Positions 1 to 64,000 of a DNA stretch of 64,000 nucleotides are shown here, in pieces. The stretch is from a virus. How positions within the stretch are numbered: the first letter of the stretch is position 1; each line of letters begins with the position of its first letter. The notes beneath the pieces are model-generated. The model saw only the letters and a list, made by a program, of their open reading frames with translations, was not told where the DNA came from and searched no databases. The translations under genes were made by a program, and so were the position numbers. The stretch is from positions 1-64,000 of the IMG/VR virus record IMGVR_UViG_3300046777_002497. One strand, written 5' to 3'.

Positions 1-322
1 GCCAATAATGAATAGCAATTTCTTCGTTTGGTAACAGTTCAAAACGCCCTTCTCTTCCATTGATTGTTGCTCGCGCAGAATCACCAGGCGTTACGCCAGA
101 AAGCGTAAGTGGAGAAGTGAGACGACCTTCCATGTAAACGGCCGTCTGATCTGCGCCAAGCAAGTAATCATACTGAGGATTACGCTTTTGTCTCAACGTT
201 GCGTAGTAAGTAACGCCAGTTGCAACGGCCACGTAATTACCCGTTTCGCTATCAAGTGCATAGCCTGAAGCCACCGACCATACCAGTGTGGAATTGGCAA
301 GTGGCTCTAGGAAATTGCTCAT
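1..322 (-). CDS. putative head completion/neck protein (3' part outside window)
   Basis: An ATG at 322 opens a frame that stays open to the window edge, about 107 codons beginning MSNFLEPLANS. The start overlaps the stop of the preceding gene as ATGA, a normal phage coupling. The visible part looks rich in beta strands and has no cysteine or recognisable catalytic motif. Its place after the capsid gene and a DUF4054-like gene suggests a head completion or neck component; this is inferred from gene order, not from sequence recognition. The C-terminus lies beyond the window. Confidence 0.6.
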   Translation of the reverse strand, partial: MSNFLEPLANSTLVWSVASGYALDSETGNYVAVATGVTYYATLRQKRNPQYDYLLGADQTAVYMEGRLTSPLTLSGVTPGDSARATINGREGRFELLPNEEIAIHYW

Positions 323-630
323 ACAACGAAACCAACAGAAGAGGAAGGAAGAAGATTCAGCATACGCTTGAACTCTTGACCATATTGAGTGGCATCTAGC
401 CCCTCGCCATAAACCTTGCCTTCAGTGGCACCAATTTGAATGCCCATTTGTGCAAGTTGAATAGCAATGATATGAGCAGCAAGAAACTTAACTGCCCTAT
501 CAGTTTGCTCTCCAAATACATCTGCAGAGGCATCGTAAGTGGCTTCAGAAATGGCGCCGTTTACAATGCCCGATGGATGAGGAGTGAATTCAGGGAAGCG
601 CTCAAGAAAACTCGCATAAGTGACTGCCAT
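319..630 (-). CDS. DUF4054-like head-tail connector protein
   Basis: The product has 103 residues. The N-terminus (MAVTYASFLERFPEF) followed by helices resembles the small DUF4054 proteins that siphoviruses encode just after the capsid gene. These are thought to be head-tail adaptor or completion proteins. The gene is two bases downstream of its neighbour and overlaps the next gene by four bases, so the three are probably co-translated. The family call rests on the N-terminal pattern, size and position; another small connector fold is possible. Confidence 0.55.
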   Translation of the reverse strand: MAVTYASFLERFPEFTPHPSGIVNGAISEATYDASADVFGEQTDRAVKFLAAHIIAIQLAQMGIQIGATEGKVYGEGLDATQYGQEFKRMLNLLPSSSVGFVV

Positions 631-632
631 AA

Positions 633-1019
633 TCAGGCCTTCCCAATACGAATGTTTTCAATGCGCTTATTAATGGCATTGCGTACGCGCACGCGACCTT
701 CAATCTTTTTCCAGCCATTCAACTGATCCGGGTCATGAATGAGTTCAATCATGCGGATAGCTTCTACCAATGGCATTTGAGAAAGCGTTTGCACATCCTG
801 AGGAATGTCTTCCACCATGATCTGTTCACGCACTTCTTCGATGGCTCCAATGTTCATAAGACGTTTGACTGCCTTATTTTCGCGAGCTACTTTCCATTGA
901 TGCTCTGGAATATCTTGATTAAGGCCAGGCGTGAGCTGAATCAAGCCTGTTTGCGTAATAATGCCAAACCCGCCTTCACGGGGCGGGTTCTCAAGTTCGG
1001 GACGATAAGCAATGAGCAT
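633..1019 (-). CDS. unknown protein of the head module
   Basis: The product has 128 residues, begins MLIAYRPELENPP and is moderately basic, with a predicted helical second half. I do not recognise a family. It sits between the major capsid gene and the DUF4054-like gene on the same strand, so it is probably a virion or capsid-maturation component. A short gap with no strong Shine-Dalgarno sequence precedes it. Confidence 0.6.
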   Translation of the reverse strand: MLIAYRPELENPPREGGFGIITQTGLIQLTPGLNQDIPEHQWKVARENKAVKRLMNIGAIEEVREQIMVEDIPQDVQTLSQMPLVEAIRMIELIHDPDQLNGWKKIEGRVRVRNAINKRIENIRIGKA

Positions 1020-1074
1020 TGTTCAAAAGAAACAATTGTCCATAGCTTAACGCCCCTCTCTTGACTAACTATCC

Positions 1075-1983
1075 TCAGCTCGAAGCTTGAACGTAGATAA
1101 CGCTCTTGGGATAGTACAGAGCCACGCCACCCACACGAGCATGAGCGGGAACAATGAACTCAAGACCGCGCTGTTGGGGCGGGAAGAGTTCTAGCGGCTG
1201 AGGAATGTGCAGTTGCACTTTCTCAGGATCACGCTTGTACACAACCATGCGGTTGGTATTCAGCACGCTGTTATCGGCATCCAGTTGGTTGATAGGCTCA
1301 ACGTTACGGATGTAGGGGTTGGTGCGCAGGAAGTATTCCAGCACGGTCACGTCCGAAGAGTCGGAGTTGCGAGTGGTGCTCACCTTGTTATAGTCCTCAT
1401 AGGCCATGAGGATGGTGTCGGGCTGCTCCTTCATCTTGGAACCGTTGATAATGGCGGTCACGCCATAGTTCAGCAGCTCAAGCATTTCCTGAGCAGTGGT
1501 GCCGCTACCGGTGAACCACTTATCAGCAGCAACAACGTCAACAGTGGAGTTGTTGAAGAAACCAGACAGGCCCACGGTGCTCTCACCGAACAGAGCCACT
1601 TCTTCCACTTTCTCCTCATAGGCACGACGCACGGCAGCAGCACGACGCTGTTCCAGAGCGATGTTGGCCATTTGAGCAGCACGCAGTTCCTGCACGGTGT
1701 AACCGAAAGAACCACCGAAAGAGCGGATGTTAATGCTCTTCTCAACTTGGCTGATGTCGGCGCGGGGCAGATCATCAGCAGCATCAGCAATCAGCTTGAA
1801 CTCACCAGTGGAGTCCATGATGCGATAGGTGAAGGTCTGGGCACCAGGACCAGCTTCGCTAGTAACAGGCAGAATGGTCGGATATTTAATATCCGCATAC
1901 TGCACTTCAAACACTTGGGGGCGGATGTACTCAAGCTGACGCTCAAGGAACAGACCCGCGTCATCCATACGGAATTCAGACAT
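1075..1983 (-). CDS. major capsid protein (DUF2184-like)
   Basis: The product has 302 residues, typical of the HK97-fold subgroup annotated DUF2184. Characteristic stretches are the N-terminal helix, 'QTFTYRIMDSTGEFKLIADA', a 'RSFGGSFGYTVQELRAAQ' segment, the long E-rich helix around 110-130, and a C-terminal strand ending in YPKSVIYVQ. A strong Shine-Dalgarno (AGGAGG) lies before the ATG at 1983, as expected for a very abundant protein. It follows the protease-scaffold and decoration genes in the standard order. Codons look more selected than in the small-gene regions. The capsid function is secure; the exact subfamily less so. Confidence 0.88.
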   Translation of the reverse strand: MSEFRMDDAGLFLERQLEYIRPQVFEVQYADIKYPTILPVTSEAGPGAQTFTYRIMDSTGEFKLIADAADDLPRADISQVEKSINIRSFGGSFGYTVQELRAAQMANIALEQRRAAAVRRAYEEKVEEVALFGESTVGLSGFFNNSTVDVVAADKWFTGSGTTAQEMLELLNYGVTAIINGSKMKEQPDTILMAYEDYNKVSTTRNSDSSDVTVLEYFLRTNPYIRNVEPINQLDADNSVLNTNRMVVYKRDPEKVQLHIPQPLELFPPQQRGLEFIVPAHARVGGVALYYPKSVIYVQASS

Positions 1984-1998
1984 TGTTAGGGCCTCCTA

Positions 1999-2559
1999 TC
2001 AAGAATCAGCGGAAAGAGTAAAGCTGGGGCCATTCAGCTCCAGAATTGCAAGACCGCTGCCAGTAGTCGAAGTCAGGAAACGAGCGCCTGCAAGGCGAAC
2101 GGTTTTGCCAGAGGCAAAAGCATGAGAGAATTGACCAGCCTTGCCAGTGCCGCTAGCGGAATACAGCACACGAACAGGCGAAGTGGGCGAAACGGCGCCA
2201 GTCACATAAACGGCGACTGCACCCTCATTGGCAACGTTCAGCACTTGCTGATTCTTCACGCCAGGACGGCTGTTGGAATCAAGGGCAGTTTCGTCAACGT
2301 AGGTGAGAACGTTCACGCCTTGAACAGTGTCAGAAGCGCCAGAAATGGTAGCAGCGGAATTAGCGGCCGTGCCAGCGGTGTTGTATACAACCACATTGCC
2401 GAAAGGCAGCACAGCGCCGGTTTCATTGACATAGGTGCCAATGGTGTTGTCGCGGATGTCAGACAGTTGACCTTCCAGCAGTGCATTGTGCTCAAGAGCG
2501 TAGCTCTGTTGCACGCCACCAGCGGAGGCGGTGCCCGAAGCAGAGAAAGTTACGGCCAT
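1999..2559 (-). CDS. capsid decoration protein (DUF2190-like)
   Basis: The product has 186 residues, is rich in Ala, Gly, Ser, Thr and Val, and looks all-beta. The N-terminal part (PFGNVVVYNTAGTA, then a GVNVLTYVDE segment) fits the DUF2190-type capsid stabilisation proteins encoded between the prohead protease and the capsid protein in many siphoviruses. A strong AAGGAGG ribosome site precedes the ATG. It probably binds the outer capsid surface. The assignment relies on composition, size and gene order. Confidence 0.65.
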   Translation of the reverse strand: MAVTFSASGTASAGGVQQSYALEHNALLEGQLSDIRDNTIGTYVNETGAVLPFGNVVVYNTAGTAANSAATISGASDTVQGVNVLTYVDETALDSNSRPGVKNQQVLNVANEGAVAVYVTGAVSPTSPVRVLYSASGTGKAGQFSHAFASGKTVRLAGARFLTSTTGSGLAILELNGPSFTLSADS

Positions 2560-2561
2560 AA

Positions 2562-3179
2562 TTACTTAGCCTCCTTGGAGATGGAAAGGGGCTTCTTCCA
2601 AGCATTCTGCAGCATGTCCATGTAGGCGGAGGGCGCAGAAACAGGAGAAGCAATGGAAGCTACGGCTTTACGCAGCTCATCGGTGGTGGCAGAGTCAGAA
2701 CGACCCTCAGAGAGAGTGTCGAACATTGCCTGCACGTAGTCATCGCTCTTCTCAGAAAGATCAAGCTCATCACCACGCACTGCCTTGATGGAATCAACCA
2801 TCACTTCGCGAGCAGTTTTGCCGGCGAATGCATAGGCACTATCGAGAACAGGCTTGGCCTTCTCGATGAGAGCCACACGCTCTTCAACCATGGAGTCAAG
2901 GTTGATTTCTTGAGCGGCGGCCAGTTCGGTCTTCAGTTCTTCGATTTGCTCAGCCAAAGCATCAGCACGACCCTCAGCGGAATCGCACTTGCCCTTCATC
3001 TCTTTTTCCATTGCATCCATTTCGGACTTCATGGAATCAGCGGCGGCTTGCAGCTCGTCGTACTTTTTCTTCATGTCCTCGAAGGACATCTTGGCGTCTT
3101 CGCGTTCTTTAGTGATCGCAAGAGCAACGCTCTCCGTCACTTCAAACTCGGCGCCATCAAAATTGACTTTGGCAGTCAT
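2562..3179 (-). CDS. nested in-frame scaffolding protein (internal start)
   Basis: Inside the protease-scaffold gene, an in-frame ATG at 3179 (MTAKVNFDGAEFEV) is preceded by a perfect GGAGGAG Shine-Dalgarno at 3188-3194, eight bases upstream. It would give a 205-residue protein holding only the coiled-coil scaffold part. This is the arrangement of lambda C and Nu3, where the scaffold is made separately in excess. The ribosome site is as strong as those of the capsid and decoration genes. That it is used is an inference. Confidence 0.6.
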   Translation of the reverse strand: MTAKVNFDGAEFEVTESVALAITKEREDAKMSFEDMKKKYDELQAAADSMKSEMDAMEKEMKGKCDSAEGRADALAEQIEELKTELAAAQEINLDSMVEERVALIEKAKPVLDSAYAFAGKTAREVMVDSIKAVRGDELDLSEKSDDYVQAMFDTLSEGRSDSATTDELRKAVASIASPVSAPSAYMDMLQNAWKKPLSISKEAK

Positions 3180-3761
3180 TAGATGGTCTCCTCCGTTAGA
3201 GATCAAAGATGGGTCAGCAGCATCTTGGCGATCAAGATGGAGCTTCACTTGCGGGCCTGCGCGGCCCCGGCGGACAACAGCGATGTGATTGCCGATGATT
3301 TCCTTTTGGACGCCATCGTAATGTTCGCCGTTTTCTGTAACGCCAGGCGTAGGATCATAATTCACCCTATAGCCCGCGCTTACCTCACGAGCATCGCCTT
3401 TCATGATGCGCTTGATGGTGTCTTCGTCAGTGATGGTCATCACTGCCTTGACGAAACCATTGTCGTACACCACTTCAGTGCCACTAAAGCCCACTTGATA
3501 GTCTTTAGTATTCTCGGAATCGAGAAGCACAGGCGGATGCTCTGAAGTGATGGCCTTGCCCGCAAACGAAGCAAGACTATCGGGAGACGCCACTTCTGTT
3601 TCAGGACGATATTCGCGACGAATGGAACCATCACTATCTGTGTAGTGTTGGATGCCAGTGCGCGCGATAGAAGCCCATGCCCGAAGATAACCTTCCGGCG
3701 TGAGTTCGTATTTCTCGATAGGAGAGAAATCGTATCGGCAGGAAATGGTGCTCATATTCAT
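2562..3761 (-). CDS. prohead protease fused to scaffold (DUF2213-like)
   Basis: The product has 399 residues. Residues 1 to about 185 resemble DUF2213 proteins (N-terminal 'YLRAWASIARTGIQHY', then 'REVSAGYRV' and 'GNHIAVVRRGRAGP'), which act as prohead protease domains. Residues 215-310 are an acidic and lysine-rich coiled coil typical of scaffolding proteins. Two ATGs (3761 and 3755) are possible starts. The gene lies upstream of decoration and capsid genes. It probably guides capsid assembly and then cleaves itself and the scaffold. An internal translation start is described separately. Confidence 0.8.
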   Translation of the reverse strand: MNMSTISCRYDFSPIEKYELTPEGYLRAWASIARTGIQHYTDSDGSIRREYRPETEVASPDSLASFAGKAITSEHPPVLLDSENTKDYQVGFSGTEVVYDNGFVKAVMTITDEDTIKRIMKGDAREVSAGYRVNYDPTPGVTENGEHYDGVQKEIIGNHIAVVRRGRAGPQVKLHLDRQDAADPSLISNGGDHLMTAKVNFDGAEFEVTESVALAITKEREDAKMSFEDMKKKYDELQAAADSMKSEMDAMEKEMKGKCDSAEGRADALAEQIEELKTELAAAQEINLDSMVEERVALIEKAKPVLDSAYAFAGKTAREVMVDSIKAVRGDELDLSEKSDDYVQAMFDTLSEGRSDSATTDELRKAVASIASPVSAPSAYMDMLQNAWKKPLSISKEAK

Positions 3762-3823
3762 ACTTTATCAAGAAGCAAATGTTATACTTTATGAGCTTAT
3801 GCAAAACGGAATAAATTCTTGTG
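3762..3823. promoter_or_regulatory. divergent control region of head operon and XRE regulator
   Basis: This is the short gap between the minus-strand protease gene and the plus-strand regulator. It is AT-rich and holds a direct repeat, ATACTTTATCA near 3767 and ATACTTTATGA near 3786. The TATACT inside the second copy could be a -10 box for the regulator. The repeat is a candidate operator for the neighbouring XRE protein, but this is inferred from position only. Confidence 0.4.
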
Positions 3824-4099
3824 ATGTTCTTGGCACGTAGCACGACAGACGCTCTTAAACTTCCCCACCAGGAAGCACGTATTCTTATTGCAAGTCGCAT
3901 TAAAGAAGCCCGGCTTAATGCCGGGCTCACTCAACATGACGTGGCAAAAGAACTGCACATCAGTCAAAGTTCTTATTGCCGCATTGAAAAAGGCACTGCT
4001 CCGCCAGATTGCGTGCAAATTCGCACGCTTAGTGGCCTCTATGGAATCAGTGTGCTGTGGTTAATGGGTTACCCATCGTTCGTTGCAAAGATTAGTTGA
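3824..4099 (+). CDS. XRE/Cro-CI-type helix-turn-helix regulator
   Basis: The product has 91 residues from the ATG at 3824 (a GTG lies one codon earlier). Residues 25-75 form an HTH_3 domain: 'RIKEARLNAGLTQHDVAKEL', then 'ISQSSYCRIEKGTAPPD'. There is no C-terminal dimerisation or peptidase domain, so it is a Cro-like stand-alone DNA-binding protein. It is the only plus-strand gene in the left 7 kb and is divergent from the protease-scaffold gene. It probably regulates itself and the head genes. Its targets are unknown. Confidence 0.8.
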   Translation: MFLARSTTDALKLPHQEARILIASRIKEARLNAGLTQHDVAKELHISQSSYCRIEKGTAPPDCVQIRTLSGLYGISVLWLMGYPSFVAKIS

Positions 4100-4104
4100 A
4101 TTCT

Positions 4105-4123
4105 TGATAACAGGCATTTATCA
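4105..4123. promoter_or_regulatory. inverted repeat TGATAA-N7-TTATCA
   Basis: A perfect 6-bp inverted repeat lies just after the regulator gene, in the gap between it and a convergent minus-strand gene. The half-site TTATCA also occurs at 3772 in the divergent control region. It may be a regulator operator or a weak hairpin; it lacks a T-run on the plus strand. Confidence 0.35.
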
Positions 4124-4136
4124 GGAAAACAAATAA

Positions 4137-4448
4137 TCAATCCTCGTCGTCATCATCGTCCTGCAAGTCGAGAAGCTGGTCTTCAATGCCGCTCATCACG
4201 TAGGATTTCGCAATGGCTTCAGCCTCAAAGACAAGCATTTTGATGGGCGTAAAATGCTCATCTGGCTTTTCGTAGTGATTCTCCACGAAAATATGCGTTT
4301 CCTCTAAGCGGCCATTCTTGAAATGCTGCTGCTCAACAAGTCGCCAGAGGGAAGTATTGCGATGTTCGTGCGCCGACAAAATAGCCAGAGCTTTCATCAC
4401 GCCAATACCTTCATCATCTTCTTCAATGACGCGCACGTATTCGCTCAT
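4137..4448 (-). CDS. acidic-tailed protein of unknown function
   Basis: The product has 103 residues and ends in a run of acidic residues (DLQDDDDDED). I recognise no family. Its start overlaps the stop of the upstream gene by four bases, so it is translationally coupled. The polyacidic tail could bind a basic partner such as the basic proteins encoded just upstream, but that is speculation. Confidence 0.55.
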   Translation of the reverse strand: MSEYVRVIEEDDEGIGVMKALAILSAHEHRNTSLWRLVEQQHFKNGRLEETHIFVENHYEKPDEHFTPIKMLVFEAEAIAKSYVMSGIEDQLLDLQDDDDDED

Positions 4449-4810
4449 GAGTCTTTCTTGCGACTTTCCACCATCTTAATAATGCGATTTGCCCATGCCC
4501 TACCAGCATCGCCGCCCCATAAATCCCATGAAATTTTTCCAGCATCATCTTCTCCGCCGCTCTTATTCTTTTCGTGGCGAGAGAAAAAGGCAGCCATACG
4601 CTTAATTGTCTCATAACTCACCTTCTCGCCATTGGCCAGACTTGTCGCACGAGCAACGCCACTGCCAATGCCCTGCTTGCCCGCTTCTTGCGTCGTCAAA
4701 CCTCCTTTCCCATGTTTCTTGCGTAGCTCTAGGCCACGACGGGCAGCAGATCGCACAGCGGCAGGAGGGGCAAAGCTTTCAGCATCGCCCCTCAGCGCTT
4801 TTTTCCACAA
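4445..4810 (-). CDS. basic phage-associated protein with GLELRKKHG...WDLWGGDAGRAWA motif
   Basis: The product has 121 residues. The pattern 'PPAAVRSAARRGLELRKKHG' followed by 'ETIKRMAAFFSRHE' and 'ISWDLWGGDAGRAWA' is a domain I know from many phage genomes. It often occurs in or beside portal, protease or structural proteins. Its role is not established. The neighbouring DUF6496-like gene and the DUF5872-like tail of the portal are small basic domains of the same kind. It overlaps the upstream gene by 19 bases. Confidence 0.65.
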   Translation of the reverse strand: MWKKALRGDAESFAPPAAVRSAARRGLELRKKHGKGGLTTQEAGKQGIGSGVARATSLANGEKVSYETIKRMAAFFSRHEKNKSGGEDDAGKISWDLWGGDAGRAWANRIIKMVESRKKDS

Positions 4811-5052
4811 GAGCCGTCCTCCATTTCCTCCTCCTCTTCCCCTTCTTTCTCCTCTTCTCCAATGAGAGTCATAAAATAATTATCCCAGTAGGCGTCACTC
4901 TTCCCTTGACGGCTCATGCCAGCTTCCGAAAGAGCAATGGCAATTGCACGCTTTCTGTCTTTAATTTTTTCGCCACTGCTGCTTTTAAGCGTACCAGCCT
5001 TGAATTCGCGCAAGACACGCGCAACTTTTGCTTGCTTTTCTTTCGTAGTCAT
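4792..5052 (-). CDS. DUF6496-like basic protein with polyacidic tail
   Basis: The product has 86 residues from ATG 5052; an earlier start at 5070 is possible. Residues 1-50 match the small DUF6496 pattern: K-rich start, 'VLREFKAGTLKSSSG', then 'KDRKRAIAIALSEAG'. The C-terminus is a glutamate-rich tail ending in basic residues. The family is widespread in phages and plasmids and has no known function. It lies upstream of another small basic gene. Confidence 0.65.
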   Translation of the reverse strand: MTTKEKQAKVARVLREFKAGTLKSSSGEKIKDRKRAIAIALSEAGMSRQGKSDAYWDNYFMTLIGEEEKEGEEEEEMEDGSCGKKR

Positions 5053-5070
5053 GGTCCAAAGTAAGCGCAA

Positions 5071-5781
5071 TTAATTAATAAATCCTATCGGAGCCGTAGC
5101 AATTTTTACGCCCGGTAAAATTCTATCCCTACATAGGACCATACCAGTAATCAAGCGTTCAGCAATGAAAGCAATTGCACGCTTGTCGTAGCCTTCAATG
5201 GAAAGAAAATGCTCTTTGTTTTCACGCCAAATTGGGACAAGTCCAGCAAACAATGTTGTCATCAAGCGTAAATAAGACTGCCTGGGTCCGCGTGCCATAT
5301 TGCAGCCAATAAAGGAAGATTGCGCCCAAATTTTATCAATCTCCTCGCGCGTAAAAATCCATTCACCCTCGTCTGCTAATTTGCGAGTGATTACTGGCGC
5401 ATCAAAAGCAGAATGACCACCATAGAACTGCTGCTCAAGCGTGCAAGAAAACTGAGCAGGCTCTGGCACGTACAAAGTTTCTGGGCAATACCATTCAGCT
5501 TCCGGCTCTAACCAATTACGTCGATACTGCGCGTTACCAAGATTGGGCTCTTTTGCATTGTTAATCATCCAATGCACGCAAGAAAGTTCTCCCCAGCGAT
5601 TGTTGAACGGAGAAAGCGCAGCATTTTCATCGTCAAAAACGTAGCCTTCGGCGCGAAGACTTTCGCGCTCTTCCTTGCTCAGCGCGTGGCTTCCTCCCAT
5701 AATTGGAACAATGCGAGACTTAGCCGTGTACCGCACCTTCTCCCCTGGAATGCACACGGCATAAATGGTGCTATCAACCAT
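5071..5781 (-). CDS. DUF4422-like putative glycosyltransferase
   Basis: The product has 236 residues from MVDSTIYAVCIPGE. The order IYAV...IVPIMGGSHA, 'SPFNNRWGELSCVHWMINN' and 'LGNAQYRRNW' matches DUF4422 proteins, which occur in polysaccharide and capsule gene clusters and are presumed glycosyltransferases. It overlaps the next sugar gene by eight bases. It probably modifies virion proteins or host surface sugars together with the neighbouring transferases; donor and acceptor are unknown. Confidence 0.7.
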   Translation of the reverse strand: MVDSTIYAVCIPGEKVRYTAKSRIVPIMGGSHALSKEERESLRAEGYVFDDENAALSPFNNRWGELSCVHWMINNAKEPNLGNAQYRRNWLEPEAEWYCPETLYVPEPAQFSCTLEQQFYGGHSAFDAPVITRKLADEGEWIFTREEIDKIWAQSSFIGCNMARGPRQSYLRLMTTLFAGLVPIWRENKEHFLSIEGYDKRAIAFIAERLITGMVLCRDRILPGVKIATAPIGFIN

Positions 5782-6490
5782 CGCCATACACCTTGCGGGC
5801 TTGCCACAGCTCATTGTAATTGTTGACGCCTTTAGCGCCAAGCCCTGTCAAGTCGCCACCCCCAGCAGGCTTACTCCATGCCATGATCGTGCCATCGGGA
5901 AGAACAAAGGCCCTGTTCTTCTGACCATGGGTGGGCGTTAGCTCAAGGTAGTCGCCATAGATAAAATCGGCTTGACTGCCATTTGCTGCCAAAGCTTTTC
6001 CAAGCAGCGTGGGACCAGTGGGGCACAATGGAGTGATGCCATAGTATTGTTCAATGCAATTTGCCACGATCATTTCAATGGCAGTTTGTAGCGCAGGGTT
6101 ATCTGGCTGAGAATAAAGCACAGTCGTAGCACATGCCCAGCTTGTATAACTGAAGCGCTGAATATCACGAAATGCCAAGAACTTAATTCGTGGTCCAAGA
6201 TACACGGCATTAAAAGCCCTTACGCCAATATCAAAGTACCAACCACCAAGCTTGTTCAATAAGCAGAATCGACCGAGATCTGCTTTATAAGAGAAAGGCT
6301 TGAGCGTGTCATACGCCCAGACCACTTCTTCTCCATAGTTATCAGCGATGAAAGAACGTAGTTCCTCGTTGCTATAAATCTTATGCTCTGCATCTGGAAA
6401 GCAGGCATCAATGGTGCCAGTGGCATGCTTCAGAAAAGGACTAAGCTCTTCCGATGGATCGTTAGACAGAAAGATTTGAGAGATGTGCAT
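5774..6490 (-). CDS. DXD-type glycosyltransferase (Gly_transf_sug-like)
   Basis: The product has 238 residues. Residues about 60-95 carry the signature of sugar-binding DXD glycosyltransferases (OCH1-like): 'KPFSYKADLGRFCLLNKLGG' followed by WYFDIGV. In most members the last element reads YxDxD; here the second Asp is a Gly, so metal binding may be altered. 'PTGPTLLGKAL' is also typical. It sits between two other sugar genes and is probably in one operon with them. Confidence 0.75.
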   Translation of the reverse strand: MHISQIFLSNDPSEELSPFLKHATGTIDACFPDAEHKIYSNEELRSFIADNYGEEVVWAYDTLKPFSYKADLGRFCLLNKLGGWYFDIGVRAFNAVYLGPRIKFLAFRDIQRFSYTSWACATTVLYSQPDNPALQTAIEMIVANCIEQYYGITPLCPTGPTLLGKALAANGSQADFIYGDYLELTPTHGQKNRAFVLPDGTIMAWSKPAGGGDLTGLGAKGVNNYNELWQARKVYGDG

Positions 6491-6492
6491 GA

Positions 6493-7716
6493 TTAAACAA
6501 TTTTTGCGGGAGTGCCAAAACCTTTAAATTCAGGAGCGGGCTGTTTTGTGTTAAGAGTGCGTTCCACCACGTCAAAAAGCTGCTGTTGAATATAAGGCCA
6601 AGTGAACGGTTCTTCGCGTAGACGCTTGTAGCACCATTGCCCATCCTTCTTTAGAGCACTGCGGTTTTCGTAGTAATAGGACAAGATTTCCGCAGCACTC
6701 TCAGGGTCAGGAAGCAGGCGCTCAAGACCATAATTCCGATCAGTCTCAGAGGCGTTGCATTGAATACGAGGCACTTCATCGAAGATCTCAGCCAGGCTTG
6801 TATGATCAGGTACAACTTGTGCCACGCCAACGGAACCATGCTCGCTATTGACTAGGCCCCACCCTTCACCGATGCAAGTGTTAATGCCAATATCAGCAGC
6901 GTTATACACCTTATTAAGCTGTTCGATGGTGAGGCAATTGTCTACGGAGAAATGGGGGCTTGTCAAGATAAGCTTGCTTGTTGCATCGAAACCTTCGTCA
7001 CGAGCGATGCGCTTAAACAAGGGGATGACTTCCCATCCCAAATCTTTGCTGCCCATGTTTAACCATAGACGTGCATCGTCTTTGTCCTTGGCAAATTTGA
7101 TGAACGCTTTCAGCGTGAGGTCAATTCGCTTGCGAGGCTGATTGCGATTGCCATTAAATACAATAAATACATCTTCTGGCACGCCAAGCTCTTTCCTGCA
7201 TTGTTGTTTGTCGAGCGGAAAGAATTTCTCGAAGTCAGTGCCATGGCCAATAATATCAACGGGCTTGTCGTAGCCCATCAAGCGCAGTTCTTTTTCGGCG
7301 AATTGCGTATAAGTGGCAAGACCGTCCCATTCTTCCATTTGAGCTTTCAGCTCCGGGAATAGACCGTAGGAATCAATGGGAGTGTAGACAAACCATTTGA
7401 AGCCCATCTTCTCCTTGAGCGGCTTCGCCTGTTGCCATAAATTGATCGCAATCCAAATATCGTTTGTCACCCACACCAGATCAGGCTTGACGGCTTGAAT
7501 AACGGACGAAATACGATGAGAGCCAAACGGATCTTGACCATGCGCCATTGCAGGCCACATTTTGCAATGCTGCTGCATTTCTGAGGGGTCGCCGTGCCAG
7601 TTGACTGCAAGTGCATGCACTTCATGCTCTTTGGCAAGAGCTGGAATGAGATATTCCGCCACTCTTCCAAACCCCGTTTGCACTCCAGTGTCACCGCAGT
7701 AAAGAATACGTGCCAT
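6493..7716 (-). CDS. GT4-like glycosyltransferase (GT-B fold)
   Basis: The product has 407 residues. The N-terminus 'MARILYCGDTGVQTGFGRVA' is a donor-domain-like Rossmann start. The C-terminal half has 'VFNGNRNQPRKRIDLTLKAF' and 'AADIGINTCIGEGWGLVNSE', the usual GT4 phosphate-binding and E-x7-E regions. It transfers a nucleotide-activated sugar; the acceptor is unknown. It is the first gene of the minus-strand sugar operon and diverges from two plus-strand sugar genes. Confidence 0.82.
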   Translation of the reverse strand: MARILYCGDTGVQTGFGRVAEYLIPALAKEHEVHALAVNWHGDPSEMQQHCKMWPAMAHGQDPFGSHRISSVIQAVKPDLVWVTNDIWIAINLWQQAKPLKEKMGFKWFVYTPIDSYGLFPELKAQMEEWDGLATYTQFAEKELRLMGYDKPVDIIGHGTDFEKFFPLDKQQCRKELGVPEDVFIVFNGNRNQPRKRIDLTLKAFIKFAKDKDDARLWLNMGSKDLGWEVIPLFKRIARDEGFDATSKLILTSPHFSVDNCLTIEQLNKVYNAADIGINTCIGEGWGLVNSEHGSVGVAQVVPDHTSLAEIFDEVPRIQCNASETDRNYGLERLLPDPESAAEILSYYYENRSALKKDGQWCYKRLREEPFTWPYIQQQLFDVVERTLNTKQPAPEFKGFGTPAKIV

Positions 7717-7778
7717 AACTGCCTATAAATCTTCGTCATCATAAACAGCTTCTATACTGACGGCACACGGGGAAAATC
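7717..7778. promoter_or_regulatory. divergent promoter region in sugar island
   Basis: This 62-bp gap lies between the GT4-like gene and the plus-strand glycosyltransferase. TATACT at about 7754 is a good -10 match for the plus strand, with no clear -35. A TTTATA at about 7728 on the other strand could serve the minus operon. Confidence 0.4.
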
Positions 7779-8468
7779 ATGCTGCCACCATCTTCTGTGC
7801 GTTTTTGCATTAGCACCTGTAATAAGTTCGCCGCTCATACGCTTAAGACAATCATCCCTTCCCTGACTCGCGCGGGTATCGGCACGAACGAAATTTTGAT
7901 TGTCAATGGTGGACAAGAAGATTGGCGCATTGATCACTATGGAGATGTGCCAATGATTTGCACCCCTCAGAATTCATTTGAATATACGCCCCTCATTGAA
8001 ATTGTCGAACACAATCTCACTAGCCCGTTTTGGTTCCTGCTTCACGACACATGCATTGCAGGGCCAGCATTTAAAAGCCTCGTCTACGAGCCGCCAGAAG
8101 CTTTTGAAAAGGTGGCAATGAAGCACACGCCGTCAATGAGCATCGGCCTTTACAGCATGGACTATCTCATGCGCCACAAAGAGCGCCTCACGGCGATTAA
8201 AAACATGGATAGCTCGCCACAGGCATTACAAGCATGGAAGCAATGGGGAGTGCCTAACGAGGACTACATGCTCTGGAAGCTGCAGGACTCGCCAACTGGC
8301 CTTTACCACCCCGATAAGCATGGCGCTGATGAATGGAATTACCAAGGACATGCTGATGTTTACGGAACCGGCATGCCTCGCCGCATAGAATACTTCCCAC
8401 AGTTGGATCTGTTTAAAGCCAAGTCAAATTGGCAAGGAGTTCAGCCAACACTTTGCATTGATATTTAA
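7779..8468 (+). CDS. putative glycosyltransferase (GT-A-like)
   Basis: The product has 229 residues. The N-terminus 'VRFCISTCNKFAAHTLKTII' with 'ILIVNGGQED' and 'FWFLLHDTCIAGPAF' looks like a GT-A nucleotide-diphospho-sugar transferase; the HDT would stand at the metal-binding DXD position. It is followed with a one-base overlap by an FAD oxidoreductase. The two plus-strand genes lie inside an otherwise minus-strand cluster. The acceptor is unknown. Confidence 0.65.
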   Translation: MLPPSSVRFCISTCNKFAAHTLKTIIPSLTRAGIGTNEILIVNGGQEDWRIDHYGDVPMICTPQNSFEYTPLIEIVEHNLTSPFWFLLHDTCIAGPAFKSLVYEPPEAFEKVAMKHTPSMSIGLYSMDYLMRHKERLTAIKNMDSSPQALQAWKQWGVPNEDYMLWKLQDSPTGLYHPDKHGADEWNYQGHADVYGTGMPRRIEYFPQLDLFKAKSNWQGVQPTLCIDI

Positions 8469-9445
8469 TGGCGCTCAAGATTGCAATCGTCGGTGGCGGC
8501 TGGACGGGGTGCCATTTAGCTTCACGCTTGATGAACGAAGCCGATGTGACTCTGTTTGAGCGCAATGAAATGCTCATCTCCGAAGCATCGTTAATCAATC
8601 AGAACCGATTGCACTATGGCTATCACTACGCCAGGAATCATGCCACGCGCATGTTGTGCAGGAATACGTTTGAACAGTTCATGATGGACTATGGCCATCT
8701 AACGGAAAACGTGCAGAATAATTTCTATGCAGTGTCAGAAGACGAAAGCTTGTTGGACGCAGAAACGATTCGCCTTATTTTTAAAGATTGGCCACACGCG
8801 GAAGCCGATGCGAACTTCCTTAATCGTTCCTCACTGCTTCTACATACCATTGAGAAATATATTTCTCCAACTGCCGCTGGCAATTACTTTGATGAGCTAT
8901 TGGCCCCCATTGCGAGAAGGGATGAAATCAATGACAATTCACTTGCTTTTTTGAAGCAAGATTATGATTTCGTCATTGATTGCACAAACAATTCCTTGCT
9001 GCCAATTCTTGATGGGGACTATTTTGAGGCAGTGGCAATGTTTGTTTATCGTCCCATCAAAACGCCCCCATTCGGCGCACTCACTTTTATTGATGGCGAG
9101 CTGTTCTCCATCTATCCATACGGATCTTCAATGTTCTCGCTGAGTCATGTGAAGCTTGGCGTTATTGAGCAAAAAGAAACAAATTGTTTCAGCAAAAATT
9201 ATGGTCAACTGAAGGAAAAGCGCCAGCTAATCGAGGATCACGTGGTGCGCTACTGGTCCGAGTTTCATGATTATTTTAAATACGCATTCCTTGTGGTATC
9301 AATTAAAGCAAAATGCAAAAACGCCAGCGCTCAACGCGTTCCCATTTTTAGGCAACAGGATAATCTGCTGTCTTTTTACACTGGCAAAATTCAAGGCATC
9401 TATGCCATCGAAGAGATGGCAAAAGAAGCCATGTTTCAAGCGTAA
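8468..9445 (+). CDS. FAD-dependent oxidoreductase (Rossmann-type)
   Basis: The product has 325 residues. 'IAIVGGGWTGCHLASRL' is a textbook GxGxxG dinucleotide-binding start, followed by the ribose-binding acidic residue in VTLFERNE. 'NQNRLHYGYHYARN' resembles the flavin-proximal histidine region of DAO-like and UDP-galactopyranose-mutase-like enzymes. The context is sugar nucleotide modification, so a sugar or amino-sugar oxidation is a reasonable guess. It overlaps the convergent isomerase gene by ten bases at the 3' ends. Confidence 0.72.
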   Translation: MALKIAIVGGGWTGCHLASRLMNEADVTLFERNEMLISEASLINQNRLHYGYHYARNHATRMLCRNTFEQFMMDYGHLTENVQNNFYAVSEDESLLDAETIRLIFKDWPHAEADANFLNRSSLLLHTIEKYISPTAAGNYFDELLAPIARRDEINDNSLAFLKQDYDFVIDCTNNSLLPILDGDYFEAVAMFVYRPIKTPPFGALTFIDGELFSIYPYGSSMFSLSHVKLGVIEQKETNCFSKNYGQLKEKRQLIEDHVVRYWSEFHDYFKYAFLVVSIKAKCKNASAQRVPIFRQQDNLLSFYTGKIQGIYAIEEMAKEAMFQA

Positions 9446-10176
9446 ATGCTGCGGAACAGCGGATAGTCGCGCATATTCTTCTTGGCTTGAAATAGCTCGC
9501 GCACAATCGCGCCCTCGTAGTTAATACCATCAAGCATTCCCTTAATTTGCCTGTGCTCGTATTTATTTAGCAGCGGCCCATTATCAGTGTCGCTGATATG
9601 TACATGAGCAATGTATGGCCAATAATGATTCAGTAGCTTTTTAGGGCTATCGCCTTGAAGCCAGGCATTATTAGTGTCAAGCATTGTCTTGACGTTCTTG
9701 AGATTGCAGAAATCAATGTAGTTAACAATCTCGTTGACTGTAAAGAAATAGGATCCTCCGTAGCATTTTGCTACAGGCTCGATGCAAAGGATGGCTCCAT
9801 TTGCGTCCAGCACTGCATCCATGCGCTTCAGAACATTCATCAAGCAGGAAGGACTTCCTTTTCTCAAGCTGGGACTTCCTAGCACGAAGCGCTTGATTCC
9901 CATGAGGGAGCCAAGACTGATCACCTTCAGCAAATGCTCGGATACTGCAGCAGTGTCTTCAAAGCTTTGCACGTTACTTTGAAAGAATAAAGCCTGCGCC
10001 GAATAGGCCCATAGCCCATAGCTTTCGCGGTATTCTTTGGCAATATCGGCATAGTCTTTGTTTTGAGCAAAGATACGCGCAGGAATAATTTCTAGCACAT
10101 TAAACGCTCCAGCATTTGCGCTTAAGATCTGCTCCTCCTCTTCATCCTTCCAGCCGATAGCGCTAATTCCAAGCAT
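9436..10176 (-). CDS. sugar phosphate isomerase/epimerase (AP endonuclease 2-like TIM barrel)
   Basis: The product has 246 residues. The metal-site motifs of the xylose isomerase-like TIM barrel appear in order: 'ILCIEPVAKCYGG' (Glu), 'VKTMLDTNNAW' (Asp) and 'IAHVHISDTD' (His-x-His). The context with an epimerase and glycosyltransferases favours a sugar isomerase over a DNA repair endonuclease IV. It overlaps the upstream epimerase by 14 bases. Confidence 0.78.
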   Translation of the reverse strand: MLGISAIGWKDEEEEQILSANAGAFNVLEIIPARIFAQNKDYADIAKEYRESYGLWAYSAQALFFQSNVQSFEDTAAVSEHLLKVISLGSLMGIKRFVLGSPSLRKGSPSCLMNVLKRMDAVLDANGAILCIEPVAKCYGGSYFFTVNEIVNYIDFCNLKNVKTMLDTNNAWLQGDSPKKLLNHYWPYIAHVHISDTDNGPLLNKYEHRQIKGMLDGINYEGAIVRELFQAKKNMRDYPLFRSIYA

Positions 10177-10885
10177 TGATAAAAGCCTCCATCTTCTTCA
10201 TTATCTTCGCCTTGTCATATTTATATGGAGGAATGTTGTATTCAATGCGTGGTCCACTGCCTACTTTCGCGTCAGGGAAGAAGCGTTCAACGATTTCTGC
10301 TGTTTCAATGGGAGCTGTGTAAAATTCGTTCGTAGTGCCACTAATTGCTTTCTTCGTGTCCTTCCATAGATCATCTAAACAATACCATTGATAGGCAGAG
10401 TTTGCATTGATCTTCTCCACATTATTGTTTGTCAATAGATCAAACAGAATATTCTTCTTAATAAGGCGATGAAACAATGCAGGAAGGCGAATGATTGTCA
10501 CCACTGAATCACGGAATACCGCCTTCACGAGCATTTCAAAGATGTAGCGATTGGTGCCGTAGTCAATAGCAAAAATTTCAGGCGTGCCGTCTGCATAATA
10601 CGCTGTTTGCCCATGCACGTCAATCGTTGAATAAACAATGACTTCCGCTGGGCTTGGAAGATGTCGGATGTTTTGAATGATGTTATTCATATTGTCAAAG
10701 TCGTCCAGTGGCGCAGCGTTTGCTTTCCATTTCTCCGCTGGCATGCAAGCCAAGTACAGCCTTTCAATGGGCTCCTTAAGCAGTGGAGCCTCGTGAATGT
10801 TTTTGGAATGGAAGCAGGCGCCAAACTCATGCGCCTCACGAAGCACTTGTCCAATGAGACCCGTGCTGCCAACTAAAACGTCCAT
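10163..10885 (-). CDS. NAD-dependent epimerase/dehydratase-like protein
   Basis: The product has 240 residues. 'MDVLVGSTGLIGQVL' is the GxxGxxG NAD(P)-binding start of short-chain nucleotide-sugar epimerases. 'VIVYSTIDVHG' gives the catalytic Ser/Thr region and 'YGTNRYIFE' stands where YxxxK is expected, with Arg in place of Lys. That substitution and the short length make full activity uncertain. It lies at the head-gene end of the sugar island. Confidence 0.72.
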   Translation of the reverse strand: MDVLVGSTGLIGQVLREAHEFGACFHSKNIHEAPLLKEPIERLYLACMPAEKWKANAAPLDDFDNMNNIIQNIRHLPSPAEVIVYSTIDVHGQTAYYADGTPEIFAIDYGTNRYIFEMLVKAVFRDSVVTIIRLPALFHRLIKKNILFDLLTNNNVEKINANSAYQWYCLDDLWKDTKKAISGTTNEFYTAPIETAEIVERFFPDAKVGSGPRIEYNIPPYKYDKAKIMKKMEAFINAWN

Positions 10886-10886
10886 T

Positions 10887-11567
10887 TCAAACTGCCACAG
10901 TCGGCGCTTGCTGTCGGGAGTATTTTACGGTGCATCGGCAGTTAGCACGGCATGCGCAGCGTTGTCCAGGAAGAGGCAAGCTTCCAATGGGGACCATGCC
11001 ACGAGCCGCATAGTCAAGGCAATCTTGGCAATGCTTCGCCTGGGAATCAAGGATGCGTCTCATTAGAGAGTAGCCTTGCTTTTCTTGACGAATACTGGCG
11101 CCTTCCCAAAAACTACCTCGTACGCTCTGAGCATACAGCCCGATACGAGCAAGAGCCATGGCACTAGAAACGCGGCCATCCAAAAGATCGCGAGCAAAGC
11201 CCTGTAAGTAAGCATATTCCACACGGAGACGCTGCCCGATGCGCCCCCAGTCGCTTGCCCGCATGGTTTCTCTGCCACCATTGCCGATGATTGCTGCCTG
11301 TACGTGGACAAGCTTAAGCGCTTCCCTCACGCTTCCTTGCCATTGGTCCAGCGTAATATCACCAGCGCTAAGCATACGTGTAAAACGCCGTAGCTCAGCG
11401 CCAAGCTTATTAATTCGACCATCCACCAGTGCTTCCACTGCGCGAACGCTGAGAAAGCGTCCATTAGCGCCGCGATACCGACCACTGATAGGGTCGTAAC
11501 GCCAGGATGATTCATCAAAACGAACAATGGCTTCAGAAAATTGAGAGAGATCATTGAGGCTGGACAT
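10887..11567 (-). CDS. MuF-like head morphogenesis protein
   Basis: The product has 226 residues. The N-terminus holds 'RYDPISGRYRGANGRFLS'. The C-terminus has a cysteine cluster, 'AKHCQDCLDYAARGMVPIGS' then 'CACRANCRC', like the 'minor head protein/phage morphogenesis' proteins encoded right after the portal. These are packaged in or attached to the portal vertex. It overlaps the portal gene by 17 bases, so coupling is likely. Confidence 0.75.
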   Translation of the reverse strand: MSSLNDLSQFSEAIVRFDESSWRYDPISGRYRGANGRFLSVRAVEALVDGRINKLGAELRRFTRMLSAGDITLDQWQGSVREALKLVHVQAAIIGNGGRETMRASDWGRIGQRLRVEYAYLQGFARDLLDGRVSSAMALARIGLYAQSVRGSFWEGASIRQEKQGYSLMRRILDSQAKHCQDCLDYAARGMVPIGSLPLPGQRCACRANCRCTVKYSRQQAPTVAV

Positions 11568-13659
11568 CCTCTGCCTCCAGAATGTCCTTGAAGCGCTCAG
11601 GCGCTTCTTCTTTCCATTGATTCAATGCAGCGGAAATGTCTTCTTCATCAATGAGAGAAGCCTCATCAATATCAGCAAGAATAAGACCGCTGGTTTTCAA
11701 TGATTCAATTGCGTCTGTTTTGCTGCTGACCATTTTTGCTGGTCCTTTCCGCTCGGGATCGGGATCTGCTGCACGCTTACGACGCACAATGGTTTGACGC
11801 TCTTCTTTGCTCATGGCTTGAGCTTTTGCCTGAGGAAGACACTTGGGTTTGCCTTCTTTTTCTTCACGAGCGCCACAAGGCCCAAGAATTTCGCCGTTAG
11901 CGCCAATCCTCACCCATTTTTCCTTGAACCATTTATCAAGATCATCGGCGTGCAACTCACCTTCATCGCTCTTAAAAGCTCCGCTCAATGAACCATGCTT
12001 TTTCTTATACATTTGCTTGTACTGTTGCACGACATAGCCACTTGCATAAGCAGATGGCCATACTTTGAACTTAGCCTTTGCAGCGCTCACTGCACGAGAA
12101 TGAAGCTCCTTGTCAGTGAACGTTACGTCGCCACGAATTTTCTCTAAGTCACGCGGAAGATATAAACCAGCGCTGTCTTCCCGGCTGTCTTCCACTTCCC
12201 TGCTTCCATCCATGGGAAGCGTGCCATTCTCTTCGTCCAAAGGATCGCGACCACCTGGCGGCACTGCTAGCTTTCCACCCCCAGATTGAGTGGAACCACC
12301 CCCGCCTTGAGTGGAACCTGCGGTTTGGGGCAGCTCACGAACGACAGACGGATCGAGCATAAGCTCCATGCTCCACTCAGAACCGCCGTAACGGGCATCT
12401 GCCACTTCCTTAGGACTCAGTACACCCAACTGAATGTAACGGCCATCTACAGCCGCCACACGAGCCCGCACGTCAGCCATTTCGCGCTCATTAAGCTCAA
12501 ACAATGGATTAAAGGAGATGCGCCATGAGTCGGGTATTTCTCCCTTGGTCGGCCCCTCCTTGCTCAGCATGATGTATTCCATCAGCTTCTTCATCGGACG
12601 CTTGAAATGGACGCTCTGATAATCAGAAAGCATCTTTGCAAAATCACGCTCTTCACTGCGCCCCGTAGAGCCAAGTCCGCTCGGGCTTTCACCAAATAAC
12701 ACTGTATGGGGAATTTTGCTAGCGCCAATAATATCTACGCGCAGCTTTTCAAGTATTTCTCCAATACCTCCGAAATTACGACTAATAAATTCCAGCTCTT
12801 CCTTTTCAGCATCAATCGCATAGCCGCGATAAATGCTCTTGCTCATATCATTCACTTGCAAACGATCACGAATGGAGCTTTCTTTGCCAGCAGCAAGCAT
12901 TGCCGCCAAGCCCCTCACTTTATGAACAAAAATATCAAATTCAGTGAGGAGAGTGGCAGCAGAATTAAGGCCAGTCCAATAATGACGGAAGCTGTCATAA
13001 ACAGTTTGCAAACTGCTCATACCCCATCCATAGTTGCGCTGCCTCACGCGATAAGGCAACCAATCACCATCAAACCGCAAAATCCTATCTTTGTGAATAT
13101 AGGAAAGCGTGGGCTCGTTAATCAAATCTCCAGAGATGATCTGATAATAAGTGGCTTTTGAATAGTCGTAGAGGTTTTCTTCGTTGATAACTGGGGCGAT
13201 TTGCCAACGATCAAGGCATTCAATTTCTTCGATACGACGTATGTTGCGTTTATCGACAGGCATGTAAGCGGGACGCCCATCGTCAATAAAAAGAAGTAGA
13301 CAAGCACCCCCGTAAAGGCGGGAGTTCTTGGCTGCAAGGTTGAGGTGTTCGAGGATGTAGAGGTCTTCAATCGTTTGCTCAATGCCTTGTACTTCCTCGG
13401 CTCTTACGCCATCACCACCAAACAACACTTTAAAGCCCTTTCGCGTGGCCTGGTCTGCGTAGATATCAACAATGCGGCGGGGAAGCCATTCGCCATAGAG
13501 ATTTTCCAGTTCTTCCTGAGCAAGGAAGACAGTGGCAGTGGTTTTAGTGTATTGCGCCTTGTCCCGACCAGTGCCCATGCCAATCAGCACGTTTTGAAGG
13601 CCGTCCGCGCGAATGCCACCAGCAGTGGCATGCCCTAAATCAATTGCTTCGCCTTCCAT
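11551..13659 (-). CDS. portal protein (DUF1073-like) with C-terminal DUF5872-like domain
   Basis: The product has 702 residues. Residues 1 to about 440 are a portal protein: 'NLYGEWLPRRIVDIYADQAT', 'NSRLYGGACLLLFI', 'PHTVLFGESPSGLGSTGRSE' (the hallmark of DUF1073 portals), 'FKRPMKKLMEYI'. After a glycine-rich linker near 445-470 comes a basic C-terminal part. It has a ChaB-like helical stretch (525-580) and 'WVRIGANGEILGPCGA', 'PKCLPQAKAQAMSKEER', 'VRRKRAADPDPERKGPAKM', which match DUF5872. It forms the portal ring for packaging; the extension is extra. Confidence 0.88.
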   Translation of the reverse strand: MEGEAIDLGHATAGGIRADGLQNVLIGMGTGRDKAQYTKTTATVFLAQEELENLYGEWLPRRIVDIYADQATRKGFKVLFGGDGVRAEEVQGIEQTIEDLYILEHLNLAAKNSRLYGGACLLLFIDDGRPAYMPVDKRNIRRIEEIECLDRWQIAPVINEENLYDYSKATYYQIISGDLINEPTLSYIHKDRILRFDGDWLPYRVRQRNYGWGMSSLQTVYDSFRHYWTGLNSAATLLTEFDIFVHKVRGLAAMLAAGKESSIRDRLQVNDMSKSIYRGYAIDAEKEELEFISRNFGGIGEILEKLRVDIIGASKIPHTVLFGESPSGLGSTGRSEERDFAKMLSDYQSVHFKRPMKKLMEYIMLSKEGPTKGEIPDSWRISFNPLFELNEREMADVRARVAAVDGRYIQLGVLSPKEVADARYGGSEWSMELMLDPSVVRELPQTAGSTQGGGGSTQSGGGKLAVPPGGRDPLDEENGTLPMDGSREVEDSREDSAGLYLPRDLEKIRGDVTFTDKELHSRAVSAAKAKFKVWPSAYASGYVVQQYKQMYKKKHGSLSGAFKSDEGELHADDLDKWFKEKWVRIGANGEILGPCGAREEKEGKPKCLPQAKAQAMSKEERQTIVRRKRAADPDPERKGPAKMVSSKTDAIESLKTSGLILADIDEASLIDEEDISAALNQWKEEAPERFKDILEAEDVQPQ

Positions 13660-13733
13660 AACGAATGTTAATGGCTATGTTGTATTGCTTTCAGTCTAAT
13701 TCCTGGATACATTGGTCGTAGAAGCTGGCCATT

Positions 13734-14270
13734 ATGGACTGGTTAATGCCTCTCACTTTTGCTTTCACTCCCGACCAGCGACAACATGCTCGCGCCGAAG
13801 GTTTTCGTAGGCAGTCTCTCAATGAACAGCAAGGGAAAAAAGGCCGAAACAATGGGGCGGAGAAGGGCGAATTAGCACTGCGTCATCATTTGCTCGGCGC
13901 CGCAGGAGAAATGGCAGTGGCAGTAATGCTTGGAATGGAAGACCAGCTTTATCAAGAAACAGAAGCACAGCGCGGCTCTTTTGATCTTCCTCCCAATATT
14001 GACATCAAAACTCGTTCCAAGCATTACTACGATTTGATAGTGCAGTTTGACGAAAGCCCGGATAAGATATTGGTGCTTGTCACAATTGAAAATCGCATCA
14101 CTCTCATCCATGGCTGGATAAAAGCTGCCGATGCGATGAGGGAACAATGGAAGAAAGATCCGGCGGGTGGGCGCCCCGCTTATTTCGTTCCTAAAACTGA
14201 ACTGCAGTCGTTATCGACTTTGAAACAATGCTCAAATGCTCAGACTTTGCGAAACACGCTCTTGGCTTAG
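13734..14270 (+). CDS. putative PD-(D/E)XK-like nuclease beside terminase
   Basis: The product has 178 residues; ATG 13746 is an alternative start. Residues 50-105 show the core of a restriction-endonuclease-like fold: 'LLGAAGEMAVAVMLG' (Glu), 'SFDLPPNIDIKTRS' (Asp and xDxK), 'YYDLIVQFD'. It overlaps the large terminase gene by 43 bases in another frame and lies upstream of it, where some phages encode a small terminase or a packaging nuclease. It has no visible DNA-recognition domain. Confidence 0.6.
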   Translation: MDWLMPLTFAFTPDQRQHARAEGFRRQSLNEQQGKKGRNNGAEKGELALRHHLLGAAGEMAVAVMLGMEDQLYQETEAQRGSFDLPPNIDIKTRSKHYYDLIVQFDESPDKILVLVTIENRITLIHGWIKAADAMREQWKKDPAGGRPAYFVPKTELQSLSTLKQCSNAQTLRNTLLA

Positions 14271-15595
14271 AACTCTATCCAGCTCAGGCTCGTATTCTGG
14301 ATGATTTCTTTCAGCCAGGAAAATCGCATGCAGTGTGGGCATTGGGACGAAGAAGTGGCAAAACATTAATGGCCGCCGTGGCATGTATTTATATGTGCTT
14401 CGTCCTTGAAGAAGAATATCGACGCAAGGTGCGAAAAGGGGAGCGATGGTATGTGGTGACAGTGGCAAACAGTCAGGATCAGGCCCGCATCGCCCTCAAC
14501 AACATCCGCCAACTAATCATCGAGAGCCCCTTCGCTCAAGAAATTGTTCGTGAAACTGCCGACATCATTGAGCTAAGTAATAATTGCGTATTTAAGGCCA
14601 TTCCTACATCCGGCCGTGCTGCTCGTGGTCTTGCTTGCGCCGGAGCAGTGTTTGACGAGCTTGCATTTGCCACTGAAGGCGATGCAAACAGTGGAGGTCG
14701 TGGCATCTACGACGCACTCTCTCCTGCCATTGCTCAGTTCGGAGGGAAAGGACGCATCCTTGAACTCTCTTCTCCATGGCTCACTGACGGCATCTTCTAT
14801 CAGCATTTCAAAGAAGCATCATCAGGACGTTTTCCTTTTATGCAAGCGATTAATCTCCCGACGTGGGAGATGAATCCAAGTATTTCGCAAGAGTTTCTTG
14901 ACACAGAGAGACAACGCGACCCCGAGAAATTTAAAGTTGAATATGGAGCCCAATTCGCCAGTAATCTTTCCGCGCTGGTGAATAGTGATGTAATTGATGC
15001 CTGTATTGATGATCGCCGTGCAGCATTACCACCACGTCCTGAATTCCAAGGAGCTTATGTCCTTGCCCTTGACCCCGCCCGTGGTGGCGTTGGCCGTGAC
15101 GACTACACTGCTTGCATTGTTCACTACGAAAACGGCACTCTCGTCGTGGATAAGTTCCATTCGTTCGTAGCTGATTTTGAAATCAATGGAAGGATGGAGG
15201 TCAATATCAATGCAGTGGAAGATTGGATTAAGGAACAACATCGCCTATATGTTTTTGACACCATTGTGATGGACCAGTTCAACAGTGCTGGCACCATCCA
15301 AAGTTTGGCCAGTGATTTGCCCATCACGGAACTAACTTGGACAGTTAGTTCAAAAATGAAAGCTTTCAGCAAAATGCGAGAGCTGTTCAATGCAGGGCAA
15401 ATTAATGTCTATCGCCATGAGAAAGCAATTATGCAGCTCAAGAATCTAACTGTGGTGTATAAACCGAGCGGACAATGGAGCGTGACTGGTGGTAAAGCCA
15501 CTGGCATTGACGACTTGGCATTTGCAATGGCTGGCGCCATTCTTGCCGCGAGTAAAGATGATGATATTGGCTGGATCGAAAGCCTAATCTCCTAG
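14228..15595 (+). CDS. terL: terminase large subunit
   Basis: The product has 455 residues, a normal length. The ATPase domain shows Walker A 'WALGRRSGKTLMAAVA' at about 34-50 and Walker B 'AVFDELAFA' at about 140. The nuclease domain (RNase H-like) starts at 'YVLALDPARGGVGRDDYTA' with the first metal Asp, then 'DTIVMDQFNS', then 'GIDDLAFAMAG' near the C-terminus. It packages DNA into proheads through the portal encoded divergently next door. Confidence 0.95.
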   Translation: MLKCSDFAKHALGLELYPAQARILDDFFQPGKSHAVWALGRRSGKTLMAAVACIYMCFVLEEEYRRKVRKGERWYVVTVANSQDQARIALNNIRQLIIESPFAQEIVRETADIIELSNNCVFKAIPTSGRAARGLACAGAVFDELAFATEGDANSGGRGIYDALSPAIAQFGGKGRILELSSPWLTDGIFYQHFKEASSGRFPFMQAINLPTWEMNPSISQEFLDTERQRDPEKFKVEYGAQFASNLSALVNSDVIDACIDDRRAALPPRPEFQGAYVLALDPARGGVGRDDYTACIVHYENGTLVVDKFHSFVADFEINGRMEVNINAVEDWIKEQHRLYVFDTIVMDQFNSAGTIQSLASDLPITELTWTVSSKMKAFSKMRELFNAGQINVYRHEKAIMQLKNLTVVYKPSGQWSVTGGKATGIDDLAFAMAGAILAASKDDDIGWIESLIS

Positions 15596-15626
15596 TATGA
15601 TTTTCAAACAATAGTTCCGTCATGAA

Positions 15627-15890
15627 GTGACTTATTGCAAATTAACCATACAGGAAACAAAATTTCTTGTTGCGCTATTAGAAAATGCTCCTGTTAGTAG
15701 GCAAACCTCGCTGCAGCTTCTTGCTGCAGAACATCTATATATTCCTACATTGCTTCCTAAATTAAAAGCCCATGCCAAGCGCCTAAAGGAGGAAGAGCAG
15801 TTGGAGCGCTCTTGGGAAGCGGATGCCACTGACGATGACTACATGCCAGACCATGACGGTAGTGAAAGCTTAAGAGAATATGACGCTTGA
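15627..15890 (+). CDS. small unknown protein downstream of terminase
   Basis: The product has 87 residues from a GTG at 15627. It is predicted helical with a charged C-terminal half (KRLKEEEQLERSWEADATDD). No family is recognised. It overlaps the next small gene by 11 bases, which supports both as real. Confidence 0.5.
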   Translation: MTYCKLTIQETKFLVALLENAPVSRQTSLQLLAAEHLYIPTLLPKLKAHAKRLKEEEQLERSWEADATDDDYMPDHDGSESLREYDA

Positions 15891-16080
15891 CCATCGTCGT
15901 GTTATGATTTCAAAGCTTTCGCGAAGCACGCTGGCCAGCGTTTTAAAAGAACAGTATCGGGGGATGCTGTTCGTTGCCACAATGGATCGAAGGCCATGGG
16001 CCGACCCATGGTTAAAAGCTGTAGAACGGCGGATTGAAGCCCCGCCTTCAGCACCTTCGCTCCTCATGCCTCCATGGTGA
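15880..16080 (+). CDS. small basic unknown protein running into tRNA-Leu
   Basis: The product has 66 residues and is basic. It starts inside the 3' end of the preceding gene, and its TGA at 16078-16080 lies inside the tRNA-Leu gene, which begins at 16068. The last four codons are therefore tRNA acceptor and D-arm sequence. No family is recognised. The overlap makes the exact gene status uncertain. Confidence 0.4.
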   Translation: MTLDHRRVMISKLSRSTLASVLKEQYRGMLFVATMDRRPWADPWLKAVERRIEAPPSAPSLLMPPW

Positions 16081-16149
16081 AACTGGTAAACACAGCGGAT
16101 TTAAGCTCCGCTGCCGAAAGGCTTGCAGGTTCAAGTCCTGCTGGGGGCA
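16068..16149 (+). tRNA. tRNA-Leu(TAA)
   Basis: This is an 82-nt tRNA with a long variable arm. The acceptor stem GCCTCCA pairs with TGGGGGC (one G-T pair), discriminator A at 16149. The anticodon stem is GCGGA/TCCGC with loop TTTAAGC, anticodon TAA. The T arm is GCAGG/CCTGC with loop TTCAAGT. CCA is not encoded. It supplies the UUA codon, which is often rare in the host. Confidence 0.92.
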
Positions 16150-16238
16150 TCGTGCTAAGCTAAAGGAACGTTCACCCCAGCGATGGGGCGCATGAACAGC
16201 ATGGTACGGAACGGGACTGTGCATCATCGGGAACCATC

Positions 16239-16358
16239 ATGAACCCTCTTGCTCTGATCAAGCAGCAGCTTGAAAAAGCTGCTCGTCTGCGTGAAGCTCA
16301 AATGGCTTCGCTTGTCTATCGTGGCGTTGCTTATGTGCCCAAGCCTCATTGGTTTTGA
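16239..16358 (+). CDS. DUF4278-like mini-protein
   Basis: A 39-residue protein begins MNPLALIKQQLEKAARLREA and ends 'ASLVYRGVAYVPKPHWF'. The LxYRGVxY strand is the signature of DUF4278, very small proteins of cyanobacteria and their phages with no known role. It is one clue to a cyanobacterial host. It lies between tRNA-Leu and a terminator. Confidence 0.65.
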   Translation: MNPLALIKQQLEKAARLREAQMASLVYRGVAYVPKPHWF

Positions 16359-16454
16359 GCAGCCGTTGTGGTAGCATTCTAAAGCCGACACGCCTTTTAG
16401 CATATCACGGCATTTGCTTGCTGTTCACATTAGTAAGGCGTTAACGCAAGAAAA

Positions 16455-16478
16455 GGGGCCGTCAGGCCCCTTTCTTTA
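16455..16478 (+). terminator. Rho-independent terminator GGGGCC-GTCA-GGCCCC-TTTCTTT
   Basis: A 6-bp G/C stem, 4-nt loop and T-rich tail end the plus-strand terminase operon. The A-rich left flank makes it work on the minus strand too, where the stop codon of the convergent small gene lies in the hairpin. Confidence 0.85.
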
Positions 16479-23106: not shown

Positions 23107-23985
23107 TTATGCGATGCAGAATGCTTGCTTCTCAGCTTCTGTATAGTTTGTGCCATGCGGCAGCTTAAACTTAAGACCCACAATCCGGCCGCCGCAGCCA
23201 TCGGAAGGGCGAAAATCAGTCTTATCACCATCGACAACTGCTAGCTTGCGGTTCATGAAATAGACAAACTGAGGCAGTTTTTGACTACGCTTAATGTTGA
23301 ATGCAGCGGCAACATTCAGGCCATTTGATAATGCCGAGCCTGCCATGGCTACATTTTTTTTATTATCCCAACCGTCGAAGCTGAAAGTGAGATGATAGCC
23401 AATATCTTTGCATTCTTGCCAGTTATGTTTGTTTTTAGTGTAGTCGTAAAATTTTACCAACAGTTCAGGATAATGGCTAAACATGTGGATAATGCTTTTG
23501 TATGTTGTGGCGACAATATAAACGCCAAACTTAACCCGCCAGAATCTTGACAGTTCTTCAGACACGGTAAACTCTAGAGTTTCCCATAAAATGTCGGACG
23601 TTCCGTTTAATCTAATTGCCAAAATCTCAGAGACTGGCAGCATTGATCGGTTACAAAGAATCGCCGTAGCAGTCAGCTCTAGAAAATGTTGAGTGTGATC
23701 GAAAAACGCTAGTGTGCGCCTGATTCTGGCTGTTTTTTTGCCGCCCATAAGATACGGGACGCCAGCAAAGTGCAGGCAAATTTTTGCACAGTTTCCGGCA
23801 TTCGGACAAACATTCTGTCCACTGATAACGCTAGGTGCAAAATGTAGGATTCTAGTTTCTTCTGCACTTTTCTCGGTTTTTGGATTGACCGAGAGAAGCG
23901 TACGATGGGATAGGTTATGTTTTTTGCAAAATGCTGAGAGGGTAGCGGGAAGCTTTGCGCGAGAATTCAGAACGGTGGTAGCCAT
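23107..23985 (-). CDS. GP88-family protein
   Basis: The product has 292 residues. The pattern 'LLSVNPKTEKSAEETRILHF', 'SGQNVCPNAGNCAKICLHFA', 'ARIRRTLAFFDH', 'LAIRLNGTSDILWE' matches the GP88 proteins first named in mycobacteriophages. The three cysteines in CPNAGNCAKIC are invariant-looking and may bind metal or an iron-sulfur cluster. The molecular function is not established. Start ATG at 23985. It precedes a small membrane protein gene. Confidence 0.75.
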   Translation of the reverse strand: MATTVLNSRAKLPATLSAFCKKHNLSHRTLLSVNPKTEKSAEETRILHFAPSVISGQNVCPNAGNCAKICLHFAGVPYLMGGKKTARIRRTLAFFDHTQHFLELTATAILCNRSMLPVSEILAIRLNGTSDILWETLEFTVSEELSRFWRVKFGVYIVATTYKSIIHMFSHYPELLVKFYDYTKNKHNWQECKDIGYHLTFSFDGWDNKKNVAMAGSALSNGLNVAAAFNIKRSQKLPQFVYFMNRKLAVVDGDKTDFRPSDGCGGRIVGLKFKLPHGTNYTEAEKQAFCIA

Positions 23986-24030
23986 TTTTTTTGGTGAGAG
24001 AATGTTTGCGGAATGTTTGGCGAATGCTTA

Positions 24031-24213
24031 TCAGGATTCGCCGGGAAGCTTAACTGTTGCATTTTCTGCATTTAATAATGCAAACAATGCGGATCTAACA
24101 GCCGGGTGATTTTGCAAACTAGGGTTAACGCGCGCGCCTTCATTGAATAGAAAGAACAACACGCCAAACTCTGATTCTGTGAGTGTTGGGATTTGCTTTT
24201 GAACGTTTGTCAT
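24031..24213 (-). CDS. small unknown protein
   Basis: The product has 60 residues from ATG 24213 (MTNVQKQIPTLTESE). It is predicted helical, with 'GVLFFLFNEGARVNPSL' suggesting a winged-helix-like or capping fragment. It has spacing of about 34-45 bases to both neighbours. No family is recognised. Confidence 0.5.
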   Translation of the reverse strand: MTNVQKQIPTLTESEFGVLFFLFNEGARVNPSLQNHPAVRSALFALLNAENATVKLPGES

Positions 24214-24247
24214 TTTTCGTGAGAATGTTTGCTTGAAGCGCGAAAAA

Positions 24248-24415
24248 TTAACGGCCAGAGATTTGCAGCAAACAAGTATCGGCGGACGCGCCAGAAGCGC
24301 GGCATGCGACAAAACGCCGCTGATCATCCACAGCCAGACTGGCGACAAACAGGGTTAGGAGAGAACCGCCAAACAGGGCGGCAAGCTTAGCAGTGGTTGA
24401 AAGTGCGTGGGTCAT
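24248..24415 (-). CDS. small membrane or exported protein
   Basis: The product has 55 residues from ATG 24415. A short basic start is followed by a hydrophobic segment (LAALFGGSLLTLFVASLAV), then a polar tail with two cysteines. It could be a signal anchor protein. It is the promoter-proximal gene of the leftward operon next to the repeat block. Confidence 0.5.
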   Translation of the reverse strand: MTHALSTTAKLAALFGGSLLTLFVASLAVDDQRRFVACRASGASADTCLLQISGR

Positions 24416-24630
24416 TTTGATCTGGTGGAGAGGGTCGGCGCGATCTCTCGCCCCGATGCATGAATGATGCCAAATTTCAACGGCCTTGCATAGTGGACGG
24501 TTTAGCAAAGCGCACACTAGGCAGCGACGTTGCGAGATGGTATGGGGCCGCGCGATGTTGGGCGCAACGACAAACAAAAAAAAAGAACATGCGCGCGCGT
24601 ATCACGGCGACTGTCCAAAAATCAAACGCT

Positions 24631-24707
24631 GCAATATTTCGCAACATTCAGCCACCTATCACGCTTGGGGGCATCCTGGCAAGCTGCGCAACATTTCGCA
24701 ACATTCA
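24631..24707. repeat. GCAACATT repeats in opposite orientation to the main array
   Basis: Two blocks, GCAATATTTCGCAACATTC at 24631-24649 and GCGCAACATTTCGCAACATTC near 24686-24706, are tandem 10-mers. Their reverse complement (GAATGTTGCGAAATGTTGCG) has the same form as the AAGAAATGTT units of the larger array at 24.83-25.20 kb. They would form an inverted partner of that array. Confidence 0.6.
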
Positions 24708-24826
24708 GCGCCCATACCATAGGACTGGCAAGAATCGGCGGATTGTGACGAAAAATCACAAAACGCCAAAATGTAACAACGGATACAGAGAAAAGGAACG
24801 GCGAATCATCTCAGCCGATCGCGGGA

Positions 24827-25205
24827 CATTGTTAAGAATTATCAAGAACCATAAAATATTAAGTAATATTAAGAATTATCAACACACTGAGAAATGTGAA
24901 GAATTATCAAGAATTGTTAAGAGATGTGACGCTTGTAGGAATGTTAAGAAATGTTACAAAATATTAAGAAATGTTACAATTTGCGAATGTTAAGAAATGT
25001 TAAGAATTGTTACAAAGTATTACAAAAACGCAAATATTAAGAATTGTTACAAAGTATTACGAAATATTAAGAATTGTTACGAAATGTTAAGAATTGTTAA
25101 GAATTGCAACAAATTCTGACATTGTTACGAAATGTTAAGAATTATTAAGAAATATTACGAAATATTAAGAAATATTAAGAAATGTTACGAAATGTAACAA
25201 TGCGG
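24827..25205. repeat. phased 10-bp AT-rich tandem repeat array
   Basis: About 370 bp is built almost entirely from variants of A[AC]GAA[AT]T[GA]TT, in long runs joined head to tail with 10-bp spacing (for example TTAAGAATTGTTACGAAATG). At least thirty units can be read. Short A/T tracts recur once per helical turn, so the DNA should be curved and easily melted. No gene crosses it on either strand. It is a candidate origin, centromere-like site or protein-nucleation site. Confidence 0.85.
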
Positions 25206-25217
25206 TTATGCGCATAC

Positions 25218-25312
25218 CGTGATACGACCCTAGCCGGATCCTAGATACGCCTCTAGCCGGATCCAATTTTTTCTGATACGGAGCCAGCCGGATCTGATAC
25301 GGAGCTAGCCGG
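25218..25312. repeat. four copies of a GATACG...AGCCGGATC repeat
   Basis: Four imperfect copies of about 22 bp, consensus TGATACGGAGCTAGCCGGATC, start near 25220, 25243, 25272 and 25293. They separate the phased AT array from a terminator. The TGATACGGA core also occurs at 20588, at the start of the structured stretch. Confidence 0.75.
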
Positions 25313-25330
25313 GCCTTGAGGCCCGGCTTG
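25308..25330. terminator. hairpin GCCGGGCC-TTGA-GGCCCGGC
   Basis: An 8-bp perfect G/C stem with a TTGA loop, just after the 22-bp repeats. Its T-run is weak on both strands, so it could be a terminator or a roadblock that isolates the repeat block from the leftward operon. Confidence 0.6.
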
Positions 25331-25396
25331 GTAAGACGATGACGGCTTAAACAATGAGTAAACATTGTGACATGCTAAATCGCCTGTGAAACCACT

Positions 25397-25546
25397 TTAC
25401 CAACCATGACCATCAAAAGCCGCCTTTAGGGCGGCTTCTTCGCTGGCAAATGGTCCTCCTACAAAGCTTTCATCATCATCAGCATAGAAATACCAACCTT
25501 CCACAAGTTCTGTACCTTTGCAGCAATCTTCAGAAAAGAAATCCAC
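25397..25546 (-). CDS. small protein whose 3' end encodes a terminator
   Basis: The product has 49 residues from GTG 25546: acidic, aromatic 'GWYFYADDDESFVGGPFASE', then EEAALKAAFDGHGW. It overlaps nothing and lies five bases after the upstream gene. The codons for EAALKA form a perfect hairpin, GCCGCC-CTAAA-GGCGGC followed by TTTT, so the operon's terminator lies inside the coding sequence. The family is unnamed, but the pattern is one I associate with cyanophage small proteins. Confidence 0.6.
   Translation of the reverse strand: MDFFSEDCCKGTELVEGWYFYADDDESFVGGPFASEEAALKAAFDGHGW
25418..25436 (-). terminator. coding-embedded terminator GCCGCC-CTAAA-GGCGGC-TTTT
   Basis: It lies inside the last codons of the 49-residue gene and ends the leftward accessory operon before the 1-kb repeat block. 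Confidence 0.7.
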
Positions 25547-25551
25547 GAGAA

Positions 25552-25851
25552 TTATTTCACTTGCTCCTGAAGCCTATTCCACATCCATTGCTCCTTAGTA
25601 TCAGGGCGTATCAGTTCGTAGCCTTCATGATCAACGATGGCATCACCAGCGCTGTTTATGTGGCCTTCAACATCCCGGCGCCAGATGCCCCTACAAGAGC
25701 CTTGCTGGTCAAAGATGGCAATAATGTCCTCCCGATCCTCCATGGCGAGCCTGACGTGGAAGAGAAGGTCTCTCAAACGGGCCGCTTGGTAGCGGCCTTT
25801 AGTGGGAGGGAAATACGGGCCGTTGTCTTGATAAGTGGAAATGGTCAGCAT
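25552..25851 (-). CDS. unknown accessory protein
   Basis: The product has 99 residues. A charged middle ('RDLLFHVRLAMEDREDIIAI') is followed by 'GIWRRDVEGHINSAGDAIVD', likely an alpha/beta fold. No family is recognised. It is tightly packed between neighbours on the same strand. Confidence 0.55.
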   Translation of the reverse strand: MLTISTYQDNGPYFPPTKGRYQAARLRDLLFHVRLAMEDREDIIAIFDQQGSCRGIWRRDVEGHINSAGDAIVDHEGYELIRPDTKEQWMWNRLQEQVK

Positions 25852-25854
25852 GGT

Positions 25855-26082
25855 TCAAAAAACAGGATGATCAGGGAAGGTTTCAGGCTCTTCTTCAGCC
25901 TCGTGGACAATTTCTTTGAGCTGATCAATGATGCAGCGAATGGCGTAAGCAACTCCTGGGCCAACGTTATCTAACGCTTCGTCCATAGTCCTAATTTCAT
26001 CATGCACTTCTTGAATCGTTTCAAAAGTCTTGGCAGCGTATGGAACGCCCCATTCATCATCGACAATGAGAGAATAAGGCAT
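25855..26082 (-). CDS. acidic unknown protein
   Basis: The product has 75 residues, strongly acidic ('IVHEAEEEPETFPDHPVF' at the C-terminus). It begins with two predicted strands (YSLIVDDEWGVPYAAKTFE) and then a helix. No family is recognised. It is three bases from its downstream neighbour. Confidence 0.55.
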   Translation of the reverse strand: MPYSLIVDDEWGVPYAAKTFETIQEVHDEIRTMDEALDNVGPGVAYAIRCIIDQLKEIVHEAEEEPETFPDHPVF

Positions 26083-26085
26083 GAT

Positions 26086-26268
26086 TCAGTCTTCGATAAT
26101 GCGGAAATCAGGGTCGTTGTTGCGTTGTATCCACCTGCATTGATTTAGCTCAGGCCATACAACGAAAAGCTTGTCGTGATGATCCTGCTCAACAATGGCA
26201 GTGGTGACTTTAGTGCCGATGCGAGATTTGCCTTTCTTTGAAATGGCAATAATGTTAATTGCATTCAT
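26086..26268 (-). CDS. small beta-rich unknown protein
   Basis: The product has 60 residues from ATG 26268 (MNAINIIAISKKGKSRIGTK). It looks like a five-stranded beta protein ending 'DPDFRIIED'. Its layout resembles the KOW/SH3-like small protein at 29361-29564. No family is recognised. Confidence 0.5.
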   Translation of the reverse strand: MNAINIIAISKKGKSRIGTKVTTAIVEQDHHDKLFVVWPELNQCRWIQRNNDPDFRIIED

Positions 26269-26286
26269 CGTTCTAAAGAGGAGAGC

Positions 26287-26305
26287 GGGCCGCTTGTGGC
26301 GGCCC
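26287..26305. other. hairpin GGGCCGC-TTGTG-GCGGCCC without T-run
   Basis: A perfect 7-bp stem in the gap between two minus-strand genes. It lacks a downstream T-run on the minus strand, so it is more likely an mRNA processing or stabilising element than a terminator. Confidence 0.5.
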
Positions 26306-26314
26306 TTGTGCGAC

Positions 26315-26599
26315 TCAGGCGGCTTGCATTGCCCATTGCTTATCCATCCAACGCTGGCGATCATCAGCGCTTTCAAAGAGAGCCACTGGCTCGTCGCTGT
26401 TGGGCTTAGTGCAGAAGAACTTACTGGTGAGCAGTCTGCTGGTTCGAGCATCGCGGAAGTCTGCTGTCCAGAGCCAGAAGCCCTGGCAAGAAGCAACAAG
26501 CTTCACGCGCCGCTCAGTGCCTTTAGGAGCACAGGAACGCCACCACTGCCCTTGAGTGGGGGAGAAGGCAGCCATGGTGAAGATAAGACGGTCAGTCAT
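26315..26599 (-). CDS. small protein with CAPxGTExR motif
   Basis: The product has 94 residues from ATG 26599 (MTDRLIFTMAAFSPTQ); ATG 26575 is possible. It contains 'WWRSCAPKGTERRVK' and a C-terminal 'ESADDRQRWMDKQW' helix. The same CAP[DK]GTE[QR]R motif occurs in the next gene upstream, so the two share a repeated beta module. No function is known. Confidence 0.6.
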   Translation of the reverse strand: MTDRLIFTMAAFSPTQGQWWRSCAPKGTERRVKLVASCQGFWLWTADFRDARTSRLLTSKFFCTKPNSDEPVALFESADDRQRWMDKQWAMQAA

Positions 26600-26636
26600 T
26601 GGAAGAAGAAAGGAGAAGCTCGCGCCTCGTTGGAAC

Positions 26637-26670
26637 AACAATACAGCATGAAGGCCCCTTGAAAGGGGCC
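26637..26670 (-). promoter_or_regulatory. intergenic cassette: hairpin GGCCCC/GGGGCC plus TGTATTGTT box
   Basis: Between two minus-strand genes: a terminator-like hairpin (26653-26670) after the upstream stop, then TGCTGTATTGTT on the minus strand just before the ribosome site of the next gene. The same order recurs at 27251, 28980 and 29310. TATTGT is probably a -10 box, because at 30056 it has a TTGACA partner 17 bases upstream. Confidence 0.55.
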
Positions 26671-26682
26671 TGTTACAAAGCT

Positions 26683-27210
26683 TCACACTTTGGTTTTGGC
26701 GCGGCGCTTCACTTGGCTGCGCTCCACGTAAGGGGCGGGATCCACCCAGCCTTTTCTACGGAAGACGCTGTTGGTAGAGGCCCTCATTTGCTCTCCATCG
26801 TCGAAAGTGATGATGATGGTCCAGCAGGTGGGAGTGCGCTGCTCAGTACCGTCAGGAGCGCAGGTGATGCTCCATCCGCATTCTTCATCGGTGGTTTCAA
26901 TGGAAGCAATGGAATGCCAACCAACCACTTTGGTGGTCATGAGACCAGTCGATTGGAGAATTGCGAGCTCATCTCCCACTTGCAGGGAGTGGCCAATAGC
27001 TTCACGCTGACACTTGAGGGCGTGAGCCCAATCCTGGAATTCTTTGTGAGCCTTCTTGGTGTGACGCACGCCATGACCATTGCAGCCGTAGCAAACGCTG
27101 CCATGGAGCTGGTTATAGCTGTGCTCGCCAGAGCCACCACAACGCCCGCACACTTGCAGGGGGAAGCCGTAGCGATCAACGGAGGGGAAGGAGTCGAGAG
27201 TGATGGTCAT
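26683..27210 (-). CDS. zinc-finger protein (DnaJ-like CxxCxGxG) with CAPDGTEQR module
   Basis: The product has 175 residues. The N-terminal 'QVCGRCGGSGEHSYNQLHGS' plus 'VCYGCNGHG' are two CxxCxGxG half-sites, as in the DnaJ cysteine-rich zinc domain. The C-terminal half has 'CGWSITCAPDGTEQRTP' and a beta-rich part shared with the downstream gene. It probably binds zinc and a nucleic acid or protein partner. No known phage family name. Confidence 0.65.
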   Translation of the reverse strand: MTITLDSFPSVDRYGFPLQVCGRCGGSGEHSYNQLHGSVCYGCNGHGVRHTKKAHKEFQDWAHALKCQREAIGHSLQVGDELAILQSTGLMTTKVVGWHSIASIETTDEECGWSITCAPDGTEQRTPTCWTIIITFDDGEQMRASTNSVFRRKGWVDPAPYVERSQVKRRAKTKV

Positions 27211-27250
27211 TGGTCTTGAAGAGGAGAGGCTCGCGCCTCAGAACAAAGGA

Positions 27251-27282
27251 ACAATACAGCAGAAAGGGGGCCAGAAGCCCCC
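27251..27282 (-). promoter_or_regulatory. intergenic cassette: hairpin GGGGGC/GCCCCC plus TGTATTGTT box
   Basis: This is the second copy of the hairpin-plus-box cassette. It shares GAACAAAGGAACAATACA exactly with the copy at 29299-29316. The hairpin (27266-27282) follows the upstream gene and the box precedes the start at 27210. Confidence 0.55.
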
Positions 27283-27313
27283 TGGTTACAAAGCTTTACA
27301 AAAGGAGAGGCGA

Positions 27314-27655
27314 TCAAATCGTATAAGGAGTGCGTGAATAATTTGCTAATTCCTTTTCCAATTGCGCAAGTTTATGCTGGTAAAATAAATAAGCTTGCTG
27401 CCTAGTTTTTCCTGATGGCATTTGCATGATTTCCTGAAAAATTTCTTTTAGACATTCACATGCAGCTTCGTAACGTAACTGCTTATAAATCTTTTCGCCG
27501 CCAAGTTCATCGATAATGAAATCATCAAAGATTTCTTTTGCTTTTGTTAAATATTTTTGGCGCGTAGACTGATAATGTTTTCCAAAGCTTCCGTTTCTAA
27601 GTTGTTTTTCAGTGGGGAGAGAAATGTCAGTGGTGAATGCAAGATGATTTGCCAT
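27314..27655 (-). CDS. helical unknown protein
   Basis: The product has 113 residues, almost entirely predicted helical and lysine-rich ('KYLTKAKEIFDDFIIDELGG', 'RQQAYLFYQHKLAQLEKELA'). It is probably a coiled-coil or DNA/protein-binding bundle. No family is recognised. A terminator separates it from the gene upstream. Confidence 0.55.
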   Translation of the reverse strand: MANHLAFTTDISLPTEKQLRNGSFGKHYQSTRQKYLTKAKEIFDDFIIDELGGEKIYKQLRYEAACECLKEIFQEIMQMPSGKTRQQAYLFYQHKLAQLEKELANYSRTPYTI

Positions 27656-27676
27656 TTTCTTGAGAGAGAAGGGAAA

Positions 27677-27700
27677 GGGCTGCGGGGGCAGCCCTTGGCT
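27677..27700 (-). terminator. terminator GGGCTGC-CCCC-GCAGCCC-TTTCCC
   Basis: A 7-bp stem on the minus strand just before the gene starting at 27655. It ends the transcript of the 27794-28428 gene pair. Confidence 0.6.
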
Positions 27701-27793
27701 GGGCTAGGCCAAGCTTCACGAGGCAAGGCTTTAACGACACTCAGTTGCCGGTAACGCTCCAATGAAAAAAATTGGGCGAGACAATGGTAATGG

Positions 27794-28168
27794 CTATTGC
27801 GTGACGTTGGCACAGAGCGTGGCCACCATCATTGCTTCGCCTGGTTTTGCGCCTTTAGCAATGGGACTGCGCCAGCCATTCCATTTACCAGCTTCCGTGG
27901 TGTTCACTTGTAGGAGCGGGCAACTCACGGCGATGTAGGAAGGAGTTTGGGCAGATTCTCCTTTGCATGAGCGTAGTGTGGTGCGCACGCCATCACTTGC
28001 TAGCTTCCATTGTCCCCATTGGTACGTGCAATCGCCAAAGGAACGTTCAGCGGCTGCAGGAGCTTGTTGCATGATCTTCTCTAGGATTTCTTGCTGGCGA
28101 TTCTTTACTGGCTCCTGTTGAACCATAGGAGGCAGTTCGGGCAGGGCAGTGGCGATGAGAGGAATCAT
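27794..28168 (-). CDS. putative exported protein
   Basis: The product has 124 residues. A hydrophobic, proline-containing start (MIPLIATALPELPPM) is followed by a helical linker and a beta-rich C-terminal part with four cysteines ('DCTYQWGQWK', 'LRSCKGES', 'VSCPLLQV', 'TLCANVTQ'), which could form two disulfides outside the cytoplasm. The start overlaps the upstream gene by four bases. No family is recognised. Confidence 0.5.
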   Translation of the reverse strand: MIPLIATALPELPPMVQQEPVKNRQQEILEKIMQQAPAAAERSFGDCTYQWGQWKLASDGVRTTLRSCKGESAQTPSYIAVSCPLLQVNTTEAGKWNGWRSPIAKGAKPGEAMMVATLCANVTQ

Positions 28169-28428
28169 GAGAATGCAGAAGATTGTTGTTTTTGGTGAGC
28201 AGTTTGTGCTGGCAGCATTATCCAGCCGGTGTAATTAGGAGAAGAGCGATCTACGCGGATTAGTCCTTTCTTTTCAAGAGCAGCAAGAGCATTTAAATAC
28301 GCTTCCAGGCGATTGCCAACAAGGCAGCTTTTTGGTATGAAGCATGGAGCATTTTTGTTGCGCTTCTGATAAACAAGGAAATAGGAATAAAGATTGCGCT
28401 GGTTAATTGAAAGTCCAGAATTAAGCAT
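28165..28428 (-). CDS. winged-helix-like small protein
   Basis: The product has 87 residues. 'LSINQRNLYSYFLVYQKRN' and 'LEAYLNALAALEKKGLIRVD' followed by a beta hairpin (NYTGWIML) have the helix-helix-wing order of a winged-helix DNA-binding domain. It is probably a small regulator. It overlaps the downstream gene by four bases. Confidence 0.5.
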   Translation of the reverse strand: MLNSGLSINQRNLYSYFLVYQKRNKNAPCFIPKSCLVGNRLEAYLNALAALEKKGLIRVDRSSPNYTGWIMLPAQTAHQKQQSSAFS

Positions 28429-28430
28429 TG

Positions 28431-28667
28431 TCAGAAGATTTCATTGAAATACTGTTCAGCTTCCCATTTGTGGTCAAAGATGCCATAGGAAGTATCGTGA
28501 AGCTGCAGCTCAGTGATGCGTTCCCAACCGTAAGCTTCCCACTTTTGGGAGCCATCAGCGCAGAGGAATTGTCTGACGCCATAACCAGAGTGTTGCGCTT
28601 GACGATCCGCTTCGAGCTTGGCTAGGTAAGGGCTGGTTCTCCAGCCTTCAACTACTTTGTGAAACAT
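28431..28667 (-). CDS. small protein with xxADGSxKW strand motif
   Basis: The product has 78 residues. 'FLCADGSQKWEAYGWERITE' and a C-terminal 'HKWEAEQYFNEIF' helix resemble the neighbouring CAPxGTE and KADGS proteins: a beta sheet around an [AP][DK]G[ST] turn. This suggests a locally duplicated family. No function is known. Confidence 0.55.
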   Translation of the reverse strand: MFHKVVEGWRTSPYLAKLEADRQAQHSGYGVRQFLCADGSQKWEAYGWERITELQLHDTSYGIFDHKWEAEQYFNEIF

Positions 28668-28670
28668 TGC

Positions 28671-28949
28671 TCAAAAGGAAATGGATTGGCCGTTTGCTTT
28701 AACACTGATCACGCGCTCGCAATCAAAGGAACGCCAGGCGCCTTCACCTGCGCTACGAGCAATGGAGAAATCGCGGCAACGGACAATGCTGGGCTTTTTA
28801 ATGGCAGTGCCAGTGCCCTTGATTTCCTTGCTATCGCGAGGATTGAACTGAAGGCTGCGAACGGAACCATCAGCCTTGATGAACTGCACGCTGACAATGC
28901 TGCTGCCAGCATTGAAGATGAACTGCTTGACGAGAGCGGTTTTGTCCAT
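28671..28949 (-). CDS. small WGR-like/KADGS-motif protein
   Basis: The product has 92 residues from ATG 28949. 'SVQFIKADGSVRSLQFNPRD' and 'GEGAWRSFDCERVISVKANG' are beta-strand pairs of the same style as its neighbours. It has its own hairpin-plus-box cassette upstream at 28980. No family is certain. Confidence 0.5.
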   Translation of the reverse strand: MDKTALVKQFIFNAGSSIVSVQFIKADGSVRSLQFNPRDSKEIKGTGTAIKKPSIVRCRDFSIARSAGEGAWRSFDCERVISVKANGQSISF

Positions 28950-28979
28950 GAGAGGAGGCATCGCTGCCAGACGACTAGA

Positions 28980-29014
28980 GAACAATACAGGAGAAAGGCC
29001 CCAGAAATGGGGCC
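28980..29014 (-). promoter_or_regulatory. intergenic cassette: hairpin GGCCCC/GGGGCC plus TGTATTGTT box
   Basis: This is the third copy of the cassette. The hairpin at 28997-29014 follows the upstream stop; the box on the minus strand at 28980-28989 precedes the gene starting at 28949. Confidence 0.55.
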
Positions 29015-29026
29015 TGTAACAAAGCT

Positions 29027-29284
29027 TTACATTTGATCGCAAATGCCCATCAGCACTTCACCCACGTATTTCCTTGCTGCTTCAATGTGGCCAAAAGCTT
29101 CAGAGCGCTCATCACGAGCTTGATAGTAAGCATCAGGACCTTGTGGATAAAAATCCCTTCCGTTGCATGTTGTAGAGGCAAAAGCCTCTAAGGCTTTGGT
29201 GAGAGCATCGTAAGCAGAAGCATATTCATCTCTGAGATCAGTCTTGGAAGTACCGTTGAGATGGAGAGTGGGGATGGTAGTCAT
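29027..29284 (-). CDS. unknown helical protein
   Basis: The product has 85 residues from ATG 29284. It is helical ('LRDEYASAYDALTKALEAF', 'EAFGHIEAARKYVGEVL'), with one loop around 'CNGRDFYPQGPDAYYQ'. No family is recognised. It is flanked on both sides by hairpin cassettes. Confidence 0.55.
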   Translation of the reverse strand: MTTIPTLHLNGTSKTDLRDEYASAYDALTKALEAFASTTCNGRDFYPQGPDAYYQARDERSEAFGHIEAARKYVGEVLMGICDQM

Positions 29285-29298
29285 GGTTGCGAGAGGCG

Positions 29299-29340
29299 CG
29301 AACAAAGGAACAATACATGAGAAAGGGGCCTGGTGGCCCC
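29299..29340 (-). promoter_or_regulatory. intergenic cassette: hairpin GGGGCC/GGCCCC plus TGTATTGTT box
   Basis: This is the fourth copy of the cassette. The hairpin is at 29325-29340 and the ACAATACA box (plus-strand reading) at about 29310. Right of the hairpin lies GTTGCATTTCGCAAC, related to the GCAACATT repeats at 24.63-24.71 kb. Confidence 0.55.
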
Positions 29341-29360
29341 GTTGTTGCATTTCGCAACAT

Positions 29361-29564
29361 TTACTGAAGGCTCTCAATGCGGAAAGGCTTGAGACGCCCT
29401 ATTCGCAAGGCTTTTTCCTTAACGAACTGTTGACTATTTGTTTTTGTATTCTTGATTTTGTATAAACCAGTTTCAGGAATAACTTTTGTAATAATATATT
29501 CTCCTCTCCATTGTTTAAAGCCAAAGTCATACAAATCGACGATGGTGCCAATAGAGAATTTCAT
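29361..29564 (-). CDS. SH3/KOW-like small protein
   Basis: The product has 67 residues from ATG 29564. 'FSIGTIVDLYDFGFKQWRG' followed by 'YIITKVIPETGLYKIKNTK' looks like a small five-stranded barrel of the KOW/SH3 kind. Its start overlaps the HicA-like gene stop by four bases, so the two are co-translated. It is not a HicB-type protein. Confidence 0.55.
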   Translation of the reverse strand: MKFSIGTIVDLYDFGFKQWRGEYIITKVIPETGLYKIKNTKTNSQQFVKEKALRIGRLKPFRIESLQ

Positions 29565-29752
29565 GAGGACAACAGACGCTTGATGTCTCGCTCCACATTC
29601 TTTAATGCACGCCAATCAGTGCAGCTTGTGCTGCAAACGAGAGTCTTGCCAGAAGAATGCTTAAACACATAGTGTTTATTCTTGCGATGAAGAACAAAAC
29701 CATGCTTTTTAACAAGATCGAGCAATGCGCGTCTATTGTCCTTTAATGCCAT
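29561..29752 (-). CDS. HicA-like mRNA interferase-fold protein
   Basis: The product has 63 residues, the normal HicA length. 'LLDLVKKHGFVLHRKNKHYV' then 'FKHSSGKTLVCSTS' and a final helix 'ERDIKRLLSS' follow the HicA/YcfA order (GFxxxRxxxHxxxxHxxG). The catalytic-type His pair in KHYVFKH is present. No HicB antitoxin gene is adjacent; the partner downstream is a KOW/SH3-like protein. It may be a phage effector acting on mRNA or an RNA-binding protein without toxicity. Confidence 0.65.
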   Translation of the reverse strand: MALKDNRRALLDLVKKHGFVLHRKNKHYVFKHSSGKTLVCSTSCTDWRALKNVERDIKRLLSS

Positions 29753-29991
29753 TACAAATAGCGCCAGATATGATCTTCCATGCTGTCAGCTAATGTGCGG
29801 AAATAAGCTTTTGTGCGCTTGTATGGTTTGCTCGCTGGGGCATGATCAGGCGCTTTAGAAACAACGGCCAAAAGCTTAGCGCGAGCAGCAAGACGATCAT
29901 TCTGAGAATAGCTAGTCAGTTCATAGCCTGCATTTTTGACCATGCGGGCAATGGCACGTTGAGAGCGCGTGAGAAAAGGGGTGTGAGTCAT
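29752..29991 (-). CDS. basic small unknown protein
   Basis: The product has 79 residues from ATG 29991 and is very basic ('LTRSQRAIARMVKNAGYELT', 'ASKPYKRTKAYFRTLADSM'). The C-terminal helix ends in HIWRYL. It is probably nucleic-acid binding. It touches the HicA-like gene with a one-base overlap and is driven by a clear promoter at 30056-30084. Confidence 0.55.
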   Translation of the reverse strand: MTHTPFLTRSQRAIARMVKNAGYELTSYSQNDRLAARAKLLAVVSKAPDHAPASKPYKRTKAYFRTLADSMEDHIWRYL

Positions 29992-30022
29992 TAGAGGAAC
30001 CATCGCTGGTGAAGGAAGGAAA

Positions 30023-30038
30023 GGCTCCTTTCGGAGCC
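30023..30038 (-). terminator. hairpin GGCTCC-GAAA-GGAGCC-TTTCC in a leader
   Basis: On the minus strand this hairpin has a GAAA tetraloop and a T-rich tail. It lies between the promoter at 30056-30084 and the start codon at 29991, so it is both the terminator of the upstream operon and part of the leader of the next gene. Confidence 0.6.
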
Positions 30039-30055
30039 CCTTTGCTTCCATGGGG

Positions 30056-30084
30056 ACAATAGGGCTACTGAACTGCGTTGTCAA
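30056..30084 (-). promoter_or_regulatory. sigma70-type promoter TTGACA-N17-TATTGT
   Basis: On the minus strand, a perfect -35 TTGACA (30079-30084) and -10 TATTGT (30056-30061) are separated by exactly 17 bases. It lies in the 3' end of the upstream gene. It explains the TATTGT boxes in the hairpin cassettes as -10 elements. Confidence 0.7.
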
Positions 30085-30262
30085 GAGGATCAACTTTAAA
30101 GCCGTTGGCAATGCGGCAGTAGCGCTCCGGATGGAGCTTTAGGCATTCTGTCAAGCCCTCTTGGTTTGGCATTGCCTGAGGAGCTGCGACAATGGCAAAA
30201 GCACCAATACCAAAAGCGCAAGAAAACAGCGCGAAAGAAGCCACGTTACGAAGCATGGTCAT
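30065..30262 (-). CDS. small exported protein
   Basis: The product has 65 residues. A basic start and hydrophobic segment (NVASFALFSCAFGIGAFAIVA) look like a signal peptide or anchor, possibly a lipoprotein with the Cys at residue 15. The mature part has 'TECLKLHPERYCRIANG' with two cysteines. Its ATG overlaps the TGA of the RlpA-like gene, so the two are coupled and may act together in the envelope. Confidence 0.6.
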   Translation of the reverse strand: MTMLRNVASFALFSCAFGIGAFAIVAAPQAMPNQEGLTECLKLHPERYCRIANGFKVDPLDNAVQ

Positions 30263-30618
30263 CACAAGCGAGAGAAGCAAATACGGGCAGTCCCCTGCCC
30301 AGGCGAAGCAAGTCTTGAAAAACTGCCGTAGGACAAGTCAAGAATGCGCCCGCCGTAGTATGGGCCGCGATCATTGACTGTCACCACTGTTTGCCTTCCA
30401 TTGTCACGATTTGTCACGAGAAGGCGCGTGCCAAATGGAAGCCATGGATGGGCAGCAATAGAACCGTAGGCATCAAACCTGACGCCACTGGCAGTGCGTT
30501 GCCCGTGATAGGAATCCCCCACGCCATAGTGCGAGGCTTCGCCGCATTGCCTTGACGCAGCATGGGCAGGGATGGCAGGAGCCAAAAGGAACAGAGAAAG
30601 AAGAAATCGTGAAAGCAT
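30262..30618 (-). CDS. RlpA-like double-psi beta-barrel protein, exported
   Basis: The product has 118 residues from ATG 30618; ATG 30645 is possible. Residues 1-21 (MLSRFLLSLFLLAPAIPAHA) are a signal peptide with an AHA-A cleavage site. The rest is an RlpA/DPBB domain: 'GEASHYG', 'GQRTASGVRFD', 'AAHPWLPFGTRLLVTNRDNG', 'VVTVNDRGPYYGGRILDLS'. RlpA proteins are septal or lytic transglycosylases for naked glycan strands. Here it probably weakens peptidoglycan, as a lysis accessory or host division modulator. Confidence 0.82.
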   Translation of the reverse strand: MLSRFLLSLFLLAPAIPAHAASRQCGEASHYGVGDSYHGQRTASGVRFDAYGSIAAHPWLPFGTRLLVTNRDNGRQTVVTVNDRGPYYGGRILDLSYGSFSRLASPGQGTARICFSRL

Positions 30619-30699
30619 CAAAATGGTGAAAGAGCTAGAGAGGCCCATCGCCCTCGCGGACGACGGTTTTACCATTGTGCCATGCCTGTCAAGCATGCC

Positions 30700-30922
30700 G
30701 TCGTGAGCAGCAGCATGTGTTACAGTTTGTGAGCAGTCGGTTCTAGCGGCTTAATTGCCGCTCCTGTCGCAAGGCGGGCCGTGAGGGTGAACGCTTGACG
30801 GTGGCGTGGGTGATGCTGTATGGCTTCGCCAAGGAGCTAGTCATTCTCCTGAGAGGCACGCCGCCCTTCTAGGCGAGGAGTTTTCCCCTGGTTGTGTTCA
30901 AGCATCGGAGACTGTAAAGAAA
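30700..30922 (+). ncRNA. candidate structured noncoding RNA ending in a terminator
   Basis: No gene fits this gap between divergent genes. It is rich in inverted repeats (AGCGGC-TTAATT-GCCGCT near 30746, GGAG...CTCC near 30835, CGCC...GGCG near 30865) and runs into a strong plus-strand terminator at 30923. Part of the left end must also hold the promoter of the RlpA-like gene on the minus strand (TTGACA at about 30687). The RNA class is unknown. Confidence 0.4.
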
Positions 30923-30948
30923 AGGGGGCTTTGGCCCCCTTTTCTTTT
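30923..30948 (+). terminator. terminator AGGGGGC-TTTG-GCCCCCT-TTTCTTTT
   Basis: A 7-bp stem with a long T-rich tail on the plus strand. There is no protein gene on that strand upstream, which supports a noncoding transcript. Confidence 0.85.
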
Positions 30949-30983
30949 GTCTAGATAAGCTATAGAAGATTAGTTGGTTTTCT

Positions 30984-31184
30984 ATGGAAAGCAAATTGTC
31001 TTCTGAGCAGGAACGTGAACGTCTTGCACGATGGCTTAGTCGAGGAGAAGTTTATATTCCACCGAGCGAAGAAGTTTATGATCCTCGAAATGAAGATGAT
31101 TATTCAACGTGGGATGTAGGCATGGAGCCTATTCCTGGCGATCATACATGGGCAAAAGAAAAGGCTCCCGATGGAGCCTTTTGA
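30984..31184 (+). CDS. small acidic protein with coding-embedded terminator
   Basis: The product has 66 residues and is acidic and proline-rich ('SRGEVYIPPSEEVYDPRNED'). The last codons (KEKAPDGAF and stop) form AAAAGGCTCC-CGAT-GGAGCCTTTT, a bidirectional terminator shared with the convergent membrane gene. No family is recognised. A lone plus-strand gene in a minus-strand region. Confidence 0.6.
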   Translation: MESKLSSEQERERLARWLSRGEVYIPPSEEVYDPRNEDDYSTWDVGMEPIPGDHTWAKEKAPDGAF

Positions 31185-31191
31185 TTAGAAA

Positions 31192-31344
31192 TTAGAAACT
31201 GTCTTCACGCTTCCGCCTCTTGCGAGTACGACACTCTTCTAGCTCATTAAGAACTTGCAGCCACACAAAAACTGCGAACCCAGCAAGAGTAATGACAAGA
31301 GCACCATAAACCGCGCAAACCAAAAAGACAAAGTAGGTCGACAT
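31192..31344 (-). CDS. small membrane protein with basic tail
   Basis: The product has 50 residues. One membrane helix (FVFLVCAVYGALVITLAGFA, then VFVW) is followed by a cytoplasmic basic tail (RTRKRRKRED). It resembles single-span phage accessory or holin-like proteins, but the lysis cluster is 15 kb away. Confidence 0.55.
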   Translation of the reverse strand: MSTYFVFLVCAVYGALVITLAGFAVFVWLQVLNELEECRTRKRRKREDSF

Positions 31345-31361
31345 AGCTGTCAAGGTTCGGA

Positions 31362-31559
31362 CTAAATGGCGTTTCGCCTTAGAAACTTAATCATAAGCTG
31401 ATGAGCTTCCCCGGCATCCGCAATGAACTGGCCTCGGTAGTGGAAGCCTTCCTTGTCGATGCGGATCACTTCTTCCGTTTTTTCCCGCAGTACGATCCTG
31501 TTAAGCGGATCGACGATACGTGTCGTATCTAAGGTCGCTGTGATTGGAAGTTCAGTCAT
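31362..31559 (-). CDS. small unknown protein
   Basis: The product has 65 residues with a beta-rich pattern ('EVIRIDKEGFHYRGQFIADA') and a C-terminal helix. Its ATG overlaps the stop of the upstream gene as ATGA. It is the last gene of the paralogous cassette operon. Confidence 0.55.
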   Translation of the reverse strand: MTELPITATLDTTRIVDPLNRIVLREKTEEVIRIDKEGFHYRGQFIADAGEAHQLMIKFLRRNAI

Positions 31560-31747
31560 TGTGCCTCCAGTTCATCGGCGATGGCGAGAAGGGCTTTCTC
31601 GTCAATGATGGGGTGGTCAGTATGCCCATAAGCCAACTGACTAGCAGCAGCTCGCAGGGCGGCGGCTATGTCATCATTCCTGTACCAGGTTTTGCGGCCA
31701 GTAGCGTCCAGCACCGCCTGCGCGGCGGGAGAGAAAGGTTTAGTCAT
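31556..31747 (-). CDS. SPAAQAVL-family small protein, copy 1
   Basis: The product has 63 residues from ATG 31747. 'FSPAAQAVLDATG', 'IAAALRAAASQLAYG' and 'EKALLAIADELEAQ' align well with the 76-residue protein at 50950-51180 ('LSPAAQAVLNALLEA', 'LAAALRAAVAHTQQ', 'DDLLAIAEELET'). The two copies sit in duplicated cassettes. It is helical; function unknown. Confidence 0.65.
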   Translation of the reverse strand: MTKPFSPAAQAVLDATGRKTWYRNDDIAAALRAAASQLAYGHTDHPIIDEKALLAIADELEAQ

Positions 31748-31919
31748 CAGGCTGTTCTTCCGCAAGCGGTAGTGAGGGGCCAAGGCTTTCGAGCCAACAC
31801 AACATGCACCAATGACCTTCGTAGCCTTCGATATTGCTGCTGATGTGGTATTCATGCGTACCATGCTTGGGACACACAATTTGCTTCTGGGAAATTTTCA
31901 GATTCAAGAAATCAGTCAT
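31740..31919 (-). CDS. zinc-ribbon-like small protein, copy 1
   Basis: The product has 59 residues from ATG 31919. 'IVCPKHGTHEYHISSNI' and 'GHWCMLCWLESLGPSLP' give a CPxHG...CxxC metal site. The 58-residue protein at 51556-51732 is clearly a paralogue (shared CPKHG, EGxWCxLCWLESLG). It overlaps both neighbours by eight bases. Confidence 0.7.
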   Translation of the reverse strand: MTDFLNLKISQKQIVCPKHGTHEYHISSNIEGYEGHWCMLCWLESLGPSLPLAEEQPDD

Positions 31920-32241
31920 TGATCTGCTCCAATGCGCGATGGATGATGTCGATGTCTTCAGGCTCAAGCTCCATGCGTCCGTCCAATGTGTAGCCACATT
32001 CGAGAAGCACTCGCATGGCCTGTTTTTTTAGACTCGGCGGTTTGGGCCTGCGTGCGGCAAAAAGCGCCTCATGTTCATACTCGTGACCTTCTAACTTCAG
32101 CCACTCACAGCACGCCTCCAGCTCTTGGTCTGCGCCCCATTGGGCGGCTTTACGGGCTAGGCCGTACTTGGTGGAGTGATCTTGCATCCACTGCTCTATT
32201 AGGTGCGGCGGTGGCACCTTGGAATAATCTCCTTGGGTCAT
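31912..32241 (-). CDS. ITPPPxLIxxW / AAQWGADQELEAC family protein, copy A3
   Basis: The product has 109 residues, one of four paralogues. It has 'VPPPHLIEQWMQD', 'RKAAQWGADQELEACCEWL', 'LFAARRPKPPSLKKQAM' and a C-terminal 'DIIHRALEQIND'. It is a small helical protein common in cyanobacterial phages as far as I recall, with no known function. It is followed in the operon by the zinc-ribbon and SPAAQAVL genes. Confidence 0.7.
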   Translation of the reverse strand: MTQGDYSKVPPPHLIEQWMQDHSTKYGLARKAAQWGADQELEACCEWLKLEGHEYEHEALFAARRPKPPSLKKQAMRVLLECGYTLDGRMELEPEDIDIIHRALEQIND

Positions 32242-32260
32242 GGGTAATTAGTGGAAGCGA

Positions 32261-32617
32261 CTACTTGTTGTCGGGGAGTTGTTCAAGGGCGCGGCGGATG
32301 GTGTCAGCCTGTATTCCGCTTAAACAGCCCCTATCAAAAGCAATGCGCAAATCGTCAAGCGCCAGCTCCTTCAAGCTCGGTGGCTTGGGACGGCGTGCGG
32401 CGCGCAAAGCCGGAATGGCTTTGCCGTCATCGCCCCAGTAACCCATGCGTTTCATCCAGTCAATGCACCCCTCCAGCTCCTGATCTGCGCCCCATTGCGC
32501 GGCGCGGGTGGCTAAGTCAATAGAGCCTTCACCCGGAGTAAGAGGTGCGCCGAAAAAGTCACTGACCCAGCCTTCGATTAGCGCGGGCGGTGGGGTTACG
32601 GGATGTTCTTGTGTCAT
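32261..32617 (-). CDS. ITPPPxLIxxW family protein, copy A2
   Basis: The product has 118 residues. It has 'VTPPPALIEGWVSDFFG', 'TRAAQWGADQELEGCIDWM', 'LRAARRPKPPSLKELAL' and 'ADTIRRALEQLPDNK'. It is closest to the copy at 51195-51536 in its C-terminus. Arranged in tandem with A1 and A3. Confidence 0.7.
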   Translation of the reverse strand: MTQEHPVTPPPALIEGWVSDFFGAPLTPGEGSIDLATRAAQWGADQELEGCIDWMKRMGYWGDDGKAIPALRAARRPKPPSLKELALDDLRIAFDRGCLSGIQADTIRRALEQLPDNK

Positions 32618-32636
32618 GGGTGATTAGTGGTAATGA

Positions 32637-32996
32637 CTACTCGTTATCGGGCAAGGATTCAAGTACAGCGCGGATGAGCTTGTAGTTCTGGATGCTCAAC
32701 TCAGCCTGCTCTTCATCCAAAGCTTCTAACGCCTGCTCTTTCAAGCTCGGCGGTTTGGGGCGGCGAGCGGTCCAGATGTCTTCGGCTAAACGAACACGGT
32801 CACTGGTTTCGTCAATGTAGAAAATTCCCGCTCCGTCAATGATCTCCATGCGACATGCCTCCAGCTCATCGTCTGCTCCTGCTCTGTAAATATCTTCAAA
32901 CATTGCATAGAGCGATCTCCCTGCTTCAAACTGTTCTGACCACTTCTGGATCAGTTCCGGTGGTGGAGTGATGGGGAAAGAATGATTCTCAGTCAT
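32637..32996 (-). CDS. ITPPPxLIxxW family protein, copy A1 (most diverged)
   Basis: The product has 119 residues from ATG 32996. It keeps 'ITPPPELIQKWSEQF', 'RAGADDELEACRMEI', 'WTARRPKPPSLKEQAL' and 'IRAVLESLPDNE', but the middle differs (ADDE instead of QWGADQE). It is the promoter-proximal gene of the tandem set. Confidence 0.7.
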   Translation of the reverse strand: MTENHSFPITPPPELIQKWSEQFEAGRSLYAMFEDIYRAGADDELEACRMEIIDGAGIFYIDETSDRVRLAEDIWTARRPKPPSLKEQALEALDEEQAELSIQNYKLIRAVLESLPDNE

Positions 32997-33066
32997 TTTC
33001 AATGCCAATAGCCTGTTTGTTTGCATAGTCACTTACCAAGTGATTAGAGCAAATCACTTGTGTCGT

Positions 33067-33258
33067 TCAATTGATATGCAAATACTGCCAACGCAGCAAA
33101 GCTGGAATAGAAGCAGGCTCAAGGCCCATGTCTTCAAGCACAAGTTCAAACCATTCTGCCATGACATCAATCACTGCAATCACTTGCGGATCATCAGGAA
33201 GAATGTCATCTTCCATGGCTTCTGCAATCATTTGCTGAAGTTTGGTGAATTTGTTCAT
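33067..33258 (-). CDS. small acidic helical protein
   Basis: The product has 63 residues and is acidic and helical ('MIAEAMEDDILPDDPQVIAV', 'AEWFELVLEDMGLEPASIPA'). No family is recognised. It is separated by only two bases from the gene upstream. Confidence 0.55.
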   Translation of the reverse strand: MNKFTKLQQMIAEAMEDDILPDDPQVIAVIDVMAEWFELVLEDMGLEPASIPALLRWQYLHIN

Positions 33259-33260
33259 GA

Positions 33261-33434
33261 TTAAATGCCAGTGGCAGCACGGTAAAGTTTAAGGCACAAA
33301 AGCTCATGCTTTTGTTTCCATAGTTCTAAACGACCCTCTAATTGCTGGAGACTGAGCTGTCTGTTTAAGCGTTGAGGACGTTCCCAGTCAAGCTCAGGAT
33401 CGTTGTCGTAGTCACCATCAGTAAAGAAGGCCAT
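33261..33434 (-). CDS. small helical protein
   Basis: The product has 57 residues: an acidic N-terminus (FFTDGDYDNDPELDWERPQR) followed by a leucine-rich helix (LSLQQLEGRLELWKQKHELL). It may form a coiled coil. It is packed two bases from each neighbour, which supports translation as part of the operon. Confidence 0.55.
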   Translation of the reverse strand: MAFFTDGDYDNDPELDWERPQRLNRQLSLQQLEGRLELWKQKHELLCLKLYRAATGI

Positions 33435-33436
33435 AG

Positions 33437-33766
33437 TCAGAAAGCTCCTTCTTTGATGGCACGCGAGTAAGAAAGCATATATTCTTCCAGATCTGTGCCA
33501 GTAGGAGTTTCTTCAACAATCTGTTCATGATCCTTTTGTGCTTGCTTTAGAGAGGCTTGAAAAATGTGCTTGATAGAACCGAGCGCAATGCGCTGCTTAA
33601 TATTCGGCTCATCGTCAATTGCCTGCTCTAATGTGCAAACAAAATCTTGAAGCTCCTTCACTGTGATAGGCACGCTGGCAATGGGAGAGCCGAAGCTCAT
33701 TACCAAGCGATTGTCAGAAGTGAAGGCTGAAAGCTTCTCTCCCCAATGATAAAACCTTACAGTCAT
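33437..33766 (-). CDS. unknown accessory protein
   Basis: The product has 109 residues from ATG 33766. The N-terminal half is beta-rich ('VRFYHWGEKLSAFTSDNRLV'). The C-terminal half is a long helix ('FQASLKQAQKDHEQIVEE'). It has its own promoter at 33813-33841. No family is recognised. Confidence 0.55.
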   Translation of the reverse strand: MTVRFYHWGEKLSAFTSDNRLVMSFGSPIASVPITVKELQDFVCTLEQAIDDEPNIKQRIALGSIKHIFQASLKQAQKDHEQIVEETPTGTDLEEYMLSYSRAIKEGAF

Positions 33767-33812
33767 TGCTTTAAAGAGAAAGGGCATGCAAGCTCTCGCC
33801 CGCATGTCCTGT

Positions 33813-33841
33813 AGTATGCCGCCTTTAGCGGGCCGAGTCAA
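33813..33841 (-). promoter_or_regulatory. sigma70-type promoter TTGACT-N17-CATACT
   Basis: On the minus strand a -35 TTGACT (33836-33841) and a -10 CATACT (33813-33818) are separated by 17 bases. The -35 overlaps the end of the upstream gene. It should start a transcript about 40 bases before the gene at 33766. Confidence 0.6.
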
Positions 33842-34278
33842 GCGTTGTAACAATGCTTAACAGAGCCTGCTCTTTCCCTGAGCTCAAGCGTGGTGCGATA
33901 AGCCGCCTTATGGCTTGGCAGAGGTCTGTCCCGCCATTTGGTGGCAATGCAGTGGCATGCGCCCATGGGCTCTAGCACTACGTGCCTGTTGGTCCTGTCC
34001 AGCAAGATTTGCAAGGCCTGGCGCTTTCGCTTGGAAAGGCCAGGCTCTGGCTCTTCAATGCCCACTCGCGCATAGTCCGCTAGCTCAGAAAGATCGTCTA
34101 GCGAATTGGTCGTGATAACAAAATGGCGTCCACGACGCTGAGCCTTGTTCCATGCAGGATGGATGTTTTCTGCTGCTAAAGCTTTGGCATCTTCTTGAAG
34201 CTCAGGAGGAAGCACAATATGAACCGTGGGCGCCAGTGGTGTGCCTTCAACAATGAAGGAAGGCTGATGGGTGTCCAT
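33838..34278 (-). CDS. unknown basic protein
   Basis: The product has 146 residues. The pattern 'VHIVLPPELQEDAKALAAEN' and 'RGRHFVITTNSLDDLSELAD' suggests an alpha/beta N-terminal domain, followed by a basic C-terminal part ('LSKRKRQALQILLDRTNRHV'). No family is recognised. Confidence 0.55.
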   Translation of the reverse strand: MDTHQPSFIVEGTPLAPTVHIVLPPELQEDAKALAAENIHPAWNKAQRRGRHFVITTNSLDDLSELADYARVGIEEPEPGLSKRKRQALQILLDRTNRHVVLEPMGACHCIATKWRDRPLPSHKAAYRTTLELRERAGSVKHCYNA

Positions 34279-34284
34279 GAAGAA

Positions 34285-34452
34285 TCAATGGAAAAGGAAT
34301 TCACGGCTTTTGAAGATAACAAGCGTGTTGCCCCATGTGCGACGAGGAAGCAATGCTTGAGAGCCCATACTGTTCTGCCAGCTAATTGAAAGCGGGCCTA
34401 TCCACATTGTTCCCCAATCGCTGCTGCAAATGATGCCGATGAAATCGTTCAT
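34285..34452 (-). CDS. small beta-rich protein
   Basis: The product has 55 residues from an ATG overlapping the stop of the upstream gene (ATGA). It is tryptophan-rich (MNDFIGIICSSDWGTMWIGP) and probably a small beta fold. No family is recognised. The overlap is the main support for the gene. Confidence 0.5.
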   Translation of the reverse strand: MNDFIGIICSSDWGTMWIGPLSISWQNSMGSQALLPRRTWGNTLVIFKSREFLFH

Positions 34453-34607
34453 TGTTCGGGAAGAGGCTTGATTTCTTCAATCATGGCAATCTTAATGTCA
34501 GGGCGCATTGCAAGCATAAAATGTTCAGCTTGTTTAGGAGAAATGGCGCCAAGAGCAATAGTTTTACCTTCGGAAGTGGTGATTTTGAAAGTGCGACAAG
34601 GAGTCAT
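34449..34607 (-). CDS. small alpha/beta protein
   Basis: The product has 52 residues from an ATG overlapping the stop of the upstream gene (ATGA). 'FKITTSEGKTIALGAISPKQ' then a helix 'AEHFMLAMRPDIKIAMIEEI' reads as a beta-beta-alpha-beta mini-domain. No family is recognised. Confidence 0.55.
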   Translation of the reverse strand: MTPCRTFKITTSEGKTIALGAISPKQAEHFMLAMRPDIKIAMIEEIKPLPEQ

Positions 34608-35038
34608 AAGTCTTCCTCGATGTGTTCAAGAATGGCTTGAGAGAGTTCTTTCTCTAGCATAATTTTCCAATCCTTATCACCGCCTAAACTTCCCACTTCA
34701 CAAATGAGATGGAGACTGTCTGAAATGCGAGTGGCATCCATCATGCACGCCACTGCTTCTGGCATTTGACCAATGCCAAACAAGTCCTCTGCTGCGTCCG
34801 TATGGGCTTCAAACCACTTCCCTAGGCAGTACAGCGCCACCTGGCGGTAGGTTTCATCACCATAGTGTTCTAGAAAGCTTTCAATGGCAGTGTGGAGCTT
34901 AGGAGGCACGCCTACAGTGGCATGATCGCTGATATGGGGAGCAATGGAAGCAGAGATGGCTTCACGCTTTCCCTGCTTTGCTGCAGCAGCTTCACGCAGG
35001 AATGCTTCAGCAGTGGAAAAAGTAAAATCTGAGGACAA
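34604..35038 (-). CDS. unknown helical protein
   Basis: The product has 144 residues, mainly helical ('AEAFLREAAAAKQGKREAIS', 'SFLEHYGDETYRQVALYCLG'). A candidate promoter (TTGACA at 35082-35087 with a weaker CACACT -10 at 17 bases) lies just upstream. It heads the chain of coupled genes down to 34285. No family is recognised. Confidence 0.55.
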   Translation of the reverse strand: MSSDFTFSTAEAFLREAAAAKQGKREAISASIAPHISDHATVGVPPKLHTAIESFLEHYGDETYRQVALYCLGKWFEAHTDAAEDLFGIGQMPEAVACMMDATRISDSLHLICEVGSLGGDKDWKIMLEKELSQAILEHIEEDL

Positions 35039-35083
35039 TGGAAGGGAGCAACAATGACAGTGTGCTCACGCTAGCGCCGCTTG

Positions 35084-35836
35084 TCAATAGTCGTTCTCAT
35101 TAATTGTTTGTAAAGGAATGGTTTCAGGCCATTCTTCTTTCTCGGGCTCAGTCTCGAACGATACTGGCGAGGCCGATGCAGGCAAAGAATTCTCGCGGCG
35201 TTCTTCCGTAGCCTTCGCTTCTTTCTCCTTTGCAATGGTGGAAGAAAGATCTTGCAGGAATTTGCGGTAGGACGTGTCCTGCTGCTCAACAGGCTTGTGC
35301 TCGTTAAGGCCAAGCAGCTTCGCCTGTTCTACCAAGCTGTTCTTGGCCACGTTGAGGAACGATGGATCACCAGCACTCTCTTCGATTTTGACCATCTCCT
35401 TACCGCCTTCACCATCGCCTTCCATGATCGTGACAGTGCGTTTCTTCTTGCTGCCTTCAAAGCTATTGAGCGCCAGGTCCTTGAGGTCCATCTGCTCTTT
35501 TAGGAGACGTGCACGATGCACGTCTTGGTTTTTCAGGATTTCTTCTGTATATAGCTGCCTATTGAAATGCCGGTCTCCATTAACTGTTTCCTTGCTTAGC
35601 TTGAGAACATTTGCAATTTGGCGATTGCTCATTCTGGCAGCAAGAAGCTCTTGCACCATCCATCGCCTAAGGCCAAGCATTTCTTTGCTATAACCAGCGG
35701 CGCCAGTGCCACCATTCACTTTTGTTTCACGCACTGCTTCAAATTGCGTGAGACTGATGCCGGCTTTCTTTAATGCATTAGCAGCGTATTGAAGCTCCTG
35801 TTCTGGGCTCTCGAAATCAATCTCAGGCTTAGCCAT
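35084..35836 (-). CDS. helix-turn-helix protein, candidate terminase small subunit
   Basis: The product has 250 residues. Residues 55-95 ('RRWMVQELLAARMSNRQIAN' and 'VLKLSKETVNGDRHFNRQLY') form a helix-turn-helix. A helical centre ('VHRARLLKEQMDLKDLALNS') and an acidic, flexible C-terminus follow. This order (HTH, oligomerisation helices, tail) fits small terminases, none of which is found next to terL, 20 kb away. A transcriptional regulator is an equal alternative. Confidence 0.5.
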   Translation of the reverse strand: MAKPEIDFESPEQELQYAANALKKAGISLTQFEAVRETKVNGGTGAAGYSKEMLGLRRWMVQELLAARMSNRQIANVLKLSKETVNGDRHFNRQLYTEEILKNQDVHRARLLKEQMDLKDLALNSFEGSKKKRTVTIMEGDGEGGKEMVKIEESAGDPSFLNVAKNSLVEQAKLLGLNEHKPVEQQDTSYRKFLQDLSSTIAKEKEAKATEERRENSLPASASPVSFETEPEKEEWPETIPLQTINENDY

Positions 35837-35852
35837 TACGTCGCGCTATTCT

Positions 35853-36029
35853 CTAATGAATTGTATCTCCTTTTCCATGGAGAGAACGAACAAATAGTTC
35901 AGTGAAACGCTCCATTTGAGCGGTGGCCATACTCGCTGGATAGCCATCAATCGCTTTTTTCAAGCTACATAGCTCTTGCCATTCTTCTTGCGAAAGCTCT
36001 TCTTCTGACGATGCAGGGAAAATGGTCAT
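35853..36029 (-). CDS. small acidic helical protein
   Basis: The product has 58 residues (MTIFPASSEEELSQEEWQEL at the start). It is helical. Its ATG follows a G/C hairpin with T-run by only a few bases, leaving no room for a normal ribosome site outside the hairpin. No family is recognised. Confidence 0.55.
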   Translation of the reverse strand: MTIFPASSEEELSQEEWQELCSLKKAIDGYPASMATAQMERFTELFVRSLHGKGDTIH

Positions 36030-36032
36030 AGC

Positions 36033-36055
36033 AAAAGGGGCGCACCAAGCGCCCC
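36033..36055 (-). terminator. hairpin GGGGCGC-TTGGT-GCGCCCC-TTTT abutting a start codon
   Basis: On the minus strand a 7-bp stem and TTTT end just four bases before the ATG at 36029. It is probably the terminator of the 36067-36529 gene pair; its position could also block ribosome access to the next gene. Confidence 0.7.
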
Positions 36056-36066
36056 GTTCCAGAAAA

Positions 36067-36297
36067 TCAATGATACTGCCAAAAGGCTTGATCCATCAAG
36101 GCATCTAGTTCTACCAAGCGTTTAGGACAATACTTCCTTACAAACTCCTCCATTTCTCCATGGAAGGAACTAATAATTTCTGCATAAGCAGCATCCAATC
36201 CTGCTTGTACTAACTCATCACCAGTTTCGCGGCGATAAGCTACGGCCATGCAAGATTTAGGACTGTCGCAATATTCGTTCTTGATTGTCTCAGGCAT
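36067..36297 (-). CDS. unknown small protein
   Basis: The product has 76 residues from ATG 36297. It has two cysteines near the N-terminus ('NEYCDSPKSCMAVAY') and a helical C-terminus ('EFVRKYCPKRLVELDALMDQ'). No family is recognised. It overlaps the upstream gene by eight bases. Confidence 0.55.
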   Translation of the reverse strand: MPETIKNEYCDSPKSCMAVAYRRETGDELVQAGLDAAYAEIISSFHGEMEEFVRKYCPKRLVELDALMDQAFWQYH

Positions 36298-36529
36298 CGT
36301 TCTCCTCCTGCTCAATGGTAAAGCCGCTATCAATTAGCTTTTCAATTTCATGCAGGCTAGAGCGCCAATGGCGCTCTCCATTGTTATCACGTGCTCCGTA
36401 AAGCGTACGGGCCGCTGGTTGCGGCCCTTTCTTGGGAGAAGAAAAACCATAATGAACAATAGGCAAAATTTCAGTGCCGTTGTGTTCAATCAAAGGCAAG
36501 TGGTCAACTGCTCGTGGAGCGTTAAGCAT
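36290..36529 (-). CDS. unknown small protein
   Basis: The product has 79 residues from ATG 36529. A longer frame to 36625 exists but runs into a noncoding repeat, so the shorter start is preferred. 'LPLIEHNGTEILPIVHYGFS', 'RTLYGARDNNGERHWRSSLH' and 'IEKLIDSGFTIEQEE' suggest a small beta domain plus helix. No family is recognised. Confidence 0.55.
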   Translation of the reverse strand: MLNAPRAVDHLPLIEHNGTEILPIVHYGFSSPKKGPQPAARTLYGARDNNGERHWRSSLHEIEKLIDSGFTIEQEENDA

Positions 36530-36587
36530 TGTTAGGAGAAAATCCTTCGCAATACTAAAGAGAGTTTTGTTCAATGAAGGCTTGTTT

Positions 36588-36760
36588 GCCTTATGTAATG
36601 AACGTTTCGCCCTTGGGGGCTCCACTCTGGCTAGAGCGGCATTGCGGAGGTTTTAGGCATCGTTGGGCTTTGATCGTTTTTGATAGGTGATCTTGGCCTT
36701 ATGAATGAACACTCCGCCCTTGAGGGCTACGCTAGCCCTAGCTGGCCATGCCTATGCGCT
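36588..36760. repeat. two imperfect direct repeats, 108 bp apart
   Basis: GCCTTATGTAATGAAC... at 36588 and GCCTTATGAATGAAC... at 36696 start two copies of a roughly 60-bp unit. Each continues with CCGCCCTTGAGGGC-like (or CGCCCTTGGGGGC) and GGCTAGAGC/CTAGCTGGC elements that can form hairpins. The stretch 36530-36927 otherwise shows no convincing gene. It could be a structured RNA or replication or regulatory repeats. Confidence 0.6.
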
Positions 36761-36927
36761 AAGGAGCCATCGCTGATGGGCTTGCGACACTTGGCTAGAC
36801 CTGTGGTGAGGGTAAAGGGAGTTTGAGCCAAAATCAAGCGGGTTTATGCAGCTTCTTGTTCTGGCACAAAGCAAATAGAGATGGAACTGGTCCGCGCCAT
36901 GATGGCATTGCCTCATCCGCTTTTCCC

Positions 36928-37101
36928 ATGGACAAGGAAGCCATCACTGAATGGCTGGTCAAGCACAAATACAGCGACCATCGTCTCATCCCTCAGCTTC
37001 ACTGCCCGCTCTGTCGTCAATTGAACTATGAACGAAGAATTCAAGGATTACAAAATCGTCAAGCTGCCACCGAACGGTCCGAAGCCTGGACAGAGCACTA
37101 G
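36928..37101 (+). CDS. small protein with CPLC motif (candidate)
   Basis: The product has 57 residues from ATG 36928. 'AITEWLVKHKYSDHRLIPQL' is followed by HCPLCRQL, a possible half zinc site. The last 25 codons overlap the next gene in another frame by 74 bases, so one of the two may be shorter or false. Confidence 0.4.
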   Translation: MDKEAITEWLVKHKYSDHRLIPQLHCPLCRQLNYERRIQGLQNRQAATERSEAWTEH

Positions 37102-37186
37102 GGCTTGGCTTTATGGCAAAGGCAAAGAAGAAGAGGAATTCAAAAAGCTGATAGACACTCAAGGCTTCAAAGGTAAGCGCAAATAG
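37028..37186 (+). CDS. small basic protein
   Basis: The product has 52 residues, lysine- and glycine-rich ('YKIVKLPPNGPKPGQSTRAW', 'GKGKEEEEFKKLIDTQGFKG'). Composition and a downstream bidirectional terminator support it over the overlapping frame. No family is recognised. Confidence 0.55.
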   Translation: MNEEFKDYKIVKLPPNGPKPGQSTRAWLYGKGKEEEEFKKLIDTQGFKGKRK

Positions 37187-37190
37187 CAAA

Positions 37191-37211
37191 GGGGCCTGAT
37201 GGCCCCTTTTT
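37191..37211. terminator. bidirectional terminator GGGGCC-TGAT-GGCCCC-TTTTT
   Basis: It lies between convergent small genes (stop at 37186 on plus, 37211 on minus). It has AAA on the left and TTTTT on the right, so it works in both directions. Confidence 0.85.
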
Positions 37212-37348
37212 CATTCTTCATCGTCATCTTCAAAATCTGGTTGAGCCTTGAACCAATCTTCTGCAAGTTCAACAAGCTTCTTTTGTGCTTCAGGCGAAAG
37301 CGGCGCCACAAGCGCCGCGCTCTCACTGTTGTCCCAAATGATTTTCAC
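37211..37348 (-). CDS. small acidic protein, GTG start
   Basis: The product has 45 residues: 'VAPLSPEAQKKLVELAEDWF' then a polyacidic tail (FEDDDEE). The GTG at 37348 overlaps the stop of a three-codon frame ATG AAA AAG TGA, which may couple or regulate translation. A G/C-rich palindrome (GCGGCGCTT...GGCGCCGC) lies within codons 11-17. Confidence 0.5.
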   Translation of the reverse strand: MKIIWDNSESAALVAPLSPEAQKKLVELAEDWFKAQPDFEDDDEE

Positions 37349-37481
37349 TTTTTCATTGCGATGGAATTTTCATGGTAATTGAAAACTATCGCTTGCTGAA
37401 AAAAGCTAGACTATTCAAGCTGCTCGCGACGGTAGGCAGCGGGGAGGCTAGCAATAGAGCCTCCCTCCTATTGCGAGAGAG

Positions 37482-39518
37482 CTAGAACCAATCCTCCTGG
37501 TCTTCCTTTTCGGGAAGATTTTCATTGAGAACCATGGAAACAGGCGGAGCTGTTGGCAGTTCTTCCTGTTCGGGAGCAATATTTTGCTCTTCATTGGGAG
37601 AACTGAAATTCAGATCGGGGCCTTGGTAGTCCCATGAGTGGTACATGCGAGTGCGTTCATCATGCGGGCCAACAATGAAGCTGCTGGTAATGAGCCCTTG
37701 ACGGCGTGCCATTTCAAGGAGCTTGCCAGTAGTGACATTCTCGTTCATGCCAGTGCCTAGCGACACTTGCTGCTTACTGAAACGCTCATGCGGACGCATG
37801 TTCACATAGTTTGCCACGCGATCAAGCTCAGCAATGGAATTACCGAGAGGACCGGCATAGTCCCACCCATAGTTCACTGCATTACGTTTCAGGACGTGCT
37901 TCCCAGCCAAGCCACTCCTGCTCTTCACCCATTCCAGGATAAATTGATTCTGGTCGTAATTACCTTCCTGACGATAGAGCTTCACTACTTCGCTCACATT
38001 GTCAACGAAGCTAGAGCTATCACGCAGTCCACCTTGACGATTTAAGTGGTGAAGAATGACGATGGAGCATTTGTAGACATTGGCCATGTCGCGCAATGCA
38101 TAGAGAGAATCGCCCGCATTGCTTTTGATCAGATCAACATTCATTCCAGCAAAGCAGGCAGTGAGCGAGTCGATAACGACAAACACTGGACGATGCTTCT
38201 TGATGAAGCGCTCAAGCTGTTGCATGTGAGCAAAACGCCAAGTTTCCCAGAAGGAAATCATGCCAGGCTTGATATTGGCTTCTTGATAGCCGATGATGGA
38301 AAGCTTCTCTTTAGTGTCTGACAATGGTTCGTCAGCGGAGATGAGCAGGCATTTACCAGGAAGACAACGACGGCCAGACCATGAGGAACCAGTAGCCACG
38401 CCTAATGCCCAGTTGTAAACCAAGCTTGTCTTTCCAGTGCCGCCTTGAGCAGCAAGAAGCGTGACGCTACCAAGAGGAACGATGCCAGCAATCAGCCATT
38501 CACGAACGGAATCATCATCAATAAGCTGCAGCACGTCAATAGTTTCTATTTCTTCCTTGCCAAACAAACGAGACTTCGCCTCGTCAATCATCTTGTCAAT
38601 ATTGGCTTGGCTCATCTTCACGCCGTGGGCTTCTAGCCATTGCGCTGCCTGAAAAGCCACACGAGCATCATTGTCATAAAGGCCGACCATGCGCTCGAAG
38701 CTGCCGATGATTTCCTCGTAGGAAGGAAGACCATCCTTGCCTTCATGGCGATCCTTGGAAACAATGGAGGAGAGAATCAGCTCTTGGTCTGCACCATCGT
38801 CCAACCAGTCAGCTAAGTCGTAGCCGCCATTTTGAGGAAGGCTATCCCATTCGAAATTATCAGGGTCGGCATAGAGCCATTGCGCTCCAGGATTGTCTGA
38901 AGCCACTTCTCGCATGAGAGCAATGCCGGGCTCATCGCGATCAGGACAGAGGACAATCTTCTTGCCACGAAATAACAGCGAATAGTCGCCGTTAGCGCGA
39001 TATTGTCCACTACCACCAAGGAAGGTGACAGAGGGCAGGCCAATTTCCCAAAGCCTGTCGCAGGTGAGTTCACCTTCAACGATGAAGATGGGAAGTCCCG
39101 TCACCTGACAAGCAGTGAGGGCTTCGTCGTAGCGATAGGGAAGAACAGTAGTTCTTATTTCATCAATGTAAGCTTTACGTTGATGCGTGCCTTGTGGTAC
39201 TGAAGGATAGGCTTGGCGAATTGTTTTCTTACCACTGGCGTCATCACGATGCACGTTGATTGTGGTTTCGCCTTGCTTATTTTTGTAGGAGAAAGTGTAG
39301 GAACGTGCATCACGAAGAGGACGTTCCCAGCGATCTAATGGTGCAAGAATGTTGCGAATTTCAGCACGATGTTTGGCTGAATCATCATTAAAACAGTTAT
39401 AGGCACCATTGCCTTCGTTAATAGAAAGATCGTTGCCTCCGCACGCCGGACAGATATATTTTCCTGGATGATCACTTGGTTCAAGCTTCTCAATGTGGTC
39501 CAGGATGGAGAATGCCAT
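37482..39518 (-). CDS. bifunctional primase-helicase
   Basis: The product has 678 residues. A zinc ribbon (CPACGGNDLSINEGNGAYNC, 23-42) is followed by a TOPRIM region: 'PIFIVEGELTCDRL' (Glu at about 149) and 'IVLCPDRDEPG' (DxD). A RecA/DnaB-like ATPase follows: Walker A 'LLAAQGGTGKTSLVYN' near 363 and Walker B 'PVFVVIDSLTA' near 443, then 'IVILHHLNRQ'. An acidic C-terminal tail could bind partners. It primes and unwinds at the phage fork, like T7 gp4 but with a RepA/RAD55-type ATPase. Confidence 0.88.
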   Translation of the reverse strand: MAFSILDHIEKLEPSDHPGKYICPACGGNDLSINEGNGAYNCFNDDSAKHRAEIRNILAPLDRWERPLRDARSYTFSYKNKQGETTINVHRDDASGKKTIRQAYPSVPQGTHQRKAYIDEIRTTVLPYRYDEALTACQVTGLPIFIVEGELTCDRLWEIGLPSVTFLGGSGQYRANGDYSLLFRGKKIVLCPDRDEPGIALMREVASDNPGAQWLYADPDNFEWDSLPQNGGYDLADWLDDGADQELILSSIVSKDRHEGKDGLPSYEEIIGSFERMVGLYDNDARVAFQAAQWLEAHGVKMSQANIDKMIDEAKSRLFGKEEIETIDVLQLIDDDSVREWLIAGIVPLGSVTLLAAQGGTGKTSLVYNWALGVATGSSWSGRRCLPGKCLLISADEPLSDTKEKLSIIGYQEANIKPGMISFWETWRFAHMQQLERFIKKHRPVFVVIDSLTACFAGMNVDLIKSNAGDSLYALRDMANVYKCSIVILHHLNRQGGLRDSSSFVDNVSEVVKLYRQEGNYDQNQFILEWVKSRSGLAGKHVLKRNAVNYGWDYAGPLGNSIAELDRVANYVNMRPHERFSKQQVSLGTGMNENVTTGKLLEMARRQGLITSSFIVGPHDERTRMYHSWDYQGPDLNFSSPNEEQNIAPEQEELPTAPPVSMVLNENLPEKEDQEDWF

Positions 39519-39593
39519 GGAAAGTGGTGGAATCGCTCCCGTTGTAGCAAGGAAATCAAGAAGCAGCAGCCCTATAAGCTAAAACAATACAAA

Positions 39594-39764
39594 ATGAAAC
39601 AAACGATAAGCGAAAACAATAGCTTGGGTGGTTGGCAGGGCTCAAAACTATGGCTAGTCTGGCCATGTTCCCGATGCCTCTCGCCAATGGAACTCTGGCT
39701 AGCCGCCATCATCGGCTTTTCAATCGGCTACCTGCTTGGTCCCCTCTTTTATGACGAACGGTAA
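39594..39764 (+). CDS. small membrane protein
   Basis: The product has 56 residues; the hydrophobic segment 'MELWLAAIIGFSIGYLLGPL' is C-terminal and a shorter start inside it is possible. It overlaps the RHH gene by 14 bases. No family is recognised. Confidence 0.45.
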   Translation: MKQTISENNSLGGWQGSKLWLVWPCSRCLSPMELWLAAIIGFSIGYLLGPLFYDER

Positions 39765-39993
39765 CAAAGAGCTGAAAAAGGGCAGGCATTTCAGCTTAAC
39801 TGACACTGCCTACGCCCATCTTGGCAACATCGCCCATGAAGCTCGATTGAGCCTCAGCGAAACCTTGGAACGCCTTGTTCGTTCCACGCCCATCTGGGAA
39901 GGTAGCGCCACCTTGGCAAACGGCGCCTTCGATTTGATCGAAGACTACTCCACGTCTCTTGAAACTGATTTCAATGAAAGTTTCCCAGCTTAA
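39751..39993 (+). CDS. ribbon-helix-helix (CopG-like) regulator
   Basis: The product has 80 residues from ATG 39751 (MTNGNKELKKGRHFSLTDTA); 39736 is also possible. A strand 'GRHFSLTD' followed by 'TAYAHLGNIAHEARLSLSET' and LERLVRS has the strand-helix-helix form and the small-residue turn of RHH proteins. It leads the plus-strand replication and recombination operon and probably autoregulates it. Confidence 0.65.
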   Translation: MTNGNKELKKGRHFSLTDTAYAHLGNIAHEARLSLSETLERLVRSTPIWEGSATLANGAFDLIEDYSTSLETDFNESFPA

Positions 39994-40237
39994 ACTTGCC
40001 TGCGAGGATTTTGTTCTTGAGCATGGCGATCAAGACGTAAAACTCCTGTGGGAGCAAGGCACTATTGATGATGGCTTTGATGTTAAGTACTACGAAATGC
40101 CCACTGACATTCGCGCCATTCCTGATTGGCCCCTTCCCGGTAAAAGCATCATCACCAAGAATGAAGGCTCTGAAATGAGCGTTGATTTCGTCATTATGTA
40201 TGGCGAATATGCTTATCTCCCGCAATCCAAGCAATGA
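39974..40237 (+). CDS. unknown protein
   Basis: The product has 87 residues from ATG 39974. It is acidic: 'QLKLACEDFVLEHGDQDVKL' helix, then strands 'VKYYEMPTDIRAIPDWPLPG'. It overlaps both neighbours (20 and 4 bases). No family is recognised. Confidence 0.55.
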   Translation: MKVSQLKLACEDFVLEHGDQDVKLLWEQGTIDDGFDVKYYEMPTDIRAIPDWPLPGKSIITKNEGSEMSVDFVIMYGEYAYLPQSKQ

Positions 40238-40410
40238 TTGAACTTACCACCAGTCAGCTCAACACCCGCATGCAAAAGCTTGATCAAGAGCTTGTCATGT
40301 GCCTCGATATGTTCCTTGAGGATACTGGCATTGCAGTTGACGCTGTTGTAATTGATTACAACGAGGAGGGCTATGCCGTCACTCTTGGACTTGCGTTCCC
40401 AGAAGAATGA
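40234..40410 (+). CDS. small acidic protein
   Basis: The product has 58 residues: a helix 'QLNTRMQKLDQELVMCLDMF' and a beta hairpin 'DAVVIDYNEEGYAVTLGLAF'. It has ATGA overlaps with both neighbours, which strongly supports it. No family is recognised. Confidence 0.6.
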   Translation: MIELTTSQLNTRMQKLDQELVMCLDMFLEDTGIAVDAVVIDYNEEGYAVTLGLAFPEE

Positions 40411-41369
40411 ACCATTCCTTTATGCTCTACTCCCCGTCTGACTTTTCTTCCATGGACCCTGCCAAGCAAGCCACAATGGATCGTTACAACGGCATCTTCT
40501 CTCCGCTGGAGATCAGCGCTGAAGCTTTTAAGGCTGCTTATGACACGCCCGATATTGGTCCTCACATCGAGAAGGACTACAAGGGCCTATCCTATCTATC
40601 TTGGCCTTTTGCCTACCGCTATCTCAAGGAGCATTTCCCCACTTATTTCGTGGCTTTTGAAGAAAAGACCATTGGAGAAGTGGTATTTGGTACGCCAGGC
40701 GCTTACTATCTCCGCCCCTACCTCACTGATGGCTGCCGCCGCACTGTCGCCTTGATCTTCCCGATCATGGACAGGAAGCATAATTCCATCAAGGAGCTTG
40801 ATGGTCGTGCCATTTCTGACAACTGCCAACGTGCTGCCGTAAAAGCAATTGCCACCTTCACTGGCCTTGGTCTGCGTCTTTATGCAGGCGAGGATATCCC
40901 CAAAGAAGATGAAAAAGGACAGGCCAAACTCCCGCTCCAACAGGAAGCTCCGAAGCAGGCTACGCGGACAGGCAAGGCGCCAGCGGGAGCTAAGGCTCCT
41001 TCTGAGCCTGCTGGAGAAGGAGGGAATGCTCCCGCCGCTGCAACAGGGGCCAGTGATGAAGCATTTGACGCCAAAACTGCCCTAACCACTATTTGCAAGG
41101 CCAATCCGTTTGGCTATGCAGATGAGAAGAACAGCATGGCGCTTGGTAAAGCTGCGCTGGAAGCCATTGGCCTTTCCCGCGCCACTGAAGTGAAGACGTG
41201 GCAGCAGTTCGGCAATGTGGCAGCAGCCATGATGACCGTATGGGCGAAGGAAGAACAGCTTGTTATCACTAAAGCAGAAATGACCAAGGAAATTGACTTG
41301 GTGCGTGCTTGTGATACAACAGAAGCGATGGTGGAAGCCATGAAAGCTTTTGTTGTAAAAAAGCCATAG
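40407..41369 (+). CDS. single-strand annealing protein, Sak/DUF1071-like
   Basis: The product has 320 residues. Residues 35-175 contain the DUF1071-like core: 'KDYKGLSYLSWPFAYRYLKE', 'FPTYFVAFEE', 'YYLRPYLTDGCRRTVALIF', then 'ISDNCQRAAVKAIATFTGLG'. This is a Rad52-type annealing fold as in Sak-like proteins. An Ala/Pro-rich linker (about 185-215) leads to a helical C-terminal domain. It anneals complementary strands during phage recombination, with the RecB-like nuclease and SSB-like protein nearby. Confidence 0.72.
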   Translation: MNHSFMLYSPSDFSSMDPAKQATMDRYNGIFSPLEISAEAFKAAYDTPDIGPHIEKDYKGLSYLSWPFAYRYLKEHFPTYFVAFEEKTIGEVVFGTPGAYYLRPYLTDGCRRTVALIFPIMDRKHNSIKELDGRAISDNCQRAAVKAIATFTGLGLRLYAGEDIPKEDEKGQAKLPLQQEAPKQATRTGKAPAGAKAPSEPAGEGGNAPAAATGASDEAFDAKTALTTICKANPFGYADEKNSMALGKAALEAIGLSRATEVKTWQQFGNVAAAMMTVWAKEEQLVITKAEMTKEIDLVRACDTTEAMVEAMKAFVVKKP

Positions 41370-41379
41370 ATCTAGCAGC

Positions 41380-41401
41380 GGCCCGTTTTGCACGGGCCTT
41401 T
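41380..41401 (+). terminator. terminator GGCCCGT-TTTGC-ACGGGCC-TTT
   Basis: A 7-bp stem with a short T-tail after the annealing gene. The TTTGCTGGAA that follows matches the sequence after the terminator at 20928-20949. Confidence 0.7.
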
Positions 41402-41429
41402 GCTGGAACTATTTGCCTCGACGAAGATC

Positions 41430-41561
41430 ATGCCCCTCTTGATTGCCTTCCTCCCAAGCTTTTTGGCTGATGATCCACTGGGACTGTTTCTGTTAATTGC
41501 TTTTGCTTCTACAGCTCTAGCCTTGCTCATTTTGTTCCTTGCAAGCTTAGTTCTGCCATGA
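41430..41561 (+). CDS. very small hydrophobic protein (two membrane segments)
   Basis: The product has 43 residues; nearly all is hydrophobic (PLLIAFLPSFLADD, then LGLFLLIAFASTALALLILF). It overlaps the next gene as ATGA. It may be a membrane-active phage peptide. Confidence 0.5.
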   Translation: MPLLIAFLPSFLADDPLGLFLLIAFASTALALLILFLASLVLP

Positions 41562-41809
41562 ACGATTCTTCTCTTTCTCCATGGAAGCATTCATGGAAAC
41601 ATTCAATTACTAATCGCTATGGCGATCCAAGCTTTGACATTGAAGTGACAAGCTACAAAACAACTATATACGAAGTTGTCGAGGACTTTGCATGTTATTT
41701 GATGGGCTGTGGTTATTCGCGATCTCTCATCGTCGATGCCTTCAATGCACAAGCAGAAGAGTTTGCAGATTTGCTGAAAAATGTTGACGAACAGACGGAC
41801 GCTGATTAA
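41558..41809 (+). CDS. unknown protein
   Basis: The product has 83 residues. 'FDIEVTSYKTTIYEVVEDFA' and 'GYSRSLIVDAFNAQAEEFAD' suggest a small alpha/beta fold. It is followed by a 29-base overlap with the next gene. No family is recognised. Confidence 0.55.
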   Translation: MNDSSLSPWKHSWKHSITNRYGDPSFDIEVTSYKTTIYEVVEDFACYLMGCGYSRSLIVDAFNAQAEEFADLLKNVDEQTDAD

Positions 41810-42104
41810 TGCCTGCCATGAAGCATTCTGGAGTTTTCCTGACGATACGCTTAGCAGCGACCGTCGTATTGCTGCTGTTCTCTACGCTATTGCTGAACAT
41901 CCTCTGGCTGACCGCACTTTCCTTTATCAAACTGCACGAACTATCCTCATGCCTGATATTGCAATGTGTAAAGGCAACGAATGTCCTGTCAAAGAAGATT
42001 GCTGGCGTTACATGGCGCCCTCTGATCGCTTCCAAAGTTATTTTGCAACGCCGCCTTATACGGAAGAAGGCTGCGAGTATTTCTGGGACATGAACGAGAA
42101 ATAG
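41781..42104 (+). CDS. cysteine-motif protein (CxGxxCPxxxxC)
   Basis: The product has 107 residues. Residues 60-80 read 'IAMCKGNECPVKEDCWRYMA', a compact three-cysteine motif that I know from small phage proteins near replication genes; it may bind a metal. The N-terminal part is helical. Function unknown. Confidence 0.6.
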   Translation: MLTNRRTLINACHEAFWSFPDDTLSSDRRIAAVLYAIAEHPLADRTFLYQTARTILMPDIAMCKGNECPVKEDCWRYMAPSDRFQSYFATPPYTEEGCEYFWDMNEK

Positions 42105-42904
42105 TGCCCTGTTACGATCTATGTCTCGACGCCCTTTCGATGCCTTCTCTGCCCCGCTACGAGCCCAATCGGATTCAGCTCAACGGCAAACGGAATTACG
42201 TTTTGAACGGTTTTCCAAATGCCCCAGAAGGCATTGTTTTGCCCTCTGTGACGACTATTGCGAGCGCGTGTTCGCCGCCTGGCAAGATTGCAGCGCTCAT
42301 GAACTGGCGCAGGAAAGTAGGCAATGAGGAAGCCAATCGTCGTACACGCTCTGCCGTAGAACGTGGAAATTGGCTTCATGGAGTGCTGGAAGATTTTTGG
42401 AACGGCGAGGACATCAACTGTCATCTCGATTCCCATCCATCGTTCGTTCCTTATTTCGACAGCATTGCTAGCTTCCTGACTGGTGTAGCCAGTCCTCTGT
42501 TGGTGGAAAGTGCCATCGCTTGGTATTGTCCCTCCACTGAAACTGGCTACTCAGGCACCTTCGATATGCTTGCTACTATGGGCAATGGCAACATCGCCTT
42601 GCTTGATTGGAAGACGAGCTACAAACAAAAGCCTGATACGCAGCTAGGCGACTACCGCATGCAGCTCGGAGCCTATTCCCAAGCCATTGAGCAGATGTAT
42701 GGCATCGAAATCAACGAGGCACATTGCGCCATCGCCATTTACGACCCCGATACGGGCGAAGGGCAGGAAGCGCAAATCGTGAGTCTTGACGGCACTGACC
42801 TTGCTATGCAGGCAGGCATCATGGCTCAGAAAACGCAGCAGTACTTTCTTGAGCACTATCCAGGTGGACGCCCCTTAACTATTTCTATGGATCGTGGAGC
42901 TTGA
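42104..42904 (+). CDS. RecB-like PD-(D/E)XK exonuclease
   Basis: The product has 266 residues from GTG 42104; ATG 42140 (MPSLPRYEPNRIQLNGKRNY) is equally likely. Motifs of a RecB/Cas4-type nuclease: 'VERGNWLHGVLEDF' (His), 'TGYSGTFDMLATMGNGNIAL' with LLDWKTS (D...DWK) and 'YRMQLGAYSQAIEQ' (QxxxY). It would resect DNA for the annealing protein encoded upstream. Confidence 0.8.
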   Translation: MPCYDLCLDALSMPSLPRYEPNRIQLNGKRNYVLNGFPNAPEGIVLPSVTTIASACSPPGKIAALMNWRRKVGNEEANRRTRSAVERGNWLHGVLEDFWNGEDINCHLDSHPSFVPYFDSIASFLTGVASPLLVESAIAWYCPSTETGYSGTFDMLATMGNGNIALLDWKTSYKQKPDTQLGDYRMQLGAYSQAIEQMYGIEINEAHCAIAIYDPDTGEGQEAQIVSLDGTDLAMQAGIMAQKTQQYFLEHYPGGRPLTISMDRGA

Positions 42905-42928
42905 CTCCTCGTCCATACCGGCTATGCT
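42901..42928 (+). promoter_or_regulatory. sigma70-type promoter TTGACT-N16-TATGCT
   Basis: It starts at the stop codon of the nuclease gene. TTGACT (42901-42906) and TATGCT (42923-42928) are separated by 16 bases. It should drive the SSB-like gene and the nucleotide-metabolism genes that follow. Confidence 0.6.
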
Positions 42929-42975
42929 TCTAGAGCCCCTCCAGGGCCGACCACTCTCCTTCTGAGGAACACTAA

Positions 42976-43251
42976 ATGCCCTCTGGCAATCTTCCCGTTT
43001 TCAGCGGCACTGTCGATCTCACCCCCGACATTTTGAATGCAGCCAAAAAGGCTGGTCCCAATGCACAAGGAAACTACAGCTTCCGCGTGGCACTGTGGAA
43101 CAACGACAAGCGTGATAAGGACACTGCTCCTCATTTCAAAGGGCAAGTGACTGTCAACAAGATGGAAAATAGCCCTAAGGCTTATTCTTCCTTCTGGCAA
43201 AACGGCGAAGCCGTTAGCGCCTCCCCTTCATCCAGCGACGACCTTTTCTGA
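42976..43251 (+). CDS. SSB-like protein with acidic C-terminal tip
   Basis: The product has 91 residues. 'FSGTVDLTPDILNAAKKAGP', 'NYSFRVALWNNDKRD' and 'HFKGQVTVNKM' suggest a small OB-type fold. The last residues (SSSDDLF) mimic the acidic hydrophobic tip of SSB proteins (DDIPF), which recruits replication partners. It lies after the annealing and nuclease genes and has its own promoter. The fold is inferred. Confidence 0.6.
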   Translation: MPSGNLPVFSGTVDLTPDILNAAKKAGPNAQGNYSFRVALWNNDKRDKDTAPHFKGQVTVNKMENSPKAYSSFWQNGEAVSASPSSSDDLF

Positions 43252-43253
43252 CA

Positions 43254-43454
43254 ATGAAGCACTCCCGAGATTCCAAGGACTGGGCTATCTACCTTCTGGC
43301 AGTAGGCATAGCTCTTGGAATTACTTTCGGGCTGGCTTGTTTAGGGGCATGGGCGGTTCAGGCAATCTGGCCGTCCGTGCCCTTTTGGCCTGCCACGATT
43401 TTAGTTTGGCTAGCCCTGAGTCTGTTCAATCGCTCTTCAAACAGTGCTTCTTAA
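43254..43454 (+). CDS. small membrane protein with two helices
   Basis: The product has 66 residues. A basic N-terminus (KHSRDSKDW) is followed by two hydrophobic segments ('AIYLLAVGIALGITFGLACL', 'FWPATILVWLALSLF'). It overlaps the dCTP deaminase start by 11 bases. No family is recognised; holin-like topology. Confidence 0.55.
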   Translation: MKHSRDSKDWAIYLLAVGIALGITFGLACLGAWAVQAIWPSVPFWPATILVWLALSLFNRSSNSAS

Positions 43455-44031
43455 CGACAAGCAAATTAGCATCCTTGCTGAAAACGACATCATCTTTCCT
43501 TTCGTTGGAGAGAAGCGTCGCGAGCTAGACAATGGTACGAAGGCATTGTCTTATGGCCTGTCTCATGCTGGATATGACCTGCGCCTTTCCCCGGAAGGTT
43601 TTATGGTTATCGACAACAGCGTCAGCAAGGACTTGCCTCTTGACGTGAAAAGCTTCGACACGGAGCTAATGGAAGAGCAAAAGCCTCGTCAAGAAAACGG
43701 CAGCACGTTTTTCGTGCTTCCGCCTTTTTCCTACGCGCTTGGCGTTAGCCTTGAACGCATCTCGATGCCTAACAATGTGATGGGCATCACAGACGGGAAG
43801 TCAACGTATGCACGTCAAGGGACCATCATTAACGTTACGCCAATTGAGCCTGGCTGGTCTGGCTATCTCACTATTTGTATTGTCAATCCCCTGGCTTTTC
43901 CAAGCCGCATCTATGCCAATGAAGGGATAGTGCAAATTATGTTTATAAAGCTCGATGGTGATGTTGCTAGCGCCTATGGCAATGGCAAATACCAAGACCA
44001 AGGAGCTAAAGTGGCTTTTGCTGCCGTGTAG
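43444..44031 (+). CDS. dcd: dCTP deaminase-like (dUTPase superfamily)
   Basis: The product has 195 residues from GTG 43444. Signature elements are 'LLNDKQISILAENDIIFPF', 'GLSHAGYDLRLSP' (SYDLRL equivalent), 'FVLPPFSYALGVSLE', 'GKSTYARQGTIINVTPIEPG' and 'ANEGIVQIMF'. It converts dCTP to dUTP (or removes dUTP), feeding ThyX. It is close to ThyX and DUF3310 genes, as in many phages. Confidence 0.82.
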   Translation: MLLNDKQISILAENDIIFPFVGEKRRELDNGTKALSYGLSHAGYDLRLSPEGFMVIDNSVSKDLPLDVKSFDTELMEEQKPRQENGSTFFVLPPFSYALGVSLERISMPNNVMGITDGKSTYARQGTIINVTPIEPGWSGYLTICIVNPLAFPSRIYANEGIVQIMFIKLDGDVASAYGNGKYQDQGAKVAFAAV

Positions 44032-44034
44032 CTT

Positions 44035-44397
44035 GTGAGCGCTCTCGAAGATCAGTTTCTCGGGCTTTGGCAAGCTCACTATCCCGACCTCCCATTGATC
44101 CGGGAATTTAGCGATGTAGAAGCTTGGGAAGCTGATTTTCAAGAGCGCTATGCAAAAAGCAAGCGTTCAAAGCGTTACAGAGCAGATTTTGCACATCTTC
44201 CTTCTCGCTCTCTCATTGAAATACAAGGCGGCACTTTTAATCGTGGTCGTCATGTTACTGGCTCTGGCTATGAGCGAGACGCCAGGAAATTCAACCTAGC
44301 AATGCTATGTGGCTGGAAAGTATTTTTGCTTACTTCCCAAACGGCCAAAGAAATCGCCTGGCTTGAGAAGATTGCTGCTGTTCTGAGAATGCCTTAA
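44035..44397 (+). CDS. Vsr/DUF559-like PD-(D/E)XK nuclease
   Basis: The product has 120 residues from GTG 44035. 'YRADFAHLPSRSLIEIQGGT' gives the D...ExQ catalytic core. 'GRHVTGSGYERDARKFNLAM' with GWKVFLLT are the usual following elements of the very-short-patch-repair-like fold. It may cut branched or mismatched DNA, resolving recombination junctions. Its 3' end overlaps the convergent gene by 68 bases. Confidence 0.7.
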   Translation: MSALEDQFLGLWQAHYPDLPLIREFSDVEAWEADFQERYAKSKRSKRYRADFAHLPSRSLIEIQGGTFNRGRHVTGSGYERDARKFNLAMLCGWKVFLLTSQTAKEIAWLEKIAAVLRMP

Positions 44398-44707
44398 TGG
44401 CTTCACCGGCTTCTCCAAGTAAGGCGTCTGCTGCTTCAAGATCCATTTGTTGAATCTGCATTGCTTGACGCAGTTCAAGATTTTCCTTGACAAGCGAAGC
44501 AGTGGCATCTTGCATGTTACTCCAGCCCTGCATCATGTTCCATGCCACTTCCTTTACCTTCTCAATATCGTTACATTCGTCTAAAGCCTTTTTATTTGCA
44601 ATCAGGGCAAAGTCCCTTTCCATGCTCCGTTCAAAAGGCCCCATGGCAGTAATGTAGTCACGTCCGTTGTAGCTTAATGCTACTGGAATGGAAAACATTC
44701 TTGACAT
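44330..44707 (-). CDS. coiled-coil protein of unknown function
   Basis: The product has 125 residues. A beta start (FSIPVALSYNGRDYITAMGP) is followed by a long coiled coil ('SLVKENLELRQAMQIQQMDL') and a basic, tryptophan-containing end (ARRFLWPFGK). It is the only minus-strand gene between 40 and 46 kb and overlaps the nuclease gene tail to tail. Confidence 0.6.
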   Translation of the reverse strand: MSRMFSIPVALSYNGRDYITAMGPFERSMERDFALIANKKALDECNDIEKVKEVAWNMMQGWSNMQDATASLVKENLELRQAMQIQQMDLEAADALLGEAGEAIKAFSEQQQSSQARRFLWPFGK

Positions 44708-44737
44708 AGGGCTCCCGTCGTTTGCTTTAGCCTAGCG

Positions 44738-45073
44738 ATGCAGCGAAATGGCAGGCAGTTTGTTTACGCAGTGGACGATGGAAGGAAAGCCGAAAAGCTT
44801 GGTACGGCTTCCTTCAGAGCCCTCCCGAAAACGCCAGTGTCCCACACTTGGGAAGTTGGGCAAACCGTCGTGTACGTACAATGCACTGCTGCTGGCTGGA
44901 TGCCCACGAGCCTCTTGGGCACCATTGCCGCCATCGTGAAAGACGGAAGACAAAGCAAAGCCCGCATCGTTTGGCACGCTGAAACGAAGGTGGCACCTAT
45001 CATTGGCTTCCAGAGGCTTCGCCCTTTCCTCTTGATTCATGACTTTATCTCCAACTCACGACGACCCTCTTAA
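44738..45073 (+). CDS. unknown protein with SH3-like features
   Basis: The product has 111 residues. 'VSHTWEVGQTVVYVQCTAAG' and 'LLGTIAAIVKDGRQSKARIV' look like a small beta barrel, as in chromatin- or RNA-binding modules. It overlaps the next gene by 35 bases. No family is recognised. Confidence 0.55.
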   Translation: MQRNGRQFVYAVDDGRKAEKLGTASFRALPKTPVSHTWEVGQTVVYVQCTAAGWMPTSLLGTIAAIVKDGRQSKARIVWHAETKVAPIIGFQRLRPFLLIHDFISNSRRPS

Positions 45074-45257
45074 GATTATCAGCAAAGGCATTGCTGAAAT
45101 CCTTGTCGCCTTTGGCTTGATTTGCCTGCGCTCGTGGCTTTTAAGCATTTGCGTGGCATGGATCGTTCCAGGATTTATGCTTGGCTTTTGGCAGTGGGTG
45201 TTAATTGCTATTACTATTCGCATGCTGATTTGGCCCACTAATTACAACAAAAAATGA
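45039..45257 (+). CDS. small membrane protein
   Basis: The product has 72 residues. Two hydrophobic stretches ('GIAEILVAFGLICLRSWLLS', 'FMLGFWQWVLIAITIRMLIW') are followed by a basic end. It is coupled to ThyX by a four-base overlap. No family is recognised. Confidence 0.55.
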   Translation: MTLSPTHDDPLKIISKGIAEILVAFGLICLRSWLLSICVAWIVPGFMLGFWQWVLIAITIRMLIWPTNYNKK

Positions 45258-45973
45258 CATCTTCTCCGCTTCAAACCATTGATCCCCTCTGTGACGGTAT
45301 TAGCTTTGTCCGGCTCATTGATTGGATGGGAACTTCGCTTGACATCGTTTGTGATGCGCGGCAAAGTTTCGATCAAGCCTCTTTTCAATGGACTGATCAA
45401 GATCAAAAGCTTCTTAATTATTTGGTGAAGCATCAGCACACTAGCCCCTTTAGGGGCGCTGTCACAAAATGGCAAGTAAAAGCTCCGCTATTTATTGCTC
45501 GTCAATGGTGGAAGCATGTCATTGGTGGGACGTATGCCAATGATCAACTTGGCTGGAACGAAAAAAGCTTCCGCTATTGCGAGGCAGACGACGAGACGTA
45601 CTACATGCCTCGTGAGTTCAGGCAGCAAAGCGTCAGCAACAAGCAAGCCTCTGCCGGCCCTCTAGAGCCTTCTATGAACCAAATGGCGATGATCGAATAC
45701 GCCAAGGCGCTAGAGCAGGCCAAGCAGGCTTACAGGGCTCTTCTGACGCTAGGCGTGAGCAAGGAGCAGGCCCGTGGCATCATGCCAATGTCAACGTACA
45801 CAAGCTTTACGTGGACCTGTAGCTTGCAAGCCCTGCTGCATTTCCTTTCATTGCGCGACAAGCCCGATGCCCAAGGTGAAATTCAATGCTACGCTCAAGC
45901 CTTGAGCACTCTTGCTCGCCCTCTCTTTAAAGAAGTGTTTCAAACATTCGAGGAAAATGGCAATGCCTTTTGA
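45254..45973 (+). CDS. thyX: flavin-dependent thymidylate synthase ThyX, diverged signature
   Basis: The product has 239 residues, normal for ThyX. 'LVKHQHTSPFRGAVTKWQVK' and 'LFIARQWWKH' align with the family's 'HxSPFEH...FVxRQWxRHR'. 'NEKSFRYCEADDETYYMP' is the NExSxRY part. 'ARGIMPMSTYTSFTWTCSLQ' covers the dUMP-binding end. The usual RHRxxSxNExS is replaced by KHV plus a longer insert (IGGTYANDQLGW). It makes dTMP from dUMP with folate and FAD. Confidence 0.83.
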   Translation: MTSSPLQTIDPLCDGISFVRLIDWMGTSLDIVCDARQSFDQASFQWTDQDQKLLNYLVKHQHTSPFRGAVTKWQVKAPLFIARQWWKHVIGGTYANDQLGWNEKSFRYCEADDETYYMPREFRQQSVSNKQASAGPLEPSMNQMAMIEYAKALEQAKQAYRALLTLGVSKEQARGIMPMSTYTSFTWTCSLQALLHFLSLRDKPDAQGEIQCYAQALSTLARPLFKEVFQTFEENGNAF

Positions 45974-46319
45974 GCAATCCCCTGAAGCTTTTCATCCAGT
46001 GGAACGTCCCATTCACTACGCCAGTGGTGGCCTAGAAGCCATTGAGGCAATGGAAGCAAGCATGACGCCCGAAGCGTTTCGCGGTTTTCTCAAAGGCAAT
46101 ATTCTGAAATACGTTTGGCGCTACGAAAAGAAGAATGGTCTTGAAGATCTTGAAAAGGCAAAGTGGTATCTTGGGCAGCTCATCTTTGCTCTAGAAACAG
46201 ACCAGGAAAGCGAAGCTCTTGCCGCCATCGAAAACAATGCTAACAATGGCTGTAAGGATGGTTTCTGTCCAATGCCAGGCGCGCGTTATGATTTATTCGC
46301 GCCAGTAGATAAAGCCTAA
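45957..46319 (+). CDS. DUF3310 protein
   Basis: The product has 120 residues from ATG 45957. The core 'HYASGGLEAIEAMEASMTPE', 'FRGFLKGNILKYVWRYEKKN' and 'GLEDLEKAKWYLGQLI' is the DUF3310 pattern (helical, phage nucleotide-metabolism associated). It overlaps the ThyX gene end by 17 bases. A C-terminal cysteine pair (CKDGFC) follows a linker. Exact function unknown; it travels with ThyX and dCTP deaminase. Confidence 0.8.
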   Translation: MAMPFEQSPEAFHPVERPIHYASGGLEAIEAMEASMTPEAFRGFLKGNILKYVWRYEKKNGLEDLEKAKWYLGQLIFALETDQESEALAAIENNANNGCKDGFCPMPGARYDLFAPVDKA

Positions 46320-46798
46320 GCTGCTTGCCATTCCGTATAACAAAAGCCCCCAGAAATGGGGGCTTCTTCTTTTGACGGTGGAATGTAATAATCGCGCTCC
46401 TCTGCAAATGCTTCAATATCCTGTAATGAAGTGTGGGCGCTGACGAAGCTATTGTGATGCACCCACGCCAGCAAGAGTTCTTCTCGCTTCTCAGTCCAGA
46501 AGCGCTGTGGACGCCACCACTCAAAAATTGGATCTGCACCCTTTAATAGATTGCAGGACTGGCAACTGGGTACAAGGTTAAACCTAGAAAAATGAGGCCC
46601 CCCTTTGCTTTTCGGCACGATGTGATCAATGGTTAGCTTCTGATCCCATCGCCCACAATATGCACAAGCGCATTGCCCAAGCGGTCCACGTAACGGATAG
46701 TCTTCAAAAATACTCTTGCGAAATCTGCGTCTTGCGTCTCCGGGGCGAAGCTCAATGAGGGAATACAATAGCTCATCGGGACCATTCGCTCTATGCAT
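46316..46798 (-). CDS. HNH endonuclease
   Basis: The product has 160 residues from ATG 46798; an upstream TTG at 46825 is possible. The HNH core is 'CACAYCGRWDQKLTIDHIVP', then 'KSKGG', 'FNLVPSCQSCNLLKG' (two CxxC, DH, N). A C-terminal part 'WWRPQRFWTEKREELLLAWV' follows. It is a lone gene convergent to the DUF3310 gene, as expected for a free-standing mobile nuclease. Its last codons contain a terminator hairpin. Confidence 0.85.
   Translation of the reverse strand: MHRANGPDELLYSLIELRPGDARRRFRKSIFEDYPLRGPLGQCACAYCGRWDQKLTIDHIVPKSKGGPHFSRFNLVPSCQSCNLLKGADPIFEWWRPQRFWTEKREELLLAWVHHNSFVSAHTSLQDIEAFAEERDYYIPPSKEEAPISGGFCYTEWQAA
46342..46368. terminator. coding-embedded bidirectional terminator GCCCCC-AGAAAT-GGGGGC
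   Basis: A 6-bp stem flanked by CAAAA and TTCTTCTTTT. It serves the plus-strand operon ending at 46319 and lies inside the 3' end of the HNH gene on the minus strand. Confidence 0.8.
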
Positions 46799-46884
46799 GG
46801 TGCTATTAAATTTTCCTGCAAACAATCTAACCGGCGGTAAGCAAATAATGCGCCTTTGCTAATATAAAAATTGCGGGACTCTCC

Positions 46885-47094
46885 ATGGAACCATTCAAAG
46901 AAGGCATGGCCAATTTTGTGGCCACAATCACGGCTGGCATGCTTCTTTCCACGGGGGCAATGCTAATCACTGTCGGCAATCAACAAGCAAGAGTGGCAGT
47001 ACAAATTGAAAGTGTCACTGAAAAGCTTAGTGCTCTAACGGACAAAATGAGCGATATTGAAACACGAGTGCGCAGCCTTGAGATTAAACGCTAG
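46885..47094 (+). CDS. membrane-anchored coiled-coil protein, XhlA-like or holin accessory
   Basis: The product has 69 residues. One hydrophobic segment ('NFVATITAGMLLSTGAMLIT') is followed by a coiled coil ('IESVTEKLSALTDKMSDIET'). Preceded by an AT-rich TAATATAAAA, a possible -10. Together with the next gene and the endolysin it forms the lysis cassette. Confidence 0.6.
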   Translation: MEPFKEGMANFVATITAGMLLSTGAMLITVGNQQARVAVQIESVTEKLSALTDKMSDIETRVRSLEIKR

Positions 47095-47124
47095 GCTTTA
47101 AGAAACTCTCTTAGAGGACTAGCC

Positions 47125-47268
47125 ATGTCTGGTGCAGAATGGTTCGTTATTGGTGGCATCATCATTGCCGCTGCTGACCAAATTCTTGATCGTTCACCTT
47201 GGAAAAGCAATAACGTGCTGCAACTGCTTCTCGAAGGCTTGAAAACTGTTTTTCGCGTGAAGGACTGA
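47125..47268 (+). CDS. small holin-like protein
   Basis: The product has 47 residues: an N-terminal hydrophobic helix (AEWFVIGGIIIAAADQILD) and an amphipathic tail. It sits just before the endolysin gene, the usual holin place. The short length and single span fit a pinholin-type protein, but this is positional inference. Confidence 0.5.
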   Translation: MSGAEWFVIGGIIIAAADQILDRSPWKSNNVLQLLLEGLKTVFRVKD

Positions 47269-47272
47269 AGCC

Positions 47273-48217
47273 ATGACGGCTTCCAATAGGGCATTCTGGG
47301 ACGAATGCTTTAATCTCGCCCGCAGGCATGGAGCACGCTTCCCAGAATTAGCAGCGGCGCAATGCTGCCTAGAAAGTAGTTTCGGCAAGCATTTTTCTGG
47401 CACCTGGAATGCATTAGGGCTTAAAGGTGATGGCACTAGGACCACTACGCAAGAGTGGTACGACGGTCAATGGGTGACAATTAAAGCAGGTTTCCTTGAC
47501 TTTCCAAGTCTTTCTGCTTGCATTGAATATCTCATCACGCGATGGTATAAAGACTATCGTCAATTCAAGGGCGTTAACAATGCGCCAAATCGTTATGCGG
47601 CAGCACGTATGCTCAAGGAGCAATCGTATGCCACTGATCCAGAATATCCTGCAAAGCTTTCAAGGCTTATGAAGGAGTACGCCCCAGAAACCACACAATT
47701 TACAATGATTGGCCCTAAAAAACGTCCTCAAGACTTTGGCTTTAAAGCTGGCGATTCGCATTTAATTGTGAACGATGCAGTGGAAACTATGAAAGCTTTT
47801 TCTTACGAAGGAAAGCTTTTGTGGGAAATTCCTTGTCTTGCTCGTGGACAATATAGTGATTTTGAATGGCGCATTCAAAACAGTGACACTCCGCCAGGTA
47901 TCTACCTTTTTGGAGAAGTGTACAAAGACTATGAGCGTGTGGGTGATAAACCTGCATATGATCGCACTTTAATGGCGTATGGCTGGTACACCTTTGACAT
48001 GATTGACTTGGAGGGTCAGGAACGAAACAACGGCAGAGCCGGTATCGCGTGTCATGGAGGTGGCAGCGCTAATGGCTGGCCAGGTGCATGGGCACCTAAT
48101 CAGCCGCTAGTGCCTTCCCATGGATGTCTCCGCCTAAAAAATATTGACCTTCGCGATAAAGTTCTTCCGCTTTACAAGAAAGGCAAAATCTTTTGTTCGG
48201 TTTTTCAGGAAGGATGA
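47273..48217 (+). CDS. endolysin: glucosaminidase plus L,D-transpeptidase-fold domain
   Basis: The product has 314 residues. Residues 1-135 are a glucosaminidase-like (FlgJ/GH73 type) domain: 'ARFPELAAAQCCLESSFGKH' with Glu, then 'FPSLSACIEYLITRW'. Residues 160-310 are a YkuD (L,D-transpeptidase) domain with 'AGIACHGGGSANGWPG' and 'PSHGCLRLKNIDL', i.e. H and the SHGC active site. The first domain cuts glycan strands. The second may cleave or exchange peptide cross-links. It follows two holin-like genes. Confidence 0.82.
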   Translation: MTASNRAFWDECFNLARRHGARFPELAAAQCCLESSFGKHFSGTWNALGLKGDGTRTTTQEWYDGQWVTIKAGFLDFPSLSACIEYLITRWYKDYRQFKGVNNAPNRYAAARMLKEQSYATDPEYPAKLSRLMKEYAPETTQFTMIGPKKRPQDFGFKAGDSHLIVNDAVETMKAFSYEGKLLWEIPCLARGQYSDFEWRIQNSDTPPGIYLFGEVYKDYERVGDKPAYDRTLMAYGWYTFDMIDLEGQERNNGRAGIACHGGGSANGWPGAWAPNQPLVPSHGCLRLKNIDLRDKVLPLYKKGKIFCSVFQEG

Positions 48218-48621
48218 CTCGCGAAAGTTGGTTAAATGCTCTTTGTTATGAAGCAGGACTTTGGGCCGTCTCGCGATGGCCCTCTCTTGCTTTTAATCCA
48301 TGGTTCAAACTGCTCATGGCGCATTGTCGTCAAGACTGGGCAGAATGGAAAACCAAAATCGTAATGGAGAAAGTAGACGAGCAGGCAGCAGTATTGGTAA
48401 AACAATGGGAAAAAGAAGAAAAAGAAACAAAAGCAAATGCCTTAGCGGAGAAAGCTCGCTCTCTCTATCCCGAAGCGAAGGTGACGCCTCTTCCCGATGC
48501 CATCGTTCCGTCTGTTCTCATTGAAACAGCCCCACCAGCGGACGCTAGCGAGGCTGTAAAGGCGCTAGGAGGAGAACTGAGGATTACGTATCGGCTCGAT
48601 GCCAAGCAAGAAGCGCCCTAA
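48214..48621 (+). CDS. lysis-cassette protein of unknown function
   Basis: The product has 135 residues from an ATG overlapping the endolysin stop. Aromatic N-terminal part ('MTRESWLNALCYEAGLWAVS'), then a charged coiled coil ('VKQWEKEEKETKANALAEKA') and a proline-rich stretch. Its position suggests a spanin-like or lysis accessory role, but no signal peptide or lipobox is visible. Confidence 0.5.
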   Translation: MTRESWLNALCYEAGLWAVSRWPSLAFNPWFKLLMAHCRQDWAEWKTKIVMEKVDEQAAVLVKQWEKEEKETKANALAEKARSLYPEAKVTPLPDAIVPSVLIETAPPADASEAVKALGGELRITYRLDAKQEAP

Positions 48622-48790
48622 GGCGCTTCCATTTAGCCAGCTCCTTCTCGTGGTAGCCTTCCCACTCGCTAATAGCTTCGCTTAGCCCCTTGATGGCAAC
48701 AGCCGGATCATCGTCCGTGAGAAGCTCTTGAAGACCTTCAGAAATGTGATCCACTTGCTGCTTGTACCACTGATCCTTAAATCCGTCCAT
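48584..48790 (-). CDS. small helical protein
   Basis: The product has 68 residues. A helical hairpin: 'QVDHISEGLQELLTDDDPAV' and 'ISEWEGYHEKELAKWKRLRA'. It overlaps the convergent gene by 38 bases at the 3' ends. No family is recognised. Confidence 0.55.
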   Translation of the reverse strand: MDGFKDQWYKQQVDHISEGLQELLTDDDPAVAIKGLSEAISEWEGYHEKELAKWKRLRALLAWHRADT

Positions 48791-48822
48791 GGAGGAAAGA
48801 CAAGAGCCCTTAGCTTAACTGG

Positions 48823-50046
48823 TCAAACCACTTCCACCCAGCCAATCATGCCTAAAGCTTTAGCGTTCACGTCAGTGTCCACGGTAAGAATCAACGTGTC
48901 GCTAACGCCAGAGGCGTTTTGCCCCAGCGCTAAGCGAATGGCTTCCGCCACTGCATAGTTATTAGCACTGCCCTGACTGACAAAACCAGAATCAATCACA
49001 GTGCCCCCCGTAGCAGTGCCGCTTGTCGTCACTTCTACATTGCCCCTACCATTGTTGGCAGCAGTCCACGTTACGCCAGAAAGCGTAGGATTCAATCGTA
49101 GTCGCCACAACACTACGTCACTAGAAGCAGTGGTAGTAGAAATCCTCACGGGAAGAATGACATTACCAGTACGACCACTGGCCATACGAATGCCGGCAGT
49201 AATGCGTTCTCCAGAAGTGTTGGGTACTGTTAAAAGACTATGCGACACTGAATAAATGGCACCATCTGGCTCGTAGCCGCCTTCACTCAGTAAGCTGCAA
49301 CACACATGCTTCATTGTTGCCGAAGATGCTTGAGCAGAAGCATTATGAATGCGATAGGACAATGGCAAAATAGCCGTTGTCATATAAACACTATCCAATG
49401 CATTGAAATGCTCAAATTCGTGGCAATAAACTATTTCCCCATCAACAACAAAACCACACCTAACGCGCCCCACTCCCAGCCATTCCAAATCGGCAGTAAA
49501 GATTTGCGCCTTGGCAAAGTTAAAAGAATCAAGCGTATCAATATTCCAATCGCTTTGATTCACTACGTCTTCATTAATAGTGCCAGATGCATAACTTCTG
49601 ACAACGAATTGCACAGTGGTGCCACTAGCGCGTAGCATCACGCCATTCTGATCATTGAAAATTCCCACTTCCTGAATGAGACCAGAGGCAAGCGGAGCGC
49701 CTACAAAGCTTTGCAAAAGCATCATGCTTTTGCCCGCCTGATACGGGAAATTCTGCTTAGTACGACGAAGAACCGTGTCTCCCGACGCAGTGGTGGTGCT
49801 CATTGCCACACTGCTTTGATGCGTCAGGAATGTAGAAGTGCCACTACCAACAATGCTGTCAAACCATTGATCAGGACGTTTGTCATAGCGCATTGTGCTA
49901 TCAAAAAGCGTATAAGGAGCGCTCGTCCGCTGCCTGCCAAATGCATCTACAGCTCCACTATCAGGGCCTTTTTGTAAAATCTTTCCACGATAATCTGCTT
50001 CAATATGAGTTTCAAACTGTTCACCACCTGCAATAATTTGTCCCAT
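48823..50046 (-). CDS. virion structural protein (tail fibre/host-recognition-like)
   Basis: The product has 407 residues from ATG 50046. Mostly beta: 'RTSAPYTLFDSTMRYDKRPD', 'FPYQAGKSMMLLQSFVGAPL', 'LDTDVNA'-like C-terminal strands. The segment 'GRQRTSAPYTLFDS' is one I associate with phage tail or fibre proteins. It is the last gene of the minus-strand tail operon, with a terminator before it. Confidence 0.65.
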   Translation of the reverse strand: MGQIIAGGEQFETHIEADYRGKILQKGPDSGAVDAFGRQRTSAPYTLFDSTMRYDKRPDQWFDSIVGSGTSTFLTHQSSVAMSTTTASGDTVLRRTKQNFPYQAGKSMMLLQSFVGAPLASGLIQEVGIFNDQNGVMLRASGTTVQFVVRSYASGTINEDVVNQSDWNIDTLDSFNFAKAQIFTADLEWLGVGRVRCGFVVDGEIVYCHEFEHFNALDSVYMTTAILPLSYRIHNASAQASSATMKHVCCSLLSEGGYEPDGAIYSVSHSLLTVPNTSGERITAGIRMASGRTGNVILPVRISTTTASSDVVLWRLRLNPTLSGVTWTAANNGRGNVEVTTSGTATGGTVIDSGFVSQGSANNYAVAEAIRLALGQNASGVSDTLILTVDTDVNAKALGMIGWVEVV

Positions 50047-50085
50047 GACAATTCTGTCTTTCTTGTATTGTAGGAGCAAAAAGAA

Positions 50086-50107
50086 AGGGCCTTTCGGCCC
50101 CGTTCTT
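50086..50107 (-). terminator. terminator GGGCC-GAAA-GGCCC-TTTCTTTTT
   Basis: On the minus strand this 5-bp stem with GAAA loop and long T-run lies between the small basic gene (50107-50244) and the structural gene starting at 50046. Confidence 0.8.
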
Positions 50108-50244
50108 TATTTACCTTGTCCGCGCATTTTCTTGCGGCCATGACTTGGTTTACTGTTTTTACCTTGCCCCTGAGCAGATTTTTTTGGTTTGCCAGGCGTA
50201 AACAGCTTTTGCCCGCTGATGCCGATTTTGCTTTTTGCCGCCAT
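50107..50244 (-). CDS. very basic small protein
   Basis: The product has 45 residues, with about one third Lys or Arg ('PGKPKKSAQGQGKNSKPSHG', RKKMRGQGK). It is probably unstructured and nucleic-acid binding or packaged with DNA. It sits among tail genes. No family is recognised. Confidence 0.55.
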   Translation of the reverse strand: MAAKSKIGISGQKLFTPGKPKKSAQGQGKNSKPSHGRKKMRGQGK

Positions 50245-50267
50245 GGAAAGACGATGAAAACAAAAGC

Positions 50268-50582
50268 TTAGCTATTCCAGGGCAGGCCGGTGCCAGTAGT
50301 AGGAGTGCGCTGCTGGGAAATCTGATCGGCCAAGGCCGCTTCGATTTCTACTACTTTCTCAGCACCAAATTTTTCCTTCACCCAACCAGTGACGATTTCA
50401 GGCGTGAGCTGGGCATAAGGAATTTCATCGTCCTCATCGGGCGCTTCAAGGCCAAGACTGCCATAGGCCGAGCTTGCATACGTGCCATCGTCGGCAGAAA
50501 TTGTATAGTGAACCGTGTAGACGATTCCATCAGCAAGGTGGCGTTCCAGATTTGCAACGCCCCATTGGTAAGTGATTGCCAT
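50268..50582 (-). CDS. DUF7936-like tail-associated protein
   Basis: The product has 104 residues. 'MAITYQWGVANLERHLADGI', 'VYTVHYTISADDGTYASSAY' and a C-terminal 'VTGWVKEKFGAEKVVEIEAA' match small proteins found near fibre genes in cyanophages, annotated DUF7936 as far as I recall. Probably a small virion or assembly protein. Confidence 0.55.
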   Translation of the reverse strand: MAITYQWGVANLERHLADGIVYTVHYTISADDGTYASSAYGSLGLEAPDEDDEIPYAQLTPEIVTGWVKEKFGAEKVVEIEAALADQISQQRTPTTGTGLPWNS

Positions 50583-50653
50583 GGTTAAAAAGAATGGTCT
50601 TTGTTAGTTTAGACGATGCAAAAGCAGATCAAGGTGCGAAAATTACGGGCGCC

Positions 50654-50932
50654 TTACAGGATGGAAAGCCGGCCAGAGGGGTCAAGACCAATAGTTAAAT
50701 ATTCTGTTGCGTCCTGAGCAATATTACGACAGGCTTTCTTGAATTCAGACGTTTCTTTTTGTGGATACTTGGCTTCATACTGCATTGTTTCTGGGTTCAA
50801 AACATTACATTCTGGATCTCCAAGATAAAAGCAGTTAATAGCTTGTCGCGCTTCTTTCTGTTGCTCAATGCTCAAAGAGAAAGTAACGGGAACTTTGAAT
50901 GTTGCAATTAAGTTCATCTTGTATTCAGACAT
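50654..50932 (-). CDS. unknown protein
   Basis: The product has 92 residues. Beta N-terminus ('KMNLIATFKVPVTFSLSIEQ') and helical C-terminus ('ETSEFKKACRNIAQDATEYL'). It is the last gene of the second paralogous cassette. No family is recognised. Confidence 0.55.
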   Translation of the reverse strand: MSEYKMNLIATFKVPVTFSLSIEQQKEARQAINCFYLGDPECNVLNPETMQYEAKYPQKETSEFKKACRNIAQDATEYLTIGLDPSGRLSIL

Positions 50933-50949
50933 AGAAAAGAAGGTGACTA

Positions 50950-51180
50950 CTAAGTTTCAAGCTCCTCAGCGATGGCGAGGAGGTCATCGGCATCACACTT
51001 CCACACGTCATGGTTGTGGTGTTGCTGAGTGTGGGCAACAGCAGCTCGCAGGGCAGCGGCAAGTTCACGTCCTAGAATCACAGACATTACCGGAAACCCC
51101 AGCTCTACAGCATCTTTGCCAAACTTGGCTTCCAATAACGCATTTAGCACTGCTTGTGCTGCAGGGGAAAGTTTAGACAT
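50950..51180 (-). CDS. SPAAQAVL-family small protein, copy 2
   Basis: The product has 76 residues and is a paralogue of 31556-31747: 'LSPAAQAVLNALLEA', 'ELAAALRAAVAHTQQHHNHD', 'ADDLLAIAEELET'. This copy has a short insert after the first helix. Confidence 0.65.
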   Translation of the reverse strand: MSKLSPAAQAVLNALLEAKFGKDAVELGFPVMSVILGRELAAALRAAVAHTQQHHNHDVWKCDADDLLAIAEELET

Positions 51181-51194
51181 AGAAGTGGAAGCGC

Positions 51195-51536
51195 CTACTC
51201 GTTGTTGGGAAGTTGTTCAAGGGCGCGGCGGATGTAATCGGCAGGCTCCGTTGTGTCCATCGAGTGAGCTGCACCATCGAGCAGGTGCGAGAGCGCCAGG
51301 AGCGCCTGCTTCTTCAAGCTCGGCGGCTTGGAGCGGCGGGCGGCGCGGAGTGCATTGATGTAGTTGGTCGGCGTCTCGTCCGCCATCCATTCACAGCACG
51401 CCTTCAGCTCCTGATCTGCGCCCCATTGGGCGGCGCGGGTGGCGATGCGGCTGATCACATTTGGGCCGCCTTCGTCAGTATCAATCCACTCGCCAATCAG
51501 CTCATCTGACGGGGTGATGGGATGTTGTTGTGTCAT
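51195..51536 (-). CDS. ITPPPxLIxxW family protein, copy A4
   Basis: The product has 113 residues. 'ITPSDELIGEWIDTD', 'TRAAQWGADQELKACCEWM', 'LRAARRSKPPSLKKQAL' and 'YIRRALEQLPNNE' are shared with the three copies at 31.9-33.0 kb, 18 kb away. Confidence 0.7.
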   Translation of the reverse strand: MTQQHPITPSDELIGEWIDTDEGGPNVISRIATRAAQWGADQELKACCEWMADETPTNYINALRAARRSKPPSLKKQALLALSHLLDGAAHSMDTTEPADYIRRALEQLPNNE

Positions 51537-51555
51537 GGGTGATTAGTGGTAATGA

Positions 51556-51732
51556 CTACTCGATTACAGGGAGAGGTTTACCAAGCGACTCCAGCCAGCA
51601 CAACTGGCACCAGCGGCCTTCGTGACCTGGGATAGTGCTTTCGATTGTGTAGCTATGAATTCCGTGCTTCGGACAATCAATCTTTGGCAACTGTCGCCCG
51701 ATTGCCAACGTGGGGTAATCTTGTTCGGTCAT
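51556..51732 (-). CDS. zinc-ribbon-like small protein, copy 2
   Basis: The product has 58 residues. 'KIDCPKHGIHSYTIEST' and 'GHEGRWCQLCWLESLGKPLP' repeat the CPKHG...WCxLCWLESLG pattern of the copy at 31740-31919. It begins the second cassette. Confidence 0.7.
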   Translation of the reverse strand: MTEQDYPTLAIGRQLPKIDCPKHGIHSYTIESTIPGHEGRWCQLCWLESLGKPLPVIE

Positions 51733-51891
51733 GGTCTCTAGGGAACTGTGGCTAGGGGCAGGAGGTGCAAACTCGCTGCCCCACCACTATAAGAGCAGAC
51801 CAAGCCCAACTATCCGGAAATTCCAGATAGTTCAACTTGTAAGGGCTGGTTACAAATTCGCCAGCCCTCGCAGTGAGTAGGGTTACTGGCT

Positions 51892-54000
51892 CTAGCAAGC
51901 CATCAACACGCAGGGCACGCAGTAGCTGCCATCGTCGTAGGTGCAGGTGACGTGAGTTGAAATCACCTTGGCGATGGTTTTGCTGCGGATGATGTCGTCG
52001 TCTTGGGGCTTGGCAGTGCCATCACCAGCCGACATCAGCAGGTCACCACGTTGAACCGTGACACCTTCGGCAATGCGGATGATGAAGTCACCCGTCATCG
52101 CACAGTAGAAGTCGTCGGTGTAGGTGTCGTCGTCATCGTCCCAGGCTTGGAACACTCCCGACACATTCGGATCACCTTCAATATCGCTCACCTGCATGCG
52201 GTTGAGCTGTTCGTTGTCTTCATCGCCCCATTCGCACATCTCGTCGATGTTGCTTAGAACGGTGCCGCGCAGGATTTCGGTGCGTTCTGCGCCACCAGGA
52301 AGCTGGGACCAGCGGGAGAGGTGAGCACCGTTGTAGCTAACGGTGGTGCCGGAGACGGAAATAGTGCCTTCTTCTGTACCGTCTTGGCGCAGAGAAACTA
52401 TGGTGCCATCACTTGCCCTTCTGTTGAAGAAGGCCGATGGTCCTCCATTTCTTGTAACAGACAAATATGCACCATTACTGTTTCCTATGGTGCAGCCATC
52501 AATGTTGTTTTGAGCTGGATCTGTATCTGTATTGTTCAAAAAACACGCACCGGCATTATTAATCCTCATCCGCTCCGTCGGGCCGCTCGCTCCGTCGGCG
52601 GTAGTGGAGAACACTAGGCGGCCTGGATAGTCACTAGTCCCAGCAGTACCATCCGTCGAACAAGTAATACTTGCAAAGGTATTTCCTGCTGCTTGATCTG
52701 TAAAACGCAGCTCGCCTAAAGTAACATCAGGCGAAATAGTTCCGCCTGAATTATACGCAATTGCCATAGAGGCATAATTACCTCCAGACACGTTTCCTTG
52801 GACAACAAAACGTGATGCACTAGAGCTAGAAGACGTGCCAACTAACAACCTGCCGGAGCTGTCGATGCGGGCGCGTTCGGTGTAACCACCTCCACTGGAA
52901 TTAACTTGAGCGAAGGCAAGTGGATTATATCCACCTCCAGAAGGACCTGTTGTTAGTATCCTTGCGTCTCCAGAGACATCGAGCACCACAGTGCTTGCAG
53001 AAGCTGTGCCAAATGTTCCAGTTGCACAAATAGCCCCGTTCACTTGAAGAGCGTGCCCAGGACTCGTAACGCCAATCCCTACGTTACCTGCCGAGGTAAC
53101 ATGTAATCGTGTATTTGCGGCCCCATTCGTGTAAATACCAAAAGATCCCGCGTAATCTGTTCCTATAGCTGCGTTTTGAGTGGCGGAGCCGCCATCAACA
53201 TTCAAATGGCGGGTACCATCGCCGATGCGGATTCTGGGTGTCGTAGCATCCTCAATAGTTAACTTAAAACCAGGGCTACTAGTCCCCAGACCTAAGCGGC
53301 CACTGGAATCAATGCGCATCCGTTCTGACGCATCTGTGTAAAATTGCACAACACGATTGGTGCCATCAAGGCGCAATGCAGAACGCACATCACCTAAAGC
53401 GCCAGCTTTATAGGAGTAGATAAAAGAGTCAGAATTTAACGAAAAATCACTAGATGAATTGATTCCTCCCGCAACATCCAGTTGTGCTGCAGGGCTGCTA
53501 GTCCCCAGGCCCACTTTCCCATCAGAGGCAACAAACAACCGCGCAGTGCCATTAGTCGAGATGGCTAGTTGATCTGCGCCAGGAGAATACAGTCCAGTAT
53601 TTGCGTCTCCGCTTATAAAAAGCGATGGAGATCCAGCACTGCCTGCGATAATTCCCAATGCGCCAGTCATTGTATCGCCAGTGACGTTTACAAATTCACC
53701 AGCTTCACTGCGCCATGCGGCACCATCCCAAATCTTAAATACGTAAGTGCCACCACTGGTATCAAGCCATTGCTCCCCCAAGGAATTACCGGCAGTGCCA
53801 CCACTTGCCGGTACGGCATTAGGAGCACCGCTACCCACATGCACAGGCCCCACTTTTACCAAGCTTCCATTGCTGTCCTTAAAGAACATGCCAGGACTGC
53901 CACTTGCATAGTTAATGGCCACTTGACCATCAACCATAGAAGCAGGATTAGGACGCTTATTAAGCGTCGATGAACGCAGATGCTGAAGAACACCAGCCAT
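51892..54000 (-). CDS. tail fibre with S74-style repeat units
   Basis: The product has 702 residues. The N-terminus (MAGVLQHLRSSTLNKRPNPA) and 'NSLGEQWLDTSGGTYVFKIW' form a virion attachment part. Residues 140-500 are beta repeats of the form 'ERMRIDSSGRLGLGTSSPG', found in trimeric fibres ending in peptidase S74 or other knobs. The C-terminal 170 residues ('EYDEMCEW'-type region near 'NIDEMCEWGDEDNE', 'YCVPCVLMAC') are a distinct domain, possibly self-trimming or receptor-binding, with no clear S74 Ser-Lys dyad. Confidence 0.8.
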   Translation of the reverse strand: MAGVLQHLRSSTLNKRPNPASMVDGQVAINYASGSPGMFFKDSNGSLVKVGPVHVGSGAPNAVPASGGTAGNSLGEQWLDTSGGTYVFKIWDGAAWRSEAGEFVNVTGDTMTGALGIIAGSAGSPSLFISGDANTGLYSPGADQLAISTNGTARLFVASDGKVGLGTSSPAAQLDVAGGINSSSDFSLNSDSFIYSYKAGALGDVRSALRLDGTNRVVQFYTDASERMRIDSSGRLGLGTSSPGFKLTIEDATTPRIRIGDGTRHLNVDGGSATQNAAIGTDYAGSFGIYTNGAANTRLHVTSAGNVGIGVTSPGHALQVNGAICATGTFGTASASTVVLDVSGDARILTTGPSGGGYNPLAFAQVNSSGGGYTERARIDSSGRLLVGTSSSSSASRFVVQGNVSGGNYASMAIAYNSGGTISPDVTLGELRFTDQAAGNTFASITCSTDGTAGTSDYPGRLVFSTTADGASGPTERMRINNAGACFLNNTDTDPAQNNIDGCTIGNSNGAYLSVTRNGGPSAFFNRRASDGTIVSLRQDGTEEGTISVSGTTVSYNGAHLSRWSQLPGGAERTEILRGTVLSNIDEMCEWGDEDNEQLNRMQVSDIEGDPNVSGVFQAWDDDDDTYTDDFYCAMTGDFIIRIAEGVTVQRGDLLMSAGDGTAKPQDDDIIRSKTIAKVISTHVTCTYDDGSYCVPCVLMAC

Positions 54001-54004
54001 GATT

Positions 54005-54060
54005 AAAGCCTTTCGGAATTACAGAAGACTAATAAGTCTTTCGCAATTCTAAAAGGCTTT
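54005..54060 (-). terminator. 56-bp nested hairpin between two fibre genes
   Basis: AAAGCCTTT pairs with AAAGGCTTT at the ends (9 bp). Inside, GAATT pairs with AATTC and AAGACT with AGTCTT. It occupies nearly the whole gap before the 702-residue fibre gene. There is no strong T-run, so it may be an attenuator or processing site instead of a terminator. Confidence 0.65.
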
Positions 54061-54072
54061 ATTTGTCATTGA

Positions 54073-57000
54073 TTAGAAAGTTCCTTCATCAATGGTGGCG
54101 TCAATGGTGCCAGCGGAAAAATTGCCGCTACTATCACGAGCAACAATTGCACTTGTAGTATTTGAGCTAGTGGCAGTGGTGGCGCTGTTGCTGACTTTTC
54201 CTGCCGTCGAAATAGTTGATAACTTGGTGTCAGCAATGCTGCCAGCAAGCATTGTATTGGTAACGGTGCCGGTATCTCCAGTGGTAATGACAGTGCCAGT
54301 AGTATCTGGTAATGTCACCACTTTGTCGGAGGTGGCATCAGCAGCAGTGAGTTGAATTTCAAAAGCGTTATCAGTGGCACCTTCAAACAGCAGCGTGCCA
54401 GTGTTGCCAATAACCACTTCACCAGTGATTGTGCCGCCAGCTTTAGGAAGAGCAGCATTGGCAAGGTCATAAGCACTCTTCACTGCAGTGGCAGTAGCAG
54501 CAAGAGAAGAACTAGTTGTGCTCGTGCTATCAGTGAGCTGAACGCTTCCCCTTACGCTTGTTGATGCATCGGGGATAGAAATAACGGGAGTGGTTGAGCC
54601 GCTAACAACAGTGAGTGGAGAATTAACGCTCACTGACAACACAGTACCACTGGCAGGAGTGGCCCAATGAACGCCTGGTCCAAAGGCTGAATTAGCCGTC
54701 AATACTTGCCCGTTGGTACCAATGGCCTGCTTGACTAACGTGGTACCACTTGCAACAAGAATGTCGCCTTTTGTATAAGTGCCAGTACCAGTACCACCGT
54801 AAGCAACAGCTAAAATACCACTCGCAACATTACTAGCATTGCGACATTCAGTGCTAACTTCTTCTAATGCAGCTTGAACATTGGTGCTGCTTATATTGGC
54901 AGCAGGCGTGAAAGCAACGTTAACTGCAGCTTGTGCCGTGTAAGTGGAGCTAACGTCCACTTCAGTCCATGCCGTGCCATTGCAAAGCAGAATATCAGGC
55001 GGTTGCAAAGCAGTGGCAGGAGCAGGAGCCACGCCAGTGCCGCCGCTTTCCACCACCACGTAGTAACGATTAAACGTAGCAGAGGGAGTGGGAAGTGGCT
55101 GTCCAATTGAGAGACCAACAGCGGCGCCATCGCTACTTGTACTAGCAATAATATTGCCACTTGCATTGTAAGTGCCACCAAAAATAATCTCACCAACTGA
55201 AATACCAACTGGATTCCAAACGTTTCCATCCCACAGATAGAGATCTTTCTCTAATGGATTGAAGAAGAATTGTCCAATAAAATCTGCAGACGGCAATGCT
55301 TCGCCAAATTGACTAACGCTGTAGTTCGCCAAATTAGATGCCCGAACTGCATCTTCTCCAATGAAGCCGCTACCAAACGTTCCAGTGGTAATCTTCGATG
55401 CGGGCAGCCCTGGAATGTCGTCGGCTACTAAAGCAGTTTCCCCTGCGCTGATGTGTCCTTCTTCATCAACAGTGACTTTGTAATAAATGCCAGAGGCTAC
55501 GCTATTGGCATGGTTGAAGATGCCACTGACGGTGACTAAACCAGTACCAGCTTGAGCTACGCCAAGAGCGCTAGTTGTTGCCTTTGGAAGATCGCTTGCA
55601 GAAATGGCGCGGAATGTAGGCGCAGCATCACTGTTTCCACTTGCAGGGCCAGCAAAGAACCGAGAAGCTACTTGCGTGTTCAGAGAGGGAACAATGGAAG
55701 CGCTGAACGAATCAGGGTAGGACGTAGTAAAGCTATAAACAGTATCTCCAGAAACAACAGTTGTTACAAGACCTGTTTGGCGCTGCCATACACTACCGGT
55801 CCAAGTGTATTCATAGCCGTCGCTGGTATTGAACCATTGTTGACCAATGAATGATCCATTGCCAATTGGTGAAGAACCAGCTACTACTGCAGCAGAATTA
55901 TCCGCTAACTTAACGGCTGTTACGCCACTATTTGTAATTTTTGCAGTGGTGATAGCGCTATCGAGAATCTTGGCAGTTGTTACGGCATCATTGGCAATGG
56001 TGGCAGCGAAGGCTCCAGTGCCTGTACCAGTGACATCTCCAGAAAGTGTGATTGTTTGATCGCCAGTATTAGTACCAGTGGAAGTGCCAGAAAAGCTTCC
56101 GTTCTGCGTAGCAAGAGTACCAAGACCAAGCGTTGTGCGAATATCGGCAATCGTTGCATCGTCAAGAATCGAACGTGCCGCTGAAGTGCAGGCAATTTCT
56201 TCTACAGTGCCGCCGCTGGCAGATGAACGTCCAAGAATGACATCGCTTGTTGTAGTGGCTTGAATCTTTGCATAAGACACTGCATTGTTGGCAAGCTTCG
56301 CCGTGGTGACGCCGCTATCAACAATTTTTGCAGTGCTTACGGAATCACTGGCTAGTTTCGCCTGTGTAACATTTGCATCAACAATCTTGTCAGTTGTAAC
56401 GCCACTATTGGCAATCTTTGCAGTGGTAATTGCAGAATCAGCAATATTGGCAGTGACAATGGAAGAAGAATCATAGTCTCCGCTGCCAACTGTATTTTTT
56501 ACAGCTAACGAGCCAAGTCCAAGAGTGGTGCGCTGAGCGCTTGCATCTGCATCGTCAAGAATGGCGCGACCAGCAGCAGTGATCGTCGAAGTTGCGTAAG
56601 TGTCAGAAGCAGTGGTGTAAATGATTTGACCAGATGCCGTGGTCAGTCCTGCAATTGATGCCAGTGCAGCGTCATACGCTTGCACGTCAGCGCCAATGGC
56701 AAGGCCAAGATTTGTGCGTGCCCCAGAGGCGGTAGAAGCTCCAGTGCCGCCATCTGCAACGGCAAGGTCAGTAATGCCACTAATAACGCCACCATTGATC
56801 GTCGCATAAGTGATCGTGCCACTACTGAGCACTGCTGTGCCGCCTGTAATGTCTACGCCAGAAGCAGCTTGAACAGCGATGGAGCCAAGGCCAAGCGTGG
56901 TGCGCTGAGCAGCAGCATCCGCATCATCAAGCAACGCCCTGCCTGCCTCTGTAAGCGTGATGGCTTCTATATTGCCACTACCAGCACTGGCCCTGCCAAG

Positions 57001-58119
57001 CAGCACGCCAGATGCCACTTGCTGGATTTTGGCAAACGTAACTGCATTGTCTGCAATGTCGGCAGTGACAATTGACCCACTTGCATAGCTTCCCGATGGG
57101 ATGGAAGAAGCAGTGATGACCGTGCCAGTTAAATCTCCCGATGCAAGAGAAAGCTTGCCAATGGTAACTGAACCAGATGCAAGCTTGTCAGTGGTAACGC
57201 CACTATCAACAAGATTAATTGTTGCCACTGCGCTAGCAGCAAGCTTTGCCTGGGTGACGCCAGAATCAATGATATTGACGGTCGCCACTGCATTTGCAGC
57301 AAGTTTCGCCTGTGTAATACCACTTGCAACTAGCTGAGCAGTGTCAACGCTTCCGCTGGCCATCTTGGCCAATGTCACCGCACTATTGACAATGTTGATG
57401 GTATCAATAGATCCGCTAGCTAGCTTGACTTGCGTAATGCCACTATCTACAATGTTGACAGCGGCCACTGCATTAGCAGCAAGCTTTGCCTGTGTCACTC
57501 CGCTATCAACAATATTGACAGTAAGGACAGAATCGGCAGCAAGCTTGCCTTGAACAACGCCACTGGCGGCCAATTGAACAGCACCAACTGCTCCGCTTGC
57601 AATCTTTGCCGTGGTAACGTTTGCATCAGCAATCTTTGCAGTGGTCACTGCATCATTGTTGATTTTGCCAGTGGTAATAGCAAGATCTTCAATGAGGGAA
57701 GTACTAATCGTATTGCCAGTGGCGACAGCGCCGAGAGAAAGCGTTGAACGTGCCGTTGCTGCGTCTGCATCGTCCAACAGAGAACGAGCAAATGAAGTGC
57801 AAGTGATTTCTTCGATATTTCCCGCGCCTGCACTGCTTCTTCCTAAAAGTCGATCAGTGGCACTTACTTGTTGAATCTTGTCGTAAGTGAGAACGTTCGT
57901 TCCAATGGCGGCAGCACCAAGTTTTGCTACGCTTGCCTGGTTGATCTTAGAAATATCCAGCGTCGAAGCATCTGCAAGATTAAAGCCTGCTTGAATCAGG
58001 CTCTTCACTTGTACTTTCTTTGTCTGACTAGCACTTACATCTGCAATAGGCAGCACGTCATTAGACGATACGCCTCCCTGAGGAAGTTCTACAAGCTCCG
58101 TAATTCTTTGATCAGCCAT
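54073..58119 (-). CDS. giant repetitive tail fibre/spike protein
   Basis: The product has 1348 residues, with almost no Cys. Residues 140-370 and 600-680 are degenerate short repeats such as 'VTTAKIASGAVGAVQLAASG' (units of about 14-15). Four copies of a longer unit 'RALLDDADAAAQRTTLGLGS' occur. The middle (about 800-1000) carries 'GSFIGQQWFNTSDGYEYTWT'-like chaperone or knob-adjacent modules shared in style with the next fibre. It is probably a long trimeric beta-helical fibre for host recognition. Confidence 0.82.
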   Translation of the reverse strand: MADQRITELVELPQGGVSSNDVLPIADVSASQTKKVQVKSLIQAGFNLADASTLDISKINQASVAKLGAAAIGTNVLTYDKIQQVSATDRLLGRSSAGAGNIEEITCTSFARSLLDDADAATARSTLSLGAVATGNTISTSLIEDLAITTGKINNDAVTTAKIADANVTTAKIASGAVGAVQLAASGVVQGKLAADSVLTVNIVDSGVTQAKLAANAVAAVNIVDSGITQVKLASGSIDTINIVNSAVTLAKMASGSVDTAQLVASGITQAKLAANAVATVNIIDSGVTQAKLAASAVATINLVDSGVTTDKLASGSVTIGKLSLASGDLTGTVITASSIPSGSYASGSIVTADIADNAVTFAKIQQVASGVLLGRASAGSGNIEAITLTEAGRALLDDADAAAQRTTLGLGSIAVQAASGVDITGGTAVLSSGTITYATINGGVISGITDLAVADGGTGASTASGARTNLGLAIGADVQAYDAALASIAGLTTASGQIIYTTASDTYATSTITAAGRAILDDADASAQRTTLGLGSLAVKNTVGSGDYDSSSIVTANIADSAITTAKIANSGVTTDKIVDANVTQAKLASDSVSTAKIVDSGVTTAKLANNAVSYAKIQATTTSDVILGRSSASGGTVEEIACTSAARSILDDATIADIRTTLGLGTLATQNGSFSGTSTGTNTGDQTITLSGDVTGTGTGAFAATIANDAVTTAKILDSAITTAKITNSGVTAVKLADNSAAVVAGSSPIGNGSFIGQQWFNTSDGYEYTWTGSVWQRQTGLVTTVVSGDTVYSFTTSYPDSFSASIVPSLNTQVASRFFAGPASGNSDAAPTFRAISASDLPKATTSALGVAQAGTGLVTVSGIFNHANSVASGIYYKVTVDEEGHISAGETALVADDIPGLPASKITTGTFGSGFIGEDAVRASNLANYSVSQFGEALPSADFIGQFFFNPLEKDLYLWDGNVWNPVGISVGEIIFGGTYNASGNIIASTSSDGAAVGLSIGQPLPTPSATFNRYYVVVESGGTGVAPAPATALQPPDILLCNGTAWTEVDVSSTYTAQAAVNVAFTPAANISSTNVQAALEEVSTECRNASNVASGILAVAYGGTGTGTYTKGDILVASGTTLVKQAIGTNGQVLTANSAFGPGVHWATPASGTVLSVSVNSPLTVVSGSTTPVISIPDASTSVRGSVQLTDSTSTTSSSLAATATAVKSAYDLANAALPKAGGTITGEVVIGNTGTLLFEGATDNAFEIQLTAADATSDKVVTLPDTTGTVITTGDTGTVTNTMLAGSIADTKLSTISTAGKVSNSATTATSSNTTSAIVARDSSGNFSAGTIDATIDEGTF

Positions 58120-58173
58120 TGCAGGAAGGTGCGGGTCTCAATACAGTCTAGTCTTAAACGATATTAGCTATTA

Positions 58174-59184
58174 TCAGTCGGTGATTTCCTTAAGCAGATA
58201 ATCAAGACCCTGCTCAAGATAAATGGCGTCATTATCTTCCTTGAGGATATATTCTGGTGGCACTCCCACGCGAAGCTTGAATTCGCCAGTAGTAACAAAA
58301 TCAATTGAACATGCAACTAAAGCATCGGAAGTGACTGTCACTCCCGCTCTCGTCACCACTGCTTCAATGTCATAGTAAACTTCCTCCCTGAAAGAAGCAG
58401 ATTGATCAATGGAAGAGAGAGAAAGGAGCGCCTTAAAATTGCTGCCAACGTCTAATCGGTTGATCACTTGCAGCAGGAATAGCGGCACATCTTCATTGCC
58501 TGTCGTTTCGTAACTAAACAAGCATTCAATGCTTCCATTGCCACTAAGTAGTCCAGCCGAATATTGCTGCTTAAATCTGTCAGACAGGCTAGTCGTCTCC
58601 ATCGCTGCCCTGTCCGTATTAATTTCAAAAGAAGTGACAGAGCCAAGTGTGTTATATCTGGTATCCCTCACTCCCACTGTTATTTCAATGGGCTCTCCAT
58701 AAAAGGCAGCAAGTTCATATTCATCTGCCCTTTCATTGTTAATTGCATCATTGAAATTCTCGAATAAGCGTACGCCGCCCACTCTGTTGATATTCGCATA
58801 TGCACGGGCGTTATTAGAGAAAATATAATCGCCTAGCCTGAACTCATCATATCCCTCAGGCGGCAAATCTGAACTAGTCGTAATATTGTCATCATCCCAG
58901 CCAGCAAGTCCGGCCGTACTTCCTGACGCCCACACCACTTCGCTATAGCCGTCTACTGGCTCTCCTGGAATGCTCCAAAACGATGGAGGAAGAAAAAGAA
59001 GACCACGCGGATCCTCCGTCGTAATCTCAAGCAGATCTCCAGTGATTAAATTGTCGTCGCTTCCTTCAAAGCTAAATCTGTTTAAAGTTGTATTAACATC
59101 ATCGGGAGAAATAATGGCAGTGAAAGTATTTTCACCACCACGCTGTAGCTTGATTGCGCCTGTATGGCCAACAAAAAACGTCAT
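58174..59184 (-). CDS. tail tube-related protein
   Basis: The product has 336 residues. The first residues (MTFFVGHTGAIKLQRGGEN) parallel the start of the neighbouring tail tube protein (MPFYTGRTGKLRLGGSEV), and both contain the 'AMETTSLSD'/'MLDTTSLGD' element (near residue 195 here). This suggests a second, extended tube-like protein, perhaps at the tail end or as a minor tube component. The N-terminal 150 residues are extra. Confidence 0.65.
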   Translation of the reverse strand: MTFFVGHTGAIKLQRGGENTFTAIISPDDVNTTLNRFSFEGSDDNLITGDLLEITTEDPRGLLFLPPSFWSIPGEPVDGYSEVVWASGSTAGLAGWDDDNITTSSDLPPEGYDEFRLGDYIFSNNARAYANINRVGGVRLFENFNDAINNERADEYELAAFYGEPIEITVGVRDTRYNTLGSVTSFEINTDRAAMETTSLSDRFKQQYSAGLLSGNGSIECLFSYETTGNEDVPLFLLQVINRLDVGSNFKALLSLSSIDQSASFREEVYYDIEAVVTRAGVTVTSDALVACSIDFVTTGEFKLRVGVPPEYILKEDNDAIYLEQGLDYLLKEITD

Positions 59185-59226
59185 CTCGCTACAGCCTTAA
59201 TTATTCCATTGTATCTATGCCCAAAA

Positions 59227-59646
59227 TCAGGTGGTGCCAGTGAGCACGACGGAAGTAAGAGGACCATCAACGGTGAAATTAAACGATACCGTCGTCAGTT
59301 CGTCAGTGGAGGAAGAAATACTGGCGCTGTTAATAAAAGCATTGCCCGTAAATGTTTGACCAGTGCCCACTTCAAAAGTGAGGGACACGCGATCACTATC
59401 AGTGATGGCACCAGTCTTTGCAATGCGCTCCAGAAGGTTGGTTGTGTCTGTTGTATCGCCATTGTAATACGACAGGGAAGCGCTACCAGTGGCACTAAAC
59501 AAGCCAGGCGTAAAGGTATTAGCAGTATCACCCAGAGAAGTGGTATCCAGCATATTGACGGACGTATCAAGCGTCCAGTTCTTTACCTTGGAAACTTCGC
59601 TTCCACCAAGGCGAAGCTTGCCAGTGCGACCAGTGTAAAAAGGCAT
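59227..59646 (-). CDS. major tail tube protein
   Basis: The product has 139 residues. 'WTLDTSVNMLDTTSLGDTAN' and 'SASLSYYNGDTTDTTNLLER' are typical of siphovirus tail tube subunits (lambda V-like fold: strand, DTTSxGD loop, GxxxxxYYN). The length is normal. It lies between the tip protein and the tube-related paralogue. Confidence 0.8.
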   Translation of the reverse strand: MPFYTGRTGKLRLGGSEVSKVKNWTLDTSVNMLDTTSLGDTANTFTPGLFSATGSASLSYYNGDTTDTTNLLERIAKTGAITDSDRVSLTFEVGTGQTFTGNAFINSASISSSTDELTTVSFNFTVDGPLTSVVLTGTT

Positions 59647-59689
59647 TGCTCTAAGGCTTTTGTTTTAATACTAGCAAAATTCTAATTGC

Positions 59690-62600
59690 TTAACCAATGA
59701 TCTTGAATAGACCTGGATCTTGCCGTGCAATTAATGATCTAGTTTGACCATTAGATTCTTCGCATGGATGTTCTATTGCCTTAATTGTCACTTCTCCTTC
59801 TTCGCTCATCTCCACTTCAGTCACGCGAAACACTCGTTTTTGAGTGAGCAATGAGCCCAGCACAAATAGCCATCCCTTGTATTGAGCCAACGCAGGCGCT
59901 TGGCCATTAGAAACAGCGATGGAAGTGAGGCGAGCAGTGGTTGACGCACCATCGTAAACTAAAACAGAGAACGTTCCATTAATAGGACTTTCTGAAATAG
60001 GAGCATTTAACACCCCTCCCGATTCAATGATGCCACTGCTAATGTTGTCCCAGAGATTTTCGTCTGTTTGCACGTAAATATAGGAACCGGGCTGTACTGG
60101 CGCTTCTGTTGGGAAGGTTTGAAACTCCACAGCCCTTCTAACATGCCGCCTTTGCATGCACATCAGCATTCCGTAGTGCAATGCCTGCGTGCGAGACGTG
60201 ACGAACTGAGACAAGTCAAACGTAGCTCTACGCGCATCGGCATCATTTACATCGGACAGCGATACTACGAGGCTTGTATTCTTAGGGAACACACCGTCTC
60301 TCTCAGGAGCGCGATAGATGACAGTGGCCACTAAGTCCTGTGTTGAATCTCCATAGTCCAAAAACTCTTCTTTGTAACTGTCTTCCAGAATATTGCCCTG
60401 ATTAAATAATGCACTAATCGTCACCACTCTGTTAATACGCCCCGTGTTGTCAGTAGGCAATGCGGGAATCAGCGTATCTCGCCCGCCAATTCGCGCCAGT
60501 TCCAACATGCAGTAAGGAGCTGTCTCAGCCCAGAATTCACGCCACGATGTAATATCAGCAATCACGCCATCCATATAGTATCCCATCGTCTTGTTCATTT
60601 TCTTGGCAAATGCAAGCTTTTGCAGATCCACCCCATTGATATTTGCGAATTTGCCAATGCCATTCTTGGGATCCAGAAGAGTGTCAAGGAAGATGTCTGA
60701 AGCGAAATTGCTAGGGCCATCGGGGCTAGCAGGATAAGCACCAGTGCCTTCATTGATTCTCCTCACACGCTTTCCTTTAAGAACAAATGCGCTCAGTGAA
60801 CGCAGACTACGCACGCCTTGGCCACTAAAGCAATTAAAACCAATAAGAGTGAGGTCTTGATAAATGGCAGGAAAATTTATGTCATAATTTAAATCTTGTT
60901 GCTGTTCAGTTACTGCCGTGATTTCAAACTCGGGACCACTTTCAAATGAAAAAGAAATATTGGCATCAGATGAACATGCCTTAATCACTTCTTTTGCGCC
61001 CGTCGATGTATCGCCGTCAGTAATTAACGATGGAGGATAGAGGCACCATTCATCAATAGCGAAAGGGCTTTTATTGCGAGGGGGAAGATTGCTAGTAGCG
61101 GGCTGTCTAGTGCTGCCATAGAACTTGACTTTTCCAATGCCACCTGGAATATCAAGCGTAGAAATGTTCTCTACTGTTTGACCGGCAGACAGATAGACAA
61201 AAGGAAGCGGTCCATGCTTCCTCATTTCAGAAGGCGTATCAAAGACCGGCTCAAACCTAAAGGCCCAGCGCTTAGATGAATCAGGCGCTTCAAAATACAA
61301 TGGAAAGAAGAAGTCATTATCAGCAGCTCGCCGTAAGACAAAAATACGTGGCACCAAGGACCAGTTAGAAGAAGTGGCTTCTCTCACGAACATCAAAAAG
61401 AAAGCACTGCGATGCTTGAGTCCATTGTCGGACTGCCTATAGTTATTAACCGTCACATCTCCATATTGTTTCTGCCTTCCCTGTATGCGCATGAATACTT
61501 TGCCACGAATGGCGAAGTTTACCACTTTACAAGCGGACACTGTTTCATACGAAGCTTCTTGAATTTTTGTCAAGCATTTTGTAATGAGAAAATCATTAAG
61601 CCCCTCTGGGCTTGCAAGCGTAGCTTTAATGGCGGCAATTCGCGCGTCTATAGCAGCGATTTGATTCGTAATATCAGCGTTGTATCTATCAATGGCTGGC
61701 TGATCAATTTGAATGACGGAAGCAATGCGGCTCTCCACTTCCCGCATTGTATTGCGCACTGCTCTCAAGATTTGCCTTTCTTCGCGAGCGCCTAGTTCTC
61801 CTTTGTTCCTTCTGTTGTTAATAATTGGAGCGAAGTCGGTATTATTTACCACCGTAAAACCAGCTACGCTTGAAAAGCTGCTTTGAACATCATTGACAAC
61901 GCGCTCAAGTTCAGCAAGATAATTGAATAGCTTTTGATCTGCAAATTGATCTTGCTCTACCAAACGCTGCAATCTGTCGCGATTGGCGCGTAAGCTAGCT
62001 TTAACAGTGGCAATAGTTGCGCGTTTTGCCGTGATCAGTCTGTCTTTGGTGGTGTTAGATTGATTTGTTTTTCTAATTTCAGTGATCTCCTCTCGAAGCT
62101 CCTCAAGTTTATTTTCTTCTGCGCTAATTTGATTCGCTAAATTTACTCCCCTGTCTGAGAATAAATTTTCATTAGTCAGCACAAACTCATCCAACTCTGC
62201 CCTATTGGACTTATTAATGCGCTTGTACATGATCATATCATCAAGCAGCGTTTCTAGCTGGTTGTAATATGAATTAAACCTATTGAACGCAGATTGCTGT
62301 GCCGCCGTTAAATTTTGTACAGTAATTGTCGGATTGAAAAGCGTGGCTAGTCGCTCTTTTTCCGCTTTTAGAGCAGGAATTTCGGAACTAAGTTCATCTT
62401 CCTGTTGTAATGTACTGCGAGTGCTGTAGTCTTCCTCTGGTCCAAAGCCACTTTCGGTGCATTGCAACGTCACGTTCAGAGCGGCATTGTTTAAATCTTC
62501 ACTCCCGCTCATGCCAACCACTTTAAACTTGGCACTGCCAAGCTTGTAAATGCTGGCACCATCAATGGAAGAAGCAGCGACCAAGCGATCTTCTTCCGCT

Positions 62601-64000: not shown

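Follow-up and report, generated by a model that had tools for sequence, protein, structure and literature searches.

The window analyzed here, a stretch of DNA of 64,000 nucleotides, belongs to an IMG/VR record of 74,078 bp. The portal protein shares 64% identity with that of Synechococcus phage S-CBS4, and PHROG-type matches place further genes of the record in siphovirus-type families: a terminase, ribonucleotide reductase, primase/helicase, Sak-like annealing protein and endolysin. Judged by its S-CBS4-like portal and these fitting gene families, the source virus is an S-CBS4-like cyanophage infecting picocyanobacteria. A gene of the ‘Gene product 88’ (GP88) family (positions 23,107–23,985, minus strand; Pfam PF17338, E = 3.8e-20; phrog_1617) lies next to a tandem array at 24,827–25,205 (minus strand) that comprises about 30 units of 10 bp (24,830–25,198), delineated by TRF, unit count and self-match. 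On the far side of the array, a TATGCGCATA palindrome (25,207–25,216), found again in many relatives, separates it from four copies of a constant 21–23-bp CCGG repeat, GATCCGGCTAGnnnCGTATC, a pseudo-dyad (25,221–25,312, minus strand; TRF). A perfect hairpin without a T-run, AGCCGGGCC-TCAA-GGCCCGGCT (25,307–25,328, minus strand), stands at the end of a leftward small-gene operon and has similar counterparts in the relatives L022, L043 and L072. It is followed by a small anchor ORF of about 52 amino acids (DFFSEDCCKGTELVEGWY...; 25,397–25,555, minus strand) that is kept beside this region and served as bait for fetching relatives. An ORF on the plus strand at 21,202–22,179 has no family in Pfam or PHROG, its IS110 transposase-like match (NF051857, E = 9e-4) being weak and far under the cut-off.

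TRF reports the array at 24,890–25,195 with a period of 10 and 31.8 copies, and scores it at 20 and 30 bp as well. Self-match at a lag of 10 across 24,827–25,205 reaches 0.64, compared with 0.33 ± 0.02 in 500 dinucleotide shuffles (maximum 0.40). Thirty units fit RTTAMRAAWT, and 21 neighboring starts are separated by exactly 10 bp. Read on the minus strand, the direction of the neighboring genes, the unit becomes KTAAYAWTNN. The head-to-tail 10-bp repeats recorded in the earlier note are therefore real, about 30 units in number and with a lag-10 self-match far above chance. The statement that they cross no gene also holds, since no conserved ORF lies over the array, the overlapping ORFs are mechanical only, and relatives exchange the entire stretch. 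No Rfam match was obtained for the array as an RNA element, and no array-like 18-bp match (up to 2 mismatches) occurs elsewhere in the 74-kb record.

Phasing of the repeats with the DNA helix had been proposed, and strong curvature predicted from it. Phasing applies locally and is lost over the whole array, in which a 10.0-bp unit with several breaks (spacings of 16, 17, 27, 28 and 38 bp) drifts against a helix of ~10.5 bp. The predicted curvature finds no support in a wedge model, a rough check that gives a mean bend of 24 degrees per 120 bp versus a window average of 34. Given the 16–38 bp breaks and the below-average bend, neither strict helical phasing nor curvature is the point of the array. 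Alternation of two unit types (AG versus CA/CG), considered as a sign of asymmetric dimers, was rejected (30 of 57 neighbors, p = 0.27).

Relatives of the locus were fetched via the GP88 gene, the ribonucleotide reductase and the anchor ORF. Their comparison by blastn reveals that the natural unit is a replaceable cassette at 24,795–25,198 (minus strand), which lies between conserved blocks and gives way to different operator-like arrays in close relatives. Relative L043 aligns with the window at 24,688–24,794 (90% identity) and 25,199–26,085 (89%), with 427 unrelated bp in between, and the same pattern of matching flanks around an unrelated middle recurs in L022/L023, L047 and L202. Among the nearest relatives, L043, L022 and L047, the match to 24,688–24,794 ranges from 86 to 92% identity. 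The conserved block on the GP88 side (24,688–24,794, minus strand) is non-coding, retains 83–92% identity in relatives and contains the palindrome TTGTGA-N-TCACAA. Along the locus, the anchor ORF is followed by the 21–23-bp CCGG repeats, the cassette, the conserved block, and then GP88 or other genes. The CCGG repeats stand beside the cassette in most relatives, in two to five copies each, with a period of 21–23 bp and the pseudo-dyad GATCCG-N8-CGTATC. They were also tried as host operators and set aside, as they show no enrichment over reversed controls in host genomes.

Four published operator types of cyanobacteria recur in the same slot of relatives. The first is HLR1, the element of the regulator RpaB, with the consensus KTTACAWW-N2-KTTACAWW (PMC13421787, PMC9241938). 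HLR1-type cassettes are found in the window and in L010, L011, L014, L015, L017 and L025; that of L010 contains five exact HLR1 half-sites in tandem, which make four dimers with no mismatch. The second is the PHO box (PMC10976474), present in L027, L028, L029, L102, L258 and further contigs, with YTTAAYYW half-sites every 11 bp in L028, L029, L102, L258 and others. The half-site CTTAACCT is repeated at 11-bp spacing 20 times in L028 and 40 times in L029. Within these PHO arrays, the core CTTAACCT holds ~1–2 bits per position and spacer positions 9–10 only 0.08–0.63 bits. Such fixed cores with varying spacers speak for selection on binding sites, not on duplication. Zur boxes (PMC9337993) occur in L026, L034, L035 and L102; L034 and L035 carry repeats of TGATAATGATTCTCATTCTCAATA. 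The LexA box AGTACAAATGTACT, or a variant that fits the published consensus RGTACNNNDGTWCB (PMC3091678), is present in 32 of 54 non-redundant zones. Both LexA and Zur boxes also appear scattered and non-duplicated, and one or the other shares a zone with an HLR1-type array in L011, L014, L017 and L025. L421, a short contig without the anchor ORF or the CCGG repeats, alternates LexA-Zur-LexA-Zur. The window’s own cassette has no LexA, Zur or PHO site. Similar repeats in L019 and L399, which are unrelated contigs, were discarded as chance likenesses.

Enrichment of these operators was measured in the 54 non-redundant relative zones against dinucleotide shuffles. Exact LexA boxes number 54 versus 0.1 expected, Zur boxes (NTNANAATGATNATCATTNTNAN, up to 3 mismatches) 41 versus 0.4, PHO pairs (up to 1 mismatch) 43 versus 0.6, and HLR1 elements (up to 1 mismatch) 16 versus 0.1. 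Sites for CRP (1 versus 1.3 expected) and NtcA (3 versus 0.2) show little or no enrichment in the same zones. LexA density is 0.69 per kb in the zones versus 0.008 per kb in the rest of the same loci, a ~90-fold difference. From these patterns, it is very probable that the locus consists of host-operator sites across the phage family. The core idea of the earlier note, a dense set of sites for a DNA-binding protein, is well supported.

The same operators can be traced in host-type genomes, here a set of six from Synechococcus, Cyanobium and Vulcanococcus in which gene names were read from translated sequences, not database annotation, and hli genes were called by Pfam. GTTACA-N4-GTTACA stands ~25–50 bp upstream of hli starts at five of its seven sites in these genomes; hli genes are classic RpaB targets. 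The Zur-like (Fur-like) box precedes znuA and COG0523 zinc genes, where the reversed pattern gives none. Because the host copies precede zinc genes, this box is assigned to Zur, and Fur was rejected as its regulator. LexA boxes lie upstream of recA and umuD, and a PHO pair is found ~85 bp upstream of pstS in strain 8F6.

In the window, the resemblance to HLR1 is close and mostly inexact. The first array unit on the minus strand, GTTACATT (25,191–25,198), matches the HLR1 half-site exactly; TC and then GTAACATT come next. In total, the minus strand of the array offers one half-site that is exact and 17 that carry a single mismatch, as well as 8 dimers within 2 mismatches, none of them exact. 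Most units stand one or two substitutions away from HLR1; nearly all have A for T at its position 3, and some also differ at position 5; the two-fold degeneracy at unit positions 1 and 7 is that of HLR1. A series of HLR1-type arrays with shared orientation and a TC spacer runs from the exact GTTACATTTC of L010 through GTAACATTTC of L015 to [GT]TAAYAWTTC of the window. Host HLR1 sites vary at position 3 too, as in GTCACATT before hli. The exact window pattern TGTTAMRNNNTGTTAMR has no match in the six host genomes, and GTTAAG-N4-GTTAAG is rarer there than its reversed control; the GTTAAG variants typical of the window are missing before hli, where the HLR1 consensus stands. The reversed HLR1 pattern matches the window array equally well, though it makes a poor control, TTACATT reading as its own mirror image. 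A scan of viral contigs for HLR1 triplets gave at least 120 matches and is uninformative, since among the matches listed most are without zone context. The unit length, judged unusual beside iterons in the earlier note, equals the HLR1 spacing of two 8-bp half-sites plus 2 nt. The 10-bp HLR1-like direct repeats make an OmpR-family response regulator a likely target. On this sequence likeness, the array is probably aimed at RpaB or a close OmpR-family regulator. RpaB, which governs light and redox genes, is the most likely single target; RpaA or another OmpR-family protein is possible.

These observations lead to a proposal that is slightly more likely right than wrong: the window would carry an exchangeable decoy cassette, or ‘DNA sponge’, to titrate a host regulator during infection, here one of the OmpR family and most probably RpaB. 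The cassettes are non-coding, contain up to 40 half-sites, and keep no fixed distance to a promoter, promoters having been sought by pattern scan only. RpaB acts as a repressor of high-light genes, hli and nblA among them, and as an activator of low-light genes (PMC13421787). Injected and then replicating, each phage genome would present overlapping dimer sites, up to about 20 of them, onto which host RpaB would be pulled. As RpaB leaves host promoters, the repressed hli, nblA and other high-light genes would be released, and RpaB-activated low-light genes would drop. Phage transcription itself would be left untouched by this titration. With the burst of ~60 reported for S-CBS4 (PMC6157547), about 20 dimer sites per genome would amount to more than a thousand decoys in the late phase of infection. 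Decoy arrays are known to titrate regulators in Escherichia coli (PMC7686491, PMC7826281). The cassettes of relatives may act likewise on PhoB, Zur and LexA; with LexA or Zur titrated, SOS and zinc-uptake genes would be derepressed. Against this proposal, PhoB is an activator, and titrating it brings no obvious benefit; several relatives also carry arrays of unassigned motifs, two of which show no enrichment in host genomes. The broader version, in which a hypervariable multi-target sponge (RpaB, PhoB, Zur, LexA and still unnamed regulators) rewires host transcription without a protein and is widespread in this cyanophage group, seems about evenly balanced between being right and being wrong.

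The main rival to decoy titration is a cis-regulatory sensor. Here, the sites would be operators or enhancers of an adjoining phage promoter on the GP88/ribonucleotide-reductase side and would read host light, phosphate, zinc or DNA damage. The end of the cassette near the conserved non-coding block upstream of GP88 fits such a role, as does the single site orientation throughout each array, and host PhoB is known to act at promoters of cyanophages (PMC10976474). However, a promoter would call for one to three sites, set at a fixed distance, whereas the cassettes hold up to 40 in variable mixtures, and the flanks stay constant while the cassette type changes. Moreover, in relatives with PHO arrays the array is separated from the GP88 side by other repeats that extend over hundreds of bp. 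No strong promoter was detected beside the window array; the promoter-like matches lie inside the AT-rich array itself (10 versus 3.7 ± 2.1 in shuffles). Site number, mixture and exchangeability thus speak against the sensor, which is considered unlikely.

Somewhat less likely still is an array of decoys or operators for another protein, such as PhoB, RpaA, a further OmpR-family regulator or a phage-encoded protein. OmpR/PhoB-family proteins are all known to read tandem half-sites, and CTTAACAT on the minus strand resembles the PHO half-site YTTAAYYW. In addition, RpaA competes with RpaB for sites that both recognize (PMC13421787). Yet the spacing in the window is the 10 bp of HLR1 and not the 11 bp of PHO, no PHO pair is found in the window array within 2 mismatches, and a relative of the same series, L010, carries exact HLR1.

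A replication origin, with the array as iterons for a phage or host initiator, would account for AT-rich tandem repeats in a non-coding region, and the cumulative GC skew dips to a local minimum at ~20–24 kb. S-CBS4, however, has its skew minimum at the corresponding place and no array there. An origin, a parS site or a packaging site, functions that the earlier note had raised, would be expected to keep one conserved site type, but relatives with 89–90% identical flanks carry other arrays, in which unrelated motifs replace that of the window. These motifs match operators of host regulators and not initiator sites, and an origin is accordingly judged very improbable. Least credible of all is neutral repeat growth, in which slippage or recombination at a non-coding hotspot would have produced a chance likeness to operators: copy number does differ between the near-identical L398 and L400 (9 and 14 PHO units), but four unrelated published operator consensus sequences stand ~70- to 500-fold over shuffles, PHO cores are fixed while spacers vary, and LexA and Zur boxes are also scattered and non-duplicated.

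Titration of a regulator by extra operator DNA has natural and experimental precedents. The E. coli datA locus titrates DnaA, and the Fur titration assay relies on multicopy operators to titrate its regulator. Unlike the phage cassette, datA is chromosomal, serves the cell, and is neither viral nor swappable. Synthetic DNA sponges (PMC7686491, PMC7826281) resemble the cassette in carrying many tandem operator copies without genes, and in both cases the effect would scale with copy number; they were engineered in E. coli, while the phage version would be natural, hypervariable and directed at several regulators. The HLR1/RpaB system shares the 10-bp direct repeat of KTTACAWW half-sites, which is exact in L010, near-exact in the window and present before host-type hli genes. 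In contrast to host promoters, where a single element of two half-sites is used, the phage array has ~30 half-sites, mostly with A at position 3, and no promoter adjoining it by pattern scan. The PHO boxes at promoters of the cyanophages S-PM2d and P-SSM2 (PMC10976474) are another case of host PhoB binding cyanophage DNA, but they are single boxes that drive phage genes, whereas the arrays of relatives run to as many as 40 half-sites and are not attached to any gene. Iteron origins and parS sites are likewise tandem protein-binding repeats; they differ from the cassette, whose repeat identity changes between close relatives and whose array-less relative keeps the skew minimum.

In the openly licensed literature, no description of this locus was found under phage-borne decoy arrays, cyanophage with RpaB, or cyanophage with PHO box, and the hypervariable host-operator locus is apparently undescribed. 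Titration by decoy DNA is already known; what is apparently new is a natural, viral and exchangeable version for several regulators. Phage takeover of host transcription is known to proceed through proteins and RNAs; bare operator DNA, if the proposal is true, would be a new route that acts from injection on and grows with replication. The cassettes would then also show which regulators matter most in infection, namely those of light, phosphate, zinc and SOS. Arrays with unnamed motifs would point to new host regulators and could serve to fish them out. As a resource, the cassettes would be natural tunable sponges for cyanobacteria.

The zones show several minor features, among them repeat motifs without an assigned regulator. 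The window-array slot is filled by arrays of a TTAGCATCTCRTGCTAAATTTC unit (AGC-N6-GCT dyad) in L030, L043 and L047, and by AT-rich AAAGAATWAAGAATTRATYGCACTTTG repeats in L022, L038 and L207. The AGC-N6-GCT array was tried as a host operator and rejected, with no enrichment over reversed controls in the six host genomes. Direct repeats like CTAGGTGATGCCTACTGTGnGGCG, ~25 bp apart, lie downstream of the cassette in L028–L030, L036, L043, L071, L091 and L406, and a long dyad, CAGCATTCCTTATnATATAAGCAATGCTGAT, is repeated beside HLR1 or LexA sites in L012, L014, L025 and L209. In L035, a coding stretch resembling high-light-inducible proteins (8,501–8,640) directly adjoins the Zur-box cassette. Outside the array, two copies of GAATGTTGCGAAATRTTGC occur on the minus strand of the conserved non-coding region at 24,623–24,710 of the window, where the GTTGC pairs spaced by 10 bp are perhaps a relic or a related site. 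Lastly, an ORF resembling HNH-type homing endonucleases (recognized by eye from VPEGFKEIPGYDGRYFINEKGEVWS) lies between the anchor ORF and the CCGG repeats in L026, L038, L048, L058, L061 and L071, and this inserted ORF might assist cassette exchange.
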